64,000 nt of DNA from Gelria sp. Kuro-4 (lineage in GTDB: Bacteria; Bacillota; DTU030; DUMP01), in contig NZ_AP024619.1 of NCBI RefSeq assembly GCF_019668485.1, forward strand, positions 194,501-258,500, given 5' to 3'. Both the position numbers and the translations under genes were made by a program. A model generated the notes under the pieces. It ran no database searches, was not told the DNA's origin, and worked only from the letters and a program-made list of their open reading frames with translations. The number at the start of each line of letters is the position of its first letter. The stretch's first letter is position 1. Of the stretch, positions 1-64,000 are shown in pieces.

Positions 1-900
1 AAGGCGCCTGGCACAGGAGTTAAGCTCCTTCAGCAGTTCGGACCGTCGGGCGGCTTCGAGCTCGCCGGCATCTTTTTCAAAGACTTCCGAGTGCCTGGCT
101 ATAAGATTGGAAGTCGAGCACATATCGCCCAGTTTCTCCCTTATGGTATTAAAGAGCACCCCCAGCTCCCTGGTCATCACGTTGAAAGCTCTGGTCAGAT
201 GCCCCAGTTCATCCCGGGTAGCCACGGGCAGCTTATACGAAAAATCACCGACGGCAACCCTTTCTGTAGCCAGCAGCAGCCCTTTTATCGGGCGCCCCAC
301 CGCCCTGATGATTATCAGGCGGGCCAGCAGGAGCCCGGCCAAAGTTGCCAGCACAAAGTTGAAAATAATGTTGTACGCCGTCTGGCGCAGGTAACTCTCA
401 ACCGAACGGAAGTCCATGAGGATGTACGTATGGCCGAGGGCTTGCCCGCCGGTGTCGACGATGGGCGATGTAAAAGCAACGGCGGTCACCTTACCGCTAC
501 CGTCTTTTATAAGGGCAAGTTTTTTGCCGCCCGCCCCGGCTATTAGATCGTCGGCTTTATCTTTAGCCGAAGCCCCACCCGCGATGCCGGAGGAGGCCAC
601 GGCGTCGCCGTTTTTGTCTAAGACTACAGCCTCAAGGATAGAGGCATCGTCCTCTATATCTTTCATCATCCGGTTAAGCAGCAGATAATTCCCCGACCCT
701 GTCGCTTCGAGCGCAACCGTATTAACAAGGCGAACTGTCGCCCAACCCCGGTCCACGACCCCATTTATGAAGGCGTCGCGCTCCCTGACATACGTGGAAA
801 AACCCACCCCTCCCATCAAGAGGGTGATGATCAGGGTAAAACCGAGGCTCAGCCGGAAGGTAAGAGAAAAACCTCCGCCTTTGTACCAGCTTGTTGTCAT
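1..900 (-). CDS. HAMP-domain membrane sensor protein (C-terminus outside window)
   Basis: The minus strand is open from an ATG at 900 to the window edge, giving 300 residues of an incomplete protein. The start follows a GAGGAG ribosome site 8 bases upstream. A first membrane helix lies near residues 15-33, an extracytoplasmic sensor region of about 135 residues follows, a second helix is near 176-198, and a HAMP linker (P-I-K-G at its start, DELGHLTRAFN near its end) occupies about 199-250. The last visible part is helical and charged, as in signalling coiled coils. The output domain (histidine kinase, GGDEF or methyl-accepting) lies outside. It is the last visible gene of the Tad pilus operon, 6 bases after the DUF192 gene, so a role in pilus or surface control is inferred. 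Confidence 0.75.
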   Translation of the reverse strand, partial: MTTSWYKGGGFSLTFRLSLGFTLIITLLMGGVGFSTYVRERDAFINGVVDRGWATVRLVNTVALEATGSGNYLLLNRMMKDIEDDASILEAVVLDKNGDAVASSGIAGGASAKDKADDLIAGAGGKKLALIKDGSGKVTAVAFTSPIVDTGGQALGHTYILMDFRSVESYLRQTAYNIIFNFVLATLAGLLLARLIIIRAVGRPIKGLLLATERVAVGDFSYKLPVATRDELGHLTRAFNVMTRELGVLFNTIREKLGDMCSTSNLIARHSEVFEKDAGELEAARRSELLKELNSCARRL

Positions 901-906
901 ATTTTA

Positions 907-1257
907 TCACTCCTCAAAAGTAAATTCAATCACATCGTCAATTTCTGTGCCGGTGGCTCTGCACACCCCGGCCGGGAGTTCCAGAGCTTTTGTGGCCCCT
1001 CTGACCACCGGCCCCAACCGAAACGGCGGGACGGAGTGCGCCACCTTCAAGACCCGGTCGTCGCGGTCCAGGAAGATCACATCGATGGGGTATCGCATGA
1101 ACCAGGTATGTATAGATGAACACGGCACAAGCAAGAGCCCCATACCCGTTCGAAAATCCGCTGTGCAAATCAAACCAACCAGCCTTTCGGCAAAAGAGAA
1201 GGCCGTCCTAACCTGCTGGGCCAGGACCGTTTTCCTGGTGAAATTAGTCGCCTTCAT
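907..1257 (-). CDS. DUF192 family protein
   Basis: A 116-residue protein of the DUF192 family, small beta-rich proteins of unknown biochemical role. The family hallmarks are visible: an N-terminal segment (about 18-40) with SFAERLVGLI, then SSIHTWFMRYPIDVIFLD (about 47-64), and a C-terminal part with ALELPAGVC. The length matches the family. The start is an ATG after AAGGGGAG. It sits 11 bases after tadC; DUF192 genes are common riders in tad loci, but no function is known. There is no clear signal peptide. Confidence 0.85.
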   Translation of the reverse strand: MKATNFTRKTVLAQQVRTAFSFAERLVGLICTADFRTGMGLLLVPCSSIHTWFMRYPIDVIFLDRDDRVLKVAHSVPPFRLGPVVRGATKALELPAGVCRATGTEIDDVIEFTFEE

Positions 1258-1268
1258 GATTTCTCCCC

Positions 1269-2195
1269 TTAGAAACCAAAGGCACGCATTATCTGGATGG
1301 CCGCCGGACCAAGTAAGACGATGAACACCGCAGGGAAAATGAACATCACCATGGGCAGGAGCATTTTTACGGGTGCTTTCATGGCGGTTTCTTCCACCCG
1401 CTGGCGGCGCTTCTGCCGGGCTTCCTTGGACTGCGAGCGCAGCACGTTCCCTATGCTTATGCCCAGCTGTTCAGCCATGATGACCGACCCCACAAAATTC
1501 GACAGGTCGTCGACGGCCATTCTGTCGGCCATCTCCCGGAGTGCTTCTCTCCTGGACTTTCCCATCCTTATTTCCTGCAAAACCTGGAACAGCTCGTCGG
1601 CCAGGACGCCCCTGGATCTCTCCACCACCTTCACCAGGGCGGCGTCAAACCCCAATCCGGCCTCCACGCACACGGTGATAAGATCCAGCACGTCGGGCAG
1701 AGACTTTTCCACCTGCTGCCTGCGCTGCCGGGCTTTGGAGCTCACAACCGCATCCGGCGCTAGCCACCCGGCGATGCACCCTAAAAAGGCCATCACCGCA
1801 GACTGCATCGGCGTCTGTCCGGCCAGCTTCCATAGCTCCATGAACCCCAGCGCCCCCAGCCCCGCCAGCACATACTTCACCGCTAAGAGTTCCCGCGCGG
1901 AAAGATTCCACGGTCTGCCTGCCTCCAGGAGCCTTTTCTCCAGCGTTTCCGTGCCGGCGGCCGGTATGTGCCGCACCAGAGCTTTCGCCGCACCGGCCAG
2001 CATGGGCTTTATGAACCTGTGCAATAAAGGGAAGGATAATTCCTGTTGCCTGATGGAAACGGGGGCGGCGCCCACCACTTCCGTCACCCTCTTGCTCATC
2101 CTTATGCTTTCCCCGCAGAGCGAGCGGTGCAAGAACAGGGTAAGGCTAAACACAGCGCCGAAAACCCCGATCAAAGCCCAAGCCATAGCTGCCAT
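1269..2195 (-). CDS. tadC: TadC-like Tad pilus inner membrane platform protein
   Basis: A 308-residue type II secretion F-family membrane protein. TadC pairs with TadB to form the platform on which TadA drives Flp pilus polymerisation. An N-terminal helix (about 3-22), a central helical pair near 105-150, a cytoplasmic T2SSF domain (about 165-270, with DLITVCVEAGLGFDAAL) and C-terminal hydrophobic helices are visible. The start ATG lies 12 bases after GAGGAGG. It follows tadB by 17 bases. TadB and TadC are hard to tell apart by sequence; the assignment rests on gene order. Confidence 0.88.
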   Translation of the reverse strand: MAAMAWALIGVFGAVFSLTLFLHRSLCGESIRMSKRVTEVVGAAPVSIRQQELSFPLLHRFIKPMLAGAAKALVRHIPAAGTETLEKRLLEAGRPWNLSARELLAVKYVLAGLGALGFMELWKLAGQTPMQSAVMAFLGCIAGWLAPDAVVSSKARQRRQQVEKSLPDVLDLITVCVEAGLGFDAALVKVVERSRGVLADELFQVLQEIRMGKSRREALREMADRMAVDDLSNFVGSVIMAEQLGISIGNVLRSQSKEARQKRRQRVEETAMKAPVKMLLPMVMFIFPAVFIVLLGPAAIQIMRAFGF

Positions 2196-2212
2196 ACTCT
2201 AATACGGCCTCC

Positions 2213-3172
2213 TCAGAACCTGATGTCCACGATCTTCCTGATTATGAGCAGCCCAGTCAATTCGCCTGTTACGGCCAGCGTCAACATGGTCCATCCAGCC
2301 CGGGAGGAAAAAAGCTCCATTACGTATGAGGGCCTTACCACCATCATGAAGCCACCCAGGATCAGGGGTAGGAGGCCTATAATAAGGCCGGAGATACGCC
2401 CCTGGGCGGTGAGGGTCCTGATTTCCCGCTTAATGCGCATGCGATCCCGGACGGTCTCCGCAATATTGTCCAAAACCTCCGCAAGGTTGCCCCCCACCTG
2501 CTTCTGGATCAGGACCGCCGTGACTACCAGGTCCAGGTCTTCGCTGTTCACCCGCCTGGCCATGTTTTCAAGGGCCTCTTCGGTCGGGGTCCCCAGGCTT
2601 ATTTCTTTTATGGTCCTTGTAAACTCTTTTTTTATGGGATCCGGCAGTTCCTTGCGCACCATATCCATGCTCTGCAGAAAGCTGAAGCCCGAGCGCAGGG
2701 AATTGGCCGTAATGGTCAGGGCGTCACCGATCTGGGCGTTAAAACTTGCAAGCCTTTTGGCCCTGGCGGCGTCGAGCGCCACAAACGGCATCGCGGCGGC
2801 CGTAAGGCCCAGAACTAAGCTTCCGGCAGGATTGAGCGTTATCGTAAACGCAACGAGCGAGGTGGCAACGGCACAGGCGAGGACAATGACGATAAATTCC
2901 CCTCCGCGGAGCAACACGTCGGCTTCTTCCAGTTTTTTATCCGCCAGCCGCCCCAGGCGCCGCGCCAGAGATAAACCGCCCGCCCAGGTCAATAATCTCC
3001 GCCATAATTCCGCTCGCTGCCGAGCAGCGGTCGGCTCTTCTTTTCCGGCGTCCCGCGAAGCGATTCTTTTTATGCGCGTCATCACCAGACGCCGATCGGA
3101 AGAACCGGCCTCGGTCAGCCCCAGCGCCGTCAAAAAAACCGCTAAGAAGACCAGCACGCTTACGGCTTCCAC
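2213..3172 (-). CDS. tadB: TadB-like Tad pilus inner membrane platform protein
   Basis: A 319-residue T2SSF-domain membrane protein, partner of TadC and of the ATPase TadA at the cytoplasmic membrane. It starts with a membrane helix (about 4-22), has a pair of helices near 95-140, a T2SSF domain (about 145-270, with ANSLRSGFSFLQSMDMV and QVGGNLAEVLDNIAETVRDR) and hydrophobic C-terminal helices. The start is a GTG 8 bases after GAGGGTG. It lies 18 bases after tadA in the same operon. Confidence 0.9.
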   Translation of the reverse strand: MEAVSVLVFLAVFLTALGLTEAGSSDRRLVMTRIKRIASRDAGKEEPTAARQRAELWRRLLTWAGGLSLARRLGRLADKKLEEADVLLRGGEFIVIVLACAVATSLVAFTITLNPAGSLVLGLTAAAMPFVALDAARAKRLASFNAQIGDALTITANSLRSGFSFLQSMDMVRKELPDPIKKEFTRTIKEISLGTPTEEALENMARRVNSEDLDLVVTAVLIQKQVGGNLAEVLDNIAETVRDRMRIKREIRTLTAQGRISGLIIGLLPLILGGFMMVVRPSYVMELFSSRAGWTMLTLAVTGELTGLLIIRKIVDIRF

Positions 3173-3190
3173 TGCTTCACCCTCTTCAGC

Positions 3191-4552
3191 CTACAGAATC
3201 GACGGCTGAAACACTTCCGGCGGCAATTTGATACCGCCGGCTTCGATGCGGTCCAGGCATTGGGGCCGGATGCCGGTACAGGAAAAACACCCCTTAACCC
3301 TGCCGTCGCGTTCCATCCCCGTCTGGCGGAAGGTGTACAGATCCTGCAGCACAATCACTTCTCCCTCCAGCCCGAGGACCTCCGTTATGTGCGTGATACG
3401 CCGGGAACCGTCCCGCAGGCGGCTTTGTTGGATGATCAAGTCTATCGCCGACGAAATCTGCTCCCGAATGGCCCGCACCGGCAGTTCCATCCCGGCCATC
3501 AGCACCATGGTTTCCAGGCGGGAGAGCATGTCGCGCGGCGAATTGGCGTGGCCGGTGGTGAGCGACCCGTCGTGGCCCGTGTTCATGGCCTGCAGCATAT
3601 CCAACGCTTCGCCGCCGCGCACCTCGCCTACGATTATCCGGTCGGGCCTCATGCGGAGAGCGTTCCGCACCAGGTCGCGGATGGTTATAGCTCCTTTGCC
3701 TTCGATGTTCGGCGGCCGGCTCTCCAGGGTGATTACATGCGGCTGGCGCAGCTGAAGCTCCGCCGCGTCTTCAATGGTGATGATCCTTTCTGTCGGGGGG
3801 ATAAAGGAAGACAGGACGTTGAGCGTCGTCGTCTTGCCGCTGCCGGTGCCGCCGGACACCACGATATTAAGCCTCGCCTTGACGCAGGCCTCGAGGAAAG
3901 CGGCCATCTCCCGGGTGAGGGTGCCGAAATTGATCAGGTCTTCTACCGTGAACGGGTCCTGAGCAAACTTCCGGATGGTGATGACCGAGCCGTTCAAAGC
4001 GAGAGGGGGGATGATGGCGTTTACCCGGGATCCATCCGGAAGCCTGGCATCCACCATGGGCATGCTCTCATCGATGCGCCTTCCGAGCGGTGAAACTATC
4101 CTGTCGATGATGTTCATGACATGGTCGTTGTCCCGGAAAAAGACATCGGTGAGTTCCAGCATGCCGTTTCTTTCCACATAAACCTGGTGCGGGCCGTTGA
4201 CCATTATTTCGCTGATCTCAGGGTCATTGAGGAGGGGAGTAATCGGCCCGTAGCCCAGTATCTCGTCGACTATCTCCGCGGCTATCTTAAGCCTTTCCGG
4301 GCGGGGAATGCGGCTTTCGCCGTCGGAGGTCAAATAAGCCTCCACCAGCTCTTCTATGCGTTTGGCCAAGAGCGCGTTGTCTCTTTCTTCAGGAGCTTTT
4401 ATGTCCTTAAGCTCATCTACAATCTTCTTATGCAGGCTGGTCTTTAACGCGGCGTAAGGGTCCCGCCCGGAGTGGCTTGGAGCCGTCTTCCGTTCCTCGC
4501 GGTGCACATCTTCCGCCGCTCTCTTGCTTTCAAGCCTCTTCAGCAAGGACAT
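3191..4552 (-). CDS. tadA: TadA/CpaF family pilus assembly ATPase
   Basis: A 453-residue type II/IV secretion ATPase that powers Flp pilus assembly. The N-terminal region (1-100) is helical; the PilT/VirB11-like core follows. Walker A GGTGSGKT is at 234-241, an Asp box with [12 protein letters not shown] follows, and the Walker B/His region has [24 protein letters not shown]. Length is typical of CpaF. An unusual C-terminal tail has three cysteines ([12 protein letters not shown]). The gene is 30 bases after tadZ. Being monoderm, the locus has no RcpA-type secretin in this window. Confidence 0.95.
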
Positions 4553-4582
4553 GTTCGGTCACTCCGTATAGAAATAGTGAAC

Positions 4583-5803
4583 TCAAAAACTGAACATTTT
4601 TGTTACCAAAGACTTGAGGGTGGTTACTTCCCTGCCCTCGTTTCCTTTGTGCAGATCCAACAGGCCGCTTAGCTCTTTCACGGCGGCCGCTACTTTGGCA
4701 TAAGGCTGGGCCATAACAAAGGGCACCCCTTTGTTGACGGCACTTCGTACCGTTTTGGTGTCTTCGGGCACGGCAGCCGTTATGGCGGTGTTCAGCGTCT
4801 TTTCCAGTTCCTTGACCTTCAGGCCTTCGCTGCTCTGCTGGTTCAGGATTATCCTCACTTTAGACTCACAGTTCAGGGTTTTCATGATGTCCAGAGCGGT
4901 TTTGACGTGTTTTAGTGTAGTGAGGTCCTGGTTCAAGACGAGCGCTATCCGGTCAGACGCTTCCAGGGCTCCCAGATTGATATCGCTGTAAAGCGGAGCA
5001 GTATCTACTATGATGTAGTCGAAGTTTTCTTGCAAGATTTTCAGAAGCTGCTCCACGTGGGACGCATGGACCAGTTCCGCCTGCTCCGGCGAGAGCGGCG
5101 CCGGAAGAACCCTGGTCCCCGAGAGGTGGGGCACCAAAAATACGTCCACCAGTTGAAAATCCAGGGTCTCCTGTTCCTGGACCAGGTCGGCTATGGTGCT
5201 TCCGGGGTTAATATTGAGCATCACCGCAGCGTCGCCGGCCGTGAGGTCCAGATCCACTAGGGCCACCTTTTTCCCGGTCTCCTGCGCCAGGGCCACGGCC
5301 AGATTGCAGGCCAGGGTTGTTTTGCCTACGCCCCCTTTGGTGCAGAAAAAGGTGATGATTTTGCCCTTTTGCCTGAGGGCCGGCGAAGCATTGGCGCCCA
5401 TGGGCGACGTCAGGTATATGTTGCGGCGCTTCTGGGATTCGTCGACCCGGCGGATGGCGTTGGCCAGTTCATCGGCCGAGAAAGGTTTTATCAGATACTC
5501 CCTGGCACCGGCGGCCATAGCCTTGCGGAGGTATTCCCGCTCCCCCTGGATGGAAATGATGATGATGGCACACTGGGGCACATTCACGGAAATCTGCTCC
5601 GTGGCACCGATGCCGTCCAGGCGGGGCATGTTTATATCCATAAGTATCACGTCGGGTTTCAGTTCCTCCGCCAAGGACACAGCTTCACAACCGTCGGCGG
5701 CTTCACCCACCACCTCTATGTCGTCTTCAAAATAGAGCAGGCGTTTTACGTCTTCGCGTGTGGTGGCTATATCGTCGGCAATCAAAACCCTTATCGGCGT
5801 CAT
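4583..5803 (-). CDS. tadZ: CpaE/TadZ protein: receiver domain fused to MinD/ParA-like ATPase
   Basis: A 406-residue localisation protein of Tad systems. Residues 1-122 form a receiver domain with acidic pair D10-D11, phospho-acceptor D56 (ILMDINMPRLDG) and switch lysine K106 (LIKPFS). Unlike the degenerate receivers of many TadZ proteins it keeps the phosphorylation residues. Residues 145-390 form a ParA/MinD ATPase with deviant Walker A CTKGGVGKT (154-162). The start ATG follows GGGGAGAG. Phosphorylation by a partner kinase, perhaps a sensor of this locus, is inference. Confidence 0.92.
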   Translation of the reverse strand: MTPIRVLIADDIATTREDVKRLLYFEDDIEVVGEAADGCEAVSLAEELKPDVILMDINMPRLDGIGATEQISVNVPQCAIIIISIQGEREYLRKAMAAGAREYLIKPFSADELANAIRRVDESQKRRNIYLTSPMGANASPALRQKGKIITFFCTKGGVGKTTLACNLAVALAQETGKKVALVDLDLTAGDAAVMLNINPGSTIADLVQEQETLDFQLVDVFLVPHLSGTRVLPAPLSPEQAELVHASHVEQLLKILQENFDYIIVDTAPLYSDINLGALEASDRIALVLNQDLTTLKHVKTALDIMKTLNCESKVRIILNQQSSEGLKVKELEKTLNTAITAAVPEDTKTVRSAVNKGVPFVMAQPYAKVAAAVKELSGLLDLHKGNEGREVTTLKSLVTKMFSF

Positions 5804-5818
5804 ACAAAACTCTCCCCG

Positions 5819-6520
5819 CTATCGCACTAAGTGTTCAAGTCTGCTTGTCAGAACAGGCACGACTTCGACGTCATCCGGCGAGCGCAGCGCCAGTTGAATA
5901 CTACCGTGCTGGACGGCCAGGGCTATCTGCTGGGCCTCAACCGGTTCGACCATAATGGTAACGGTCTGGAGCTCTTGTTTTGACCCTCCGCCGCCTTCAA
6001 GATTTCCGTCGACGGCCAGCACCGGCACGTTTTGAATTATGGTGGACGTGACGGGAGCTTTTTGTTCATCGGGGGCGTTGAAAGTAACCAGCACGTCAAC
6101 GCGGTCTCCCGTATTAATAAGCCCGTGGAGGGCTGTAATGTTATTCACCGGAATGGAAATTGCCCGCCTCCCCTTCTCCACTTTCGCCGCCAGGCCGGCG
6201 GCGACGTCGCTTCTCGCCACCAGCTTGCTGCTCAAGATCAGCTCGCCGGGATAGATGTCGGTCACGGCTATTTTGCCCGCCGCATCTTTGACGTCTACCA
6301 CCGTGCCCGGCAGGACGTATTCCACAGGCATCTCTTTGAATTCCAGCATCTCGCCGCTTATGACCGTCCTGGCTGCTATTTCCCGTTTGGCTATGGCCAC
6401 GCGGGCGAAATGCCCGGAGGTCCTGTAAGTTCTCTTGAGATTTTCCAGGTAGCTATAGGTGCCGAGAGCGGCCGCCAGGCCGAAAATGATCGCCAGTAGA
6501 AAGATGAGTCTGTTTCTCAT
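5819..6520 (-). CDS. cpaB: CpaB/RcpC pilus assembly protein
   Basis: A 233-residue Flp pilus assembly protein of the CpaB/RcpC family. A membrane anchor is at about 5-22, then a SAF domain (about 40-105, with AKREIAARTVISGEMLEFK and PGELILSSKLV), then the RcpC domain with GRRAISIPVNNITALHG and INTGDRVDVLVTF. In Gram-negatives the family contacts the secretin; here, without one, it presumably acts at or in the cell wall. Its stop is 15 bases before tadZ. Confidence 0.9.
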   Translation of the reverse strand: MRNRLIFLLAIIFGLAAALGTYSYLENLKRTYRTSGHFARVAIAKREIAARTVISGEMLEFKEMPVEYVLPGTVVDVKDAAGKIAVTDIYPGELILSSKLVARSDVAAGLAAKVEKGRRAISIPVNNITALHGLINTGDRVDVLVTFNAPDEQKAPVTSTIIQNVPVLAVDGNLEGGGGSKQELQTVTIMVEPVEAQQIALAVQHGSIQLALRSPDDVEVVPVLTSRLEHLVR

Positions 6521-6544
6521 AAGGTCAATTCTCCTCGCCAGTTT

Positions 6545-7492
6545 CTATTCCACCAGCTTGGCCGCGTGCAGGCCGTAGTCGGTTCCGTTGGGGTCCAGGG
6601 TATAGCGCAGCCCTTCCGGCGGGACCATCTGTAAAAAATAGCCGGATACAACGCTTTCATGGCCCGTCCCTTCCACCCCTTTTAATAGAAAGGCGCCGAA
6701 CCCGACTATTTTTACCTCGTCCCTGCCGCTCAAGTAGGCGGGCTCAAAAATCGGCACTATCATAACCATCGGGCAGTCGGGGTGATAGGAATTTATCGTG
6801 CACTTGGGGGTATGCCGGCACAGGCTCAAACGGTAATTTACTCCTTCTTCCGTAGGGCCCGACATGTTTCCCGGCTCCGTCAACACCCAATCTCCCACAC
6901 TTACAGTGCCGCTGTAACCGTATTTCAGGTTATTTCTGTAGCTGGACGCACCCCTGAACCCCAGCGCCAAGGCCCCGTAATTGCCGGGACCGTATCCGTC
7001 GTGCGAACCGGCCTTCAACTTGTATTCCTGTCCATAGACCAACCTCTGGTCGGGGATTCCAAAGGGCACCACTCCGGTTACGCTCTTAACCCTGCCGAAA
7101 ACGGCAGAGGCCTTTGCCGAAACCTGGCTGCCGCTTAAACCGAAAACCCGGGCAAAGGTAAAATCAACCCGGCGGGACGCTTCCACGGTCACCCGCGCAC
7201 CTGCGGAATCGAAGCTTATGGCGGCCTCTTCCGGATTCACCCCGTTATATTCCAGGTATTCTACCGCCTTTTCTCCGGCCGCCACCGTCGATGGAAGTTC
7301 CCGGGCGGCGGCCAGGGCCGCGGCGTCACAGGCGTTCTGCAGACGGTTTTTTCCCAAGGCGAGGGCCCCCACATCCGTGGCCAAAGCGGCAAAGCCCAGG
7401 ATTACGGTCATCAGAGCAGCAGCCAGGACAAGGACTGTCCCTTTCTCGTCGCGCCTTATTTTTTGAAGAACGTCATTCGGCCTCTTCATCAT
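6545..7492 (-). CDS. TadG-like pseudopilin/assembly protein
   Basis: A 315-residue protein with the TadG-type N-terminus: a short charged leader (RRDEKGTVLVLAAALMT), one long hydrophobic helix (about 18-42), then LQNACDAAALAAARELP and a secreted domain. The Glu after the charged stretch resembles prepilin-like processing sites. The C-terminal 180 residues contain a Cys pair (CRHTPKCTINSYHPDC) and are not recognised. It overlaps tadE by 4 bases (stop of tadE and start of this gene), which implies coupled translation. Confidence 0.82.
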   Translation of the reverse strand: MMKRPNDVLQKIRRDEKGTVLVLAAALMTVILGFAALATDVGALALGKNRLQNACDAAALAAARELPSTVAAGEKAVEYLEYNGVNPEEAAISFDSAGARVTVEASRRVDFTFARVFGLSGSQVSAKASAVFGRVKSVTGVVPFGIPDQRLVYGQEYKLKAGSHDGYGPGNYGALALGFRGASSYRNNLKYGYSGTVSVGDWVLTEPGNMSGPTEEGVNYRLSLCRHTPKCTINSYHPDCPMVMIVPIFEPAYLSGRDEVKIVGFGAFLLKGVEGTGHESVVSGYFLQMVPPEGLRYTLDPNGTDYGLHAAKLVE

Positions 7493-7896
7493 TCTATCCT
7501 CATGGTAACCCGGCTTTTCAGCGTGAAGGGATTCGGCAACAATTTATCGAAAAGCGGGGTTACCAGTTCCACGTCGTAAGCAACTTCCACGGTAAGCGGC
7601 AGACCCGACGTCCGAGCGGACTCGCTCGGCTCGAGCTTTGTTATGTGCAAATTGGTGTCGGCGTTGGGCAGGGGAGCGGTCTCACGGATCGTGGCGACAA
7701 TTTCCGCGTCGGTTTTACCGACGGCGCCGGCCCTCGCTCCTTCCCGGGCGGCGTGCGTTATAACGATGTATGAATAAGAGATGCGACCGAATTCCAGGAT
7801 GCCGAACAGCACCAGGATAATCACCGGCAGGGTCAGGGCGAGTTCAACCAGCGACTGCCCTCTCTGGCTTTTCCAGAGCTTTTCCCCTTTGACCAT
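7489..7896 (-). CDS. tadE: TadE-like pseudopilin
   Basis: A 135-residue TadE family protein. The diagnostic N-terminus has RGQSLVELALTLPVIILVLF (about 13-32): a Gly-preceded prepilin site, Glu at +5 and a hydrophobic helix, then GRISYSYIVITHAAREGARAG. It is probably cleaved by the neighbouring prepilin peptidase and inserted with the minor pilin complex. It follows tadV by 6 bases. Confidence 0.9.
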   Translation of the reverse strand: MVKGEKLWKSQRGQSLVELALTLPVIILVLFGILEFGRISYSYIVITHAAREGARAGAVGKTDAEIVATIRETAPLPNADTNLHITKLEPSESARTSGLPLTVEVAYDVELVTPLFDKLLPNPFTLKSRVTMRIE

Positions 7897-7902
7897 ACCA
7901 CA

Positions 7903-8415
7903 TCACCCCAGGAAATACGCCAGCGCGGTGCCCGCCGCAATGGCTATGCCGTACGGAAAGGTCTGGGCCGAACCGGTGTAGATGGTGTCGAGTAGGTTGA
8001 CCCGCGGCATAAGGCCCAACACCGAGAGTAGAGTAAAGAGCGCGGCTTTAACCCGTGCCCCAAAACCTCCGCTCCTGATCATAACGACTATGGAGATGAG
8101 GCCGCCGACGAGGGCCGTGTAAAGGAACGCCGCCCAAACGAAGTCGGGGCCTTTAAAGGCTCCCACAACCCCTAGGAGCTTGACATCCCCCGCCCCCATC
8201 CCGCCCATGATGAAGGGCACGAAGAGAAGCGCCATGCCCAACGTAAGGCCTTTTAGCGCGGCTAACCCTCCGGCCGGACCTCCCGCATAAAAATTGCCCA
8301 CCAGGCCCACGGCCGCCGCGGGGAAAAGCACGGCGTTGTAGATCTTCCGGCACTTGAAATCCGTATATGTGCAAACGGCCACCACCAGGATAAGGAAGTA
8401 GTCAGCAGTCGCCAT
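7903..8415 (-). CDS. tadV: Prepilin peptidase (TadV/CpaA family, A24)
   Basis: A 170-residue A24 aspartic prepilin peptidase without the N-terminal methylase domain, as is normal for TadV. The first catalytic Asp lies in YTDFKCRKI (about 17-25) and the second in GGMGAGDVKLLG (about 71-82). Five to six membrane helices cover the protein. It should cleave Flp, TadE and TadG after the Gly of their leaders. It lies 98 bases after flp, separated by a hairpin. Confidence 0.93.
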   Translation of the reverse strand: MATADYFLILVVAVCTYTDFKCRKIYNAVLFPAAAVGLVGNFYAGGPAGGLAALKGLTLGMALLFVPFIMGGMGAGDVKLLGVVGAFKGPDFVWAAFLYTALVGGLISIVVMIRSGGFGARVKAALFTLLSVLGLMPRVNLLDTIYTGSAQTFPYGIAIAAGTALAYFLG

Positions 8416-8452
8416 ACAACCAGCTCTTTTCTAAAGGCTTTCTTGCTGAAGC

Positions 8453-8474
8453 GGCCCTACCGAAGAGTAGGGCC
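8453..8474 (-). terminator. Hairpin between flp and tadV, possible attenuator
   Basis: An 8-bp perfect stem (GGCCCTAC/GTAGGGCC) with a 6-base loop lies between the pilin gene and the assembly genes. It has no strong U run, so it may act as an mRNA stabiliser or partial terminator that keeps pilin far above assembly proteins. This is inference. Confidence 0.5.
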
Positions 8475-8513
8475 AACGACAATAAAGTCCGCCTCTAAAA
8501 TTTTTGTACCCGA

Positions 8514-8690
8514 TCAGGGCGTCTTCCCTTCCAAACCATCTTTTACCTGAGTGAATTTGGTATTAATACCTTGTCCCAAGAGTTGGAGAGCTGCAATCAC
8601 CACCACAGCCACCAGCGCCAGGATGAGCCCGTACTCGGCCATGCCCTGTCCTTCCTCACCGGTCAGGAGCTTCTTGAGGTGCTCAAGCAT
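8514..8690 (-). CDS. flp: Flp-type class III prepilin
   Basis: A 58-residue pilin subunit gene. The leader of 14 residues ends in Gly, followed by QGMAEYGLILALVAVVV: Glu at +5 and Tyr at +6 after the cut site form the Flp motif, and one hydrophobic helix of about 18 residues follows. Mature Flp would be 44 residues, normal for the family. The start ATG lies 7 bases after GGGAGG. As first gene of the operon it would be the most transcribed. No second flp copy was seen. Confidence 0.93.
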   Translation of the reverse strand: MLEHLKKLLTGEEGQGMAEYGLILALVAVVVIAALQLLGQGINTKFTQVKDGLEGKTP

Positions 8691-8867
8691 TTTTCTCTAC
8701 CTCCCGTGTTTTGTATTCTCGGTTCCTCGCCTGCCTTCGAGTCCATAATAGCACCGGGGACGAGCCTCTGCATGGTGCACCTGTCCAGACTTTTTGCCGC
8801 CGATGCCCATAGCCCGGGCGGGATATTTGTCCCGGGTTGTCCCCAAAAGCATGGGTGCCTGGGCAAA

Positions 8868-8891
8868 GAAAAAAGAAGGGCCTCGCCCTTC
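8868..8891 (-). terminator. Intrinsic terminator after moaD
   Basis: A 7-bp stem GAAGGGC/GCCCTTC with a 3-base loop and a run of Us on the minus strand. It ends the aldehyde oxidoreductase operon and separates it from the tad operon, whose promoter must lie in 8691-8867; a TATTAT-like -10 is visible near 8749 but no convincing -35. Confidence 0.85.
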
Positions 8892-8938
8892 CGTCTAAAG
8901 ACACCTTGCTCAGCCGATCCCTCGGTGGCCTGGAAGGT

Positions 8939-9211
8939 CTAGCCGCCGGCGACCAGGGGAAAGATGGATACGGTATCGCCAGGCACGAGCTTCGTCTTCA
9001 GGCCGTCCGGCAGGTGGGCCAAGTGCCGACCGTTGAGGATAAGGATGGCTTCGCGGCTGAGGCCGTCGGGGCCGTAGACGGCACTCTGAAACTTGGGGCC
9101 GTAGCGGGCCGCCAGCTCGCGGAGGAGCTCCTCCACCGAGCCGGCGGCCACTCTTGTTTCTTTGGCGCGGGTGATTTCGCGGATCCCGGCGAAGAAGAGA
9201 ACCCGGACCAT
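8939..9211 (-). CDS. MoaD/ThiS-like sulfur carrier protein
   Basis: A 90-residue ubiquitin-fold sulfur carrier with the C-terminal Gly-Gly (FPLVAGG) that is adenylated and thiocarboxylated in molybdopterin synthesis. The start VRVLFFAGIREI is typical of MoaD. It follows the AOR gene by 3 bases and thus is co-expressed with the tungsten/molybdenum enzyme. In the Aromatoleum AOR cluster a MoaD-like gene (aorD) is found in the same place; a dedicated role in tungstopterin synthesis is plausible. Confidence 0.88.
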   Translation of the reverse strand: MVRVLFFAGIREITRAKETRVAAGSVEELLRELAARYGPKFQSAVYGPDGLSREAILILNGRHLAHLPDGLKTKLVPGDTVSIFPLVAGG

Positions 9212-9214
9212 GCT

Positions 9215-11017
9215 TCACGCCAATCCTAGGCCGGCGAGCTTTTCGGGAGTAGGTACGCCCTCGGCGGACCAGCCGCGCACCTCGTAGTACTGGGGCAGCA
9301 TCTCGGGAAGCTTAGAGACTTTGCCCTTGGCCGGCCCGCTTTCCACCGGCTCGGTGAGGAGGCGCGGCGGGAGAGTGTCGTCCGCGGCAGTGAGCCCGGC
9401 GGCCAGGTTGAACAGCCGCTCCAGGTTCCAGATGCGGTCGCCGCAGGCCATAAAATCTTCTACGCTGTATTCAATACCCGTGGCGGCGCTGAGCATGGCC
9501 GCGATCTCCGGCGCGCCGAGGGCGAAGGTGGTAAAGAGGCAGATGCCGCTGGAATCGAGCGCCGCGGTGAGGTCTTGGAAGGTCTTGAGCCAGGCCGGTT
9601 TCTCGGCGGTGCTGTCCGGATCGAGCTTTTCGGGAATACCAAGGACCTCCGGGGAGGTAAGGTAACCGCGCACGTGGCAGCCGCCGCGGTTGGAGGTGGC
9701 ATACTCCAGGCCCATGCCTTGTACCACGCGGCCGTCGTAAGCCGGCATTTCCTGCTTCTTGACGGACATAGAGAACTCGGGGTGGCCGTATTTCTCGGCC
9801 AGGCGGTAGGAGCCCAGCGCCAGGTCGGCGCCGAAGCCGCGCTTGTACCCGGTGTCCTCCGTGAGCTTTACCATAGCGGCGGCGTCGCCGAAATGGAGCG
9901 CCTGTCCCACGGTGGCTTCGTCCAGCACACCCGCTTCATAGAGGTCCATGGCGCAGGCGATGGTGCTGCCCATGGTGATGGGGTCGATCCCCAGCTCGTT
10001 GCAGAGGAAGTTGGCCTTGCAGATGGCATCGAAGTTATCGATGCCGCACTGGGCCCCGAGCGCCCAGGTGGCCTCGTACTCCGGACCCTCACCGGCGCCG
10101 GCGAAGGGGCCGGACGGCACCGCGGTGACGCGGCCGCAGGCCATGGTGCAAGCGAAGCAGGCCTTCTTGCGCACCAGGCGGGTGGCGGTGTGGGTCTCGC
10201 CGCTGATCTTGTCCGCCGTCTCAAAGTACCCGGTATGGAAGTTCCGCGTCGGCAGCGCGCCCAGCTGGTTGAGGATGTTGATGAGAACGTTGGTACCGTA
10301 AGTAGGGAGGCCGCCAGAGGTCACCGGGTGGGCGGCCAGCTTGGCGCGCGCGTCCAGGACCGCCTGCTTAAAAACCTCTTTGTCGGCCACCTTGACGCCG
10401 CCCGTGCCGCGCACCACCACGGCCTTGAGATTCTTCGAACCCATAACCGCGCCCACGCCGGTACGGCCGGCAGCGCGGTGCTTGTCGTTGATCACCCCGG
10501 CAAAGAGCACCCTGTTCTCGCCGCCGGGGCCGATGCAGGCCACCTTGGCCTCGGGGTCGGTCTCGGCCAGAAGGGTATCGGTGGTTTCGCCGACGACCTT
10601 TCCCCAGAGGTGCCCGGCCGGGCGCAGCTCCACCCGGTCATTGTTGATCCAGAGGTATACCGGCTGGGCGGCACGCCCCTCGATGATGACGAGATCATAC
10701 CCCGCGTACTTCAGTTCCGGGCCGAAGTAGCCGCCGGAGTTGGAGGCGGCGATGGTGCCCGTCAGCGGCCCTTTGGTGACCACGTTGTAGCGCCCGCCCG
10801 AAGTGGCGAAGGTTCCGGTGAGGGGGCCGGTGACGAAGAGGAGCTTGTTCTCCGGGCTGAGCGGATCGACCTTTGCATCCACCTCGTCGCTGAAGATCTT
10901 CTCGCCCAGGCCCCGGGCGCCGATGAACCGGCGCGCCAGCTCGGGGCACAGGGACTCGGTGCCGACTTTTCCCGCACTCAAGTTGACGCGCAGGATCTTG
11001 CCCACCCAACCGTACAT
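9215..11017 (-). CDS. Aldehyde:ferredoxin oxidoreductase, tungsten-dependent large subunit
   Basis: A 600-residue AOR-family enzyme that interconverts aldehydes and carboxylic acids with low-potential electrons. N-terminal bis-pterin binding residues (about 1-210, including GPLTGT and [11 protein letters not shown]) precede the [4Fe-4S] ligands [11 protein letters not shown] (near 290) and a late Cys in SSGICLF. The start chosen is the ATG at 11017, after GGAGGTG and overlapping the stop of the ferredoxin gene by one base; a longer open frame upstream only reflects the ferredoxin in another frame. Length matches the family. Whether W or Mo is used cannot be told from sequence. Confidence 0.93.
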
Positions 11018-11496
11018 CACGCCCGCACCTCCTCCACCAGTTTGGCGAACTTGGCCGAGTAGGCCTTCTTGCGGCCGAGGGTGACCGTGTCGGCCGGCAG
11101 GTACTCGATGGCCTTTTCCGGGCAGAAGGCCACGCACTGCGGGTCGCCTTCGCAATAGTCGCACTTCACCGCCTGCTTGGCGGCGGGGCTGTAGGTGATG
11201 TTGCCGAAGGGGCAGGCCACCACGCACATGCGGCAGCCGATGCATTTTTCCCCGTCCACGGAGACCAGGCCCGCGGCCGCGTCTCTGGTAATGGCTCCCA
11301 CTTTACAGACCTTCAGGCAGGACGGCTCGTCGCACTGCAGGCAGGTCAGCGGCACGGCAATCCCCGCCTCGAAGCGCAGCACGGAAATACGCGCGGCCGC
11401 CGGCCGGAACTCGCCCTCGTGCTGCAGGGAGCAGGCCAGCTCGCAGCTCCCGCAGCCGGTGCAGCGCTCGGGGCTGATGAGTAGGACGTGGCTCAC
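11017..11496 (-). CDS. Four-cluster ferredoxin subunit of the AOR complex
   Basis: A 159-residue polyferredoxin with four Cys groups: [35 protein letters not shown] and [14 protein letters not shown]. This is the HycB/AorA pattern, binding four [4Fe-4S] clusters and carrying electrons from the AOR site to the diaphorase. The start is a GTG nine bases after GAGGGGG. Its stop overlaps the AOR start by one base, so the two subunits are probably made in equal amounts. Confidence 0.9.
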
Positions 11497-11667
11497 GTAT
11501 TCTTCCCCCTCTTTTCAAATTTCCGGCAACGCAGGACCAACCACCTTTCCCAGGCCCCACCTCCTTCTGGGCCATGGATCCCGGGCGCACTGAATTGCGC
11601 CCTACAACCCGGCCCAGCATCTGGTAGTCTTGCAGCGGTGCGCTGGTCGCGCCTTCTTCCCACACCC

Positions 11668-12432
11668 TCAGGGAGTCGCTGATCCAAGCGTCCGGCCGAT
11701 AAGTCGGGCCTCGTCCTCCCGGCGGCAGCGGGGGCAGAACCGGGCCTCCGGTGGCGCTCCAGGCAGTTCCTTCGCCGCCCACGCCAGCTGTTCCACCGTG
11801 GTGAAAGGCCGGCCGCAGCGCTCGCAGCGCACCAGGGTAAAGTCGCGGTCCCAGATGCGGCGCCGCTCGGCCGTCTCTTCCACCTTAATGGCGCCGGTGG
11901 GACAGACGGCGGCGCAGGCGCCGCAGCCCACGCAGGCCTCCGGCGGCTCGGCGAAGGGCGGACCGACCGTCTTTTCCCGCCCGCGCCAGGCGGTCCCGAT
12001 GGCGTCATTGCCTTCAGCAGCGCAGGCGCGCACACAGCGCAGGCAAAGGATGCACTCTTGGGGCTCGGCGGCAAGCCGCGCTTCAGCCTGCACCCCATAG
12101 CGGGCGGCGAGCTCCGCCACAGCCTCCACCTTGGGGTGGCGCGCCAGGAGCAGCGTAAGGAGATAACGGCGCGCGGCCTGCACCTGCGGGCTTTCGGTGA
12201 GTACCTCCAGCGGCTTTTCCACGGGGTAGAGGCAGGAGGCCACCAGGCGACGGCGCCGCCCCTCCTCAACCTCCACCAGGCAGAGCCGGCAGCCCCCCAA
12301 AGGCGGCAGGGCCGGGTGGTCACAGAGCGTGGGGATGAACACTCCCGCCCCCTTGAGGACATCCAGCAGCCGGGCACCCGGCGTGGCCGGCACCGCCGCG
12401 CCGTTTATTCGGAGCACGATGCTGCCTTTCAT
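11668..12432 (-). CDS. HoxU/NuoG-N-like iron-sulfur protein
   Basis: A 254-residue electron-transfer subunit. The N-terminus (1-75) is a plant-type [2Fe-2S] domain with C-x10-C-x2-C and a later Cys (CDHPALPPLGGCRLC and ASC). Two [4Fe-4S] groups follow: ECILCLRCVRAC (about 127-137) and ACVGCGACAAVCPTGAI (about 166-182). The C-terminus has two further Cys pairs (CERCGRPF, FCPRCRRE), like zinc-ribbon tails of formate or hydrogenase partners. It links NuoF-like NADH oxidation to the polyferredoxin. It ends 171 bases before the next gene; that gap has only a GC hairpin. Confidence 0.88.
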   Translation of the reverse strand: MKGSIVLRINGAAVPATPGARLLDVLKGAGVFIPTLCDHPALPPLGGCRLCLVEVEEGRRRRLVASCLYPVEKPLEVLTESPQVQAARRYLLTLLLARHPKVEAVAELAARYGVQAEARLAAEPQECILCLRCVRACAAEGNDAIGTAWRGREKTVGPPFAEPPEACVGCGACAAVCPTGAIKVEETAERRRIWDRDFTLVRCERCGRPFTTVEQLAWAAKELPGAPPEARFCPRCRREDEARLIGRTLGSATP

Positions 12433-12442
12433 GTTGTTGACC

Positions 12443-14326
12443 TCACTTCCGCAAAACTTCTTGCCGGGCGCGCCGCGTGATCCTTACGGCAGCAAAGCGG
12501 CAGGCGTCGTAGCAGGCGCCGCAGCGCGTGCAGGCGGCCTCGTTCAAGAGGTGAGCGCGGCCCTTCTCCCCGCTGATGCTGCCCGTGGGGCAGGCACGGG
12601 CGCAGGCGCCGCACCCCCGGCAGGCGGCCGGGTCGATCCAGTAGGCGAAGAGCGCGCGGCACACGCCGGCGCGGCAGAAGCCTGCCAGGTGCTCCTCGTA
12701 CTCCTCCCGGAAGTAGCGCAGGGTGGAAAGGACCGGGTTAGCGGCCGTCCGGCCCAGGGCACAGAGGGCCGTTTCTTTAAGCCCCAGCGACAGTTCCTCA
12801 ATGAGCTCGATGTCCCCGGCCTGCCCCCGGCCCTGGGTGAGATCGGTAAGAAGGCGCAAGAGTTGGGGTATCCCTTCCCGGCAGGGCAGGCACTTTCCGC
12901 ACGACTCTTCGGCCAGGAACTTGAGGAAGTAGCGGGCCAGGTCCACCATGCAGGTGCGCTCGTCCATCACGATGAGGCCGCCCGAGCCCATCATGGAACC
13001 TGCCTCAGTGAGGCGCTCATAGTCCACCGGGAGATCCAGCAGGCCGGCCGGGATGCAGCCGCCGGAAGGCCCGCCCGTCTGCACCGCCTTTACCTGCCGG
13101 TCGCGCAGCACACCGCCCCCGATGTCGTAGATGATCTCGCGCAGGGTGGTGCCCATGGGCACCTCCACCAGGCCGGTGTTCTTCACCTTGCCCACCAGGG
13201 AGAACACCTTGGTGCCGCGGCTTTTCTCCGTGCCCAAGCCGGCATACCGCTGCCAGCCGCGGTTGATGATTTCCGGCACGTTCGCCCACGTTTCCACGTT
13301 GTTCAGCACCGTAGGCTGCTCGTAAAGGCCCTTTTCCGTGGCGTGGATGTACTTGGCCCGCGGTTCGCCCGGGCGCCCCTCCAGGGAGGCCATGAGGGCC
13401 GTGGACTCCCCGCAGACGAAGGCCCCGCCGCCGCGGCTCACGCTTATGTCAAAGCCAAAGCCGCTCCCTAAGATGTCTTCTCCGAGGAGGCCCAGCTCCC
13501 GCGCCTGGGCCAGCGCGGTGGTAAGGTGCTTCACTGCCAGGGGGTACTCGGCCCGCACATAGATGAACCCTGTGTGGGCGCCCACGGCGTAGGCGCCGAT
13601 GATCATCCCTTCGATCACGCTGTGCGGGTCGCCTTCCATGATGCTCCGGTCCATGAACGCCCCCGGATCGCCCTCGTCGCCGTTGGCGACGACGTAGCGC
13701 ACGGCCCCGGGCGCCCGCCGGCAGGTCTCCCACTTGCGGCCGGTGGGAAAGCCGCCCCCGCCCCGCCCGCGCAGGCCGGAAAGCTTAATCGTTTCAATAA
13801 CCTCTTCCGGCGTCATACCGGTCAGGGCTTTGGCCAGGGCGCTGTAGCCGCCGGCGGCGATGTAGTCGTCGATGTTCTCCGGGTCGATGAGCCCGTTGTG
13901 CCGCAGGGCCACGCGGTACTGCCGCTTATAAAAAGGTATCTCGTCGGCACTCGGGATGGCCTGCTTGGTGTTGGGATCGTGGTAGAGCAGGCGGGGAACG
14001 AGCCGGCCCGCGGCCACCGTGTCCCGCAGGACGGCGGCGGCATCGTCCGGCTGCACCCGCTGGTAGAGGATGTTCCCCGGCTGCACGATGACGATCGGCC
14101 CGCGCTCACAGTACCCGTGGCAGCCGGATGTCTTCAGCCTAAGCCCGATCTCGGCCACCAAGCCCTGGCGGGCCGCTTCCTCCTTCAGCGCCTCTAACAC
14201 CTTAAGGCTCCCGTTGGCCCGGCAGCCCGTCCCGGCGCACACCCATACCGCCGGGCGGCCCTCAGCGCGCCCAGCCGAAAGGCGGGTGCGGTAGGCGGCC
14301 AGCTCTTCAACGCTTGCAAGTCGCAT
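12443..14326 (-). CDS. NuoF-like NADH dehydrogenase subunit with 2Fe-2S and 2x4Fe-4S domains
   Basis: A 627-residue diaphorase. Residues about 25-120 are a thioredoxin-like [2Fe-2S] domain (C-x4-C then CHGYC). The NuoF core (about 130-545) has the FMN/NADH loop [48 protein letters not shown] and the N3-type ligands [10 protein letters not shown]. Two C-terminal clusters are in [12 protein letters not shown] and [11 protein letters not shown]. This is the HydB/HndC layout of bifurcating hydrogenases, so the AOR here is likely coupled to NAD(H), possibly with ferredoxin. Start ATG after GGGAG. Confidence 0.93.
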
Positions 14327-14328
14327 GC

Positions 14329-14793
14329 TTACAACTCCCGCAGCAGTTTTTCGACCTTGTCCGGCGTCATCTGGCCGTAGGTATCGTCGCCGATGACCAC
14401 CACCGGCGCCAGGGCGCAGGCCCCCAGGCAGTTCACCGTCTCCAGGGTGAAACGCCCGTCGGGGGTGGTCTCCCCCGGCTTAATGCCCAGGACCTCTTCG
14501 AGGCGCTCCAGCACCGCCGGGCTGCCCCGCAGGTGGCAGGCCGTACCCAGGCAGGTACGGATCACCCGTTCCCCGCGCGGCTTGAGGGTGAGCGCCTTGT
14601 AGAAGGTAGCGACGCTGTAGACCCGGCTCTCCGGCACCGCCAGGTACTGTGCCACCTCTTTGAGGGCCGCACGCGGCAGGTAGTGGTAGCTCTCCTGGAG
14701 GTCAAGGAGGATCGCCAGAAGTTCCCCCGGCCGGCGCGGGTGCCGCTCGAGGATCCCGGCCACTTCGGCCCCTTGACTTTCCGCTGGCACCAT
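14329..14793 (-). CDS. NuoE-like 24 kDa [2Fe-2S] subunit
   Basis: A 154-residue thioredoxin-fold [2Fe-2S] protein, NuoE/HydC type. The four ligands are CLGTAC (C-x4-C) and CLGAC (C-x3-C). It pairs with NuoF in complex I-like diaphorases. The start chosen is the ATG at 14793 after AAAGGAAG; the open frame runs upstream into the leader hairpin, which makes the longer version unlikely. It is the first gene of the operon, 2 bases before nuoF. Confidence 0.9.
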
Positions 14794-14829
14794 GCTGTCA
14801 CTTCCTTTAGGGGTTCGCTGCGCAAAGCA

Positions 14830-14940
14830 AAAGGTACCCTCTTTTGAAAGAGTACCTTCCTTTGCCAATGGCAGGCCGAGGGATTGCTCCCCGACCCTGA
14901 CGTTTGCCCTTCCCGGAGGGAAGCGGCAAATCGGAAGTAA
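14830..14940 (-). promoter_or_regulatory. Structured 5' leader, candidate Moco/Tuco-type riboswitch
   Basis: The leader of the nuoE-AOR operon folds by eye into several stems: a closing helix CUUCC/GGAAG (14933-14937 with 14856-14860), a long hairpin with a UCC loop (UUUGCC-G-CUUCCC/GGGAAG-GGCAAA), a hairpin closed by a GCAA tetraloop, and a small UGCC/GGCA hairpin. The 3' strand of the closing helix overlaps the left arm of a second hairpin (14831-14858: AAGGTAC.../...GTACCTT) followed by UUUU. The two are mutually exclusive, as in riboswitches. Moco/Tuco RNAs precede such genes, but I could not match a consensus securely. Confidence 0.5.
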
Positions 14941-14966
14941 CTTTCTGAAGTTATTGCTTCTTTAAG

Positions 14967-14972
14967 ATTATA
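14967..14972 (-). promoter_or_regulatory. -10 element of the nuoE-AOR operon
   Basis: A perfect TATAAT at the start of the structured leader, about 175 bases before the nuoE start codon. No good -35 is present at 17 bases, so a weak or activated promoter is possible. Confidence 0.45.
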
Positions 14973-15037
14973 TTAGCGACGGCGGGCGAAAATCCTGCCT
15001 ACTGAAATATTAAAAATCAGTAAGTTTAGCACAGAGA

Positions 15038-15056
15038 GCCGGGGGTGTACCCCGGC
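15038..15056 (-). terminator. GC hairpin after the aco operon
   Basis: GCCGGGG/CCCCCGGC stem directly behind the stop codon of the DUF6506 gene on the minus strand. The U run is poor, so termination efficiency is uncertain. Confidence 0.5.
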
Positions 15057-15057
15057 C

Positions 15058-15363
15058 TCAGGCGAAAAGCTCATCCCCGCTCCGGCCCTCCAAACCCGGG
15101 TGGCAGTCGAAACGGACCACCCCCACCTTGGCCCGGCCGGCCACGGCGCGGGCAACCCGCGCCGCACCCTCATGGCCGAACCCGCCGCACAGTTCAACCG
15201 CCTTGACGCCGGCGGCCGCAAGCTCGGCCGCCGTCTGCTCGGCGGCGCCGTAATCCGGCACCCCCACCACGGTAAGCTCCACCTCCGGCGAGGGCACCAC
15301 GGCCCGGTTCACCTGGGGGTCGGCACCGGGGGCGACAAAGATGAAGGCTGCTTTGAGTGCCAT
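15058..15363 (-). CDS. DUF6506-like small protein in the acetoin operon
   Basis: A 101-residue protein of an uncharacterised family, which I recognise with moderate certainty as DUF6506. Visible: a beta strand start (LKAAFIFVAPGADP), ELTVVGVPDY, VELCGGFGHEGAARVARAV and KVGVVRFDCHPG. No membrane segment or signal. It is the last gene of the acoABC-lpd operon, after AAGGAGGG, 78 bases behind the lipoamide dehydrogenase. Co-operon placement suggests a link to acetoin metabolism or lipoyl enzymes, but no function is known. Confidence 0.65.
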   Translation of the reverse strand: MALKAAFIFVAPGADPQVNRAVVPSPEVELTVVGVPDYGAAEQTAAELAAAGVKAVELCGGFGHEGAARVARAVAGRAKVGVVRFDCHPGLEGRSGDELFA

Positions 15364-15441
15364 TTTTCTCCCTCCTTGCGCTTTGGTGAGCCTTACAGTT
15401 ACAGTCCAACACCTGCCCGCCTGCGGTCCGCGCCCACGCTG

Positions 15442-16830
15442 CTAGTTGGGGATGTGCAGGGCCCGCCCTTGAGCCGCCAGGCAGGCTTCGCCCAGGGCCT
15501 CGCTCACCGTAGGGTGCGGGTGAACGGTGTGGGCCACCTCGTCCAGCGTGGCCTCTAGCCCGATGGCCAGCGCCGCCTCAGCGATGAGGTCCGTGGCCCG
15601 CGGCCCCAGGATGTGAACGCCCAGGATTTCGCCGTAGCGCGCATTGGCGATGACCTTCACCAGGCCCCGCCCGCCGTTTTCGATGAGGGCTTTCCCGTTG
15701 GCCGCGAGCGGAAACCTGCCCACCTTGATTTGGAAGCCCTGCTTGCGCGCCTCATCCTCCGTCAGCCCGACGCCGGCCACCTCCGGGCTGGTGTAGACGG
15801 CGCTGGGCACCGCCTTGTAGTCGACGCGGCGCTTTTTGCCGCCCAGGGCGTTTTCCACCGCCACCTCGCCCTCATAGAAGCCGACGTGGGCCAGCATGGT
15901 GCCGCCGATGGCGTCGCCGGCGGCGTAAACCCCGGGAAGGCTCGTCTCCAGGTACTCGTCGACCACAATCCGGCCGCGCTCGAGCTTTACTCCCGCCGCC
16001 TCGAGCCCGGCGGTTTTCGTAGCGGGGCGCCGCCCGGCGGCCACCAGGACCTTGTCCGCAGGGATTGTCTCTTCTTGCCCGCCCACTTCAATCTTCAGCG
16101 CAAGTCCGTCGGCCCTTTCCTCAATGGCCAAAACCTTGGCCGCCGTCTTGATGCTCAACCCGCGGTCAGTAAGAATACCGCGCAACTGAGCGGCCAGTTC
16201 GGCATCCACCGGCGGCAGAATCTCCGGCAGCATCTCGACAATGGTCACCCGGCTGCCGGCGGCGGCAAAGACGCTGGCCAGCTCGACGCCGATCACCCCG
16301 CCGCCGACAATGGCCAGGCGCGCCGGCACCTCCGGCAGGCTGAGCGCCGCATCGCTGTCGATCACGCCGGGAAGCTCCAGACCCGGAATGGGCGGCCGCG
16401 CCGGCTCCGACCCCAGGGCAAGGAGTACCCGGTCGGCGGTGAGCTCGGCGGCAGTGCCGCCCTCTGCCGTAACGCGTACCCGGCCCGGGCCGACGAGCCG
16501 GCCGCGCCCCGCGATCACTTTCACCCCTGCCCGCTTAAGGAGCGTACCCACGCCCTGTACCAGCTGGTTTACCACCGCCTCCTTGCGGGCCAAAAGACGC
16601 GGCCAGTTCAGGCGCAGCCCCTCCACCTCCAGGCCCAACCGGCCGGCCTCCTTGAGGGCAGCGAGAAGCTCGGTGGTGTGCAGCAGGGCCTTGGTGGGCA
16701 TGCAGCCGACGTTGAGGCACGTGCCCCCCAGGCGCCTTCCCTCCACCAAGGTCACCGCGGCCCCCAGCCGGGCGGCGCGCAGCGCCCCCACGTATCCGGC
16801 CGGCCCGCCGCCGATAACTACAAGATGCAT
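15442..16830 (-). CDS. lpdA: Dihydrolipoyl dehydrogenase (E3) of the acetoin dehydrogenase complex
   Basis: A 462-residue FAD disulfide oxidoreductase that reoxidises dihydrolipoyl groups with NAD. FAD site GGGPAGYVGALRAA at the N-terminus, redox pair GGTCLNVGCMPTKALLH (C37/C42 region), NAD site GGGVIGVELASVF, and the C-terminal active-site HPHPTVSE. The start chosen is the ATG at 16830, after AAAAGGAGG; the upstream extension of the frame has no ribosome site. Fourth gene of the aco operon, 97 bases after acoC. Confidence 0.95.
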   Translation of the reverse strand: MHLVVIGGGPAGYVGALRAARLGAAVTLVEGRRLGGTCLNVGCMPTKALLHTTELLAALKEAGRLGLEVEGLRLNWPRLLARKEAVVNQLVQGVGTLLKRAGVKVIAGRGRLVGPGRVRVTAEGGTAAELTADRVLLALGSEPARPPIPGLELPGVIDSDAALSLPEVPARLAIVGGGVIGVELASVFAAAGSRVTIVEMLPEILPPVDAELAAQLRGILTDRGLSIKTAAKVLAIEERADGLALKIEVGGQEETIPADKVLVAAGRRPATKTAGLEAAGVKLERGRIVVDEYLETSLPGVYAAGDAIGGTMLAHVGFYEGEVAVENALGGKKRRVDYKAVPSAVYTSPEVAGVGLTEDEARKQGFQIKVGRFPLAANGKALIENGGRGLVKVIANARYGEILGVHILGPRATDLIAEAALAIGLEATLDEVAHTVHPHPTVSEALGEACLAAQGRALHIPN

Positions 16831-16927
16831 GGTCACTGCCTCCTTTTTCCAGGTGCCGGGCATCTGGGAACACAGACCTGACGCCATTCCTCTCCACCGG
16901 CTCCTCTACCAGCTCCCATACCTGCTC

Positions 16928-18289
16928 CTATGCCAGCTCCGGCCGCAGGCCGTAGGGATTCTCGAGGAGCTCGCGCACCCGGCCCAAGAACTCGGCGGCC
17001 ACCGAACCGTCCACCAGGCGGTGATCGAAGCTAAGGCTCAAGGTCATGACCGGGCGCACCTCGATGACGCCGTTGACCACCACCGGCCGCTCCTTGATGC
17101 AGCCGACGCCCAAAATGGCGCTCTCCGGTTGGTTGATGATGGGCGTAAAGTGGTCCACACCGTACATGCCAAGATTGGTCACGGTAAAGGTGCTGCCGGC
17201 GGCCTCATCGGGTTTAAGCTGACCGCTTCGTGCCCGCTCGGCCAGGTCTTTTACCTCCCGCGCCACCGTCCGGATGTCTTTCTTGTCCGCCCGGCGTACC
17301 ACCGGCACGATGAGCCCATCGGCAAGGGCCACCGCCACGCCCAGGTGCACCTCGGGGTGGTAAATGATCTCCGTTTCGGTGATCGTGGCGTTAATCAGGG
17401 GGAACTCGGTGAGCGCCCGCGCGGCCGCCTTGATGACGAGGTCGTTGAAGGAGACCTTCTCCTCCGGCGTCGCGGTGGCGTTGAGCTCGGCGCGAATCTG
17501 CTTGGCCCGGCTCATGTCCACTTCCATGTTAATGGTAACGTGAGGAGCGACGCTCCAGCTCTCCTTCATCCGCCGGGCGATCACGCGGCGCATGCCGGCC
17601 AGCGGCACCCGCTTCTCGGCCGGCTCGCTCTCTGCCAGAACCGCCGCCAGTACGTCCTCCTTGGTGATGCGCTTCCCGCCGGCGAGCTTGGCCAAGTCCA
17701 CCCCCAGCTCCTGGGCCAGCCGCACGGCCGTGGGCGTGGCCCGCACCGGCGGTTCCTCCGCCGCCGGTGGGGCGGCCGGGGTCTCCGCGGGCACCGCCTT
17801 TTGGGCCGCGTAGGCCTCGACGTCTTTTTCGGTAATGCGCCCCTCAGGACCCGTTCCTGGAACCAGGCTCAGGTCCACGCCCTTCTCCCGCGCCAGGCGC
17901 TTGGCCGCCGGCGAGGCCTTCACCGGCCCGCCGCCGGCGCCCGCCGCTTCCGTCACGGCTGTCGGCGCGGCCGGCACGGTTGCAGCCGAACCGACTGCTT
18001 TTTCTTCCGCCGCCGGCGGCGCCGCACCTGCTCCCTCGGCCGGCAGGCTTTCCCCGGCCGCCAAGAGGTAACCGATGCGCCCGGCCACCGGCACGGTGCT
18101 TCCTTCCGGCACCAGGGTCTTCAGGATGCCGTCCCCCGGCGCCTCCACCTTGTTGGTAATTTTGTCCGTGGCTACCTCGAGGAGGGGCTCCCCCTTTTTT
18201 ACCTCGCTCCCGTCCGGCTTAAGCCACGCCGTTATGGTGCCCTCGGTCATGGTAAGGCCCAGTTTGGGCATGACGATCTCCAGGGCCAT
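16928..18289 (-). CDS. acoC: Dihydrolipoamide acetyltransferase (E2) with two E3-binding domains
   Basis: A 453-residue E2 core protein. A lipoyl domain covers 1-78 with lipoyl lysine K43 (EVATDKITNKV). An Ala/Pro linker leads to a peripheral subunit-binding domain (about 124-160, ASPAAKRLAREKGVDLSLV) and, after another linker, to a second such domain (about 184-220, ATPTAVRLAQELGVDLAKL). The catalytic domain carries SFDHRLVDGSVAA near the end. Most bacterial E2 proteins have one binding domain. The start is the ATG at 18289 after GAAAGGAG. Confidence 0.93.
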   Translation of the reverse strand: MALEIVMPKLGLTMTEGTITAWLKPDGSEVKKGEPLLEVATDKITNKVEAPGDGILKTLVPEGSTVPVAGRIGYLLAAGESLPAEGAGAAPPAAEEKAVGSAATVPAAPTAVTEAAGAGGGPVKASPAAKRLAREKGVDLSLVPGTGPEGRITEKDVEAYAAQKAVPAETPAAPPAAEEPPVRATPTAVRLAQELGVDLAKLAGGKRITKEDVLAAVLAESEPAEKRVPLAGMRRVIARRMKESWSVAPHVTINMEVDMSRAKQIRAELNATATPEEKVSFNDLVIKAAARALTEFPLINATITETEIIYHPEVHLGVAVALADGLIVPVVRRADKKDIRTVAREVKDLAERARSGQLKPDEAAGSTFTVTNLGMYGVDHFTPIINQPESAILGVGCIKERPVVVNGVIEVRPVMTLSLSFDHRLVDGSVAAEFLGRVRELLENPYGLRPELA

Positions 18290-18351
18290 GACAGTACTCC
18301 TTTCGGCCGTGCCGGGCACCTGGGAATACTTCCCAGGTGCCCGGCACCGGC

Positions 18352-19323
18352 TTAGATGATCTCTTTTACTGCAGCCACGATATCGTCCGTACCCGGCAGG
18401 ACATATTTCTCCAGCACGCCGGCGAACGGTATGGGAGCCGGTTTGGCCCCCACGCGCTTGACCGGCGCGTCCAGGTAGTCCAGCGCCTTTTCGGCGATAA
18501 TGGCGGCGATCTCCGCCCCGAAACCGGAGCGCGTGACCGCTTCGTGCGCGATCACCACGTGCCCGGTCTTCTGCACCGAGGCCAGGATGGTCTCTTCGTC
18601 GAGCGGAACCAGGGTGCGCGGGTCCACAACCTCGACGCTCACGCCCTCGGCCGCCAGCTTTTCCGCCGCCTCCAGCGCCCTCATCACCATGAGCGAGGTG
18701 GCCACCACGGTGACGTCGCCGCCCTCGCGCTTAACCTCGGCCCGGCCGAGCGGCACCACGTACTCACCTTCCGGGACCGCGTCTTTCACCGGGTAGAGCA
18801 GCTTGTGCTCGAAAAACATCACCGGGTTGTCATCGCGGATGGCCGCCGCGAGAAGCCCTTTGGCATCGGCCGGGGTGGAAGGCATAACCACCTTGAGCCC
18901 GGGCACATGGGTGAACCAGGCCTCCAGGCTCTGGGAGTGCTGCGCTGCGGCTGAAATGCCGCCGCCCACCGGCGCCCGCACCACCAGGGGAAGGCGTGCC
19001 TTGCCGCCGAACATATAGCGCATCTTGGCCGCCTGGTTCACCAGCTGGTCCATGCAGACGGTGAGAAAGTCGCAGAACATGATCTCCGGCACCGGCCGCA
19101 TCCCCGTGGCCGCCGCACCCACGGCTGCGCCGATAATGGCCGTTTCGGAAATCGGCGTGTCGCGCACCCGGTCCTCGCCGAACTCCTTCCACAGGTCACC
19201 GGTAACGCCGAAGCAACCGCCGAACCGCCCCACGTCCTCACCCAAAACAAACACGCTGGGATCGCGCCGCATCTCCAGGCGCAGCGCCTCCCGCACCGCT
19301 TCCGCGTATGTCAGTTCCCGCAC
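18352..19323 (-). CDS. acoB: Acetoin dehydrogenase E1 beta subunit
   Basis: A 323-residue thiamine-diphosphate enzyme beta subunit. [13 protein letters not shown] near the N-terminus, [28 protein letters not shown] and the transketolase C-domain with [18 protein letters not shown] are visible. Start: a GTG at 19323 six bases after GGGAGGTG, just behind the acoA stop; longer frames overlap acoA. Pyruvate dehydrogenase beta subunits look alike; AcoR, AcoX and sigma-54 control favour acetoin. Confidence 0.9.
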
Positions 19324-19336
19324 CTTTTCCACCTCC

Positions 19337-20290
19337 CTATGCATACACGTCTTCCAGAGCTTCCTGGGGCTCCGGCAGCGGGCTCTCCTCGGCGAAGCGC
19401 ACCGCAGCCTCAACCTCAGCGGCCGCTTCGGCATCGATCTCCTCTGCCTCGGTTTCGCTCAGAATGCCCATCTCCAGCAGGTGCTTCTTAAAGCGCGCAA
19501 TGGGGCAGCGCTCCTTCCACTCCTGCACCTCTTTTTCCGACCGGTAAACGGTGGGATCGCCCTCGAAGTGCCCGCGCCAGCGGTAGGTCTTAGCCTCAAC
19601 GAGGGTGGGCCCTTCGCCCGAGCGCGCGCGCTTCACGGCCTCACCCACCGCCTCGTACACGGCCATGATGTCGTTGCCGTCCACCACCACGCCGGGAATC
19701 CCGTAGGCTACGGCGCGGTCGGCCACATCGGCGATGTGCTGGTGCTTCGATTGATGAAGCGAAATGCCGTACTGATTGTTCTCGCAGATGAAGACGACGG
19801 GCAGCTTCCAGATGGAGGCCAGGTTAAGCCCCTCGTGGAAGGTGGTCTGGTTGGACGCGCCGTCGCCGAAGAAGCACACGGTCACCTGGTCGGTGCCGCG
19901 CAGTTTGGCCGAAAGCCCCGCCCCCGGCGCGATGCTGAGGCCGCCGCCGACGATGCCGTTGGCGCCCAGAATGCCCATGTCCACGTCGGCGATGTGCATG
20001 GAGCCACCCTTGCCCTTGCAGTAGCCCGTCTCCTTGCCGAAGAGCTCGGCCATCATCAGCTTCATGTCCCCGCCCTTGGCCAGGCAGTGGCCGTGACCGC
20101 GGTGGGTGCTGGTGATGAAGTCGTCCTGGCGCAGGTTGGCGCAGGCTCCTACGGCCGTAGCCTCCTCGCCGATATAAAGATGCACGAACCCGGGGATGCG
20201 CCCCTGGGCAAAAAGCTCGGAAACCTTGGTCTCAAACTGGCGAATCCGTACCATTTGCCGGTACATCCCGATCAGCTTTTCTTTTTCCAT
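19337..20290 (-). CDS. acoA: Acetoin dehydrogenase E1 alpha subunit
   Basis: A 317-residue thiamine-diphosphate E1 alpha subunit that cleaves acetoin (2,3-butanediol dione level) to acetaldehyde and acetyl-lipoyl with AcoB and AcoC. The ThDP motif runs from GDGASN to ENNQYGIS; other landmarks are STHRGHGH and GSMHIADV. The start is the ATG at 20290 after AAAGGAGG. It is preceded by a sigma-54 promoter at 20389-20405 and by the terminator of acoR, so it begins its own transcription unit. Confidence 0.91.
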
Positions 20291-20388
20291 AGTAGGCACC
20301 TCCTTTTCCCTTGCACTCCGCAAGCCGAAGCGGTCGCTCTGCCTCCCCACCCCCCCTCACACCGTGTGCCGCACCTGTTTTACACAGT

Positions 20389-20405
20389 TGCATGAGGCGT
20401 ACCAG
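20389..20405 (-). promoter_or_regulatory. Sigma-54 (-24/-12) promoter of acoABC-lpd
   Basis: The minus strand reads CTGGTACGCCTCATGCA: the invariant GG and GC are exactly 10 bases apart and TGGtACG and TGCA match the consensus. It lies between the acoR terminator and acoA, the expected place for a promoter activated by AcoR. Confidence 0.8.
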
Positions 20406-20441
20406 GTCGAGATCCCCCAGCGACCGGCTCTTCTCCAACAT

Positions 20442-20475
20442 AAAAAAACACCGCTGTCTCAGCCTGAAACAGCGG
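20442..20475 (-). terminator. Intrinsic terminator of acoR
   Basis: A stem CCGCTGT-C/CAGCGG-type hairpin (CCGCTGTTTCAGGCTGAGACAGCGG) followed by a run of seven Us on the minus strand, downstream of acoR and upstream of the acoA promoter. Confidence 0.9.
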
Positions 20476-20503
20476 CAGTATTCGCAGAAAGCGGTATTCA
20501 CAG
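20475..20503. promoter_or_regulatory. Tandem 13-bp repeats, possible AcoR enhancer sites
   Basis: Two near-identical 13-mers, GCAGTATTCGCAG (20475-20487) and GCGGTATTCACAG (20491-20503), differ at two positions and start 16 bases apart. They lie about 75-100 bases upstream of the sigma-54 promoter of acoA, a usual enhancer distance. Binding by AcoR is inference. Confidence 0.4.
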
Positions 20504-20539
20504 AAAAGGCTGCAGGACAGGGGGTGCTACAACTTTATC

Positions 20540-22525
20540 TCACCGTGAGACGCTGTGTCGTCCTGGAACAACATCCTCCGGCCGCAGACGCCAGCGCTCC
20601 AGGCGGCGGTAAAGGGTGGCCCGCCCGATGCCCAGCTGGCGTGCCGCCTGGGAAATGTTCCCCCGGCAGAGCACCAGGGCATGCAGAATGGCCTCCTTTT
20701 CCGCCTCCTCGAGGGGTGTCAGACCCACCTTCGGCGCATCCCCCCGGCCGGTTACCGTGCTGGGTAGGTGCTCCAGCTTTACCGGCCCTGTGGCGAGGTG
20801 CGCCGCCCGCTCGAGAACGTTCTCCAGCTCGCGCACGTTACCGGGCCAGGTGTAAGCGGCCAGCGCCGCCTCCGCTTCGCGCGTCAGGGCAAGCTCCAAT
20901 TTGCCTAGACGCTTCTTCAGGTCCTCCAGCAAATAACGTGCCACAAGAGGTATGTCCTCCGGGCGTTCGCGCAGGGCAGGCAGGTGAATTTCGATGACGT
21001 TGAGGCGGTAGTACAGGTCGCTCCGGAAGTTGCCCCGTACCACTTCCCGCGCCAGATCGCGGTTGGTGGCGGCGATCACCCGTACATCCACCGGAATCTC
21101 CTCCCGCCCGCCCAGGCGCACCACCTTTTTTTCCTGGAGTACGCGGAGGAAGCGCACCTGCATCTCCAGCGGCATCTCCCCCACTTCATCCAGGAAGATG
21201 GTGCCGCCGTCGGCCAGCTCGAATTTGCCTGGGCGGCCTTCCTTCCTAGCCCCCGTAAACGCCCCGCCCTCGTAACCGAAGAGTTCGCTCTCGATGAGCT
21301 CGCGGGGCAGGGCGCCGCAGTTGATGGCCACGAACGGTCCCCGGGCCCGGGCGCTGGCGTTGTGGATGGCCTGGGCCACCATCTCCTTGCCGGTGCCGGT
21401 TTCGCCCTGGATGAGAACGGCCAGGGAGGTGGCGGCCGCCTGGTGCGCCAGTTGAAGGGCTGAGCGCAAGGCCGGGGCGGAACCGATGATGTCTTCAAAG
21501 GTAAAGTTGGCCTGATAACCGGCCAGCCGGCCGGCCAGCCGGTGCACGCTCCGGCTTTCCCGCAGGGTGATGACAAGGCCCTCTAAACGGCCGCTCGTTC
21601 CCATGATGGTGCAGATGGTGCTCGTGCAGTGAATCCGGCCGCGGGCAGTGAGGAGCACCGTTTCGTGGTCACTGCAGCCGGGATCTCCCTCTAGGGCGCG
21701 CAAGAGGCGGACCGGGTTGGCAACAAATTCCTTCAGAAAACGCCCTGCGAGTTGAATCGGTGGGAGACCGAAAAGTGCCGCGGCAGCGCTGTTAACCTGG
21801 GTGATCCTTCCCTCCGAGTTTACCGTCAGCAGGCCTTCGGAGATGGAGCTGAAGGTGGAGGTGAGGAGGTTGTTGCTGAGCTCCAGCTCCCGGCTGGCTT
21901 TTTCCCAGCGCAGCCCGTTTTCAATGGCGCGTGCCGCCGCCACCACCATCCCCAGGGTGTGGGAGTGAACCAACCCGCAGGGCCCGGTCATATTTAGGAT
22001 GCCGTAAACGCCGCCGTCCGGCCCCAGGATGGGCGCTGCCGAACACGTCCAGGGATGGTGCAGGCGGCAGTAGTGCTCCTCTGCCCACACCTGCAGCGGT
22101 GCTCGCATTTTGAGCGCCGTCCCGATGGCATTCGTACCCACCGTTTCCTCCACCCACTGGGCTCCGGGCACAAAGTTGAGTTCGCGGGTGTTTTTGGCCA
22201 CCTGTGGGTCCCCAAGCACCTCAAGGAGGTATCCTTCCGCATCGGCCAGGATGACGATGAAGCCGCTCCCCACCACCTGCAGCAGGTCCTCCATGAAGGG
22301 CCGCGCCAGGCGAATGAGCGCGGCATTTTTCCGCCGGCGTGCCTTCAGGTGCGCTTCCGGCAGGCGTGGTCCCTTTCCCCCGTACGGGTTTACGCCGGCC
22401 CGGCGGCACCGCTGCCAGGAAGCAGCGATCGCCTCCCGCACGGCGTCTTCGATGAGGATGCCGCTCTCCACGAAACGCTGCCAGGCGAGAGCGATCTCCC
22501 GCCGCGGCGAGGAAGTCGCCTGCAC
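20540..22525 (-). CDS. acoR: Sigma-54-dependent activator of acetoin catabolism
   Basis: A 661-residue enhancer-binding protein of the AcoR type. A GAF-like sensor region (about 60-190, with [16 protein letters not shown]) is followed by a PAS domain (about 210-310), the AAA+ domain (about 335-560) with GETGTGKE, the sigma-54 contact GAFTGA and Walker [13 protein letters not shown], and a Fis-type helix-turn-helix at the end ([21 protein letters not shown]). The start chosen is a GTG at 22525 five bases after AAGGGGGG; a TTG seven codons upstream is the alternative. Confidence 0.92.
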
Positions 22526-22574
22526 AAGAAGCCCCCCTTCTGCCAAGCTGGCCGTTCCCGGTGCCCGGCTTGTC

Positions 22575-23318
22575 CTAAGCCAGGTTCAATTCCCGAAGAA
22601 CAGCGGACAGGGTGTCTCCCGCTCCGCCGGAGAGGACCACATCGGCCCGGCCGTCGGCCGGGGTAGGTTCCCGGTTGACAATGGCCAGGTGCGGTGTCTG
22701 GAAGGCCAGTGAGTTGGCCGGCGACACCGTAAGGCTGGATCCGACCACCAGCACCAGGCTGCTCCTCTCCACCGCGGCCACGGCCTGGCTGAAAGCCGCC
22801 GGCATCATGTCGCCGAAGAGCACCACATCCGGGCGCACCCGGCCACCGCACTCCGAGCAGTGGGGAATGGGCTCTTTTTTCAGCTGCGCCAGGGCTTCGC
22901 TCATGGGGTAGGTGCGGCCGCAGCTTTGGCAGTGCACCGTCCTGAGGTGCCCGTGCACCTCGTAAACCGTGCGCGAGCCTGCCTTCTGGTGCAGGCCGTC
23001 GATGTTCTGCGTAATGACGCCTGTGATAAAGCCCGCCGCTTCCAACTTGGCCAGGGCCAGGTGCCCGGCGTTGGGCTGGGCCGCCAGGGTGGGCCCGAAG
23101 ACCTCGGCGAAGTACTGCCAGAACGTCTCCGGTCGCGCGTAGAGGGCGTCCACCGAAAGATACTCCATGGGATCAATCCGGTTCCAGAGCCCGGTTCCCG
23201 GGCTGCGAAAGTCCGGGATGCCGCTTTCGGTGGAAATGCCCGCCCCGGTAAGGGCGACAGCGTGGCCCTTGTTGGCAGCCAGAAGTTCAGCTAAAGAACG
23301 GACGTCTGTATCTGCCAT
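22575..23318 (-). CDS. SIR2 family NAD-dependent protein deacylase
   Basis: A 247-residue sirtuin. TGAGISTESGIPDFRSPGTGLW binds NAD, TQNIDGLHQKAG and the catalytic His of YEVHGHL are present, and the zinc ligands are CQSCG and CSECGG. It removes acyl groups from lysines, using NAD. Start: ATG at 23318 after GGGAG; an ATG three codons upstream sits on the ribosome site itself. It has its own extended -10 (TGGTATAAT, 23337-23345 region). Its place between lipB and acoR suggests control of AcoABC or acetyl-CoA enzymes by acylation, which is inference. Confidence 0.93.
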   Translation of the reverse strand: MADTDVRSLAELLAANKGHAVALTGAGISTESGIPDFRSPGTGLWNRIDPMEYLSVDALYARPETFWQYFAEVFGPTLAAQPNAGHLALAKLEAAGFITGVITQNIDGLHQKAGSRTVYEVHGHLRTVHCQSCGRTYPMSEALAQLKKEPIPHCSECGGRVRPDVVLFGDMMPAAFSQAVAAVERSSLVLVVGSSLTVSPANSLAFQTPHLAIVNREPTPADGRADVVLSGGAGDTLSAVLRELNLA

Positions 23319-23389
23319 AACCGTCATCTCCCTGTCTATATTATACCAAAGCAGTATTCGGCAGGGAGGTAACGGTTTCCTCTTCTTCC

Positions 23390-24067
23390 TTATCCTTCTG
23401 AACCTACAGGCTGCCTTCCGGCGGACGGGGCCAACGTCAGGCCGAATACGTCGGCAAAGTGGTGAACGACGTGCGGGATGACCTCGAAAAGCTCGACCGG
23501 CCGCCCGAGGAGCCGCGCCAACGATGTTACCCCGTACTGGCTGATCCCGCAGGGGACGATGAGGCCGAAATGATCCAGGTTGGGGTCGACGTTGAAGGCG
23601 AAGCCATGAAAGCTCACCCAGTGCTCCACGGCCACGCCGATGGCCGCCACCTTTTCCTCTCCCACCCAGACCCCCGTATAGGGTGGGAAGCGCCGGCCGG
23701 CGACGCCGAAATCGGCCAGGGCGCGGATCAGCACCTCCTCGTAGTTCCGGAGCAGCAGGTGCAGGTCCCGCCCGTGGCGGTTGAGGTTGAGGATGGGGTA
23801 GCCCACCAGCTGGCCCGGGCCGTGGTAGGTTACATCGCCGCCCCGCTCCACCGCAAACACCGAGATGCCCTGCTCTGCCAGGGCTGCCTCTTTAAAGAGC
23901 AGGTGCTCCCTCTTCGCCGTCCGGCCCAGGGTGATCACCGGGTCGTGTTCCACAAGAAGGAGGGTGTCCGGCTCCTCGCCCCGGCGCACCTTCGCCACCA
24001 GCTCCTTTTGCTGCTTCAGGGCCGCACCGTACTCCAGCCGGCCGAGCCACACAGCTTTAGCGTGCAC
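23390..24067 (-). CDS. lipB: Lipoyl(octanoyl) transferase LipB
   Basis: A 225-residue LipB that moves octanoyl from acyl carrier protein to lipoyl domains. RGGDVTYHGPGQLVGYPIL, KVAAIGVAVEHWVSFHGFA (catalytic Lys region) and GLIVPCGI (catalytic Cys) are visible. The start is a GTG at 24067 after AAAGGAGA; it overlaps the lipA end by 11 bases. A longer frame to 24394 runs antisense to nothing but is lipA in another frame. With LipA it supplies lipoyl groups for AcoC. Confidence 0.93.
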   Translation of the reverse strand: MHAKAVWLGRLEYGAALKQQKELVAKVRRGEEPDTLLLVEHDPVITLGRTAKREHLLFKEAALAEQGISVFAVERGGDVTYHGPGQLVGYPILNLNRHGRDLHLLLRNYEEVLIRALADFGVAGRRFPPYTGVWVGEEKVAAIGVAVEHWVSFHGFAFNVDPNLDHFGLIVPCGISQYGVTSLARLLGRPVELFEVIPHVVHHFADVFGLTLAPSAGRQPVGSEG

Positions 24068-24974
24068 CCTGCCCGTCTCCTTTCCCTGGCACGGGGGCGG
24101 CACGCCCCGCCAGGGCGGCCACCGCCTCCGCGGCACGGTAGGAGCTGCGCACCAAGGGCCCCGCGGCGACAAAGGCAAAGCCGGCGGCACAGGCCTCCTT
24201 TTCCCAGCGCGCGAACTCCTCCAGCGGTACGTAGCGCACGATGGGCAGGTGCCGGGGGGAAGGCTGCAGGTACTGGCCGATGGTGACAATGTCACAGCCG
24301 GCAGCCTTGAGGTCGGAAAGCACCTGCCGCACTTCCGCCCCCGTCTCGCCCAGGCCGAGCATAAACCCCGATTTGGTGAACACCCCGGGAGCAATTTCCT
24401 TGGCCAGCGTCAGGACGGCCACCGAGCGGCGGTAATCCGCCCCCGGGCGCACTTTGCGGTACAGGGACGGCACCGTCTCCACGTTGTGCCCGAACACCGT
24501 AACCCCCGCTGCCAGCACCGTCTCGATGGCCGCCCGGTTGCCTTTAAAGTCCGGCACCAGGACCTCCACGCTGGTCTCCGGGCAGCACCGGTGGACGGCG
24601 GCGATGCAGGCGGCGAAGTGCCCCGCCCCGCCGTCGGCCAGGTCGTCGCGCGTCACCGAGGTGATCACCACGTGCTTGAGGCCGAGCGCCGCCACCGCCT
24701 GCGCCAGGTTCTCCGGTTCCGCCGGGTCGGGCGGCAGGGGGGACCCGCCGGGCACGTTGCAGAAGCGGCAGCCCCGGGTGCAGGTGTCGCCCAGAATGAG
24801 AAAGGTGGCCGTGCGGTGCGCAAAGCACTCTCCGGCGTTGGGGCAGGCCGCGCCTTCGCAGATGGTGTGGAGCGACAGCCCCTGAAAGAGCTCCTGCAGC
24901 CGCTCCAGGGTGCCCGGGGCGGGTGCCTTCAGCGTCAGCCAGGGCGGACGCGCTTTAATTTCCGGCAGATTCAT
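24057..24974 (-). CDS. lipA: Lipoyl synthase LipA
   Basis: A 305-residue radical SAM enzyme that inserts two sulfurs into octanoyl-lysine. The auxiliary cluster motif is CEGAACPNAGECF (C-x4-C-x5-C) and the SAM cluster motif CTRGCRFC. Length is typical (about 290-320). It overlaps acoX by 4 bases and lipB by 11, in an operon whose promoter is of the sigma-54 type. Confidence 0.96.
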   Translation of the reverse strand: MNLPEIKARPPWLTLKAPAPGTLERLQELFQGLSLHTICEGAACPNAGECFAHRTATFLILGDTCTRGCRFCNVPGGSPLPPDPAEPENLAQAVAALGLKHVVITSVTRDDLADGGAGHFAACIAAVHRCCPETSVEVLVPDFKGNRAAIETVLAAGVTVFGHNVETVPSLYRKVRPGADYRRSVAVLTLAKEIAPGVFTKSGFMLGLGETGAEVRQVLSDLKAAGCDIVTIGQYLQPSPRHLPIVRYVPLEEFARWEKEACAAGFAFVAAGPLVRSSYRAAEAVAALAGRAAPVPGKGDGQGAR

Positions 24975-25978
24975 ACCGGCATCTCCTTTAGCGCAAATAT
25001 TCCCTTCTGCTGGGCCTCTTGGAGCGCCAGCGGTATGTCCACCACGCAGGGCCCGGCAGCGGAAAGAACAATCTCCACCTCTTCACCGGCCCGCACCAGC
25101 ACCTCGCGCTCGCCGTCCAGGGCCAGCAGCCGGGGACCGGCGTCCACCCGGACGCCCTCACCCAGCGCCAGGCGTCGCCAGCGCTTCACCGACACCGGGG
25201 CAAAAAGGCCCGGTGCCACCGGGGCCAGCACCGGCTCGGCCGCCGCGTCCCGTCCTAGTTCCATATAAAGCCCGGTCGGCTCCTCGGGCCGCACAGGGGC
25301 GAGGCACCCGCCGACGGCCGAAAGGCCGATGGTGTGCGGCTCGCAGCGGGTACAGACGATGGCCCGGATGCGCTCCACGTCCCAGAGCGCCCGCGAGGCA
25401 ACGAAGGTATCATCGGTCACCACGGCGTCCACTAGCGCCAGGTCCCGCCAGCCCTCCGGGCCAATGATGTCCAGCTTTTTGGCCCGGTGCACGGCGCCGC
25501 TCCGCCCGGTGGCCACCGCCCCGGCGGCCAGCCCGGCCACGGTCCCCTCCACCATCACCGGGAAAACGTTGTTGGTACCGGTGGAGACGGGCACCAGGGG
25601 CACGTCGCCGCAGCCCTTGGCGGCCGCGCGGCAGGTCCCGTCGCCGCCCAGCACGACCATGGCGCCTACACCGGCTTCCCGCAGCAGCCGGGCGGCCAGC
25701 GTGGAATCGGCACCCCCGTGGCCGATCTCCATCTCAAGAAACGAGACGCGGGGCCTGAGGCGCCTCTGCCCCAGGCCGTCCAGGGCCCGCTGCCCAATCC
25801 CGTAAGTGTCGGGCATTATCAGCACCTCGTCCACCCCGGCCGCCTCCAGGCCGAGGAGAAGGCGGCGGACAATGCTCACCTTTTCCTCGTTATCGAAGAC
25901 CGAGCCAAAGGCCACCAGGCGCCGGATGTCTTTGCCCGAGGCCGGGTTGGCGATGATGCCTACTTTGCCCCCCGTCAT
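24971..25978 (-). CDS. acoX: AcoX-like NAD kinase-fold protein
   Basis: A 335-residue protein of the ATP-NAD kinase-like family, AcoX branch, found in acetoin clusters and without known activity. GIIANPASGKDIRRLV near the start and the kinase motif VVLGGDGTCRAAAKGCGDVP with STGTNN are present. Start: ATG at 25978 seven bases after GGAGGT, overlapping the Lin0512 stop by ATGA. Co-expression with Lin0512, lipA and lipB is clear from overlaps. Confidence 0.88.
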   Translation of the reverse strand: MTGGKVGIIANPASGKDIRRLVAFGSVFDNEEKVSIVRRLLLGLEAAGVDEVLIMPDTYGIGQRALDGLGQRRLRPRVSFLEMEIGHGGADSTLAARLLREAGVGAMVVLGGDGTCRAAAKGCGDVPLVPVSTGTNNVFPVMVEGTVAGLAAGAVATGRSGAVHRAKKLDIIGPEGWRDLALVDAVVTDDTFVASRALWDVERIRAIVCTRCEPHTIGLSAVGGCLAPVRPEEPTGLYMELGRDAAAEPVLAPVAPGLFAPVSVKRWRRLALGEGVRVDAGPRLLALDGEREVLVRAGEEVEIVLSAAGPCVVDIPLALQEAQQKGIFALKEMPV

Positions 25979-26340
25979 TCGCCGACCTCCAACCATACCG
26001 TCACCGCCGCGTTGGCCATGAGGATCTCCGGCGTGGCGTCGCCCAACTCCGGGAGAACCATGCCCTCTGTCACCAGGCCGCCGGGAACCACCTCGAGCGA
26101 CTTCCGGCCGAAGGGGATCACCGCCAGCACCTCGTCGGGGCGCACCCGCTCCGGGTACGGCACGGCCACCTTTACCTTAACCACCATGGCGTTGAAGTCC
26201 GTGAGGCCGACAATCTCCCTCAGCCCCGTCAGGTAGCTGTGGGAGATGGCATCCTTCACCGCTTTCTGCGCCGCCCGGGTCGGGTCCTGGCCGTGCTGGT
26301 CGATCCCGGTACCGAGTTCAATGAGATAGCGTTTGAGCAT
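25975..26340 (-). CDS. Lin0512 family protein
   Basis: A 121-residue protein of the Lin0512 family, conserved and uncharacterised. Seen: IELGTGIDQHGQDPTRAAQKAVKDAI (here two parts: ELGTGIDQHG, DPTRAAQKAV), NAMVVKVKVAVPYPE and the end ANAAVTVWLEVGE. It looks like a ring-forming MoaD/EutN-size enzyme domain, but no catalytic role is known. First gene of the acoX-lipA-lipB operon, directly behind the sigma-54 promoter at 26375-26390. Confidence 0.85.
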   Translation of the reverse strand: MLKRYLIELGTGIDQHGQDPTRAAQKAVKDAISHSYLTGLREIVGLTDFNAMVVKVKVAVPYPERVRPDEVLAVIPFGRKSLEVVPGGLVTEGMVLPELGDATPEILMANAAVTVWLEVGE

Positions 26341-26374
26341 CGTAGGCCCCCCTCGTGGTCTTTACCTTTTTAAA

Positions 26375-26390
26375 TGCAAGTAGCATACCA
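26375..26390 (-). promoter_or_regulatory. Sigma-54 promoter of Lin0512-acoX-lipA-lipB
   Basis: The minus strand reads TGGTATGCTACTTGCA: GG and GC 10 bases apart, with TTGCA matching the -12 consensus perfectly. It lies 35 bases before the Lin0512 start codon and resembles the acoA promoter (both TGGTA). Confidence 0.82.
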
Positions 26391-26457
26391 AAAAACTTAA
26401 ACCAGCGAAGATTTCCCCATCCAAGCGGGAAAATCCTGCTGGCAAGTAAATACAGCA

Positions 26458-26484
26458 GGAAGCCGCCCGCCAGGAACGGCTTCC
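26458..26484 (-). terminator. Hairpin after the Mrp gene
   Basis: GGAAGCCG/CGGCTTCC stem 15 bases behind the mrp stop codon, without a clean U tract. It probably separates mrp from the Lin0512 operon. Confidence 0.5.
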
Positions 26485-26498
26485 TTGTGTCTCTTTGT

Positions 26499-27356
26499 TC
26501 AGTGGGCCGGACGTGCGCCCTTCTCCAAACGCAGCAAAAAGTCCACCGGGAAATCCGCCTGGTACCGCTCTATCTCTCCCCTGTCGCCCACCTCCGCCAG
26601 CTTTGGATCGACCGGGAACGACCCCAGGTACGGGAGGCCCAGCTCTTTAGAAACCGCAGCTGCCCGGCTGGGACCGAAGAGCTCGATCTTCTCCCCGCAG
26701 TGGGGGCAGGCAAGATACGCCATGTTCTCAACCAGGCCTAAAACCGGTACGTTCAGCATTGCCGCCATTTTAACGGCCTTTTTGACCACCATGATGGCCA
26801 GCTCCTGGGGCGAAGAGACGATGATAATCCCATCCAGCGGCAGCGACTGCAGAACCGTGAGCGGAGCATCACCGGTGCCGGGGGGCAAGTCAATCACCAG
26901 GTAGTCGAGATCCCCCCAGATGACATCGGTCCAGAACTGCCGGACCGCCCCGGCGATCAGCGGCCCCCGCCAGATGACGGGGTCGTCCTCGTGCGGCAGC
27001 AAGAGGTTAAGCGACATCACCCTGATGCCCAGGAGGGTCTTGGGCGGGATAATGCCCATGGGCGAGGAAACCGGCTGTTCCTTGAGCCCGAAGAGCTTGG
27101 GTATGCTGGGGCCGGTGATGTCTGCGTCCAGAATCCCAACCGCCTGCTGCTCTTTGGCGAGGGCGGCAGCCAGGAGCGCTGTCACCGTGGATTTGCCGAC
27201 GCCGCCTTTACCGCTCATCACCGCAATGGTATGCTTGATCGAGCTTTGTTCGGGCTGCGGCAGTTTCTCCAAAGGAGCAGGCTTTTCCTTTACCGGTGCC
27301 TGCCGTGCCGTATCTTGACCGGTCACGCCGGCGCCACATGTTTTGTCTGCGGCCAT
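26499..27356 (-). CDS. Mrp/NBP35 family Fe-S cluster carrier ATPase
   Basis: A 285-residue P-loop ATPase of the Mrp/ApbC group, thought to carry and insert [4Fe-4S] clusters. After a 40-residue linker, the deviant Walker A GKGGVGKST, the middle motif LPPGTGDAPLTVLQ and the cluster-binding CPHCGEK near the C-terminus are visible. Start: ATG at 27356 after GGGAGG. It stands alone between the aco region and the decayed region and could serve the many Fe-S proteins encoded nearby. Confidence 0.92.
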   Translation of the reverse strand: MAADKTCGAGVTGQDTARQAPVKEKPAPLEKLPQPEQSSIKHTIAVMSGKGGVGKSTVTALLAAALAKEQQAVGILDADITGPSIPKLFGLKEQPVSSPMGIIPPKTLLGIRVMSLNLLLPHEDDPVIWRGPLIAGAVRQFWTDVIWGDLDYLVIDLPPGTGDAPLTVLQSLPLDGIIIVSSPQELAIMVVKKAVKMAAMLNVPVLGLVENMAYLACPHCGEKIELFGPSRAAAVSKELGLPYLGSFPVDPKLAEVGDRGEIERYQADFPVDFLLRLEKGARPAH

Positions 27357-28210
27357 TTGTTTGCCTCCCGTCCAGCTGCGTGTCATTTAACATCGCTCTT
27401 TATTACCCTAACACCCGGCCGACGTTTTCCCGGGGGGCGGCCAGGGCCTGGGTACCGGGCCCGGTGCCCCCCGCCCCCCGTCGGCCGGCCGCGCGGCGAC
27501 GGCCTCCACCAGTTCGCGGTCAAAGAGAATGCACCCGGGGCACCAAACCGGCAGGCCTCAGCGCAAGCGCCGCACCCTTTCCACCTCCGGCACCCCCTAC
27601 AGTTGCTACCCAAGCGGCCGCGACGCGATGCAACCGTCCTCACCGGCCTCTTGCCTTCCGGGGCCCTAGGCTCAATAGTAGTATACCCAAATTAATGAAC
27701 ATATGTCAATTACTTGGAGAAAAAATTTTCCCTGGTCGGGAAATCCTTACACCCCAGGCTTGTTCCCGGTCGGTCATCTTCATCCTCCCTGATGCGCATT
27801 AGGTCCTCTACGAGGTCGCGGCAGTTCTTCCACCTGCCGGCTACAGACGCAACTACTCCCTTTGTTTTCTGGGGCGTCACAGGTTCAACGGTGATTTTGT
27901 TCGCCCGCGCGGGCACAACGTCAGCTACCAGCTGATGCTGAGGATGCATATGATCGGCCCGTGGTCCGACATTCTGTGTTCGCCTTCGAAAGCGCGCCAC
28001 ACCTCGCTTCCCGGGTATTTTTCCGCCCGGGTTGTGTTCGCTCCTGCGGCCTGTGTTCACATTGGCCATCTCCGATACCAAAAAACCGCGCCCCTGCTGA
28101 ATACGCCCATCACGTACGAAAGCTACCAGGTGCTGTGGCGGAAGGCAGGGCGGACGGTAAAGAGCGCGCCGCCAAGAGCCCGGACACTCTGCTTACCCAA
28201 GAGAAGCAGG
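27357..28210. other. Gap with gene remains, no confident gene
   Basis: About 850 bases without a convincing gene. On the minus strand around 27520-27610 a Cys-rich stretch (CRGCRRWKGCGACAEACRFGAPG) continues in another frame as CILFDRELVEAV, which suggests a frameshifted small gene. At 27714-27935 a minus frame reads NKITVEPVTPQK...LVEDLMRIREDEDDRP, like the tail of an AbrB-type antitoxin whose DNA-binding N-terminus is not recognisable. Both are treated as remains. Confidence 0.4.
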
Positions 28211-28249
28211 AAAAAAGGAGCCCTACGGGCCGCCAAACCCGTAAGGCTC
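28211..28249 (-). terminator. Intrinsic terminator after tRNA-Lys
   Basis: GAGCC-TTACGGG/CCCGTAG-GGCTC hairpin followed by six Us on the minus strand, downstream of tRNA-Lys. Confidence 0.8.
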
Positions 28250-28270
28250 TCATGATGACCTGTGAATGAA

Positions 28271-28296
28271 ACCGGGGACCATACTCCCCGGTTTTT
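28271..28296 (+). terminator. Plus-oriented hairpin with T run
   Basis: ACCGGGGA/TCCCCGGT stem with a 6-base loop and five Ts on the plus strand. No plus-strand gene is seen before it; it may also act from the other side behind tRNA-Lys. Confidence 0.5.
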
Positions 28297-28361
28297 CCTT
28301 GCCTTGGAAGTGCACTGCAGTAATCACGGTATATGGGAAAGGCCGAAAGCCTTGGTATGTC

Positions 28362-28437
28362 TGGTGGGCCATGTAGGCTTCGAACCCACGACACCCTGAT
28401 TAAGAGTCAGGTGCTCTACCAGCTGAGCTAATGGCCC
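28362..28437 (-). tRNA. tRNA-Lys (anticodon CTT)
   Basis: A complete 76-base cloverleaf with encoded CCA. Acceptor GGGCCAT/ATGGCCC, D arm GCTCAGCTGGTAGAGC, anticodon arm CCTGACTCTTAATCAGG with CTT in the loop, T arm GTGGGTTCGAAGCCTAC. Confidence 0.97.
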
Positions 28438-28529
28438 ACCTCACTGACGTCACTCATTTTAGCACAAGGCTGCTCACCTTGTCAACCCTTGCGTCGGCCC
28501 GGCAACAACACGCATCCGGTCGCCGCGCG

Positions 28530-28883
28530 TCACCCGGGAATGCGCTCACCTGCGCAAGCCTGGACTTGTTCCCGGGCCCGCCAGACCATCACCTGCCCCA
28601 GCTTGACGCCGACGTACCGGGGGCAGGCTTTACAACTTTCGGGACTAAACAGTCGTGTGCCCGTAAGGGAACAAAACCATTCCGTGCTCGAGCCATTGCG
28701 GCTAAGATGCCGTTTGGGCCGGAGATGAACGCAAAAGTGGTTCTCCAACAAACCCGGAATCGGGCAGCCGCCACAAGCCCAGCCTTCGTTCACGTCTCGG
28801 TACTTGACGAATTGTCCCGCAGCGCCACAGTGCAGCAGGTGCTCCTTATAGGCCGTAAGGAAGATGCAGTCGCTAAAGTGCAT
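28530..28883 (-). CDS. Cys-rich hypothetical protein
   Basis: A 117-residue protein I do not recognise. It starts with an ATG after GGGGAGGG. Cysteines are grouped: WACGGCPIPGLLENH, a single Cys before HLRPKRH, WFCSL, and SCKACPRY near the C-terminus, a pattern that suggests metal or Fe-S binding. No membrane segment. It lies alone between tRNA-Lys and a repeat, in the border of the decayed region, yet its own frame is intact. Confidence 0.5.
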   Translation of the reverse strand: MHFSDCIFLTAYKEHLLHCGAAGQFVKYRDVNEGWACGGCPIPGLLENHFCVHLRPKRHLSRNGSSTEWFCSLTGTRLFSPESCKACPRYVGVKLGQVMVWRAREQVQACAGERIPG

Positions 28884-29112
28884 CCTCTGCCCTCCCCTCT
28901 TGGTTCTACTTCATCCTTATGAGGGGGACAGGCACTTTATGTTTTGGGAACAACTTCTTACAAAAGGTTAAGTTGAGCTTCCCAAAGCAAAAAACCCCCA
29001 AAGCGCCTGATTCTAGGATTCACGGCGACAGCAATAATAAACTCAGGGTTGGTTCACCCAGCCCTGCTAGACGAAAGGGATTTGGCAGGATGGGACCCCC
29101 TCCCTGCACACA
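28884..29112. other. Gap without a recognised gene
   Basis: About 230 bases upstream of the Cys-rich gene. Nothing gene-like on either strand; the promoter of the minus-strand gene should lie here, but I see no clear -10/-35 pair. Confidence 0.4.
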
Positions 29113-29224
29113 TTCTGCCACCAGACGATCCAACACATCCGTGTGGCCACGCAAAAAGGTTAAGATCCAGATCTTTGATCTTGAAGGGCGCTGCGGTCCC
29201 CCGTAATTAAGGCACTGCCGCGCT
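29113..29224 (+). repeat. Imperfect repeat, copy A
   Basis: From TTCTGCCACC to CACTGCCGCGCT this stretch matches 43461-43564 on the other strand with about 85% identity by eye. Copy A has an extra CAGATC. Both copies sit at broken genes: here it abuts an IS256-type transposase fragment. Its origin is unknown; a terminal part of a mobile element is one option. Confidence 0.7.
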
Positions 29225-29228
29225 TATG

Positions 29229-29414
29229 TTACCTTCGGCGGTGGTATTCCCCTTTCCCGATAACCTTTGAATTCGCCTCGTCCCGCCGGTGTTCATAGTG
29301 CCTGCGGCCAAGAAAGTCCTCCACTTCCTGCTCCAAAACCTCTTGGAGCGGAGGAATAACCAGGCGGTCCTTATGCACCACGAGGGCGCGGCGGGGAAGC
29401 GCCGGGAAGGCGGG
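29229..29414 (-). pseudogene. IS256/mutator-type transposase N-terminal fragment
   Basis: About 60 codons that read IPPLQEVLEQEVEDFLGRRHYEHRRDE and end at a stop. The order IP-x-LQE-x5-E-x-E-x-FLGR-x2-YE-R is typical of the start of mutator-type transposases. The rest of the transposase is missing, and the repeat A begins 5 bases behind it. Confidence 0.5.
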
Positions 29415-29434
29415 TTAGAGGAGGATTAGCTAGG

Positions 29435-29775
29435 GTGTTTAAGGTTTTTGGTGGCGACTTCCCCAAGAATACCGGGTTCGTGTCAACGTTCGGCCAATCT
29501 GCCATCAGCTGGGGCTCGGCAAAAGACTCGACCTAAAAGGCAATATTGAAAGGGTCAAGTTGGTGACAGAGGAAAACAAGAAGAAGTTCCTCTCAAGCGC
29601 CGGCTGGGGATTAGTCGGTGGAGCCCTACTGGGCCCTGTTGGTCTTGTAGCGGGCGCGCTCGCCGGAGGTAACAGGAAGGAAATATCCTTTGCGGTGTAA
29701 CTTAAGGACGGACGGAAGTTCCTGGCGGTCGCGGATCCGAAGACTTACCAAAAGATTGTTGCGGCATCGATGTGA
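29435..29775 (+). pseudogene. Frameshifted glycine-zipper hypothetical gene
   Basis: A GTG behind GAGGAGG opens a frame (FKVFGGDFPKNTGFVST) that hits TAA; the +1 frame then continues with LDLKGNIERVKLVTEENKKKFL, a glycine-rich membrane-like stretch (GWGLVGGALLGPVGLVAGALAGG), an in-frame TAA, and DGRKFLAVADPKTYQKIVA. Such small proteins with one glycine zipper are common in Clostridia. One frameshift and one internal stop mark it as inactive. Confidence 0.7.
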
Positions 29776-29834
29776 AGTCTACTTCCTGGGAACCGCTCAG
29801 TCCGAAGGAAGCAAAAGACAAAGGGGTGGGCAGA

Positions 29835-30257
29835 ATGCTTTCTCGTTATGACCTCGAATTCCTGAAGGTTGTTCTTGAGGATCTGCGATACCTGGAAAAT
29901 CATTGGTGCAACCAACAGCCCTCCGATGAAGAGATCCGCCGTAATACTACGGTGCTTAGACGCCTGTTGGTTGACAACGACCTGCAGAAAGCCTGGAAAC
30001 TTTGTGGGTTTAGCAAAGAACCAAGGATCACGATCCCTAAACCGAGCACCTCCGTGAATCATCCCAATTTAGTATACGCACAAGAAGCAAGAGCTAACGT
30101 AGGCTGGGGAGTAATTGGGCAAGTACGCATCTACAATAAGACACTTAGTGACGATGAGATAAGGACGCACTACGAACATGATCGACAAACCCTCAATGAG
30201 CCTCCCGCATCCGTAGGCCTCAAAGCCTTCCTAAGATGGCCAAACTATAGTTGTTAA
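29835..30257 (+). pseudogene. Chimeric gene: unknown N-terminus joined to a LamG-type tail
   Basis: An ATG at 29835 after GGGGTGGG opens 140 codons. The first 80 residues are a charged helical protein (SRYDLEFLKVVLEDLRYLE) I do not recognise. Residues about 88-120 read IGQVRIYNKTLSDDEIRTHYE, the C-terminal edge of a LamG/concanavalin-like domain, which does not fit the first part. Downstream the original gene seems to go on in another frame (30235-30492). The reading suggests insertion of a foreign fragment. Confidence 0.55.
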
Positions 30258-30492
30258 TGGTCATAAACAAACTAGACGTGAGATACTTCAGTACGCAGCC
30301 AATAAGCTAGGCGGTCCACACTTTGACAAGAAGAATCGGGAACAAAACCTTGATTCTCTTCGGTTTCAGATTAGAATAGCTGACAGAGATCCGGTCTTTT
30401 TGGAAGTCCTATCCATGGCTCAGTTTTTGATGAGATCACAGGATATTCAGGCCCTAAAGACTAAGTGCGAACAAATGCTGAGTAATTATTAA
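30235..30492 (+). pseudogene. Continuation fragment of the disrupted gene
   Basis: In a different frame from the chimera, 85 codons read QTIVVNGHKQTRREILQYAANKLGGPHFD... and end in KTKCEQMLSNY and TAA. No start codon or ribosome site is present. It is best explained as the C-terminal part of the gene starting at 29835. Confidence 0.5.
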
Positions 30493-30502
30493 AGGTGTTC
30501 GA

Positions 30503-30758
30503 TATGCGGATCCATCCAGAACACAGATTCTGACCTCTGGGGAATCGTCTACAAGGGCGCCCATGGTCATTTCCACTAATCATCAGCGATGTCCTTACAT
30601 ACGAGCGACAGCAGTGCGTGCTCCTGCATGAACTTTGCCACGTGATAGAGCACATGCCCAAAGCCCGGTACACCATCGAAGCCGACCAGCAATACAGCAT
30701 CGTCGAGCGCCAAGCTGACCTCACGGTACGAGAAGTTGCCATCTCCGCCGGAAAATAA
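30503..30758 (+). pseudogene. ImmA/IrrE-type metallopeptidase remnant 1
   Basis: One frame reads SDLWGIVYKGAHGHFH then stops; the next frame carries on with LIISDVLTYERQQCVLLHELCHVIEH and ends VERQADLTVREVAISAGK. The HELCH is the HExxH zinc motif of ImmA/IrrE (DUF955) peptidases. A frameshift near 30573 breaks it. These peptidases usually cleave XRE-type repressors, and two XRE genes lie 3 kb downstream. Confidence 0.65.
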
Positions 30759-31322
30759 GTTAGTCCGCAAGAAAGGCGTTATGCCCCTTATGACCAGGTT
30801 ATACTTGACCTACTTACTGCGCTAAACATAGAACCGCATAACGGATCTCTTTCAGATACCGGGGACGGTCAACTAGTTTTGCTGAAGGGTGCACTAACCA
30901 TCCGTAATTTTGAAACGCTAAAGACGACGGTCCCCAAGCTAAATAAGGCTAATCTCTTGGGGCTGAAGGCCAAGGATGCTAGGGCTTTCGAATCTATGTT
31001 CTCGATTGTACCAATGGGCCTAGAAATGGACATGTATACAAATCAGGGAGAGAGTATCATTGGGACTCTCAAGGGCGAATACCTAACGATTAGCCCGGAC
31101 GATCTTCTTCGGATCTACGGAAATTACATACCCGGTGAATGGTACGCTTTGGGTGTTGTTGATTGTATTAGTACAGAAAGAGAAAACCTAAGTCAGTTTA
31201 CAGATTCAGACCTGAGGATGCCCCTTGATCAATACGCTGAAGGAATCAGGCTCATATACAATCAAGGTTATGCTACGCATGCCATAGTTCCCATGCTAAT
31301 CTTTCGGGAGCTTGTTCTTTAG
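30759..31322 (+). pseudogene. Hypothetical ORF without start, in frame after the peptidase remnant
   Basis: Directly after the TAA of the peptidase remnant the same frame stays open for 187 codons (VSPQERRYAPYDQVILDLL ... HAIVPMLIFRELVL). No ATG with ribosome site exists near the N-terminus; TTG at 30879 is the only candidate noted. Middle part: LKAKDARAFESMFSIVPMGLEMDMYTNQGES. I do not recognise the family. It may be the intact C-terminal half of a broken gene. Confidence 0.45.
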
Positions 31323-31328
31323 CATTAA

Positions 31329-31484
31329 ATGTGGGCAAATGCTCGGACAGGCCGGACATTTTGCTTCTTCATCGAAGACGAACCCCGGCTAAGGCGCACA
31401 GTTGGCGTAGACAAGCAGTACGAGATCATGGAGCGGCAGGCGGATATGATGACCCGGGAAGTGGCAGCGGGGATGGGGAAATAA
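31329..31484 (+). pseudogene. ImmA/IrrE-type remnant 2 (C-terminal tail)
   Basis: 51 codons from an ATG; the last 36 residues (EDEPRLRRTVGVDKQYEIME, RQADMMTREVAAGMGK) align with the tail of remnant 1 (IEADQQYSIVERQADLTVREVAISAGK). The zinc motif is absent. It is a second, differently truncated copy of the same family 600 bases away. Confidence 0.55.
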
Positions 31485-31526
31485 AAAGCCGTCCGGAAAG
31501 GCGGCAACTATTTCGGGGGTAATGAA

Positions 31527-32381
31527 TTGGAGTACATTATTTACTGTGATGAATCAATAAAGCAAGGCAAGTACTACAGCAACTTCTACGGAGGCACATT
31601 AGTATCTTCGGAATGGCTCACAGAAGTCCGTTCTGCGTTGCAGTCCAAGAAGGAAGGCCTGGGGCTGCAGGAAATCAAGTGGGCTAAGACTTCAGCGGCT
31701 TATTTAGACAAGTATATTGAGATGATGGCGTTGTTCTTTGATTTCATAGCTGCCGGAAAAATCAAGGTGAGGATCATGTTTACCCATAATATATACCAGC
31801 CCAAAAACTTGACGCGCGAGCAACTTCAAGAATCATACTTTAAGCTCTACTATCAGTTTCTCAAACACGCCTTCGGCCTCAGGTATTCTAATCCGGGTAG
31901 GGATCCCATTTATCTTCGCCTCTACTTTGATAAATTCCCGGACACCAAGGAGAAAGCAGATAAGTTCAAGGAATTCGTTTATGGCTTACAACACCTTAAA
32001 GAATTTAGGGAAGCGCACCTTCTGATACGGCGAGAAGATATCGCCGAAGTCGATTCGAAGGACCATGTCATTTTACAGTGCACGGATATTGTCCTGGGAT
32101 CCATGCAGTTTCGCCTTAACGATCTCCATAAAGAAAAACCCAAAGGGCAAAGACGTAGAGCTGCCAAGACCATAGCTAAGGAGAAGCTCTACAAATACAT
32201 CAATAAACGGATAAGGCAAATCCATCCCGGTTTCAATATTGGAGTATCCACGGGAACGCCAAATGGCGTTACTGATCGCTGGCATCATCCTTACAGACAC
32301 TGGGAGTTTATCCCTGAGAACCACGAAGTTGACCACACTAAAAGCAAACACAAACAGGAAGGCCCCATCGCTCCTACATGA
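31527..32381 (+). CDS. DUF3800 domain protein
   Basis: A 284-residue protein of the DUF3800 family, which has an RNase H-like fold and is frequent in mobile and defence islands. The hallmark start YIIYCDESIKQG with the acidic pair, LRLYFDKFPDTKEKADKFK in the middle and CTDIVLGSMQFRLND with a conserved Asp are visible. Start: TTG at 31527 seven bases after CGGGGG; no in-frame ATG fits. It appears intact in a neighbourhood of broken genes. Confidence 0.82.
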   Translation: MEYIIYCDESIKQGKYYSNFYGGTLVSSEWLTEVRSALQSKKEGLGLQEIKWAKTSAAYLDKYIEMMALFFDFIAAGKIKVRIMFTHNIYQPKNLTREQLQESYFKLYYQFLKHAFGLRYSNPGRDPIYLRLYFDKFPDTKEKADKFKEFVYGLQHLKEFREAHLLIRREDIAEVDSKDHVILQCTDIVLGSMQFRLNDLHKEKPKGQRRRAAKTIAKEKLYKYINKRIRQIHPGFNIGVSTGTPNGVTDRWHHPYRHWEFIPENHEVDHTKSKHKQEGPIAPT

Positions 32382-32626
32382 GTATCCCAAACATAAACTT
32401 GGGACTTCGAAGCAGACAGGGCCTTCCGCAACCCTCTGTAGCTAGGCGCCGTTATGCGCGCACGGCATGGAGCCGACTTTCGCATACAGAGGACTCATTC
32501 ACATTATACGGTTTGCTTAGCTTTATTATACTACATTCTGGTGTAGAATCCTCCTGGAAATTCGGTTTGCCCATAAAAAAATTTGATAAAAAGCCCACTG
32601 GCATCCAAAATCCTCCGAAAGCGATT
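32382..32626. other. Gap between DUF3800 gene and recombinase remnant
   Basis: About 245 bases with AT-rich stretches and no recognisable gene on either strand. Confidence 0.4.
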
Positions 32627-33012
32627 ATGCCGCGAAACAGGATGCCGACCGGAAAGCCGAGGCCGAGTACCTTCGGGAGGAATTGGCGGCAGCAGAACGC
32701 AGGATCAGTAACTTGGTAGACTTCGTGGCCCAGGGCCTTGGCACCAAGGACGTGCAGGAACGTCTTCGGAGCGAAGGGGAGTTGCGGCACAGTCTGCGCG
32801 CCAAGCTCTAGGAGGTGGAGCAGTCCGCCGGCGCCATGTTTACCCCAGAATCCATCCGGGATTACCTAAAAAGGTGCGCCCAGGCTATAGAAACAAAAAA
32901 AGACGCCAACGAGCTTAAGGAAGCCGTTGACGCCTTCGTGGATACTGTCGTTCTGCAACCAGATGGAACGGCAAAAATAAACTTCCGCTTTTTCAATGCG
33001 GAAGTTAGTATC
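32627..33012 (+). pseudogene. Large serine recombinase C-terminal remnant
   Basis: The frame reads ADRKAEAEYLREELAAAERRI, DFVAQGLGTKDVQERL, a TAG at 32809, then EVEQSAGAMFTPESIRDYLKR, DANELKEAVDAFVDTVVLQP and KINFRF. This is the coiled-coil and C-terminal part of large serine recombinases, with an internal stop and no catalytic domain. It ends at the tRNA-Met genes, a usual boundary of integrated elements. Confidence 0.7.
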
Positions 33013-33017
33013 TTGAA

Positions 33018-33094
33018 TGGTAGCGGCGAAGGGATTCGAACCCCTGACGCTGCGGGTATGAACCGCATGCTCTAGCCAACTGAGCTACGCCGCC
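33018..33094 (-). tRNA. tRNA-Met (elongator, anticodon CAT)
   Basis: A 77-base cloverleaf with CCA: acceptor GGCGGCG/CGCCGCT, D arm GCTCAGTTGGCTAGAGC, anticodon loop TTCATAC, T arm AGGGGTTCGAATCCCT. The regular first base pair marks it as elongator Met (or tRNA-Ile2 if lysidine-modified, which sequence alone cannot exclude). Confidence 0.93.
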
Positions 33095-33104
33095 ACGTTT
33101 AAAT

Positions 33105-33181
<77 letters not shown>

Positions 33182-33217
33182 CCATGTACATCGCGGCTTG
33201 ACATCGCGACAATAATT

Positions 33218-33246
33218 ATTATACCTGCATGTCTTCCTTTAGTCAA
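33218..33246 (-). promoter_or_regulatory. Sigma-A promoter of the two tRNA-Met genes
   Basis: TTGACT (33241-33246), a 17-base spacer and TATAAT (33218-33223) on the minus strand, about 37 bases before tRNA-fMet. Confidence 0.93.
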
Positions 33247-33270
33247 GGGCCCGCAGGCACGTGCACCCCT

Positions 33271-33708
33271 TCAATGTTTGCCAGTTTTTTCAATCAAACC
33301 AATGGTCTCTATCAGCTTGCGCACTGTTTCCGGTTCGTAATTCCGTATTTGCTTCAGCATGGCCTGCAAATCCTCGCGGCACACGAGGTCGTTCCACAAT
33401 GCAATCAGCTCTGGGTCAATGGTCCGGTTCGATACGGACCAACCCTCATAATCATTATGTTCCCGGACACAAAAATAACTGTCATCTCCTGTATTTGTGA
33501 CAGGTGGTTTCTCACCACCTGTAAGCTCCAGTATAGAGACATCTAATGCCTTTGCCAGCGAATTTAACGTATCCAAAGACGTTTTACTTCGTCCAGACTC
33601 AATGTCGGCGATAAAAGAATGGGACACATGAGCGGCTTTTCCCAAACCGCGCAGGGAAAAGCCCTTTTTCTTGCGGATCCGCTTAAGCCTGGCCCCTATA
33701 TCCTCCAT
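33271..33708 (-). CDS. XRE family transcriptional regulator
   Basis: A 145-residue regulator. The N-terminal HTH (about 5-62: IGARLKRIRKKKGFSLRGLGKA, SHSFIADIESGRSKTSLDTL) is of the Cro/CI type; the C-terminus (NYEPETVRKLIETIGLIEKTG) is helical and not recognised. The promoter TTGTTT-N16-TATAAT and a 17-base palindrome (33726-33742) between -10 and ribosome site suggest self-repression. A perfect-arm inverted repeat also occurs inside the gene near 33501-33523. Confidence 0.9.
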   Translation of the reverse strand: MEDIGARLKRIRKKKGFSLRGLGKAAHVSHSFIADIESGRSKTSLDTLNSLAKALDVSILELTGGEKPPVTNTGDDSYFCVREHNDYEGWSVSNRTIDPELIALWNDLVCREDLQAMLKQIRNYEPETVRKLIETIGLIEKTGKH

Positions 33709-33725
33709 GATAACTTACCCTCCCT

Positions 33726-33742
33726 GTACGGCGACACCGTAC
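33726..33742. promoter_or_regulatory. Palindromic candidate operator of the XRE regulator
   Basis: GTACGG-CGACA-CCGTAC lies just downstream of the -10 (33746-33751) of the XRE gene and before its start codon, where a bound repressor would block transcription. Confidence 0.5.
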
Positions 33743-33935
33743 ACTATTATACCGCACATTAGGTATAAAACAATAAGCGGACAGGTCGTGCCTGACGACC
33801 ATAAAATACTGCGAATTTCGTAGAAAACTAGTGAATACTCACCGCGAACGAAGATAACTGGTCGCCGCAGCCGACCGCTGAGTTTTACATGTGGTCGGCC
33901 ATGGCATGCACTAGTCCAGGGAGGTGAGACTACCA

Positions 33936-34145
33936 ATGGTCGGCAAAAGACTGCGCCAACTTAGAACACAACAAGGACTATCTTTACGTGCCCTAGCCCA
34001 AAAGAGCGGGTTGTCACGTAGCTTCATCTGTGATGTCGAACATGGCAAGTGCGGTCTATCTGTTGCCAGCCTTAGGGTTCTCGCCCGAGTACTAGGAGTG
34101 GATGAAGGAGTGTTTTTTGAAAGGGGGTCGGATCGAACCAGCTAG
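33936..34145 (+). CDS. Small XRE family regulator
   Basis: A 69-residue protein that is little more than one Cro/CI helix-turn-helix (VGKRLRQLRTQQGLSLRALA, SRSFICDVEHGKCGLSVASL). Start: ATG at 33936 after GGGAGGTGAG. It is divergent from the larger XRE gene and 87 bases before the ketopantoate reductase-like gene, so it may control either. Confidence 0.88.
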   Translation: MVGKRLRQLRTQQGLSLRALAQKSGLSRSFICDVEHGKCGLSVASLRVLARVLGVDEGVFFERGSDRTS

Positions 34146-34232
34146 AGTGTATGAGGTTTGTCCGGCACGTGTACGGAGTTAATTAAATTAGTAAGTACAC
34201 CATGTGGGGAAAATTGGAAGGGGGATCACGTA

Positions 34233-35165
34233 ATGAGGATTGCTGTTCTGGGTGCAGGAGCCATGGGAAGCCTCTTCGGCGGTCTACTGGCCCAAGCAGG
34301 CGAAGACGTTACGCTGGTAGACGTTTGGGAAGACCACATTAAAGCTATTAAAGAACATGGCTTAACTATGATCTGTGATGGCGTTGAAGAAAACGTAAAG
34401 ATCAATGCCGAGACCTCACCAGCCCAGGTTGGTCCTGTGGATCTAGTAATCTTCTTGGTGAAAGGGACCCATACCGAACAGGCTATTAAGAACGCCACAC
34501 CGATGATTCAGCCGGATACACGTGTACTAACTTTACAGAACGGATTGGGAAATGCAGAGAAAATAGCTGATGTAGTAGGTGAGGACAAGGTCCTTTTTGG
34601 CGTAATCGACTTTGCAAGTGTACTTCTAGGACCAGGCCGCATCAGCAGTGAGCTGGCTAAACGCACGATACATTTCAAGCCTTTGAATAATATCGTCGAT
34701 GACAAAGTAAAACAAGTCGAACAGGTATTTCGAAATGCAAGGATTAACGCAGAGATATCCTTAGAGGTAGAACGAGACATCTGGCGCAAGCTTGTTATTA
34801 ACTGCAACTTAAACGCATTATGTACGGTATGCAGAATACGGACGGGTACGTTACTGGATCAGGGCGAAATTACCCAGTCCCTCTTTAAGGACATCACTAA
34901 AGAAATCGTTACTGTAGCTGGTGCAAAAGGTATAAACCTCGATTTTGAGGAGTGCATGGACTTTCTAAACGACCTGTCGTCCAAGGTGAGGGGACACTAT
35001 CCATCAATGACGCAAGATTTAATGAAAAAGCGGAAAACAGAAATCGAATTCATTAACGGTGCTGTAGTAAGAGAAGGTAAGAAGCACGGAGTCGCGACCC
35101 CGGTAAATGAGACATTATACCACCTAATCACAATATTACACAACACGTATAGTGACCAGTTCTAG
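34233..35165 (+). CDS. Ketopantoate reductase (ApbA/PanE) family protein
   Basis: A 310-residue NADP-dependent reductase of the ApbA/PanE family. Rossmann motif RIAVLGAGAMGSLFGGLLA, the catalytic Lys/Asn region (DIWRKLVINCNLNALC) and the C-terminal helical domain (HYPSMTQDLMKKRKTEIEFINGAVV, with conserved S-M-x2-D) are present. Start: ATG at 34233 after GGAAGGGGG. The genuine substrate may be another 2-oxoacid, given the neighbours CstA and Vor. Base composition is lower in GC than in the flanks. Confidence 0.85.
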   Translation: MRIAVLGAGAMGSLFGGLLAQAGEDVTLVDVWEDHIKAIKEHGLTMICDGVEENVKINAETSPAQVGPVDLVIFLVKGTHTEQAIKNATPMIQPDTRVLTLQNGLGNAEKIADVVGEDKVLFGVIDFASVLLGPGRISSELAKRTIHFKPLNNIVDDKVKQVEQVFRNARINAEISLEVERDIWRKLVINCNLNALCTVCRIRTGTLLDQGEITQSLFKDITKEIVTVAGAKGINLDFEECMDFLNDLSSKVRGHYPSMTQDLMKKRKTEIEFINGAVVREGKKHGVATPVNETLYHLITILHNTYSDQF

Positions 35166-35234
35166 CCCAAGTGTGTAGCAATCATACCACGTATAGCTGG
35201 ATTCCATTCAAAAGCAAAGGAGCGAGTGAAAGGC

Positions 35235-36890
35235 ATGACGACACTGCCTATAATGCTGCTTGCTCTATGTGTTGGCTATTTCAACTTTAATATCTGGGGT
35301 AAGCATTTAGAAAAAACGATTGCGCAGCCTGATGATTCACGTCCCACACCTGCACATTACAAACGTGATGATGTTGACTTTGCGCCCCAGAATAAAGTTG
35401 TACTTCTTGGATCTCATTGGCCGGCCATCGCGGGGGCTGGACCTATTACCGGTCCTGCTTTTGCGGCTCTTTGGGGTTGGTTGCCTGGTGTAGTTTATTT
35501 GTTGGTAGGAAGTGCTATCCTGGGTACGGTGCACGACTATTTTGCCATAATGGGATCTGTCCGGTTTGGAGGTGAAACATTTGGTGAATATACTCAGCAC
35601 ATTTTAGGATCCCGTGCCCGTGCTATCATCCAGATATTTGCTTTTGTATACATGATTGGCGCATCGGCTGCCTTTATAAACACAGCAGCCGGGAGTTTTG
35701 CAGGTATTCCACAGGCAGTGCCTTGTGCGATAATATCAGTACCTGTTGCCGTGATAACTGGATACCTTCTTTACAAGAAAAAGGTTAATCCTGTACCGGT
35801 TACCATTGTCGCCATAGCTATAATCGTTGGTTCCATTTATTATGGTTTTAAAATGCCTCCTATATCTATAGGTTTAACTACCTGGCGCATAATCCTCTTG
35901 ATCTATGTTCTTTTCGCAAGCGGTCTTCCAGTTTGGGCCCTTTTGGTTCCTCGCGGTTACCTGAATCTGTATATTCTAATGGCGGGCCTTATTCTAGGCA
36001 TCATTTCGTTGCTTAAGAGTAACCTGCCTCTTGTTTTGCCTGCGGTCTACGGGTTTAAAAGTATGCTCGGTATGCCGCTTTGGCCTATGATGTTTGTTTT
36101 CCTGGGCTGCGGTGCCATTTCAGGCGGGCATGCTTTATTAGGAACCGGCCCTACATCAAAGCAGATCGATAAGGAAACTGATGTGAGGTTTGTCGCCGTA
36201 GGTGCCTTTGCGCTGGAACTACTCATAGCAATAACGGCGTTGTTGTGTATGGCTGCCGGCACCGACAGTAACTTTTTAGTGGAAACAATGAGAACGACAG
36301 GCCCAGCGCCGGTGTTTGGTAAGGGGTTTGGCACGGTAGTAAACGCTGCTTTTTCAGCCATTCCAGCCGAACTTGGAACCGTGATTGCCATGGTGTGGTT
36401 CAATGCCTTTGTTATGACAACTGCCGAATCATTACCTAGAACAGGAAGATGTATCTTTCAGGAGATTATGCCTGATAAGCCGCAATACAGCTGGTTCAAA
36501 TCCGTGGTCGGAGCAACAATATGTAGCACAATTATTATTGCCCTACTTACTTTTTCCTCTACTGTGTTAGAGGCGTTAGGTAATTGGTTGCTAGCCGATC
36601 ATTTGCTTGGTGGAGCCGTATTAATGATTCTATCGACCCTTATTTTAGCTTGGCGTGGCAATCCCAAACTTGCGTTTATTCCAGGGTGTGCACTGTGGTT
36701 TACAACTGTAGTTGGCGGTTTGTATCAAGTAAATGGTTATATTTCAACAGGAAAATGGTCGATCGCGATATTCAGTATTGTATATATCCTCCTTTCGGTG
36801 CTTGTATTTGCTGAAGTGGTAAAGGGGCTCAAGGATTCTAACGCCATAATAGAAAGAGTGCAGCAACAAACATCATCTTTTACAGCATGA
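35235..36890 (+). CDS. cstA: CstA family carbon starvation/peptide or pyruvate transporter
   Basis: A 551-residue multi-pass membrane protein of the CstA family, which takes up peptides or pyruvate. Family marks: NKVVLLGSHWPAIAGAGPITGPAFAA (two parts: LLGSHWPAIAGAGPI, TGPAFAALWGWLPG), HDYFAIMGSVRFGG, CGAISGGHALLGTGPTSKQI. About 14-16 helices are visible. Start: ATG at 35235; a GTG three codons upstream sits too close to GGAG. The protein is a little shorter than E. coli CstA, as usual for Firmicutes. Confidence 0.92.
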   Translation: MTTLPIMLLALCVGYFNFNIWGKHLEKTIAQPDDSRPTPAHYKRDDVDFAPQNKVVLLGSHWPAIAGAGPITGPAFAALWGWLPGVVYLLVGSAILGTVHDYFAIMGSVRFGGETFGEYTQHILGSRARAIIQIFAFVYMIGASAAFINTAAGSFAGIPQAVPCAIISVPVAVITGYLLYKKKVNPVPVTIVAIAIIVGSIYYGFKMPPISIGLTTWRIILLIYVLFASGLPVWALLVPRGYLNLYILMAGLILGIISLLKSNLPLVLPAVYGFKSMLGMPLWPMMFVFLGCGAISGGHALLGTGPTSKQIDKETDVRFVAVGAFALELLIAITALLCMAAGTDSNFLVETMRTTGPAPVFGKGFGTVVNAAFSAIPAELGTVIAMVWFNAFVMTTAESLPRTGRCIFQEIMPDKPQYSWFKSVVGATICSTIIIALLTFSSTVLEALGNWLLADHLLGGAVLMILSTLILAWRGNPKLAFIPGCALWFTTVVGGLYQVNGYISTGKWSIAIFSIVYILLSVLVFAEVVKGLKDSNAIIERVQQQTSSFTA

Positions 36891-36942
36891 TGTTGAGAAC
36901 GAAGTAAACTATGTTGAGGCGTGAGGGAAGTGTGGGGTATGT

Positions 36943-37179
36943 ATGAAGACACTGTTTGTTTTATTAGGGCTCACTCTGGGAGCGAATGTCTTCTTGCAGC
37001 TTAAATGGCCTCAGCCACTGGGCCTTAAGGTGGTCTCAATAATCTTGCTGGTGTTGGCTGAGTATATGGTCTTTACAGGCCTGCATAGTGAAACGTTTAC
37101 AACCACAACCTTCTTGGGCATTGGGGCGATCATGAGTTTTGTATTTATCTCCAGAAGATGCTATTCTACGAGGAATTAA
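36943..37179 (+). CDS. Small membrane protein behind cstA
   Basis: A 78-residue protein with two to three hydrophobic helices (about 3-17, 28-46, 55-70) and little else; unrelated to YjiX, the usual small partner of CstA, as far as I can see. An ATG follows GTGGGG. It lies 52 bases after cstA and may be an accessory subunit. Unknown family. Confidence 0.6.
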   Translation: MKTLFVLLGLTLGANVFLQLKWPQPLGLKVVSIILLVLAEYMVFTGLHSETFTTTTFLGIGAIMSFVFISRRCYSTRN

Positions 37180-37235
37180 AAAGCTGCACTAGTACTTCGT
37201 GCAGCCATAATGTGAACCATGTGACGGCTAATCAC

Positions 37236-37394
37236 TCATTCCCAAAAGGTAAGAGTGGAATGAGACTGGTGTTTCTCTAAGCACTGTTTCAACTCGGCAC
37301 AGGCCATTCTTAGTAGGCTGTAGACATGTTCACACACTGCCGAACAAATCATCTCTTTTTTCTCTCGTTTGTCTTCGCTAATGCGCTCCTCCAC
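37236..37394 (-). CDS. 52-residue charged small protein
   Basis: A short minus-strand ORF with a strong AAAGGAGG eight bases before its GTG, and an extended -10 (TGATATAAT, 37448-37456). The protein is helical and charged (EERISEDKREKKEMICSAVC, then LLRMACAELKQCLEKH). Three cysteines, no signal or membrane helix. I do not recognise it. It is opposite in direction to cstA and vor and ends 57 bases from the small membrane protein gene. Confidence 0.55.
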   Translation of the reverse strand: MEERISEDKREKKEMICSAVCEHVYSLLRMACAELKQCLEKHQSHSTLTFWE

Positions 37395-37540
37395 AGCGTT
37401 GGCCTCCTTTGTAACAATACTCTTCTAAATTAGTTTACCACATTGGGATTATATCATGCTAATGAAACTTGCGAGCTTTACATTTAGTATATCACTTACC
37501 TAATCCAGGCGCCTTAGTCTAGTTTACATGTCAGTCATAG

Positions 37541-37617
37541 TTTTGGGGTGGGGAAGCCTTGTAAGCGGCCATCTCCCGGAAGCGCCCCCAAAATTGGTCG
37601 GCCCCCCACCCCTTTTT
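37541..37617 (+). promoter_or_regulatory. Leader with two exclusive hairpins before vorDBAC
   Basis: TTTTGGGG (37541-37548) can pair with CCCCAAAA (37586-37593); alternatively GGGGTGGGG (37545-37553) pairs with CCCCACCCC (37604-37612), followed by five Ts as in a terminator. The first strand is shared, so the structures exclude each other. It lies about 70 bases before the vorD start. A plus ORF starting MSVIVLGWGSLV at 37528 covers it without a ribosome site. Confidence 0.55.
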
Positions 37618-37685
37618 AGGTTCCTTTGTGTCAACTACAATTTAGGCTTGTTTGCTACTTCATGTTGTATAAGGGAGGGAAAGAA

Positions 37686-37898
37686 ATGGCTCGTGGAAAA
37701 GTGGTGTTCAATGGGGATCGGTGTAAAGGCTGCGGACTTTGCACCACAGTATGCCCTGCAAAAATCCTAGCTATGAGTGACAAAATCAATAAGCTGGGCT
37801 ACCACCCAGCCGAAGCTCTGGATCCGGACAAATGCACTGGTTGCGCCACTTGCGCCCGCATGTGCCCTGATTGTGTCATTGAAGTCTATCGCGAGTAG
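37686..37898 (+). CDS. vorD: 2-oxoacid:ferredoxin oxidoreductase ferredoxin subunit
   Basis: A 70-residue protein with two [4Fe-4S] motifs, [12 protein letters not shown] and [14 protein letters not shown], the delta subunit of Vor/Kor enzymes. Start: ATG at 37686 after AAGGGAGGG; the longer frame upstream runs through the leader. It lies 17 bases before vorB. Confidence 0.93.
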
Positions 37899-37915
37899 AA
37901 GAAGGAGGGAGAACC

Positions 37916-38982
37916 GTGAGCGAAAAGCTGCTCATGAAGGGTAATGAAGCCTTGGGCGAGGCGGCCATTCAGGCCGGCTGCCGTCTTTACTTCGCCTACC
38001 CGATAACACCCCAGAGCGAACTCCCGGAGTATCTGGCCAAGCGGATGCCGCAGGTGGGAGGCGTCTTCCTTCAGGCGGAATCCGAAGTCGCCGCCATCAA
38101 CATGGTCTACGGCGCTGCCGGTGCAGGAGCACGAGTGATGACCTCTTCCTCTAGCCCCGGCATCAGCCTGAAGCAGGAAGGCCTCTCCTACATCGCCGGG
38201 GCCGAGCTTCCGTGCGTCGTGGTGAACATGTCGCGCGGCGGACCCGGCCTGGGCAGCATTCAGCCTTCACAATCCGATTACTTTCAAGCCACCAAGGGCG
38301 GCGGCCACGGCGACTATCGTTTACTGGTCCTGGCTCCGGCGTCGGTCCAAGAGGTGGTGGATCTCACCATCCTGGCCTTTGATCTGGCCGACAAGTATCG
38401 CAACCCGGTAATGATCATGGGCGACGGCCTGCTGGGCCAGATGATGGAGCCTGTGGCGTTCCCGGCGGAGGAGAAGCGGGAACTGCCGCCCAAGCCCTGG
38501 GCCACCACCGGCTGGAAAAAAGATAGGCCCAAAAACATCATCAACTCCCTGGAGCTGCAGCCCGAGCGCCTCGAGATGCATAACCGCCGCCTGCAAGAAA
38601 AGTACGCGCGCGCAGCGGCGGAAGAAGTGCGCTGGGAAGGGTACCGGACCGATGATGCCGCTATTGTGGTCGCCGCCTTCGGCACCGTAGCCCGCATCGC
38701 CCGCAGCGCCGTGGATGCGGCGCGGGAAAAGGGGATTAAGGCCGGCCTTTTCCGCCCCATCACCCTGTGGCCGTACCCCAGTGCGGCGCTGGCCGAACTC
38801 GCCGACACAGCTCAGGCTTTCCTCAGCGTGGAGATGAACTGCGGCCAAATGGTAGAGGATGTACGGCTGGCCGTGAACGGCAAGCGGCCGGTTTACTTCT
38901 ACGGCCGCTCTGGGGGTATTGTCCCGACCCCGGAAGAAGTTCTGGCGGAAATCGAAAAGGCGGTAAATGGGAGGTGTGAGGC

Positions 38983-38986
<4 letters not shown>
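37916..38986 (+). CDS. vorB: 3-methyl-2-oxobutanoate:ferredoxin oxidoreductase alpha subunit
   Basis: A 356-residue alpha subunit of the 2-oxoacid:ferredoxin oxidoreductase family. [20 protein letters not shown] (start), [31 protein letters not shown] and [16 protein letters not shown] are family marks. It oxidises a 2-oxoacid to acyl-CoA and CO2 with ferredoxin. Start is a GTG after GGAGGG; the gene overlaps vorA by 4 bases. The neighbouring ptb and buk genes point to branched-chain or short-chain substrates rather than 2-oxoglutarate. Confidence 0.92.
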
Positions 38987-39729
<743 letters not shown>

Positions 39730-40269
39730 ATGCAACAGGAATTCATTTTTGCCGGTTTTGGCGGCCAGGGCGTACTACTCATGGGCCAGCTGCTGGCCCA
39801 TGCGGCTATGGACGAGGGTAAGAAGGTATCTTGGATTCCTTCTTACGGGCCAGAAATGCGCGGCGGCACTGCCAACTGTACGGTAATCGTGTCCGATCGG
39901 GAGATTGGCTCGCCGGTGGCAAGCCGCCCCAGCTGTGTGGTAGCGATGAACTTGCCTTCTCTCGATAAGTTTGAAGAAGCGGTAAAGCCGGGCGGCGTAC
40001 TGGTGATAAATTCTTCGCTGGCAACCCGGGAACCCAAGCGCCAAGATGTGACCATAGTTAAGGTAGCAGCCACCCAAGTGGCCAATGAATTAGGAAATGC
40101 CCGGGTGGCCAACATGGTGGCGTTAGGCGCTGTGGTGGAGGTTACTGGCGTGGTGACCCCAAACGGTCTACTGGAAGCTTTAAGGAAGAACCTGCCCGCA
40201 CATAGGCAGAACCTATTGCCGCTTAACAAAGAGGCCATCGAAAAAGGACGAAGCGCTGCTCAAAAGTAG
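39730..40269 (+). CDS. vorC: 2-oxoacid:ferredoxin oxidoreductase gamma subunit
   Basis: A 179-residue gamma subunit. FIFAGFGGQGVLLMGQLLAH and WIPSYGPEMRGGTANC are diagnostic. It starts immediately after the vorA stop, with AAGGAGGTG as ribosome site inside vorA. A hairpin follows at 40277-40307. Confidence 0.94.
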   Translation: MQQEFIFAGFGGQGVLLMGQLLAHAAMDEGKKVSWIPSYGPEMRGGTANCTVIVSDREIGSPVASRPSCVVAMNLPSLDKFEEAVKPGGVLVINSSLATREPKRQDVTIVKVAATQVANELGNARVANMVALGAVVEVTGVVTPNGLLEALRKNLPAHRQNLLPLNKEAIEKGRSAAQK

Positions 40270-40276
40270 GGTCTCA

Positions 40277-40307
40277 AAAGCTGCTCCCGCAAGCCGGGGG
40301 CAGCTTT
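40277..40307 (+). terminator. Hairpin after vorC
   Basis: AAGCTGC-CCCG/CGGG-GCAGCTT stem behind vorC with only a short T run, a partial terminator between vorDBAC and ptb-buk. Confidence 0.55.
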
Positions 40308-40469
40308 AAGAATTGACTTTGGAGCTTCCAGCTAACTGTCCCTCTGTTTGTCAGGTAGAGCAAAGCTTTTACATGTTGGAATTTATATGCAGCTGCCTCA
40401 GACAATAAGGAACTGCGCCAAGGTTAGCCCAATCTAACAATCCAGCATTTGGCCATGGAGGGGATGTAA

Positions 40470-41378
40470 ATGAAGAATTTCCAAGAAGTGATTTCCCAAG
40501 CAAGGGCTCAGGGTCCCGTGCGCGTGGCGGTGGCTCAAGCGGCTGATCCAGAAGTATTAACGGCAATCATAGAAGCAAAAAAGGTTGGTATAGCAGAGGG
40601 GGTACTGGTAGGCGATCCCAAGGGTATTTCAGACCTGCTGGCAGATCTTAACGAGGATCCAACGACCTATACCATAGTACAGGCGACCAGTTCAGACGAC
40701 TGTGCCAAGCAAGCTGTGGCTTTAGTCAATTCCGGTGAGGCAGATGTACTCATGAAAGGCTTACTGCAAACAGCTACTTTCCTACGACCGGTGCTGGATA
40801 AAGAAAAGGGATTGCGAACAGGGCGTTTAATTAGCCACGCCAGTGTTTTCGAATGGACCGGAAAAGAAAAGCTGTTAATAGTAACCGACTGTGCTATTAA
40901 TATCACGCCCGATCTTCAGCAAAAGAAAAGTATTCTAGAAAACGGTATTCAGCTGGCTCAAGCACTAGGCATCGAAACCCCATGCGTAGCGGTTATATGT
41001 GCACTGGAGTTAGTTAATCCAGATATGCCTGAAACTCTCGATGCCGCAGCCCTGGCTAAGATGGCCGATAGAGGTGAAATAAAGAATGCTGTTGTAGACG
41101 GGCCATTGGCTTTTGATAACGCCGTGTCAGAAGAAGCTGCCGCCCACAAGGGTATTGCCAGCCCTGTGGCAGGTAAGGTAGACATTCTTCTAATGCCTGA
41201 TATGAAGACGGGGAATGTAATTCACAAGTCTTTCGTTCACTGCGCTCACTTTAAAGGTGCGGCAGTTGTCATTGGTGCCCGGGCCCCACTCATTGCCACA
41301 TCCAGGAGTGACAGCGCCGACACCAAATTAAATTCCTTGGCGGTAGCCAATTTGTTGGCTCACTATTTGAAGAAGTAG
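40470..41378 (+). CDS. ptb: Phosphate butyryltransferase-like phosphotransacylase
   Basis: A 302-residue enzyme of the Ptb/Pta family that turns acyl-CoA and phosphate into acyl phosphate. VAVAQAADPEVLTAIIEAKK, VLMKGLLQTATFLRPVLDK and VGKVDILLMPDMKTGNVIHK-like segments (KVDILLMPDMKTGN) are present. Length is typical for Ptb. Start: ATG after GGAGGGG. With buk it makes ATP from the acyl-CoA formed by Vor. Confidence 0.92.
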   Translation: MKNFQEVISQARAQGPVRVAVAQAADPEVLTAIIEAKKVGIAEGVLVGDPKGISDLLADLNEDPTTYTIVQATSSDDCAKQAVALVNSGEADVLMKGLLQTATFLRPVLDKEKGLRTGRLISHASVFEWTGKEKLLIVTDCAINITPDLQQKKSILENGIQLAQALGIETPCVAVICALELVNPDMPETLDAAALAKMADRGEIKNAVVDGPLAFDNAVSEEAAAHKGIASPVAGKVDILLMPDMKTGNVIHKSFVHCAHFKGAAVVIGARAPLIATSRSDSADTKLNSLAVANLLAHYLKK

Positions 41379-41443
41379 GCTTGGTACTTAAGCGGCTGTT
41401 TCCTTGGCGTCATCGAAGGCATTGGACAAGGGGGGGAAGAAAA

Positions 41444-42511
41444 ATGCATATCTTGGTCTTAAATCCCGGTTCCACATCCACCAAGCTGGCTTTATTTGCC
41501 GACGATCAACTTCTTATGGCTGAAAACCTGTCCCACCCGCCAGCCGAACTGGAAGCCTGTGGATCGGTGATCAACCAATACGGCCTGCGCAAGAAGGCGG
41601 TTTTGGATTTCCTCAGTAAAAAGAACATCGCTCTGTCATCGTTGTCGGCGGTAGTCGGTAGAGGAGGCCTTACCAAGCCACTGGCTGGCGGGACGTATCA
41701 GATAAACGAGCGCATGCTAGCCGATTTAAGATCGGCCAAATGGGGTGAACATGCGTGCAACTTAGGGCCGATCTTAGCTTATGATCTGGCGCAAGAGGCG
41801 GGCGGCATCCCTGCTTTCACCGTAGACCCGGTAGTGGTGGACGAGCTCGATGAGGTGGCCCGCATCTCAGGTTTGCCGGAATTACCGCGCCGCAGCAAAT
41901 TTCATGCCCTAAATCAAAAAGCGGCTGCCCGTCAGGCCGCTAAGGCCCTGGCTCGTCCATATCAAGAGCTCAATCTAATCGTGGCCCATATGGGCGGCGG
42001 AATCTCTGTTGGCGCCCATAAGCGCGGCCGGGTGGTAGATGTAAACAACGCCTTGGATGGGGAGGGGCCCATGTCGCCGGAAAGAAGCGGCACTTTGCCG
42101 GTAGGCGATTTGGTCCGGCTTTGCTACAGCGACCGTTTTACCTTTCAAGATGTAATGCGGATGGTGAAAGGCCGAGGCGGCCTAATGGCTCATCTAGGGA
42201 CAACTGACACCAGGGAAGTACAGCGGCGGGTGGAAAAAGGTGATGAGCAGGCTGAACTTGTTTTTAAGGCGTTAGCGTACCAGGTGGCCAAAAGCATCTG
42301 TGCTCTCACCGCCGTCTTCAAAGATAGGCCCCATGCCATAGTACTGACTGGAGGTATGGCCCACTCGGAATTACTCACTTCCTGGATTAAGGAACGGGTG
42401 GAGTTTTTGGCACCGGTGCTGGTTTATCCTGGTGAAGGGGAGATGGAAGCCCTGGCTCAAGGGGCTTTGCGCGTTCTGAACCAGGAAGAACGGCCGCAAA
42501 TATATGCATAG
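41444..42511 (+). CDS. buk: Butyrate kinase (acyl kinase)
   Basis: A 355-residue ASKHA-fold kinase that makes ATP from butyryl- or branched acyl phosphate. ILVLNPGSTSTKLALF at the N-terminus, AHMGGGISVGAHKRGRVVDVNNALDG (split: AHMGGGISVGAH, VVDVNNALDGEGPMSPERSG) and VLTGGMAHSELL are seen. Start: ATG at 41444 after AAGGGGGGG. A frame from 41381 has no better site. It follows ptb by 65 bases. Confidence 0.94.
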   Translation: MHILVLNPGSTSTKLALFADDQLLMAENLSHPPAELEACGSVINQYGLRKKAVLDFLSKKNIALSSLSAVVGRGGLTKPLAGGTYQINERMLADLRSAKWGEHACNLGPILAYDLAQEAGGIPAFTVDPVVVDELDEVARISGLPELPRRSKFHALNQKAAARQAAKALARPYQELNLIVAHMGGGISVGAHKRGRVVDVNNALDGEGPMSPERSGTLPVGDLVRLCYSDRFTFQDVMRMVKGRGGLMAHLGTTDTREVQRRVEKGDEQAELVFKALAYQVAKSICALTAVFKDRPHAIVLTGGMAHSELLTSWIKERVEFLAPVLVYPGEGEMEALAQGALRVLNQEERPQIYA

Positions 42512-42543
42512 CACAGAAATACAGTAAGCTGAGAGGTCGAAAT

Positions 42544-43290
42544 ATGTATTTGGAGAAGCGGATAACAATCTTTGTAGGGGCATTTGGCAGCGGTAAAACA
42601 GAAATAGCACTTAACTATGTACAAACACTAGCCACCCAACATAAAAAGGTTACTATTGCCGATCTGGACATTGTCAGCCCTTATTTCCGGTCGCGGGATG
42701 TTACCGAAAAACTGATGGCCCAAGGTATCGAGGTAGTAGCACCGCCCCGTGAACTAGTCCAGGCGGACCTTCCTGTTATTGTCCCTCGCATCCAAGGAGC
42801 CTTTGATGATCCTGAATTAAACGTGGTGGTGGACGTCGGCGGCGACGATATTGGTGCCACAGCATTGGGTCGATTCAGCGATCAATTGAAACTGCTGCCT
42901 CACGAGCTGTTACTCGTGGTTAACACCTGCCGGCCTTTTACTAGGGATGTTCCTAGTATTGAGAAAATGCTCACTACAATTGAAAAAGCCACTCACCTGA
43001 AAGTAACCGGTTTGGTGGCCAATGCCAACCTTGGTTCAGAGACTACACCGGAAATCGTTCAGAGTGGGCTGAACATTATTATGACTGCGGTAGAAAAGAT
43101 CGGTATTCCGGTGGTGGGGGCAGGGGTGCGTGAAGACCTGGTCGAAGCTGTAGGTGATTTAGGTGTACCTATATTCCCCATTACTATTACTTTATTGCCC
43201 CCATGGTACAAAGCCCCGGTCGCTACAAGGGATCGGAGACGAGTAATGGCCGCACAGGCGGCACTGACTGATCAGCTGCAGAAACAGTAA
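42544..43290 (+). CDS. P-loop nucleotide-binding protein of the vor-ptb-buk cluster
   Basis: A 248-residue P-loop protein. Walker A GAFGSGKTE near residue 12, DLDIVSPYFRSRD, and Walker B-like NVVVDVGGDDIG are seen; the rest resembles the MinD/CobQ group. Such a gene often rides with these oxidoreductases in anaerobes, without known role; an accessory or maturation function is a guess. It is the last gene, 32 bases after buk, before a strong terminator. Confidence 0.75.
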   Translation: MYLEKRITIFVGAFGSGKTEIALNYVQTLATQHKKVTIADLDIVSPYFRSRDVTEKLMAQGIEVVAPPRELVQADLPVIVPRIQGAFDDPELNVVVDVGGDDIGATALGRFSDQLKLLPHELLLVVNTCRPFTRDVPSIEKMLTTIEKATHLKVTGLVANANLGSETTPEIVQSGLNIIMTAVEKIGIPVVGAGVREDLVEAVGDLGVPIFPITITLLPPWYKAPVATRDRRRVMAAQAALTDQLQKQ

Positions 43291-43342
43291 GCTCTTTATA
43301 GCTGAAGGATTCTGCATTCCTGGTCTACCGTATTTATGAAAG

Positions 43343-43380
43343 GAGCACCCCGTCTTTTGACGGAGGTACTCTTTTATTTT
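43343..43380 (+). terminator. Terminator of the vor-ptb-buk cluster
   Basis: GAGCACCCCGTC/GACGGAGGTACTC hairpin with a TTTT loop and a long T-rich run on the plus strand. Confidence 0.88.
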
Positions 43381-43460
43381 GTGGCTTCTTTCATCATTTG
43401 CCTCACCACTACCCTTAAGTTCCGGTATAGAGACATATACAACGCAAAGCGTGTCTAGCC

Positions 43461-43564
43461 AGCGTGGCAGTGCCGCAATTACGGCAGACCGCAGCGCCCT
43501 TCAAATCAAAGATCTTGACCTTCTTGCATGGCCACACGGATGTGTGGATCGCCAGGTGGCAGAA
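43461..43564 (-). repeat. Imperfect repeat, copy B
   Basis: Matches 29113-29224 (inverted in the window) with about 85% identity by eye over some 104 bases. One frame reads SVWPCKKVKIFDLKGAAVCRNCG; the matching frame of copy A reads SVWPRKKVKIQIFDLEG. It begins exactly where the methyltransferase homology of the neighbouring pseudogene ends. Confidence 0.7.
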
Positions 43565-43728
43565 ACGTAAGCCAGGCCGGAACCACACCCGGCGTCCAGC
43601 ACGCGCGCACCTGCGTGCGGGGTGAAGAGGTCGAAGGCCAGCTTTGTCTCCACCTGATCGAGGAAACGCCCGATCGGCGTTTGGTACCACTTGTCATACT
43701 CCGGCGCCACCGGATCAAAGAAAGCCAT
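43501..43728 (-). pseudogene. Truncated class I SAM methyltransferase
   Basis: The first 54 residues (FFDPVAPEYDKWYQTPIGRF ... GARVLDAGCGSG) are the start of a SAM-dependent methyltransferase with motif I (LDAGCGSG). After AYVSA the frame runs into repeat B and stops. The catalytic remainder is missing. It was the last gene of the thiamine-precursor transport operon, 13 bases behind thiZ. Confidence 0.8.
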
Positions 43729-43741
43729 CTTTCGCCTCTGT

Positions 43742-44485
43742 TTACAAGATTGCGAGCAGCCGGCGCTTAAGCGCGATGAAACCCGGCGCCATCACCGTCT
43801 CTTCTGAGCGCGGGCGCGGCAGGTCCACCTTAAGCTCCAGCTTCACCCGCGCCGGCCGCGCACTCAGTACGTACACCCGGTCGGAGAGAAGGAGCGCCTC
43901 CTCGACGTCGTGGGTTATGAGGAGCACCGAGGTCTGGTACCGCTCCAGGGTGGAGAGCAGCCAAAGCTGCATCTTGCGCCGGGTGAGGGCATCCAGGGCC
44001 CCGAAGGGTTCATCGAGCAGCATGATGTCGCTGGCGAAGAGGTAGGTCCGAAGGAGCGCCGCCCGCTGCCGCATGCCCCCGGAGAGCTGGGCCGGGTAGT
44101 GGCGCTCGAACCCGGCCAGACCAAAGTCGGGAAAATAAGGGGCGGCCTGGGCGCGCGCCTGCCGCCAGTTTAATCCCTTAACCACCAGCGGCAGGCAGAC
44201 ATTGTCCAGGATGGTCCGCCAGGGAAGGAGCAGGTCCTTCTGGTGCATGTAACTCACCCGGCCGGTACGCCCCGTGTAGTCCTCCCCGTCGATGTGCACC
44301 GTGCCGGCGTCCGGCAGGTGGAGCCCGGAGATGATGTTAAAGAGGGTGCTTTTGCCGCAGCCGCTGGGCCCTACGACGGCAACGAATTCCCCCTCCGCCA
44401 GGGTAAGGCTCACGTCGCCCAGGGTCGGCAGGTTGCCGTACGTTTTCTTGATGCCCCGTGCTTCCACTTTCAGCAAACTCTTCAC
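43742..44485 (-). CDS. thiZ: ABC transporter ATPase for a thiamine precursor
   Basis: A 247-residue ABC ATPase of the nitrate/sulfonate/taurine group. Walker A GPSGCGKST, Q-loop MHQKDLLLPW, signature LSGGMRQRAALLR and Walker B IMLLDEPFGALDALT are intact. Start: GTG at 44485 after GGAAGG; the frame upstream to 44614 lies in thiY. Its place in a TPP-riboswitch operon with ThiY identifies the substrate class (formylaminopyrimidine/HMP-like). Confidence 0.88.
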   Translation of the reverse strand: MKSLLKVEARGIKKTYGNLPTLGDVSLTLAEGEFVAVVGPSGCGKSTLFNIISGLHLPDAGTVHIDGEDYTGRTGRVSYMHQKDLLLPWRTILDNVCLPLVVKGLNWRQARAQAAPYFPDFGLAGFERHYPAQLSGGMRQRAALLRTYLFASDIMLLDEPFGALDALTRRKMQLWLLSTLERYQTSVLLITHDVEEALLLSDRVYVLSARPARVKLELKVDLPRPRSEETVMAPGFIALKRRLLAIL

Positions 44486-44514
44486 GGCCTTCCGGGCAGG
44501 ATCAGCGGCCCCAC

Positions 44515-45531
44515 CTACTTCGCAGGCAAAAACTCGTTGGTGAAGGCCGCCTTGGGATCGATGTTCTTTTCGATCACTCGGCGGTCGTACATCCAGTCGG
44601 CGTAGTTTTTCCACACACTCTCTTTCATTTCACCCCAGCGCGGCGCATCGGCCCGGTACTCCTGGGCCAGGTACTTCTGGCTGGCCAGCACCAGGTCCTT
44701 GTTCAGTTCCGGTACAGCGCTGGTGAGAATGTTCGCCGCCTCTTCCGGGTGCGCGATGGCGTATTCGTAGCCCTGGCTGGTGGCTTTAAGGAACTTTTTC
44801 ACGAGTTCCGGTCTTTCGCTGAGGGTCTTTTCACTGGCAATAAGGACCGGGGTGTAGTAGTCGAGGGCCGGGTCTTCATCGATCAGCTTGATGAAATTGA
44901 GCTTGATACCCCTTTGCTCGGCCTCAATGCCGGTCCAACCCCAGTAGATCCATTCGAAGTCCACGTCCTTTTTCACGGTGGTGAAAAAGTCGGCCGAGCC
45001 GATGTTGACCATTTCTACTTTCCTGAAGTCGGCGCCGTGTTTATCCATGAGGGCCTTGAGCATGGCCTCTTCCATGGGCGAACCCCAGCCGCCGTACTTG
45101 CGGCCCTCAAAGTCCTTGGGGGTTTTGATTCCCTTTTCCACCGGCGAAGCGAAACCGGAGGTGTTGTGCTGGATGACCGCCGCGATGGCCTTCACCGGGA
45201 TGCCGGCCACGCGCGCGTTGGTCACCTCTTCCTGGTAGCTAACGCCGAAGTCCGCCTTGCCGGCGGCCACCAGCTGGGCCACACCGCCCTCCAGCGGCCC
45301 GACGATGCTGACATCCAAGCCCTGCTCCTTGTAATAGTCCTTGTCCCGTGCCACATAAAGCCCGGTGTGGTTGGTATTGGGCGTCCAGTCGAGCAGCACC
45401 GTCGCCTTGACGGGCTCCTGGGTCGCTGGAGGGGTCGGCGGCACCGCCTTGTCCCCCGTTTGAGCACTGCAGCCGCCCAGCAGGGCAGGTATGAGTGCCA
45501 GGAGCAGGGATAGGGCAATCAGTCGTTTCAC
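44515..45531 (-). CDS. thiY: ABC transporter substrate-binding lipoprotein, ThiY-like
   Basis: A 338-residue lipoprotein of the NMT1/THI5-like family. A signal peptide ends in a lipobox (LLGGC, Cys near 21). VLLDWTPNTNHTGLYVARDK is the classic start of pyrimidine-binding ThiY proteins, and GGVAQLVAAGKADFGVSYQEE and the Trp-rich region WIYWGWTG follow. It binds a thiamine pyrimidine precursor outside the cell. Confidence 0.9.
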   Translation of the reverse strand: MKRLIALSLLLALIPALLGGCSAQTGDKAVPPTPPATQEPVKATVLLDWTPNTNHTGLYVARDKDYYKEQGLDVSIVGPLEGGVAQLVAAGKADFGVSYQEEVTNARVAGIPVKAIAAVIQHNTSGFASPVEKGIKTPKDFEGRKYGGWGSPMEEAMLKALMDKHGADFRKVEMVNIGSADFFTTVKKDVDFEWIYWGWTGIEAEQRGIKLNFIKLIDEDPALDYYTPVLIASEKTLSERPELVKKFLKATSQGYEYAIAHPEEAANILTSAVPELNKDLVLASQKYLAQEYRADAPRWGEMKESVWKNYADWMYDRRVIEKNIDPKAAFTNEFLPAK

Positions 45532-45553
45532 GGTTTCTTCCTCCCTTATGTTG

Positions 45554-46291
45554 CTATTCCTCGCTCCTCAGCCGCAGCCAAGGCATCAGACGGTGCTCCA
45601 AAAGCTCGATTACCTTGAACACCGCCAAGCTGAGCAGCGTAATGATACCGATGCCGGCAAACACCCGCGCCGTGGCGAAGGAACGCTGGGAGAGCGTCAT
45701 GTAGTAGCCCAGGCCGGCCTGGGCACCCAGCCACTCGCCGATGACGGCGCCCATGATGCTGTAGGTGGCGGCGATCTTGAGCCCTGAAAAAAGCGCCGGC
45801 AGCGCCGCCGGGAGTTTGACCAGTCGAAGCTGGGTCAGGCGGCTCGCCCCCATGGAGCGTAACAGATCGATAAGCTCGCCGTCCACCCCCGCCAGGCCGT
45901 CGAGCAGGCTCACCGCTACAGGAAAGAAACATACCAGTACCGCCACGAGCACCTTGGGGAGGAGCCCGTAGCCGAACCAGATGAGAAAAAGCGGCGCCAC
46001 TGAGATGATGGGCACGGTTTGCGAGGCCACCAGGAGCGGATACAGCGCCCGGCGCACCAGGGGCAAGGCATCCATGGCAAAAGCCAGGGCAAAGGCCAGC
46101 ACCACCGCCAGAAGAAAACCGAGGAGGGACTCGTACAAGGTGACAGCCGTATGTTGCGCAAACAGCGGCCCGCCTTCGCCCAGGGCGCGCAGGATGGCGG
46201 AAGGAGCAGGCAGGAGCCACGGCTCGATCATCAAGAGCCGTACCGCTGCTTCCCAAAGTACGAGAAGAAACATTAGAAAGGCGGGCGCCAC
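45554..46291 (-). CDS. thiX: ABC transporter permease, ThiX-like
   Basis: A 245-residue permease with five to six helices and the cytoplasmic EAA-type loop (GVDGELIDLLRSMGASRLTQL). The start is uncertain: a GTG at 46291 just after the previous stop gives a normal length; a frame open to 46372 overlaps that gene by 76 bases. Gene order matches thiXYZ. Confidence 0.86.
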   Translation of the reverse strand: MAPAFLMFLLVLWEAAVRLLMIEPWLLPAPSAILRALGEGGPLFAQHTAVTLYESLLGFLLAVVLAFALAFAMDALPLVRRALYPLLVASQTVPIISVAPLFLIWFGYGLLPKVLVAVLVCFFPVAVSLLDGLAGVDGELIDLLRSMGASRLTQLRLVKLPAALPALFSGLKIAATYSIMGAVIGEWLGAQAGLGYYMTLSQRSFATARVFAGIGIITLLSLAVFKVIELLEHRLMPWLRLRSEE

Positions 46292-46295
46292 CCAG

Positions 46296-46586
46296 TTACC
46301 GCCGGTACTTGCCGACTTTCTCGGCCATGGTAACGCCAGCCGGTTTATAATCAATCTTGACCACCGAGACAACGCGCGCGGCCCCCTCCTTAGTGCAAAC
46401 CTCCTGGGCCTTTTTTACGATGTCAAGGAGCAGGTCCAGTTCCCCCTCCATGGTGGTTTCCATGGGGCCCACCTCGTACTTCACCCCGGAGGCTTGAATG
46501 AGCTCAATCACCTTGTCCACCACCGGGTAGATGCGCTCTTCCGGCACCGCCGGCAGCACCTGCAGGCTGACGTTGACAACTGGCAT
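46296..46586 (-). CDS. MTH1187/YkoF family thiamine-binding protein
   Basis: A 96-residue protein of the thiamine-binding (MTH1187, PF01910-type) family: VNVSLQVLPA at the start, VKYEVGPMETTMEGELD in the middle. It is a small ferredoxin-like fold often placed behind TPP riboswitches. Start: ATG after GGAAGGGGG. First gene of the operon, 5 bases before thiX. Confidence 0.88.
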   Translation of the reverse strand: MPVVNVSLQVLPAVPEERIYPVVDKVIELIQASGVKYEVGPMETTMEGELDLLLDIVKKAQEVCTKEGAARVVSVVKIDYKPAGVTMAEKVGKYRR

Positions 46587-46611
46587 CCGTCTTCCCCCTT
46601 CCTAAATGATC

Positions 46612-46646
46612 AAGGCTGCCTAACCCTCCCTGGGCCAGGCAGCCTC
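46612..46646 (-). terminator. Hairpin of the TPP riboswitch expression platform
   Basis: AGGCTGCCT/AGGCAGCCT, 9 perfect base pairs with a 15-base loop, between the TPP aptamer and the ribosome site. The U run is weak, so it may act on translation as well as on transcription. Confidence 0.6.
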
Positions 46647-46664
46647 AAGCTCTCGGTAGTCAGC

Positions 46665-46756
46665 ATATGGCACCTACGCTGGCATTACCCAGATCAGGTT
46701 TAAGGGTCGGGACCGCCAGGTCCCCTCTCAGCCGGATCCTTCCAGCTCCCCTTTTG
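46665..46756 (-). promoter_or_regulatory. TPP riboswitch (THI element)
   Basis: The minus strand has all core elements: GGGGAGC near the 5' end, GGCTGAGAGGG, CCTGATCTGGGTAATGCCAG and CGTAGG at the 3' end. It precedes the thiamine-precursor transport operon, which is then repressed by thiamine diphosphate. Confidence 0.96.
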
Positions 46757-46761
46757 TCCCC

Positions 46762-46790
46762 ATTATACCTTTCTGACGGCCACTCGTCAA
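46762..46790 (-). promoter_or_regulatory. Sigma-A promoter of the thiamine uptake operon
   Basis: TTGACG (46785-46790), 17 bases, TATAAT (46762-46767) on the minus strand, just in front of the TPP aptamer. Confidence 0.9.
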
Positions 46791-46791
46791 G

Positions 46792-46824
46792 AAAAAGAAT
46801 GGGACCCAGAGACTGGGCCCCATT
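46792..46824 (-). terminator. Terminator of the holin-like gene
   Basis: AATGGGGCCCAG/CTGGGTCCCATT hairpin followed by TTTTT on the minus strand; it directly borders the promoter of the thiamine operon. Confidence 0.85.
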
Positions 46825-46839
46825 TCCTTGCCTTGACCC

Positions 46840-47250
46840 TTACCGCACCTTCGTCGGGATAAACATATCGACTATACCGATGACGAAGGCCCCGAGCAGA
46901 GCGCCGAGGATGGTTACCCTGAGACCAGGCACGACAAACTGCGCGGCATAGATAACGATGGCCGAAACGATAAACCCCACTATGCCGTGGCCGTAGGGCG
47001 AGATCTGGCGACCGCCAATGGCCTCGATGACGTAACCGAACAGCGCAATGACGATAGCTGCCAGGAGCGCGGTACCGAAGGTCAGGCGGCTAAAACCGGG
47101 AACCACATAGCCGACCAGCATCAGCACCAGCGCCGCAACGACAAACCGCACGATGTGACTGACCCAGGAGCCTACTCCACCCAGGTCACGGTCGTGGCGA
47201 ACCATCTGATTGTTGCCGCCACCTTCTCCGCCCTGCTTTTCATCTGGCAT
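46840..47250 (-). CDS. Phage-holin-like (YvlD-type) membrane protein
   Basis: A 136-residue protein with a charged, Gly-rich N-terminus (1-30) and four membrane helices (about 30-50, 58-77, 85-105, 110-130). LVGYVVPGF and a similar FVVPGLRVTILGALLGAFV show an internal two-fold repeat. It fits the membrane family listed as phage holin 4_2/YvlD; it is not near phage genes and is likely a housekeeping stress or envelope protein. Confidence 0.8.
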   Translation of the reverse strand: MPDEKQGGEGGGNNQMVRHDRDLGGVGSWVSHIVRFVVAALVLMLVGYVVPGFSRLTFGTALLAAIVIALFGYVIEAIGGRQISPYGHGIVGFIVSAIVIYAAQFVVPGLRVTILGALLGAFVIGIVDMFIPTKVR

Positions 47251-47314
47251 GCACTTTCACCTCCATTGCTAGCTTGTACCAAAGCGGGCAGCTTTATAAC
47301 TGCCCGCTCAAATT

Positions 47315-47446
47315 TTAGTCCTTGTTTTCCGGCCCCCGCTCGGGATCATACAGGCGCCGCCGGCCGCGCAGGCGATCGACATCTTCCTTGCGTACTCCCA
47401 CCAGCTGGCGTTTTTCCTTGCCGGCCGCTGCCTTTCGTTCCGCCAT
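47315..47446 (-). CDS. 43-residue basic small protein
   Basis: A very small ORF with AGGGTG seven bases before ATG. The product is basic and helical (MAERKAAAGKEKRQLVGVRK). No known family. It lies 64 bases before the holin-like gene. Small size makes it uncertain. Confidence 0.4.
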   Translation of the reverse strand: MAERKAAAGKEKRQLVGVRKEDVDRLRGRRRLYDPERGPENKD

Positions 47447-47664
47447 TTTTTCACCCTGACTTAGAGTTTCCCAACGGCCAAAACTTATACTTGGAGCCCT
47501 GGGGCCGGATGGGTATAATAATCCGCGCCGTGGCCAGAAGCTCCCGCCTGAGGTTCGACGCCGGCGCGCCGTCGGTGGCACGCGACTTCAGCACTAAGCC
47601 GGCAAGCAGCTCTTCACCCCTCACCGATCAACCCCCCAGAAAAACAAGTAGCGTTCAACTCAGT

Positions 47665-48606
47665 TTATGCCTTCTCCCCGCCGCCGGTTACAGGACGGTG
47701 CGCCAGCTCATCATAGAGCGATCCCAGGAGCAGGTCCGCGGCACTCACAGTGAGACCAGGCAGCCTCAAATCCTGCACAGCCAGAGCCAAGACGGCGGCC
47801 CCGGCGGCGATGATATCCGCCCGGCCCGGGGGAAGGCCGGGCAGCTTCCGCCGTTCTTTTACCGTAAGCCGGGCCAGTTTTACGGCCAGGCTTTCCACCT
47901 GAGCCGCCGTAAGGTAAAAACCATGCACCTTCCGAGGGTCGTACACCGTAAGCGCCTGGGTCATGGCGGCCAAGGTTGTAGCCGTTCCACCCACCGCCAC
48001 CGCCTGCCCGGTCCTCCCCCGCCAGCGCGCAGCGAGCGGCGCCAGGGCGGCGTGCACCTGTTGCTCCAGGGCGGCCAGCTGGGCCGGAGTCGGCGGGTCA
48101 GACCTCAGGTAGGCCTCGGTCAGCCGCACCGCGCCCACCTTCAGGCTCTCCACGGCATGAAGTTTTTCGCCTTCGCCCCAAATAAGCTCGGTGCTGCCGC
48201 CGCCCACATCCAGCACCAGCACCAGCCCCGTGAGGCCGAGCGCCCGCGCCGCTCCCAGGTAACTGAGCCGGGCTTCGTCGGCGCCGCTTAGGACCTCGGG
48301 ACACAGCCCGGTGAGCGCCTTCACCCGCGCCAAAAACTCGGCGCGGTTGGCCGCCTCCCGCGTCGCGCTGGTGGCAAAAAGGCGTACCCGCACGGCCCCT
48401 TCGGCCCGGGCAGCTTCCAAAAAGCGGGCGACAGCGGCCGCTGTTCTGGCCTGGGCCGGCCGCTTAAGCACGTTGCTGCCGCCGATTCCCTCGCCGAGGC
48501 GCGTGGCGGCCAGTTCCTCGCGGATGACTTTCAGCCCGCTGCCGGCGGTTTCCGCCAGGAGCAGGCGGGTGGAATTGGTGCCGATGTCAATGGCGGCCAG
48601 ACGCAT
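47665..48606 (-). CDS. ppx: Exopolyphosphatase/GppA family phosphatase
   Basis: A 313-residue ASKHA-fold Ppx/GppA enzyme that splits polyphosphate or pppGpp. AAIDIGTNSTRLLLAE at the start, ATSATREAANRAEFL, VLDVGGGSTELIWG and AVGGTATTLAAM are family motifs. Length matches the short, single-module form. Start: ATG at 48606 after GGGAGGAAG. It follows yabR after a terminator, so it has its own transcription start. Confidence 0.92.
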   Translation of the reverse strand: MRLAAIDIGTNSTRLLLAETAGSGLKVIREELAATRLGEGIGGSNVLKRPAQARTAAAVARFLEAARAEGAVRVRLFATSATREAANRAEFLARVKALTGLCPEVLSGADEARLSYLGAARALGLTGLVLVLDVGGGSTELIWGEGEKLHAVESLKVGAVRLTEAYLRSDPPTPAQLAALEQQVHAALAPLAARWRGRTGQAVAVGGTATTLAAMTQALTVYDPRKVHGFYLTAAQVESLAVKLARLTVKERRKLPGLPPGRADIIAAGAAVLALAVQDLRLPGLTVSAADLLLGSLYDELAHRPVTGGGEKA

Positions 48607-48621
48607 TGCTCTTCCTCCCAC

Positions 48622-48646
48622 AAAAAAAGGCATCCCTCAGGATGCC
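48622..48646 (-). terminator. Terminator after yabR
   Basis: GGCATCC/GGATGCC hairpin and seven Us on the minus strand, between yabR and ppx. Confidence 0.92.
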
Positions 48647-48674
48647 ACAAACCTGCCCTTTTCTCTTACGGCTA

Positions 48675-49085
48675 CTACCACATTTCGGGATTGCGCCGGT
48701 TTGTGCCCCGCCCGCCCCGCTTTTCCTCTGCGCTGCGGCGCAGGTCCGACTGCCGCTCGTCGCTTTCCTTCAAGAAGCGGGCCAGTTTGTCTTCGAAGCT
48801 TAAACTCGCATGTCGCGCTTCGCGGTGACCGCCGCGCCGCCGCGGGCCTTCATGGGTAACCTGGCGGATGGAAAGACCGATCTTGCCGTTCTTATCCAAG
48901 CTGATGACCTTAACCTTCACCCGGTCGTTTTCCTTAAGGTAATCCTTAACATCCCGCACATAAGCGTCGGCTACTTCCGAAATGTGCACCAGCCCCGTCT
49001 GCCCGCCCGGCAACGTGACGAAGGCACCAAAGTGCGTTATACCCGTGACAACACCTTCGACGATGTTGCCTACCTCCAAAGCCAT
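48675..49085 (-). CDS. yabR: S1 domain RNA-binding protein (YabR-like)
   Basis: A 136-residue protein: an S1 RNA-binding domain (about 1-72: VGNIVEGVVTGITHFGAFVTL, GLVHISEVADAYV, KVKVISLDKNGKIGLSIRQV) and a basic, disordered tail (GPRRRGGHREARH). Start: ATG at 49085 after GAGGAAAGG. It follows divIC as in Bacillus. Confidence 0.92.
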   Translation of the reverse strand: MALEVGNIVEGVVTGITHFGAFVTLPGGQTGLVHISEVADAYVRDVKDYLKENDRVKVKVISLDKNGKIGLSIRQVTHEGPRRRGGHREARHASLSFEDKLARFLKESDERQSDLRRSAEEKRGGRGTNRRNPEMW

Positions 49086-49159
49086 GCGCGACCCTTTCCT
49101 CCTTGATATCGTCTCCAACAGAATTATTATAGCTGTCCAACCCTTTTTCTGTCAACGAC

Positions 49160-49594
49160 TTATTTCTGCGCCCGGTCAGGGGCCGGAAGAAAGATTATCT
49201 CCCCCGGCTTAACCAATCCCAGCTGCTCGCGCGCCACCTTTTCCACATAAGCATCGCTTTTGAGGTAGGTAATTTCCTGTTTCAGCTCCGCGGTGCGCTT
49301 TTCGGTCGCCGCGATCTGGGCGTTCACCTGGTCCAGCCTGCCCTTTAGCTCCAGCGCCAGCCGGAGCTGCCCGGCCGAACAATAAAGGAAATAACCGGTT
49401 AAACCCAGAAGCAAGAAAACGCCCCACCGCGGCTTTTTCCGCGGCCCGGAATGTTTCTGCCACGGTACCTTGAGGCGTCTGCCGCCCTGTTCCCTGCGCA
49501 AGGAGATTGCCACCCGGTTCACCTCGCTGCCCGACCACTCGGCCTTTCTAGTTCTTTTCGGCGCCGCCGGGCGTTTTCCTGCTTTCGCTGTCAA
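49160..49594 (-). CDS. divIC: Septum formation protein DivIC/FtsB
   Basis: A 144-residue bitopic division protein. A basic N-terminal 55 residues, a membrane helix (about 58-72, VFLLLGLTGYFLY), a leucine/coiled-coil segment (about 75-115) and the ending EQLGLVKPGEIIF are typical. The cytoplasmic part is longer than in Bacillus. It overlaps yabQ by 4 bases. Confidence 0.9.
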   Translation of the reverse strand: MTAKAGKRPAAPKRTRKAEWSGSEVNRVAISLRREQGGRRLKVPWQKHSGPRKKPRWGVFLLLGLTGYFLYCSAGQLRLALELKGRLDQVNAQIAATEKRTAELKQEITYLKSDAYVEKVAREQLGLVKPGEIIFLPAPDRAQK

Positions 49595-50067
49595 GATTTC
49601 CTGTTCGGTTTTAAGAGCTCAAGCTTTCTCCTGATGAGCCGCTGCACGGCCCTGCCCCACCGGCGGCCGCCCTGGCTTCCCGCCTGCATCAGCCCAAGGG
49701 CCAGGCGGGCCGGAAACAAAAAGGGCCAGCCCAGAAGGCGCAGGGCCCCACCCGCCCCCCGGTAGAAAAAGCGCACGCTGAGCCGCAGCGGCCGGCGCAG
49801 GAGGGGGCTCAGAGCCAGCTGGTAGAGGCCAAAACCCGCCCCCAGGCTGAGAAAAACGTACAGACGTACCTGGCCGTAGTTCGCCAGCATCAGCGTCGCC
49901 GCCGCCACGAGCATGGCCACCAGCCAGAACAGCAAATCCCCGGCCGAGGTGACTATCCAGCCTGGGTGCAGCACCGCCCGGCACGCCCGCCAAAGATCGA
50001 ACAAAAGGCCCAAGCCTGCGCCGCAGGCCAGGGTAAAGCCTAAGGTGGTGAGTTCAACTTCCAGCAC
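49591..50067 (-). CDS. yabQ: Spore cortex biosynthesis protein YabQ
   Basis: A 158-residue membrane protein with four helices in the first 100 residues (LGFTLACGAGLGLLFDLWRA, DLLFWLVAMLVAAATLMLA) and a basic C-terminal tail. YabQ is needed for cortex formation around the forespore. The order yabP-yabQ-divIC confirms the call. Confidence 0.92.
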   Translation of the reverse strand: MLEVELTTLGFTLACGAGLGLLFDLWRACRAVLHPGWIVTSAGDLLFWLVAMLVAAATLMLANYGQVRLYVFLSLGAGFGLYQLALSPLLRRPLRLSVRFFYRGAGGALRLLGWPFLFPARLALGLMQAGSQGGRRWGRAVQRLIRRKLELLKPNRKS

Positions 50068-50083
50068 GCCTGCTTCGCTCCCC

Positions 50084-50359
50084 TCACTTTAGGAGGCGTG
50101 CCAAGATCCCTTTGCCTCGTTTTTCGGCACGGCTCTCGCTGTACTCCAAGCTGGTAATTTCTCCCTCCACCTCCAGCTTCTCCTGTTCCAGGCTGAGCTG
50201 TTTGATGTGCAGGCCCTCGCCCCTGAGGTGCAGCACGCCAAGGTTGGTCTCGAGCACGATGCTCTTGTCGTCGAAGCTGTCCACATGCCGGACACCGCTT
50301 ATCTCCAGCCGTTCCCGGTTCAGCATGAGTACACGGTGTTCCTCGGGCTTGAGCTCCAT
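50084..50359 (-). CDS. yabP: Sporulation protein YabP
   Basis: A 91-residue YabP/YqfC family protein: HRVLMLNRERLEISGVRHVD, FDDKSIVLETNLGVLHLRGE, LSLEQEKLEVEGEITSLEY. Start: ATG at 50359 after GGGGAGGGG. A longer frame from 50410 lacks a ribosome site. Confidence 0.93.
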   Translation of the reverse strand: MELKPEEHRVLMLNRERLEISGVRHVDSFDDKSIVLETNLGVLHLRGEGLHIKQLSLEQEKLEVEGEITSLEYSESRAEKRGKGILARLLK

Positions 50360-50457
50360 AGCCTTCCCCTCCCCGCCGCCAGGTTTCGCGCCGGACCGGG
50401 CGCCTGCCAACCCTACTTAATTGTATATATGCCGGGCGGGACGAGAGAATGACAAAC

Positions 50458-50490
50458 GGGGCCGGCCGGGGATTCACCCCGGCCGGCCCC
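50458..50490 (-). terminator. GC-rich hairpin after the SpoIID-like gene
   Basis: GGGGCCGGCCGGGG/CCCCGGCCGGCCCC, 14 base pairs with a TGAA-type loop, behind the stop codon; weak U run. Confidence 0.6.
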
Positions 50491-50501
50491 CGGCCGCTCT
50501 T

Positions 50502-51485
50502 TCACCGGTACAGGCGGTCGACGCGTACATCCTTGAAGAAGTAGCGGATGATATCCTGCGGGCTCTTGCCTTCTTTCGCCAGGGCGTACGCGCCCCACTG
50601 GCACAGGCCCACCCCGTGGCCGAAGCCGCGGCCGCGGAAGGTCACCCGGTCACCGCTGGTCTTGATATCGTCAATGAGGATGGACTTCAAGCGGGTACTG
50701 CCGATCGCCACCCTGAAATCCGCGCCCGGCACCTGAGTACCATAAACGTTCAGGGTCACCGCCCGGCCGGTGGGGCCGCGTTTGGCGATGCTCACCGTGC
50801 CGCCGGCACCCGGACTCAGGTTCATCTTGGCGAGCGCCCCAGTGATTTCCGAACGCGTGAAGGTGGCAGTCCAGCTCCGGTCATTCGGCGGCGCATAGCG
50901 CACCCCGGGGCTCTTCACGCTTTTAATATAGGGCGGTTCCGGCCCCTTGAAGGCGAGTCCCTCCTTGGCCGTAGCCGTGCGCGGCCCGGCAAAGGCGCTG
51001 AACCAGCCGCGGATGAACTTACCGTTGTACGTAGCCACCTGCCCGCGGGTCATCTGCACTGCCCGGCGGACCTTGTCGTTGATACGGGTCGGGTCGTAGG
51101 CCTGAAACTCCTCCACCTTGGTGGAAACGTCGGTCCCGTGGAGCGCCCGGGTGCCGCCCTTGGTCTCGAGCTCCTCCAGGGTAAAGGTGCGGGCCAGAAT
51201 AGCCTGGGCGGCCAGGGCGTTTTCCGGCCACGTGGGCTCCATCTCCGCCGCCACCACGCCAGCGATGTACTCCTCCATTTTTATATCGCGGCGCTGGCCG
51301 GTTTTGTTGTCATAGAGCGACAGGGTCGGTTCCCGTCCAGAACGGGCCACCGCCACCGGGCCGGTGGTCTGAGGTTTTTTCGCCGGCGGCGGCAGGGGCG
51401 CCCGTTGGGGACGGCGCAGGCAACCGGCGGTGGCAAAAACAAGAGCAACAACGAGCAGGGCCAAGAAGCGGCGTCTCCTGAACAC
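50502..51485 (-). CDS. SpoIID/LytB domain lipoprotein
   Basis: A 327-residue SpoIID/LytB family protein, related to the lytic transglycosylase used for engulfment and spore germination. A basic start, hydrophobic helix and lipobox (ATAGC, Cys 22) are followed by a Pro-rich linker and the SpoIID domain: MEEYIAGVVAAEMEPTWPEN, AILARTFTLE, GRGFGHGVGLCQWGAYALAK. It lies between yabO and yabP, where Bacillus has no such gene, and is probably not the engulfment SpoIID itself. Confidence 0.9.
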   Translation of the reverse strand: MFRRRRFLALLVVALVFATAGCLRRPQRAPLPPPAKKPQTTGPVAVARSGREPTLSLYDNKTGQRRDIKMEEYIAGVVAAEMEPTWPENALAAQAILARTFTLEELETKGGTRALHGTDVSTKVEEFQAYDPTRINDKVRRAVQMTRGQVATYNGKFIRGWFSAFAGPRTATAKEGLAFKGPEPPYIKSVKSPGVRYAPPNDRSWTATFTRSEITGALAKMNLSPGAGGTVSIAKRGPTGRAVTLNVYGTQVPGADFRVAIGSTRLKSILIDDIKTSGDRVTFRGRGFGHGVGLCQWGAYALAKEGKSPQDIIRYFFKDVRVDRLYR

Positions 51486-51539
51486 GGTAGCAGCCTCCTC
51501 GCAGCTTTCTTGCCCTTAGTATGCCCCTCGCCCCCGTCT

Positions 51540-51818
51540 TTAGTCCCGCGGCGCGGCAGCGCCGCCCCAGGGTTCTTCCTTGATGACCCGGTAAAGGTCC
51601 TTCGCTTCGGCGGCGCGCACGTTTTCCCGCGTCGCCAGGATCTCCAGCGTCACCCGTTTCCCGCCCCAGCTGAGCTGCAGTGTATCCCCGGGCTTCACCT
51701 CGCTGGCCGGCTTCGCCACCCGGCCGTTGAGCATAATCCGTCCCTGATCGGAAACCTCCTTGGCCAGGGTGCGGCGCTTCACCAAGCGTGCCACCTTGAG
51801 AAACTTATCCAGGCGCAT
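51540..51818 (-). CDS. rqcP: S4 domain RNA-binding protein RqcP (YabO)
   Basis: A 92-residue S4 protein (RLDKFLKVARLVKRRTLAKE, GRIMLNGRVAKPASEVKPGD) of the YabO/RqcP type that helps ribosome-associated quality control. It follows hup and precedes the sporulation genes as in Bacillus. Confidence 0.93.
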   Translation of the reverse strand: MRLDKFLKVARLVKRRTLAKEVSDQGRIMLNGRVAKPASEVKPGDTLQLSWGGKRVTLEILATRENVRAAEAKDLYRVIKEEPWGGAAAPRD

Positions 51819-51848
51819 TGCCAGGCCTCCTCTAAACTCTATGACAAA

Positions 51849-51870
51849 GGGCGGCCGCAGAGGGCCGCCC
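51849..51870 (-). terminator. Terminator of the HU gene
   Basis: GGGCGGCC/GGCCGCCC hairpin with TTT behind it, between hup and rqcP on the minus strand. Confidence 0.7.
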
Positions 51871-51911
51871 CCGTTTTCAACGCCACATTGTGCTCTCCCG
51901 GGCCGGTGTGC

Positions 51912-52187
51912 TTACCTGCCCACCGTCTCACGCAGGCCTTTACCGGCTTTGAACACCGGCAGTTTCGCCGCGGCGATGTCAATCTCCTCGCCTGTCTGCG
52001 GGTTACGGCCCTTGCGCGCGGCGCGCTCGCGCACCTCAAAGGTGCCGAAGCCCACCACCTGCACCTTCTCGCCGGCGGCCAGCGCTTCGCCTACTGCATC
52101 AAAGACGGCGCTCACGGCCTTTTCCGCGTCTTTCTTGGTAAGCCCGCTCTTCTCGGCGACTACGCTTACCAGGTCGGTCTTGTTCAC
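51912..52187 (-). CDS. hup: HU family DNA-binding protein
   Basis: A 91-residue HU protein: [21 protein letters not shown] at the start, [24 protein letters not shown] in the DNA-binding arm. Its insertion between mazG/yabN and yabO is usual in Clostridia. Start: ATG after GGAGGG. Confidence 0.97.
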
Positions 52188-52268
52188 AACAATCCCTCCT
52201 CATTCGTGCCTGTCACCTTGTTCTTCTATTCTCCAAGAAAAGCCAATATCCTTCTTACTTCGCGCCCG

Positions 52269-53741
52269 TTAAGAAAGTTTTTCCATGGCCTTGGCCTGCT
52301 CCCACAGGTCGTCCATCTCCGCCAGCGACAACTCCTCCACCGAACGACCCGTGGCCGCCGCCGTTTGTTCGATGAAGGCGAAGCGCTCCTCGAACTTGCG
52401 TGTCGTCGCCGCCAGGGCCAGCTCCGGCTCCACCTTGAGGAAGCGGGCGACATTTACCACTGCAAACAAAAGATCCCCCAGCTCCTCCGCCACGGCCGCT
52501 GTATCGCCGCCGGCCGCCGCCGCCTTCAGCTCACGCGCCTCCTCACCCACCTTCTCCCAGGCGCCGCCCGCATCCGGCCAGTCGAAACCCACCCGGGCCG
52601 CCCGTTCCTGGATCTTGTACGCCCTAAGCAGCGCCGGCAAAGCACGCGGCACGCCGCCTAGCGCCGTCGGTTCCTCCCCCGCCGTTTCTTTCTCCCGGCG
52701 CTTGATCTGCTGCCAGTTCACCAGGACCTCGGCGCTCGTTCCCACCTTCACTTCGCCGAACACGTGGGGGTGGCGGCGGATCATTTTCTCGACAATACCG
52801 CTCACGACGGCGTTGATATCGAAGCGGCCGGCCTCCTCAGCCAGGCGGGCGTGGAACACCACCTGTAAGAGTAAGTCTCCCAACTCCTCCTGTAGTTTAT
52901 GCATGTCATTCTCATCAATGGCCTCGATCACCTCGTAGCACTCTTCAATGAGGTAGCGCCGCAGCAGCTTATGGGTCTGCTCCTTGTCCCAGGGACAGCC
53001 GCCGGGACCGCGCAGGGCCGCCATGACGTTGACCAGCGGGTCTAGGGGATACCGGGCGGGCACAGCCCGGCGGGAAAGGGGGGGAACATAAAGGCTGCTC
53101 AGGTGGTCAAGCTCCCGGCGGTCGAGCTCGTACAGGGGAAGTTCGGTTACCGCCTCTCGGCCGGGCAGCCCGGCCGCGCGCACCAGTCTCACCGGATGCT
53201 CGGGCGGGTAAAGCTCCAGCAGGCTCAGTTTGACATCGCCGGCGACCAGCCGGCTGTAAACCTGGAGAAGGAGCGCCGGCTGCGCCGTGTCCAGGGGTAC
53301 CTTCCTCAGGGTGAGCGCATCGCGCACCTGGAGGCCCTCCACCGGGTCCAGCCCCAGGGCCAGGAAAATGGTGTCCAGGCAGCTTACGGCCGGGAGGATC
53401 TCCACCTGTATTCCCCGACCGGGGGCTTCATCCCGCAGCCGGCGCACCGTCTCCTCCGCCACCAGGGGGTGCCCGGGCACGGCGTAGACAATGTCCGCCG
53501 CCGCGGCCGCCGCAAGCAGTTCGCTCACGATGCGGGCGTACAGCTCCTCAAAGTCTGCAGCCTGCTCGTAGAGATCATCGAAGCTTTTGATGTTCCCATC
53601 CCCGCCCGCCAGCAGTTCCTCCGCCGCCGGATGGCGTGCCGTCCTCAGATAAACCCGGCCCGCGCCTAGGGCCTCCCGCGCGCGGGGCGGCACCAGGTCC
53701 AGCCCGGCCGGGCCCAGCCCGACCACAGTGATCTTTGGCAT
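52269..53741 (-). CDS. mazG: YabN: tetrapyrrole methylase-like plus MazG domain
   Basis: A 490-residue two-domain protein. Residues 1-225 resemble SAM-dependent tetrapyrrole methylases (ITVVGLGPAGLDLVPP, VYAVPGHPLVAEETV); residues 235-490 hold two MazG pyrophosphatase units (LRGPGGCPWDKEQTHKLLRRY, EELGDLLLQVVFHARL; and EELGDLLFAVVNVARFL). MazG removes unwanted NTPs. Start: ATG at 53741; a TTG three codons earlier overlaps the spoVB stop. Confidence 0.94.
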   Translation of the reverse strand: MPKITVVGLGPAGLDLVPPRAREALGAGRVYLRTARHPAAEELLAGGDGNIKSFDDLYEQAADFEELYARIVSELLAAAAAADIVYAVPGHPLVAEETVRRLRDEAPGRGIQVEILPAVSCLDTIFLALGLDPVEGLQVRDALTLRKVPLDTAQPALLLQVYSRLVAGDVKLSLLELYPPEHPVRLVRAAGLPGREAVTELPLYELDRRELDHLSSLYVPPLSRRAVPARYPLDPLVNVMAALRGPGGCPWDKEQTHKLLRRYLIEECYEVIEAIDENDMHKLQEELGDLLLQVVFHARLAEEAGRFDINAVVSGIVEKMIRRHPHVFGEVKVGTSAEVLVNWQQIKRREKETAGEEPTALGGVPRALPALLRAYKIQERAARVGFDWPDAGGAWEKVGEEARELKAAAAGGDTAAVAEELGDLLFAVVNVARFLKVEPELALAATTRKFEERFAFIEQTAAATGRSVEELSLAEMDDLWEQAKAMEKLS

Positions 53742-53746
53742 CTCAA

Positions 53747-55342
53747 TCAACTACCTCCTTGCCGGGACGAAAACCCAAGACGCCTGGCCAAAGTTCGGCC
53801 CGGAGCCGGCAGCAGCTCCAGATCCTCCGCGCGCACCGCCCGGACCAGGACAAGAGCCGCCCCGTAACTGAGTACGCCCAAGGCGATGCCCAGGAGCGTG
53901 GCCAGACTTGTCCCGAGATACGGCAAGCTCAGGTGGTAACCCGCCAGCACGCAGGCCGACATGAAGGCGGCGGCCGCACCCGGCTTGAGCACCAGTTCCC
54001 GCGCATCCCAGGGAAAGCCCACCAAGCGCTGAATGGCCAGGGAGTTGAGCAGCATGGCGACGATAAAGGTCGCCACCGTGCCGAAAGCCGCACCGCGGAT
54101 ACCCAGGGCCGGCAGCGCGGTAAAAAAATACGTCACGACCACCTTAACCGCCGCCCCAGCCGCCAGGCTGCGCACCGGGATGTCGGTACGGCCCAGGCCC
54201 TGGAGGATGCCGGAGGTTGTCTGGTGCAGGCCGAGGAAGAGGCAGCTGGCGGAAAGCGGGGCCAGGGCGACTCCGGCAGCCGGGAGATCGTACAAAAGGT
54301 CCATAATCGGGCCGGCGAGCACCAAAAGGCCGACGAAGGCCGGCAGCTCAATAAGGACCGTCAGGCGCAGCGCCGTCTGCATGCGCGCCCGGAGTCCCAG
54401 CCTGTCGCCGCTCGCCGCGGCGGCAGAGATGGCCGGCACCAGGCTCACCCCCAGGGCCACGGTGATGATGGTGGGAAGGTTGATCAAGGTGGCCGCCATT
54501 TGCGAAAGCTGCCCAAAGAGGGCCGTCGCCTCCCGGATAGTATACCCCGCCGCCTCCAGCCGGCGCGGCACAATAATAACATCCAGGTTCTGGATGATGG
54601 GCATCACCAGGCTGGCCAGGGAAACCGGCACCGCCAAAGCGAAGACTGTGCGCAAAACGGCCCGGCGTTCTGCCGGCGCCACCCGGGCGGCCTTAAGCGG
54701 CGGTTCCCTTCTTATGTACCAGGCCAGTACCGCCAGGGCGCCCAGCCCCCCGGTAACCGCGCCGAACGCCGCTCCGGCCGCCGCAAACTCGATACCGCGC
54801 CTCAGGAGCAGGTACCCAAGGGCGAGCGCCGTGCCCGCCCGCAGGAGTTGCTCCAGCACTTGGGAGACCGCTGTAGGCACCATGTCCTGCTGCCCCTGAA
54901 AGTAGCCGCGCAGCGCCGAGATAACAGCCACCAAGAAAATGGCCGGCGCAATGGCCACCAGCGGCCAGTAGGCGCGCGCGTCGCGCAGCAGGCCCAGGCG
55001 AACCAGCAGCCCGGCCAGTGCAAAGAGGAGCAGGCTGAAGCCGAGTCCGGAAACAAAAAGCGCCCTGAGCGACACCGCAAACACCTGCCTGGCTTCGTCC
55101 GGCCGGCCGCAGGCCAGCTTTTCCGCCACAAGTTTGGAAATGGCCACCGGGATCCCGGCGGTGGAGAGCGCCAGGATCATGGTGTAAAGCGGGTACGCCA
55201 TGCCGTAAAGGCCCATGCCTTCGGGGCCGATCAGGCGGGCCAGGGGAATCCGGTAGACGGCGCCGAATACCTTGCTCACGATACCGGCGGCAGCCAGGAT
55301 GGCCGCCCCGCCCAGGAAGGATTGCGACCGCACCTTTTTCAT
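53747..55342 (-). CDS. spoVB: Stage V sporulation protein B-like lipid flippase
   Basis: A 531-residue polysaccharide/MurJ-type flippase with about 14 helices. FLGGAAILAAAGIVSKVFGA, RIPLARLIGPEGMGLYGMAYP and ALRGYFQGQQDMVPTAVSQVLEQ are typical SpoVB motifs. It moves cortex or wall precursors. A promoter whose -35 lies in the loop of the spoVT hairpin precedes it. Confidence 0.93.
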   Translation of the reverse strand: MKKVRSQSFLGGAAILAAAGIVSKVFGAVYRIPLARLIGPEGMGLYGMAYPLYTMILALSTAGIPVAISKLVAEKLACGRPDEARQVFAVSLRALFVSGLGFSLLLFALAGLLVRLGLLRDARAYWPLVAIAPAIFLVAVISALRGYFQGQQDMVPTAVSQVLEQLLRAGTALALGYLLLRRGIEFAAAGAAFGAVTGGLGALAVLAWYIRREPPLKAARVAPAERRAVLRTVFALAVPVSLASLVMPIIQNLDVIIVPRRLEAAGYTIREATALFGQLSQMAATLINLPTIITVALGVSLVPAISAAAASGDRLGLRARMQTALRLTVLIELPAFVGLLVLAGPIMDLLYDLPAAGVALAPLSASCLFLGLHQTTSGILQGLGRTDIPVRSLAAGAAVKVVVTYFFTALPALGIRGAAFGTVATFIVAMLLNSLAIQRLVGFPWDARELVLKPGAAAAFMSACVLAGYHLSLPYLGTSLATLLGIALGVLSYGAALVLVRAVRAEDLELLPAPGRTLARRLGFSSRQGGS

Positions 55343-55371
55343 CCCCTCACCCCTTTCCGGATCACTCCCTC

Positions 55372-55399
55372 ATTATACCAGAACGGGGCCGGGTTTCAA
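55372..55399 (-). promoter_or_regulatory. Promoter of spoVB-mazG
   Basis: TTGAAA (55394-55399), 16 bases, extended -10 TGGTATAAT (core 55372-55377). The -35 hexamer coincides with the TGAA loop of the hairpin that ends spoVT. Confidence 0.75.
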
Positions 55400-55408
55400 C
55401 CCGGCCCC
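55385..55408 (-). terminator. Hairpin after spoVT
   Basis: GGGGCCGGGT/ACCCGGCCCC, 10 base pairs with a TGAA loop, 28 bases behind the spoVT stop. The tail GTTCTGG is poor in Us. Confidence 0.65.
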
Positions 55409-55435
55409 AGTGCGTTCCGTCCCTCGTCCATCCCG

Positions 55436-55993
55436 TCATTGTTCCATTTGCTTGGCCAGAAAGCCGGCCGCCGTCTCTGCCAGCTTCAGTTCCAGGTCGC
55501 CCATCTTGACCTCCGGGTTTTTCGAGCAGAGAATCACAGCGCCAATGGGATCGCCTTCGGCAATGATGGGAGATATGACTTCGGCGCTGAAACGGCAGTC
55601 GTCGTCTTCCGTCACGCAGTCCTTGCAGTACTTGTTCTCTTTGGGATTGTTGATAAGGACGGTGCGGCGTTCCTCCATAACCTTCTCCACGGCGGGGCTG
55701 ATCTGCCGGTTGAGGAACTCCTTCTTGGGGGCTCCGGCCACGGCGATGATGGTGTCCCTGTCTGCGATGCATGCGATGTGTCCTACGGACTCTGCGAGGG
55801 AATCAGCGTACTCCTGAGCGAAGTCGCTCAGTTCCCCGATGGGGGAGTACTTCTTAAGGATGACCTCCCCTTCCCGGTCCACAAATATCTCTAGAGGGTC
55901 TCCCTCCCGAATGCGTAAAGTTCTGCGAATCTCTTTCGGGATCACTACGCGTCCTAAATCATCGATACGTCGAACGATGCCCGTCGCCTTCAT
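55436..55993 (-). CDS. spoVT: Stage V sporulation protein T
   Basis: A 185-residue AbrB-family regulator of forespore genes. The swapped-hairpin DNA-binding domain is at the start (ATGIVRRIDDLGRVVIPKEI, RIREGDPLEIFVDREGEVIL) and a GAF-like domain follows (to residue 180). Start: ATG at 55993 after AAAGGAGGGG; the longer frame has no ribosome site. Order mfd-prsA-spoVT-spoVB is normal for Clostridia. Confidence 0.96.
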   Translation of the reverse strand: MKATGIVRRIDDLGRVVIPKEIRRTLRIREGDPLEIFVDREGEVILKKYSPIGELSDFAQEYADSLAESVGHIACIADRDTIIAVAGAPKKEFLNRQISPAVEKVMEERRTVLINNPKENKYCKDCVTEDDDCRFSAEVISPIIAEGDPIGAVILCSKNPEVKMGDLELKLAETAAGFLAKQMEQ

Positions 55994-56104
55994 TTCCACC
56001 CCTCCTTTACCCGCGCTCATCCGGATCTCTACACAGATAGTATATAGTGATTTTGACACTTTTATTCATTTTTGCCATGCGGGGTGGCCGGCGGCGAGGA
56101 GCGG

Positions 56105-57034
56105 CTATTTCTGGGGCGTTGTCTCCTCCGTCAACTTGTTTTCTGGCTTCAGCCTGCCTTTTAAATCGCTCAGGAAGGCCTGGAATTTCTCGTCTCTCTT
56201 CTGCGCGGAAAGCTGGGCGCTGAGGTACTGCTCCACCTCGGCCAAGGCCAAGGTGCGGGCAGGTTTTTTGTCTTCCACCTTGATGATGTGATAGCCAAAA
56301 CTCGACTTAATCACCGGGCTAAGCTCGCCGACCGGCGTGCTAAAGGCCGCCTTGTCGAATTCGGGCACCATCTGGCCGGCCGGGAAGTAACCCAGCTCGC
56401 CGCCCGCTTCCCGTGAACCAGGGTCTGTGGAGTACTCCTTGGCCAGTTTGGCGAAGTCCTCACCCTTGAGTAGCCGGGCGCGCAGCTCCTGGGCAAACTT
56501 CTCATCCGCCACCAGGATGTGGCTCGCCTTCACCTGTTCAGGCACCTTAAAGTCCGCCTGGTGTTCCCGGTAGTACTTTTCCACCTCCGCCGGCGTCACC
56601 TTGATGCCGGCGGTCACCTTCTGGTAGAGTTCCTCCAGCTTGAGGTTGTTCTCCACCACGCGTTTAATGTCGTCCACGGAAAGCTTGGCTTCCTTTAAGG
56701 CCGCATCCAGTTTTGCCTTATCGCCAAACTGCTTGACAAGCCCAGCCTCAACCTCTTGCCAAGCCTGCTGCACCTTGTCCGTGCTCACCGCGATACCCTG
56801 TTTCTCCACTTCCGCAAGGAGCACGTTTTCGTCCAGGAGTTGGTCCACCACGCCGGCGCGGGAAACCTGGCTTACGTCAAGCTCGGGTGAAAACAACTTC
56901 ACTAAAGCCACACGCTTGTCCACATCCGTCGCCAGAATCTGGCGTTCACCGACCGTGCCCACCACCCGGTTGCCGCTGCAGCCGGCAAGCACAAGAAGCG
57001 CCGCCGCCAGCGCCAGGAGCCGCCTTACCTTCAA
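56105..57034 (-). CDS. PrsA/SurA-like foldase lipoprotein
   Basis: A 309-residue peptidyl-prolyl isomerase. Signal peptide with lipobox (LVLAGC, Cys about 19), SurA-like N-terminal helices, a PpiC parvulin domain (about 165-265: VKASHILVADEKFAQELRAR, AGGELGYFPAGQMVPEFDKA, SSFGYHIIKVED) and a helical tail. It helps secreted proteins fold outside the membrane. It lies 30 bases behind mfd. Confidence 0.93.
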   Translation of the reverse strand: MKVRRLLALAAALLVLAGCSGNRVVGTVGERQILATDVDKRVALVKLFSPELDVSQVSRAGVVDQLLDENVLLAEVEKQGIAVSTDKVQQAWQEVEAGLVKQFGDKAKLDAALKEAKLSVDDIKRVVENNLKLEELYQKVTAGIKVTPAEVEKYYREHQADFKVPEQVKASHILVADEKFAQELRARLLKGEDFAKLAKEYSTDPGSREAGGELGYFPAGQMVPEFDKAAFSTPVGELSPVIKSSFGYHIIKVEDKKPARTLALAEVEQYLSAQLSAQKRDEKFQAFLSDLKGRLKPENKLTEETTPQK

Positions 57035-57064
57035 TGCTTTCTCCTCCTTCAGTTGGGTCGGGTG

Positions 57065-60000
57065 TCAGTCGTTGGTCCCATTGTACTCGACCTGGCGCGC
57101 GGCGACAAGCTCCCGGAGCCGCAGCAGGGCCTGCCGGACGGCGGCCGGCACCTCTGCCGGTTGGAGGCCCTCGGTCCGCAAGAGCAGTTCCCGCTCGTGT
57201 CCCGGCAGGGGCACCAAGCGCCGGCGCGTCGCGCGGCTGAGAGAAATTACCTCCTCCGGCGTCAGGTAAGCACCCGGGGAAAGCGTCAGCACCACCTTGT
57301 CCCCGCGCTGGGTGAGCCCCGCCACTTGGGCCCCCCGGGCCAGCACCTTAAGGCGCGCGACCTCAAGGAGCGTCGCTACCTCCGGCGGCGGGTCGCCGAA
57401 GCGGTCGATCAGGTCGGCGGCCACTTCCTCGACATCGCCTTCGCTGCGGCAGGCGGCAATGGCCTTGTAAAGCTCCATCTTATCGCGGGCCGAAGCAACG
57501 TAACTCTCAGGCAGATAGGCGGTTACCTTCAGGTCCACCTGCGGCTCCACTTCGACCGGCCGTTTTTCTCCTTTCAGCTCCCGCACTGCCTCCTCCAGGA
57601 GGCTACAATACATTTCGAAGCCGATGGCGGCAATGTGACCATGCTGCTCGGCGCCGAGGATATTGCCCGCGCCGCGGATCTCCAGGTCCCGCACCGCCAG
57701 CTTGAAGCCGGAGCCGAGTTCGGTAAACTCGCGCAGCGCCTGCAGGCGTTTTTGCGCGATGGGTGAAAGGAGCTTCTGGGGCTCGTAGGTAAAGTAGGCG
57801 TAGGCCACACGGTTGGAGCGCCCTACCCGGCCGCGCAGCTGATAAAGCTGCGCCAGTCCCAGCCGGTCCGCGTCGCGTACGACCAGGGTGTTCACATTGG
57901 GCATGTCAAGGCCGTTTTCAATGATGCTGGTGCAAACCAGAACATCGTACTCGCGCTCCAAAAAGCCCAGCACCACCCGGGCCAGGCGGGTTTCCGATAG
58001 CTGGCCGTGGGCCACGGCCACCCGGGCCTGGGGAACCAGTTCCTGTACCCGGCGCGCTTCCGCCTCGATGCCCTCCACCCGGTTGTAAAGGTAGAAGACC
58101 TGGCCGCCGCGGCCGATTTCCCGGGCGATGGCGTCGCGCACCAGCGCGTCGCTGTATTCCACCACGTAGGTCTGTACCGGGTAACGGTCCTCCGGCGGGG
58201 TCTGGATAAGGCTCATATCCCGGAGGCCCACCATGGAAAGGTGCAGCGTGCGCGGGATGGGCGTAGCGGTAAGGGTGAGCACGTCCACCGTCGCCTTAAG
58301 CTCTTTGAGGCGCTCTTTCTGACGCACACCGAAACGCTGCTCCTCGTCGATGATCACCAGGCCCAGATCGGCGAAGCGCACGTCTTTCGAGACCAGCCGG
58401 TGCGTCCCGATGATGATGTCGATGGCCCCACGCTTGAGGCGCTTGATGATTTCACGCTGTTCCAGCGCGCTGCGGAAGCGGGACAGCATCTCAATCTGCA
58501 CCGGATAGCGGGCCAGGCGTTGCCGGAAGGTGTTGTAGTGCTGTTGCGCCAGGATGGTGGTGGGGACCAGCACGGCCACCTGTTTGCCGTCCATCACCGC
58601 CTTAAAGGCAGCGCGGATGGCCACCTCGGTCTTGCCGTAGCCCACGTCGCCGCAGAGCAGGCGGTCCATGGGATGCGGGCTCTCCATGTCCCGCTTCACT
58701 TCCTCGATGGCCTTGAGCTGGTCCGGGGTCTCCTCGTAGGGGAAGGCATCTTCAAACTCTTTTTGCCACACGGTATCGGGGCCGAAGGCATAGCCGGGGG
58801 CCGCTTTGCGGCGGGCATAAAGGGCAAGCAGCTCCTGGGCCATCTCCTCCACCGAGCGTTTGGCCCGGCTCTTGGCCCGTTGCCACTCGTTCCCGCCCAG
58901 CTTGCTCAAGCGGGGGCTCTCGCCCTCGGGGCCGATGTACTTCTGCAAAAGGTGCACCTGGTCGGTGGGGACATACAGCAGATCGTGGCCTGCGTACTCG
59001 AGCACCAGGTAGTCGCGGGTGCTGCCGGCGCTCTCCAGCGTCTTCACGCCCTGGTAGCGACCGATGCCGTGTACCACGTGCACCACCAGGTCCCCCACCT
59101 TAAGGTCCGTGAAGCTGGGGACGGCCGCCTCTTCCAGCGGCGCCCGCCGTTCCCGCCGGCGAGCCTGGCCGAAGATCTCGGCGTCGCTTATCTCCACCAC
59201 CTTCAAGGTGGGGAGTTCAAAGCCGGCCGAAATCGGGCCCACCGCCACGGCGGCCCGTATGCCCGGCACGTTGTCCTTGAGCCAGGTCTTCAGACGGCCG
59301 GCCCGGTTCTCGTTGCTGGCCCGGAGCGTGACGGCATAGCCGTCGTGGTGCCAGCGCCTGAGATCTTCCGCCAGCCGCCCTTCATTCTGGTGGTAGGGCG
59401 TCAGGCCCCGCGCCGCGATGGAGATGAAGGCCTGGGGATTGCTGTACGGGGCCCGGCGCAGGAAAAGGCTGAGACCCACGCGCTGCAGGCGCCCGAGGCG
59501 CGCAAGGAGGATGTCAGGGCCGGCGTAAAGCTGTGCCTCTTCCGGGAGCAGGTTTCCCTCCTCCAGGAGGTGCTTTTGCATCCCGGCCAGACCCTGGGCA
59601 AAGCTGCGGCCCTCTTCCACCAGCTCGAGGGGCTCGTCCAGGAAAACCAAGGTGCGCGGGGAAAAGTAGTCCATAAGATAGGTCTCTTCCTCATAGGCGA
59701 AGGGGAGGAGCCGCGCCGCCGCCTCGGGCAGGCCCTCCCTCGCTCGTTCCAGGAAAGCGGCCGCGCGCTGGCGCACCCGCTCCGCCTGAGCGCTGAGGCC
59801 CCGTGCGCGCAGGCCGTCTTGGTAGCGCCCTGCCGAGGCGGCAAAGGCGGCGAGCGCATGCTCGCGCTCGGCCGGCAGCAGGCACACCTCCCGCGCAGGC
59901 CCGACCCAGGCACCTGTGAGTTTGGCCAGGGAGCGCTGGCTTTCCGGGTCGAACTCCCGCAGGGAGTCTATTTCGGTATCAAAAAGCTCCACCCTAAGCG

Positions 60001-60568
60001 GCCGGACCGCGGGCAGCGGGAAAACGTCGAGGATGTCGCCGCGCGCCGCAAACTCCGCGCGGTTTTCCACCCGTTCCACCCGCGTGTAGCCCAGCTCCAC
60101 CAGGTGCTCCAGCAGCTTTTCCCGATCCACCTCGTCTCCGGGGCGCAGCCAGAAACCCTGCCGCGCAAAGACCGCCGGGGGCAAAAGACGCCGGGTCAGG
60201 GCCGCAAGCGGCGCCACAACGGCGCCGGCCTCGCCCCGCACCAGCGCCCCCAAAACGTTCAGCCGCTGAGCCGTAAGTTCCGGGCTCTCGGCGTAGTACT
60301 CGTAAGGCAGTACCTCCGCCGGCGGAAAGACAAGGATCTTACTGCCGGGTAGAAACGCCGCCAGGTCCTCGGCCACGGTTTCGGCCTGCTGTAGGTGGCT
60401 CGTGATGTAGAGGGCCGGCCGCCGTATTTCCTCAAGGACGAGGGCGGCCAGGTAGGCCTTCTGTGCGCCGCTCACACCGTGAACCAGTTGTTCCGGCACG
60501 CCGCGTGCCACGTTGCTTAAAAGCTCGTGCAGTTCGCTATTTTCTGCTGCATTGTCCCAAAGGGCCAT
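57065..60568 (-). CDS. mfd: Transcription-repair coupling factor Mfd
   Basis: An 1167-residue Mfd. The UvrB-like N-terminus, the RNA polymerase-interacting domain (LKVGDLVVHVVHGIGRYQGV near 500), the RecG-like translocase (GDVGYGKTEVAIRAAFKA, DEEQRFGVRQKERLKE, RVGRSNRVAYAYFTY) and the C-terminal TRCF domain are all present and full length. It removes stalled RNA polymerase at lesions. Start: ATG at 60568 after AGGGGG. Confidence 0.97.
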   Translation of the reverse strand: MALWDNAAENSELHELLSNVARGVPEQLVHGVSGAQKAYLAALVLEEIRRPALYITSHLQQAETVAEDLAAFLPGSKILVFPPAEVLPYEYYAESPELTAQRLNVLGALVRGEAGAVVAPLAALTRRLLPPAVFARQGFWLRPGDEVDREKLLEHLVELGYTRVERVENRAEFAARGDILDVFPLPAVRPLRVELFDTEIDSLREFDPESQRSLAKLTGAWVGPAREVCLLPAEREHALAAFAASAGRYQDGLRARGLSAQAERVRQRAAAFLERAREGLPEAAARLLPFAYEEETYLMDYFSPRTLVFLDEPLELVEEGRSFAQGLAGMQKHLLEEGNLLPEEAQLYAGPDILLARLGRLQRVGLSLFLRRAPYSNPQAFISIAARGLTPYHQNEGRLAEDLRRWHHDGYAVTLRASNENRAGRLKTWLKDNVPGIRAAVAVGPISAGFELPTLKVVEISDAEIFGQARRRERRAPLEEAAVPSFTDLKVGDLVVHVVHGIGRYQGVKTLESAGSTRDYLVLEYAGHDLLYVPTDQVHLLQKYIGPEGESPRLSKLGGNEWQRAKSRAKRSVEEMAQELLALYARRKAAPGYAFGPDTVWQKEFEDAFPYEETPDQLKAIEEVKRDMESPHPMDRLLCGDVGYGKTEVAIRAAFKAVMDGKQVAVLVPTTILAQQHYNTFRQRLARYPVQIEMLSRFRSALEQREIIKRLKRGAIDIIIGTHRLVSKDVRFADLGLVIIDEEQRFGVRQKERLKELKATVDVLTLTATPIPRTLHLSMVGLRDMSLIQTPPEDRYPVQTYVVEYSDALVRDAIAREIGRGGQVFYLYNRVEGIEAEARRVQELVPQARVAVAHGQLSETRLARVVLGFLEREYDVLVCTSIIENGLDMPNVNTLVVRDADRLGLAQLYQLRGRVGRSNRVAYAYFTYEPQKLLSPIAQKRLQALREFTELGSGFKLAVRDLEIRGAGNILGAEQHGHIAAIGFEMYCSLLEEAVRELKGEKRPVEVEPQVDLKVTAYLPESYVASARDKMELYKAIAACRSEGDVEEVAADLIDRFGDPPPEVATLLEVARLKVLARGAQVAGLTQRGDKVVLTLSPGAYLTPEEVISLSRATRRRLVPLPGHERELLLRTEGLQPAEVPAAVRQALLRLRELVAARQVEYNGTND

Positions 60569-60654
60569 TCTGTTTCCCCCTATCGGGAGTAAGACAAACT
60601 GAGGGGCCGCAAAAGGAAGGAGGCGCAAAACGGCGCCCCTCTATCGCCTTCTTT

Positions 60655-60683
60655 ATTATAACGGGGCCTGGAAGGAGGCGCAA
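60655..60683 (-). promoter_or_regulatory. Promoter of mfd
   Basis: TTGCGC (60678-60683), 17 bases, TATAAT (60655-60660) on the minus strand. A GGCGC/GCGCC hairpin lies in the short leader behind it. Confidence 0.7.
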
Positions 60684-60866
60684 GCCGATCACGGCGCGCG
60701 GCCAAGGCCGTGGCGGCGGTCAGAGGCCGTGGCCCCCAACAAGCCGGCGCAAAACCGAAAACGGGACTGCCGCCGGCCGGCGCGCCGCAGAGCGTGCTGA
60801 GCCCGCAGTGTATGCATCTTCCAGGACCAGTCTATGTTTGAGACCGAAGGTTTAGTGCGCCTGGGT
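60684..60866. other. Divergent spacer between mfd and spo0E
   Basis: About 180 bases between two divergent promoters; no gene or further structure recognised. Confidence 0.4.
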
Positions 60867-60895
60867 CTTGGATTGTTCATTCCATAAATGTATAA
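60867..60895 (+). promoter_or_regulatory. Promoter of the spo0E-like gene
   Basis: TTGGAT (60867-60872), 17 bases, extended -10 TGTATAAT (core 60890-60895). Confidence 0.7.
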
Positions 60896-60929
60896 TATTA
60901 ACATGACAGCAGGGAAAGGAGCGAGCAGG

Positions 60930-61151
60930 GTGAAGGTTGTCGCGCAGGAGCCCCGCCGGCTTCAAGAACTGGACCAAGAGATTGAAGCGCTACGGGAGAA
61001 ACTCTATCGCCTGGTCTGCTCCAATCCATCCCAATTGCGCACGCCGGGTGCGTACGAACTGTCCATGCAGCTGGATGAGCTTATTGCCAAATTGCAGGTA
61101 AGCCTGGTCGCGCCGGCGCAGCAGGAAAGGTGTGAGCGAAGCGGAAGCTAG
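60930..61151 (+). CDS. Spo0E-like aspartyl-phosphate phosphatase
   Basis: A 73-residue helical-hairpin protein. The first helix has LQELDQEIEALREKLYRLV; the second carries ELSMQLDELIAKLQ, the S-x2-LD-x2-I motif of Spo0E phosphatases, which strip phosphate from Spo0A and delay sporulation. Start: GTG at 60930 eight bases after AAAGGAG; ATGs upstream lie on the -10 or have no site. Confidence 0.82.
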   Translation: MKVVAQEPRRLQELDQEIEALREKLYRLVCSNPSQLRTPGAYELSMQLDELIAKLQVSLVAPAQQERCERSGS

Positions 61152-61182
61152 AATAGAGGTTGGGTTGGGGGGAAGATACGGT

Positions 61183-61386
61183 ATGGAGCTTACATCGGTA
61201 AAGGGGTTGATTTCAATCACCCTTTCTGTGAAAGAACACGAGCGGCAGCGCCTGGCAGGCCTTTCCACTTCTGACCTCCTCCAACTCTCCAAAAGTGAGT
61301 TAAGCCAAGTAGTCCAACCGGATCTGGTACGGGAGGTCATGGTGGGCTACGACGGGGAAACAGTGCAAATGATCCTGAGCATTTAG
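61183..61386 (+). CDS. Small hypothetical protein next to spo0E
   Basis: A 67-residue protein I do not recognise: ELTSVKGLISITLSVKEHER, SDLLQLSKSELSQVVQPDLV, EVMVGYDGETVQMILSI. Start: ATG at 61183 after GGGGGGAAG; a GTG at 61132 inside spo0E is an alternative. Its stop is followed by a T-rich hairpin-poor tail. Probably transcribed with spo0E. Confidence 0.55.
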   Translation: MELTSVKGLISITLSVKEHERQRLAGLSTSDLLQLSKSELSQVVQPDLVREVMVGYDGETVQMILSI

Positions 61387-61604
61387 GCCCTGCAAAGGGC
61401 CGATTTTTTTAGGAGCTTATTCCCAATGCGGTCTAACTCCGCCTGCGGCGGCCTGTGCCTGCATTGGGACTCTATCCTTTCCCTTCACACGCCACGGACA
61501 GGCCTGCCCAGCTTCAGCGCCCGCCTGTGGCGGCTGACAAGCGCCACACGGTGTGCTAACATGGCTGTAGGTTTTACAGCCTTAGACAACTCAACAGGGG
61601 GCGG
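61387..61604. other. Spacer before the c-di-AMP riboswitch
   Basis: About 220 bases with no gene. A hairpin GGCTGTA/TACAGCC lies at 61563-61581; the promoter for the riboswitch operon should be here but is not obvious. Confidence 0.4.
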
Positions 61605-61730
61605 TAAAGTTGTCTGTGCTGAATCCTCCTCGAGAGGTACGGGGGAATGTACCGCTTGTCAGCGGCGGGTGCATCTCTTACGAGAGGGACATCCTTCGGT
61701 CCTAACCTGGAACTAACCCCGGAAGCGAGT
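61605..61730 (+). promoter_or_regulatory. c-di-AMP riboswitch (ydaO/yuaA type)
   Basis: Elements of the ydaO class in order: GCTGAATCC, GGGGGAATGTACC, CGGCGGGTGCATCTCT, GAGAGGGAC, CGGTCCTAACC and the 3' mark CTAACCCCGGAAGCG. The class controls wall hydrolases and osmolyte genes. It lies directly upstream of a LysM/SleB hydrolase gene, the usual partner. Confidence 0.8.
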
Positions 61731-61750
61731 GAAGGAAAGGAGCGAGGAAC

Positions 61751-62428
61751 ATGCTGAAGCAGCTTTTGACCCGGTTACCTCTGACCCTGAAACGCATCCG
61801 GAAACAGCTCACGCTGGAGACCGAAAAAAAGAGTGTGATGGTCGGACTGGCAGCGCTCCTGGTGTTCGGTGTGTCCGCCCCGGCCGCTGCCGCAGCCTAC
61901 ACCGTACAGCCGGGCGACTCACTCTGGCTCATCGGCCAGCGCTACGGCGTAAGCGTGACCGCTCTACAGCAGGCAAACGGCCTTTGGACCGACCTGATCT
62001 ACCCCGGCGATGTGCTCACCATCCCGGACGGCGGCACCCCGGCCGCGCTGGCTTCCCGGGGCAGCGCCCGCCCATCCATGCGGGAGGTTGAACTGCTGGC
62101 CCAGATGATCACGGCCGAGGCACAGGGTGAACCGTACGAAGGAAAAGTAGCGGTCGGCGCCGTGATTCTCAATCGCCTGCGCGACCCGCGTTTCCCCAAC
62201 ACTTTGGAGGGCGTCCTCTACGAAACCGATGCCTTTGAGCCCATACTGAACGGCACCTTCTACCAGACACCCGATGCCGAAAGCATCCGGGCCGCCCAGG
62301 ATGCCCTAGCCGGCTGGGATCCCACCGGCGGCGCCCTTTACTTCTACAACCCGTCCCGGGCCTGGTCCACCTGGATTTTCAGCCGCCCCGTCCTCACCCA
62401 GATCGGCAATCACGTGTTCGCTAAATAG
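61751..62428 (+). CDS. LysM-SleB cell wall hydrolase
   Basis: A 225-residue secreted hydrolase. A basic N-terminus and signal helix (about 29-50, ending in Ala-rich APAAAAA), a LysM domain (about 50-95: YTVQPGDSLWLIGQRYGVSV, LQQANGLWTDLIYPGDVLTI) and a Hydrolase_2/SleB domain (about 110-225: LAQMITAEAQGEPYEGKVAV with the catalytic Glu, FYNPSRAWSTWI). It cuts peptidoglycan in growth or germination. Start after AAAGGAG. Confidence 0.93.
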   Translation: MLKQLLTRLPLTLKRIRKQLTLETEKKSVMVGLAALLVFGVSAPAAAAAYTVQPGDSLWLIGQRYGVSVTALQQANGLWTDLIYPGDVLTIPDGGTPAALASRGSARPSMREVELLAQMITAEAQGEPYEGKVAVGAVILNRLRDPRFPNTLEGVLYETDAFEPILNGTFYQTPDAESIRAAQDALAGWDPTGGALYFYNPSRAWSTWIFSRPVLTQIGNHVFAK

Positions 62429-62439
62429 GATTCCCTTTC

Positions 62440-62466
62440 GACCCGCGCCGGCGGGTCTTTTTCTTT
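62440..62466 (+). terminator. Terminator of the SleB gene
   Basis: GACCCGC/GCGGGTC stem with a short loop and TTTTTCTTT on the plus strand. Confidence 0.92.
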
Positions 62467-62530
62467 GCCCGGCAGGATTTTTACCTTACAGGGACGAATT
62501 ATGCATCATAAACAGATGATAGACGATTCT

Positions 62531-62546
62531 TGTCAAATATTTGACA
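62531..62546. promoter_or_regulatory. Perfect 16-bp palindrome before the sigma-54 activator gene
   Basis: TGTCAAATATTTGACA lies 20 bases before the start codon at 62567. It may be an operator for self-control of the regulator or for a repressor; no second copy was found in the window. Confidence 0.5.
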
Positions 62547-62566
62547 TTTGGCAGGGGGTACGGGGT

Positions 62567-64000
62567 ATGAAGACACAGCCGGCTTTCCCCAGCCTTAAGA
62601 AGGCCTGGGAAACTTTCACCGCAACGGGAACGGTGCTTCCCGGGGTCCCTCCCCTGGTGGCCACGGCCTGGCAGCGCTGCCGTCACCTTGGAGTAGATCC
62701 CAACCAGGGTTTTTGCACCGAGGTGCTGCCGGCACCGGAGTACGCCGCCCACCTGGCGGCCAACGCCGAACTCCTTGAGGTGGCGCGGCCCTTCCTCACC
62801 AGCCTGTACGAAATCGTGCAGGGGTCCGGCTTCGCCGTGGTCCTGGTGGACCGCGACGGCGTGGTGATTGAGGTCCGGGGCGATCCGACAATCCTTAAAG
62901 CGTCCGCCAGCGCGCTCAACTTCGTCCCCGGGGCGGTGTGGCGCGAAGACATAGTGGGTAACACGGCCGTGGGCACCGCGCTACGGGAAAAGGTACCATT
63001 ACAGGTAGCCGGCTACGAGCACTACTGCCGGGCGCACCATCCCTGGGCCTGTTCGGCGGCTCCCATCCTCGGTCCCGACGGTACGGCCTGGGGAGCGCTC
63101 AACGTGTCCGGGGTTCTCAGGCAGGTGCACCCGCACACCCTGGGCATGGTGGTGGCCGCCGCCCGCGCCATCGAAGGCCAGCTGGCCATGCGGCAGGCGA
63201 CGGAGGAACTCCGGCTGCAGCACAAGTATCAGGAGGCCATCGTGGAATCCATGTCCGACGGCCTTCTCACCATCGACCGCAGCGGGCACATCACCTACAT
63301 AAACGCCACAGGCGGCCGGATCCTGGGCGTGGACCCGAAAAAAGTCGTGGGTAAGTTCGTCGGCGACATCGTGGACTTCAGGCCGGTAGTCCTTTCCGTC
63401 CTGGAAAGCGGGCACGGCTACGTGGACCGGGAGTTCATGGTGAAAACCGGCAGCGGCTTCAAGCACTTCATTAAAACGGCCGTCCCCATCCGCGACGAGA
63501 ATGGCAACCTCACGGGAGTGGTGGATACTTTCCGCGAGATAAAACGCGTGCGTAAGATGGTCAACCAGATGGTGGGCGCCACGGCCAACTTCACCTTTGC
63601 CGACATCCTGGGTGAAAGCCGCGAAATAGCGGAGTGCGTGCGCCTGGCCAAAATTGCCGCGCAGAGTTCCTCTACCGTCCTGCTGCAGGGCGAAAGCGGC
63701 ACCGGCAAAGAACTCTTCGCCCAGGCCGTCCATAATGAAAGCAACCGGCGGGAGGGGCCTTTTGTCGCTCTCAATTGTGCCGCTCTGCCCCGCGAGCTCA
63801 TTGAAAGCGAACTCTTCGGGTACGAGGAAGGCGCCTTCACCGGCGCCTCCCGCGGCGGCCGGCCCGGCAAGTTCGAGCTGGCCTCCGGTGGCACCATCTT
63901 TCTTGACGAGATCGGTGACATGCCCCTTGACATGCAGGCCAAACTGCTGCGGGTTTTGCAGGAACACCGGGTGGTGCGCCTGGGCGGCAGCCATTACATC
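62567..64000 (+). CDS. AcoR-like sigma-54-dependent activator (C-terminus outside window)
   Basis: 478 residues of an incomplete activator with the layout of AcoR: GAF-like sensor (about 55-190, [16 protein letters not shown]), PAS domain (about 210-320, [20 protein letters not shown]) and the AAA+ domain with [14 protein letters not shown] and [12 protein letters not shown]. The end and the DNA-binding helix lie beyond the window. Start: ATG at 62567 after GCAGGGGG. Its targets are probably downstream, outside. It is a paralogue, not a copy, of the acoR at 20.5 kb. Confidence 0.92.

Follow-up and report, generated by a model that had tools for sequence, protein, structure and literature searches.

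The leader upstream of the tungsten aldehyde oxidoreductase operon in the window (the whole analysed stretch of 64,000 nucleotides from Gelria sp. Kuro-4) is likely a cofactor-sensing riboswitch of the Moco/Tuco family, of an ON-type subclass, here called class A, that is specialised for tungsten-enzyme genes. On the minus strand, a multistem RNA is located at 14940-14829, with its core at 14940-14853, the end of a terminator at 14829 and the start of the first gene, worC (nuoE), at 14793. The 3' strand of its closing helix is common to the terminator.

A TATAAT, a putative -10 box, precedes the leader at 14972-14967 (-), while no -35 box or full sigma-70 promoter at this position passed a consensus scan. 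A stretch of GCAGGATTTT is found upstream of the leader at 14989-14998 (-) and again at 26430-26439 (-) and 62472-62481 (+), and similar stretches are seen in the orthologous leaders L009 and L011. With up to one mismatch it has 10 matches in the window against 4.4 expected; it may be a promoter element recognised by a different sigma factor. Between the leader and a dehydrogenase-complex operon lies the gene for a DUF6506 protein (15058-15363, -), whose orthologue has the same place in G001. Other RNA elements in the window are a c-di-AMP riboswitch (61607-61742, +), a TPP riboswitch (46658-46762, -) and a DUF3800-VIII RNA (32359-32425, -).

The closing helix P1 pairs CUUCC (14937-14933, -), supported by the match to the Rfam family RF01055, by folding and by covarying positions among relatives, with GGAAG (14860-14856, -). 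It encloses three hairpins: P2 (14931-14903, -; AUUUGCC-G-CUUCCC-UCC-GGGAAGGGCAAA), which has no 11-nt tetraloop receptor; P4 (14897-14873, -), with a GCAA tetraloop on an A-U closing pair, supported by RF01055 and by relatives; and P5 (14872-14864, -; GCC-AUU-GGC), which carries the class A signature CCUGCC...GCAAAGGA. The terminator-like hairpin, GGUACUCUUU-CAAA-AGAGGGUACC-UUUU, spans 14856-14829 (-) and begins at 14860 if the GGAA strand of P1 is added. The 3' strand of P1 thus doubles as part of the left arm of a predicted intrinsic terminator (14860-14829, -), which cannot coexist with the lower part of P1. The preliminary description had proposed the TATAAT, the three hairpins, one of them with a GCAA loop, the closing helix and its overlap with a hairpin ending in UUUU, all of which are present on the minus strand, and the exclusive pairing it suggested is supported for the lower part of P1. 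Only its spacing needs correction, as the gap between the UUUU and the nuoE ATG is 35 nt rather than 37.

At default cut-offs Rfam gives no match at the leader. With relaxed thresholds, Infernal aligns RF01055 (Moco/Tuco RNA) to it end to end, with P3 missing, at 33.4 bits (E 2e-6). A relation to this family had been raised as one possibility; the score of the match is just below the gathering cut-off of 36 bits, which 11/18 class A loci pass with 36.3-49.7 bits. Other Rfam families gave only weak matches here (E 0.16 or worse) and were rejected. Like the P3-containing type, exemplified by the E. coli moaA leader, the RNA of the window arranges P1, P2, P4 and P5 around one conserved junction with the letters UCCGA, AGGG and AAAGGA, carries a GNRA loop (GCAA) on P4 and forms the leader of a pterin-cofactor gene set. 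It differs in the absence of P3, in a P5 that reads CCUGCC...GCAAAGG instead of the CCUCCC...GGAAAGG of C-G pairs, a two-sided change that keeps the pairing, and in the absence of the 11-nt receptor, which is usual in RF01055 though not universal. The family was described in 2008, and its P3-less members were proposed to sense the tungsten cofactor, Tuco (Regulski et al., PMC2408646). Also in keeping with this P3-less type, which is found upstream of tungsten-cofactor or pterin genes, a worCBASL-moaD operon follows the leader. By sequence, the leader is a divergent RF01055 member without P3. Of the two possibilities raised earlier, a divergent member or a new class, the first therefore stands, while the second is reduced to a distinct variant inside a known family.

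The genome of the window also holds three canonical P3-less RF01055 RNAs (65-69 bits), followed by genes for an MPT-domain-like lipoprotein, moeA and a tupA-like tungstate-binding protein, names that come from reading the sequences and from BLAST between the loci rather than from a curated search. As two of these canonical RNAs precede moeA and a tupA-like gene, the genome contains both of the classes described below.

The genes downstream are worC-like (NuoE family, 2Fe-2S thioredoxin-like; 14329..14793), worB-like (NuoF family, FMN/NADH-binding; 12443..14326), worA-like (NuoG/HoxU N-terminal family; 11668..12432), worS-like (4Fe-4S subunit; 11017..11496) and worL-like (aldehyde ferredoxin oxidoreductase with AFOR_N and AFOR_C, the tungsten-cofactor subunit; 9215..11017), followed by a gene for a MoaD/ThiS-family protein (8939..9211), all on the minus strand. 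This matches the type-2 order of the electron-bifurcating class IV tungsten oxidoreductases, WorCBASL, in which worX is variably present (PMC13328260); the MoaD-family gene is a candidate worX.

Hairpins are frequent in GC-rich spacers, and a chance origin of the fold was considered. The leader is, however, more stable than 200/200 dinucleotide shuffles (z = -4.33), and it has orthologues in other genera and phyla. Among 61 related genomes, a DNA search detected orthologous leaders in five, G001, G002, G005, G023 and G025, and all of these leaders precede AOR-type genes (AOR, aldehyde oxidoreductases of the AOR/WOR type) or the same operon as in the window; the G005 stretch stops before the AOR gene. 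We aligned 74 class A sequences, each less than 88% identical to the rest, with MAFFT and without fitting to the structure. In this alignment 93% of the cells pair, and two-sided compensatory cells number 306, compared with 101 +/- 12 after shuffling and 25-130 when the partners are slid. All of P1, P2 and P4 add to this signal, while P5 and the A-U closing pair are invariant, partly owing to the way the sequences were gathered. Compensatory changes, named at the outset as the support to look for, are thus plentiful in the orthologous leaders, and the covariation supports the class A fold. As the structure is conserved with covariation among relatives it lies well beyond chance, and these comparative data refute a chance fold, to which we assign next to no probability.

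Relatives were collected in two ways. With a covariance model of the window and four orthologous leaders (R1) we searched 398 genomes of the phylum; this search is free of fixed letters but leans to class A. A DNA-pattern search of genome_contigs fetched 80 loci, about 70 of them supported by the covariance model; as some letters of the P4 loop and P5 are set in its pattern, this set is biased for them. Of 12 pattern matches in viral contigs none was supported by the model, and viral spread was rejected. Members occur in Bacillota, among them Moorella, Thermincola, Clostridium and Halanaerobium, as well as in Chloroflexota, Actinomycetota, Synergistaceae, a Spirochaetes MAG and others.

About 150 P3-less relatives were compared, and they split into two classes. 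Class A, including the window, has P5 CCUGCC...GCAAAGGA (G-C/C-G) and a P4 tip of A-GYRA-U, near-uniformly for P5 across several phyla. Class B, which corresponds to the published P3-lacking Tuco type (PMC2408646), has P5 CCUCCC...GGAAAGGA (C-G/C-G) and G-GAAA-C. The two P5 forms differ by a base change in each strand. A crude pattern for the receptor is matched by 9/96 class A but 32/55 class B RNAs. Both classes lack P3 and occur in tungsten-using bacteria, among them the genome of the window. Few sequences are intermediate, and of the four unclassified ones three also precede AOR genes. In the part of the literature that was searched, we found no study that sets an AOR-linked ON group apart; an earlier notice of the split may exist. 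Class A therefore appears to be a previously undivided variant of the known family, and the two-class split appears to be new here.

Some further features of these RNAs were observed. Many clostridial class A RNAs (L066, L085, L072, L113, L115 and similar ones) carry a P2 internal loop, UGAC...GCCGG, at the place of the 11-nt receptor, which may be another receptor for GYRA loops. Two class A RNAs lie back to back on opposite strands in each of L113 (189-601) and L115 (2614-3030), each RNA facing its own gene; 3/4 have an AOR gene downstream and the fourth reaches the contig end after 188 bases. The genomes G027, G054, G072, G143 and G155 have 12-18 class B model matches each, as reported for Syntrophomonas wolfei.

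The two classes differ in gene context. AOR genes lie downstream of 75/89 class A but 3/52 class B unique sequences, counting those with an AOR match or with 1.5 kb or more of DNA downstream; at the level of 80% clusters the numbers are 35/42 and 2/41 (Fisher p 5e-14). Enzymes of the AOR group belong to the tungsten enzymes (PMC13328260, PMC12096430). The 14 class A cases that lack AOR include the window and its G005 orthologue, both read from loci that end after 1.5 kb; the AOR gene of the window lies 3.8 kb downstream of the leader, in the same operon. Among the remaining exceptions, as named by sequence reading, are six formate dehydrogenases, five of them apparently interrupted by an in-frame stop, as well as two operons of the DMSO-reductase type and a gene for an AcoR-like regulator. 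Formate dehydrogenases and DMSO-reductase-type enzymes use a nucleotide-bearing Mo or W cofactor. As some class A RNAs precede such genes, describing the class as linked to AOR only would be inexact. The five interrupted formate dehydrogenases are FdnG-like (L141, L137, L096, L089, L086), and their stop lies ~190-200 codons in, as expected for selenocysteine. At the AcoR-like gene (L237, G322) an alcohol-dehydrogenase-like gene lies behind the regulator, and there is no pterin-cofactor enzyme. Class B, by comparison, precedes tupA/tupB, moaA, moaC, moeA and MPT-domain genes, i.e. genes for uptake and cofactor synthesis.

In the reverse direction, 40 AOR genes (30 from other genomes and the 10 full ones here) had five class A RNAs and one class B RNA directly upstream, in loci holding 1.5 kb of upstream DNA. 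Most AOR genes had neither class upstream. Class A thus predicts AOR well, but AOR does not imply class A. Eleven AOR-family matches, ten full genes and a fragment, are present in the genome of the window. Near ten of them (nine other full genes and the fragment) no class A RNA was found, either with filters off on loci with 1.5 kb flanks or with model R2 there and on longer upstream stretches; the R2 match at L267 is the class B RNA near moeA.

An ordinary Moco/Tuco riboswitch, with the same ligand and OFF logic, would also account for the score and the structure of the leader, which place it in the family. The P5 change would then be harmless drift and the tetraloop contact simply lost; four published members have GCAA loops and no 11-nt receptor (PMC2408646), and one class B RNA (L295) is itself located directly upstream of an AOR gene. 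Yet the P5 change is two-sided and near-uniform over several phyla, and it tracks both AOR genes and a different terminator geometry, a linkage that drift does not predict. We regard this explanation as unlikely, but as the most serious competitor to the class A riboswitch.

The terminator geometry is as follows. A terminator-like hairpin follows 69/96 class A and 41/55 class B RNAs, leaving about a quarter of the class A RNAs with none detected. Its left arm starts within the 3' strand of P1 in 68/69 class A but only 1/41 class B cases (32/32 and 1/33 at 80% identity clusters, p 9e-18). In a second class B set, collected with its own model (R3) and sharing few loci with the first, the overlap was found in 0/19. 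As the P1 strand is shared with the terminator in class A, a locked P1 would weaken the terminator and class A would be of the ON type. Most likely, class A thus acts as an ON switch and class B as an OFF switch. For class B, we infer the OFF type from the separate position of the terminator, the gene context and the precedent in E. coli, where there is genetic evidence of cofactor sensing and moaA is repressed by Moco (PMC2408646); class B lies before tup, moaA and moeA genes, which fits feedback repression. For a class B antiterminator, a simple duplex test was not significant (5/41 at p<=0.05). In contrast to the repressed E. coli moaA leader, the overlap of the terminator with P1 in class A suggests activation.

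For the window, the unconstrained minimum is the terminator fold, and the competing folds differ by 3.1 kcal/mol (-54.0 with the terminator, -50.9 with P1 formed). The whole terminator hairpin is calculated at -16.2 kcal/mol, and at -8.7 once the 3' strand of P1 is taken, so that the ON effect in the window may be partial. P1 overlaps the terminator core only slightly, by one G plus four pairs at the outside, and its formation could leave a 9-bp hairpin intact. The sequence GGAAG occurs twice in this leader, in P1 and in the ribosome site ahead of worC, which would allow a translational switch: the CUUCC strand of P1 could pair with the GGAAG of the Shine-Dalgarno sequence AAAGGAAG, and a ligand-stabilised P1 would free the ribosome site. 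The feature conserved across the family, however, is the terminator overlapping P1. Translational control could act as a second layer, while as the main mechanism it is improbable.

For the class A riboswitch we propose the following mechanism. Without ligand, the nascent RNA would form the terminator by borrowing the 3' strand of P1, and transcription would halt before worC. The ligand, probably the tungsten-pyranopterin cofactor (Tuco), would be bound directly by the core of P2, P4 and P5 and lock P1; the lower left arm would no longer be available to the terminator, and transcription would continue into the electron-bifurcating tungsten aldehyde oxidoreductase operon. Cofactor binding by class A is argued from homology, and the structure could instead be a constitutive attenuator or a leader bound by a protein. 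Against this, the family to which it is homologous has the genetic evidence of cofactor sensing from E. coli (PMC2408646), the core of the multistem junction is conserved, and the structure shows covariation. We consider such a leader slightly more improbable still than a translational switch.

Variants of known riboswitches with changed specificity have been described for guanine/2'-dG/xanthine and for SAM/spermidine (PMC9295807, PMC10853860). Class A resembles them in its known fold with few core changes and altered gene context, and differs in that its expression platform is changed too and its ligand is proposed by inference. Tungsten-dependent riboswitches of Eubacterium limosum are cited in a passage concerning iron transporters (PMC13390469); as far as that passage goes, they resemble the present case as riboswitch control linked to tungsten, in an organism that has a bifurcating WOR. 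A response to the tungsten cofactor with discrimination against Moco has not been reported for any P3-less RNA in the literature searched. Tentatively, and at somewhat less than an even chance, class A may be a separate riboswitch class that derives from the Moco aptamer, sensing W-bis-pyranopterin selectively and activating tungsten-enzyme genes beside class B OFF switches for uptake and synthesis in the same cells.

Whether any RNA senses the tungsten rather than the molybdenum cofactor has been a question since 2008, when the absence of P3 was the only ground for proposing tungsten sensing. The signature of P5 and the P4 loop divides the P3-less RNAs into one group of ON architecture that is linked to enzymes and another that is linked to synthesis and uptake and has separate terminators, and matched pairs of both classes within single genomes, that of the window included, make ligand choice and polarity comparable. 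If our interpretation is true, cofactor supply would switch on the tungsten-enzyme genes, and class A would allow tungsten enzymes to be recognised by sequence in anaerobes of several phyla.
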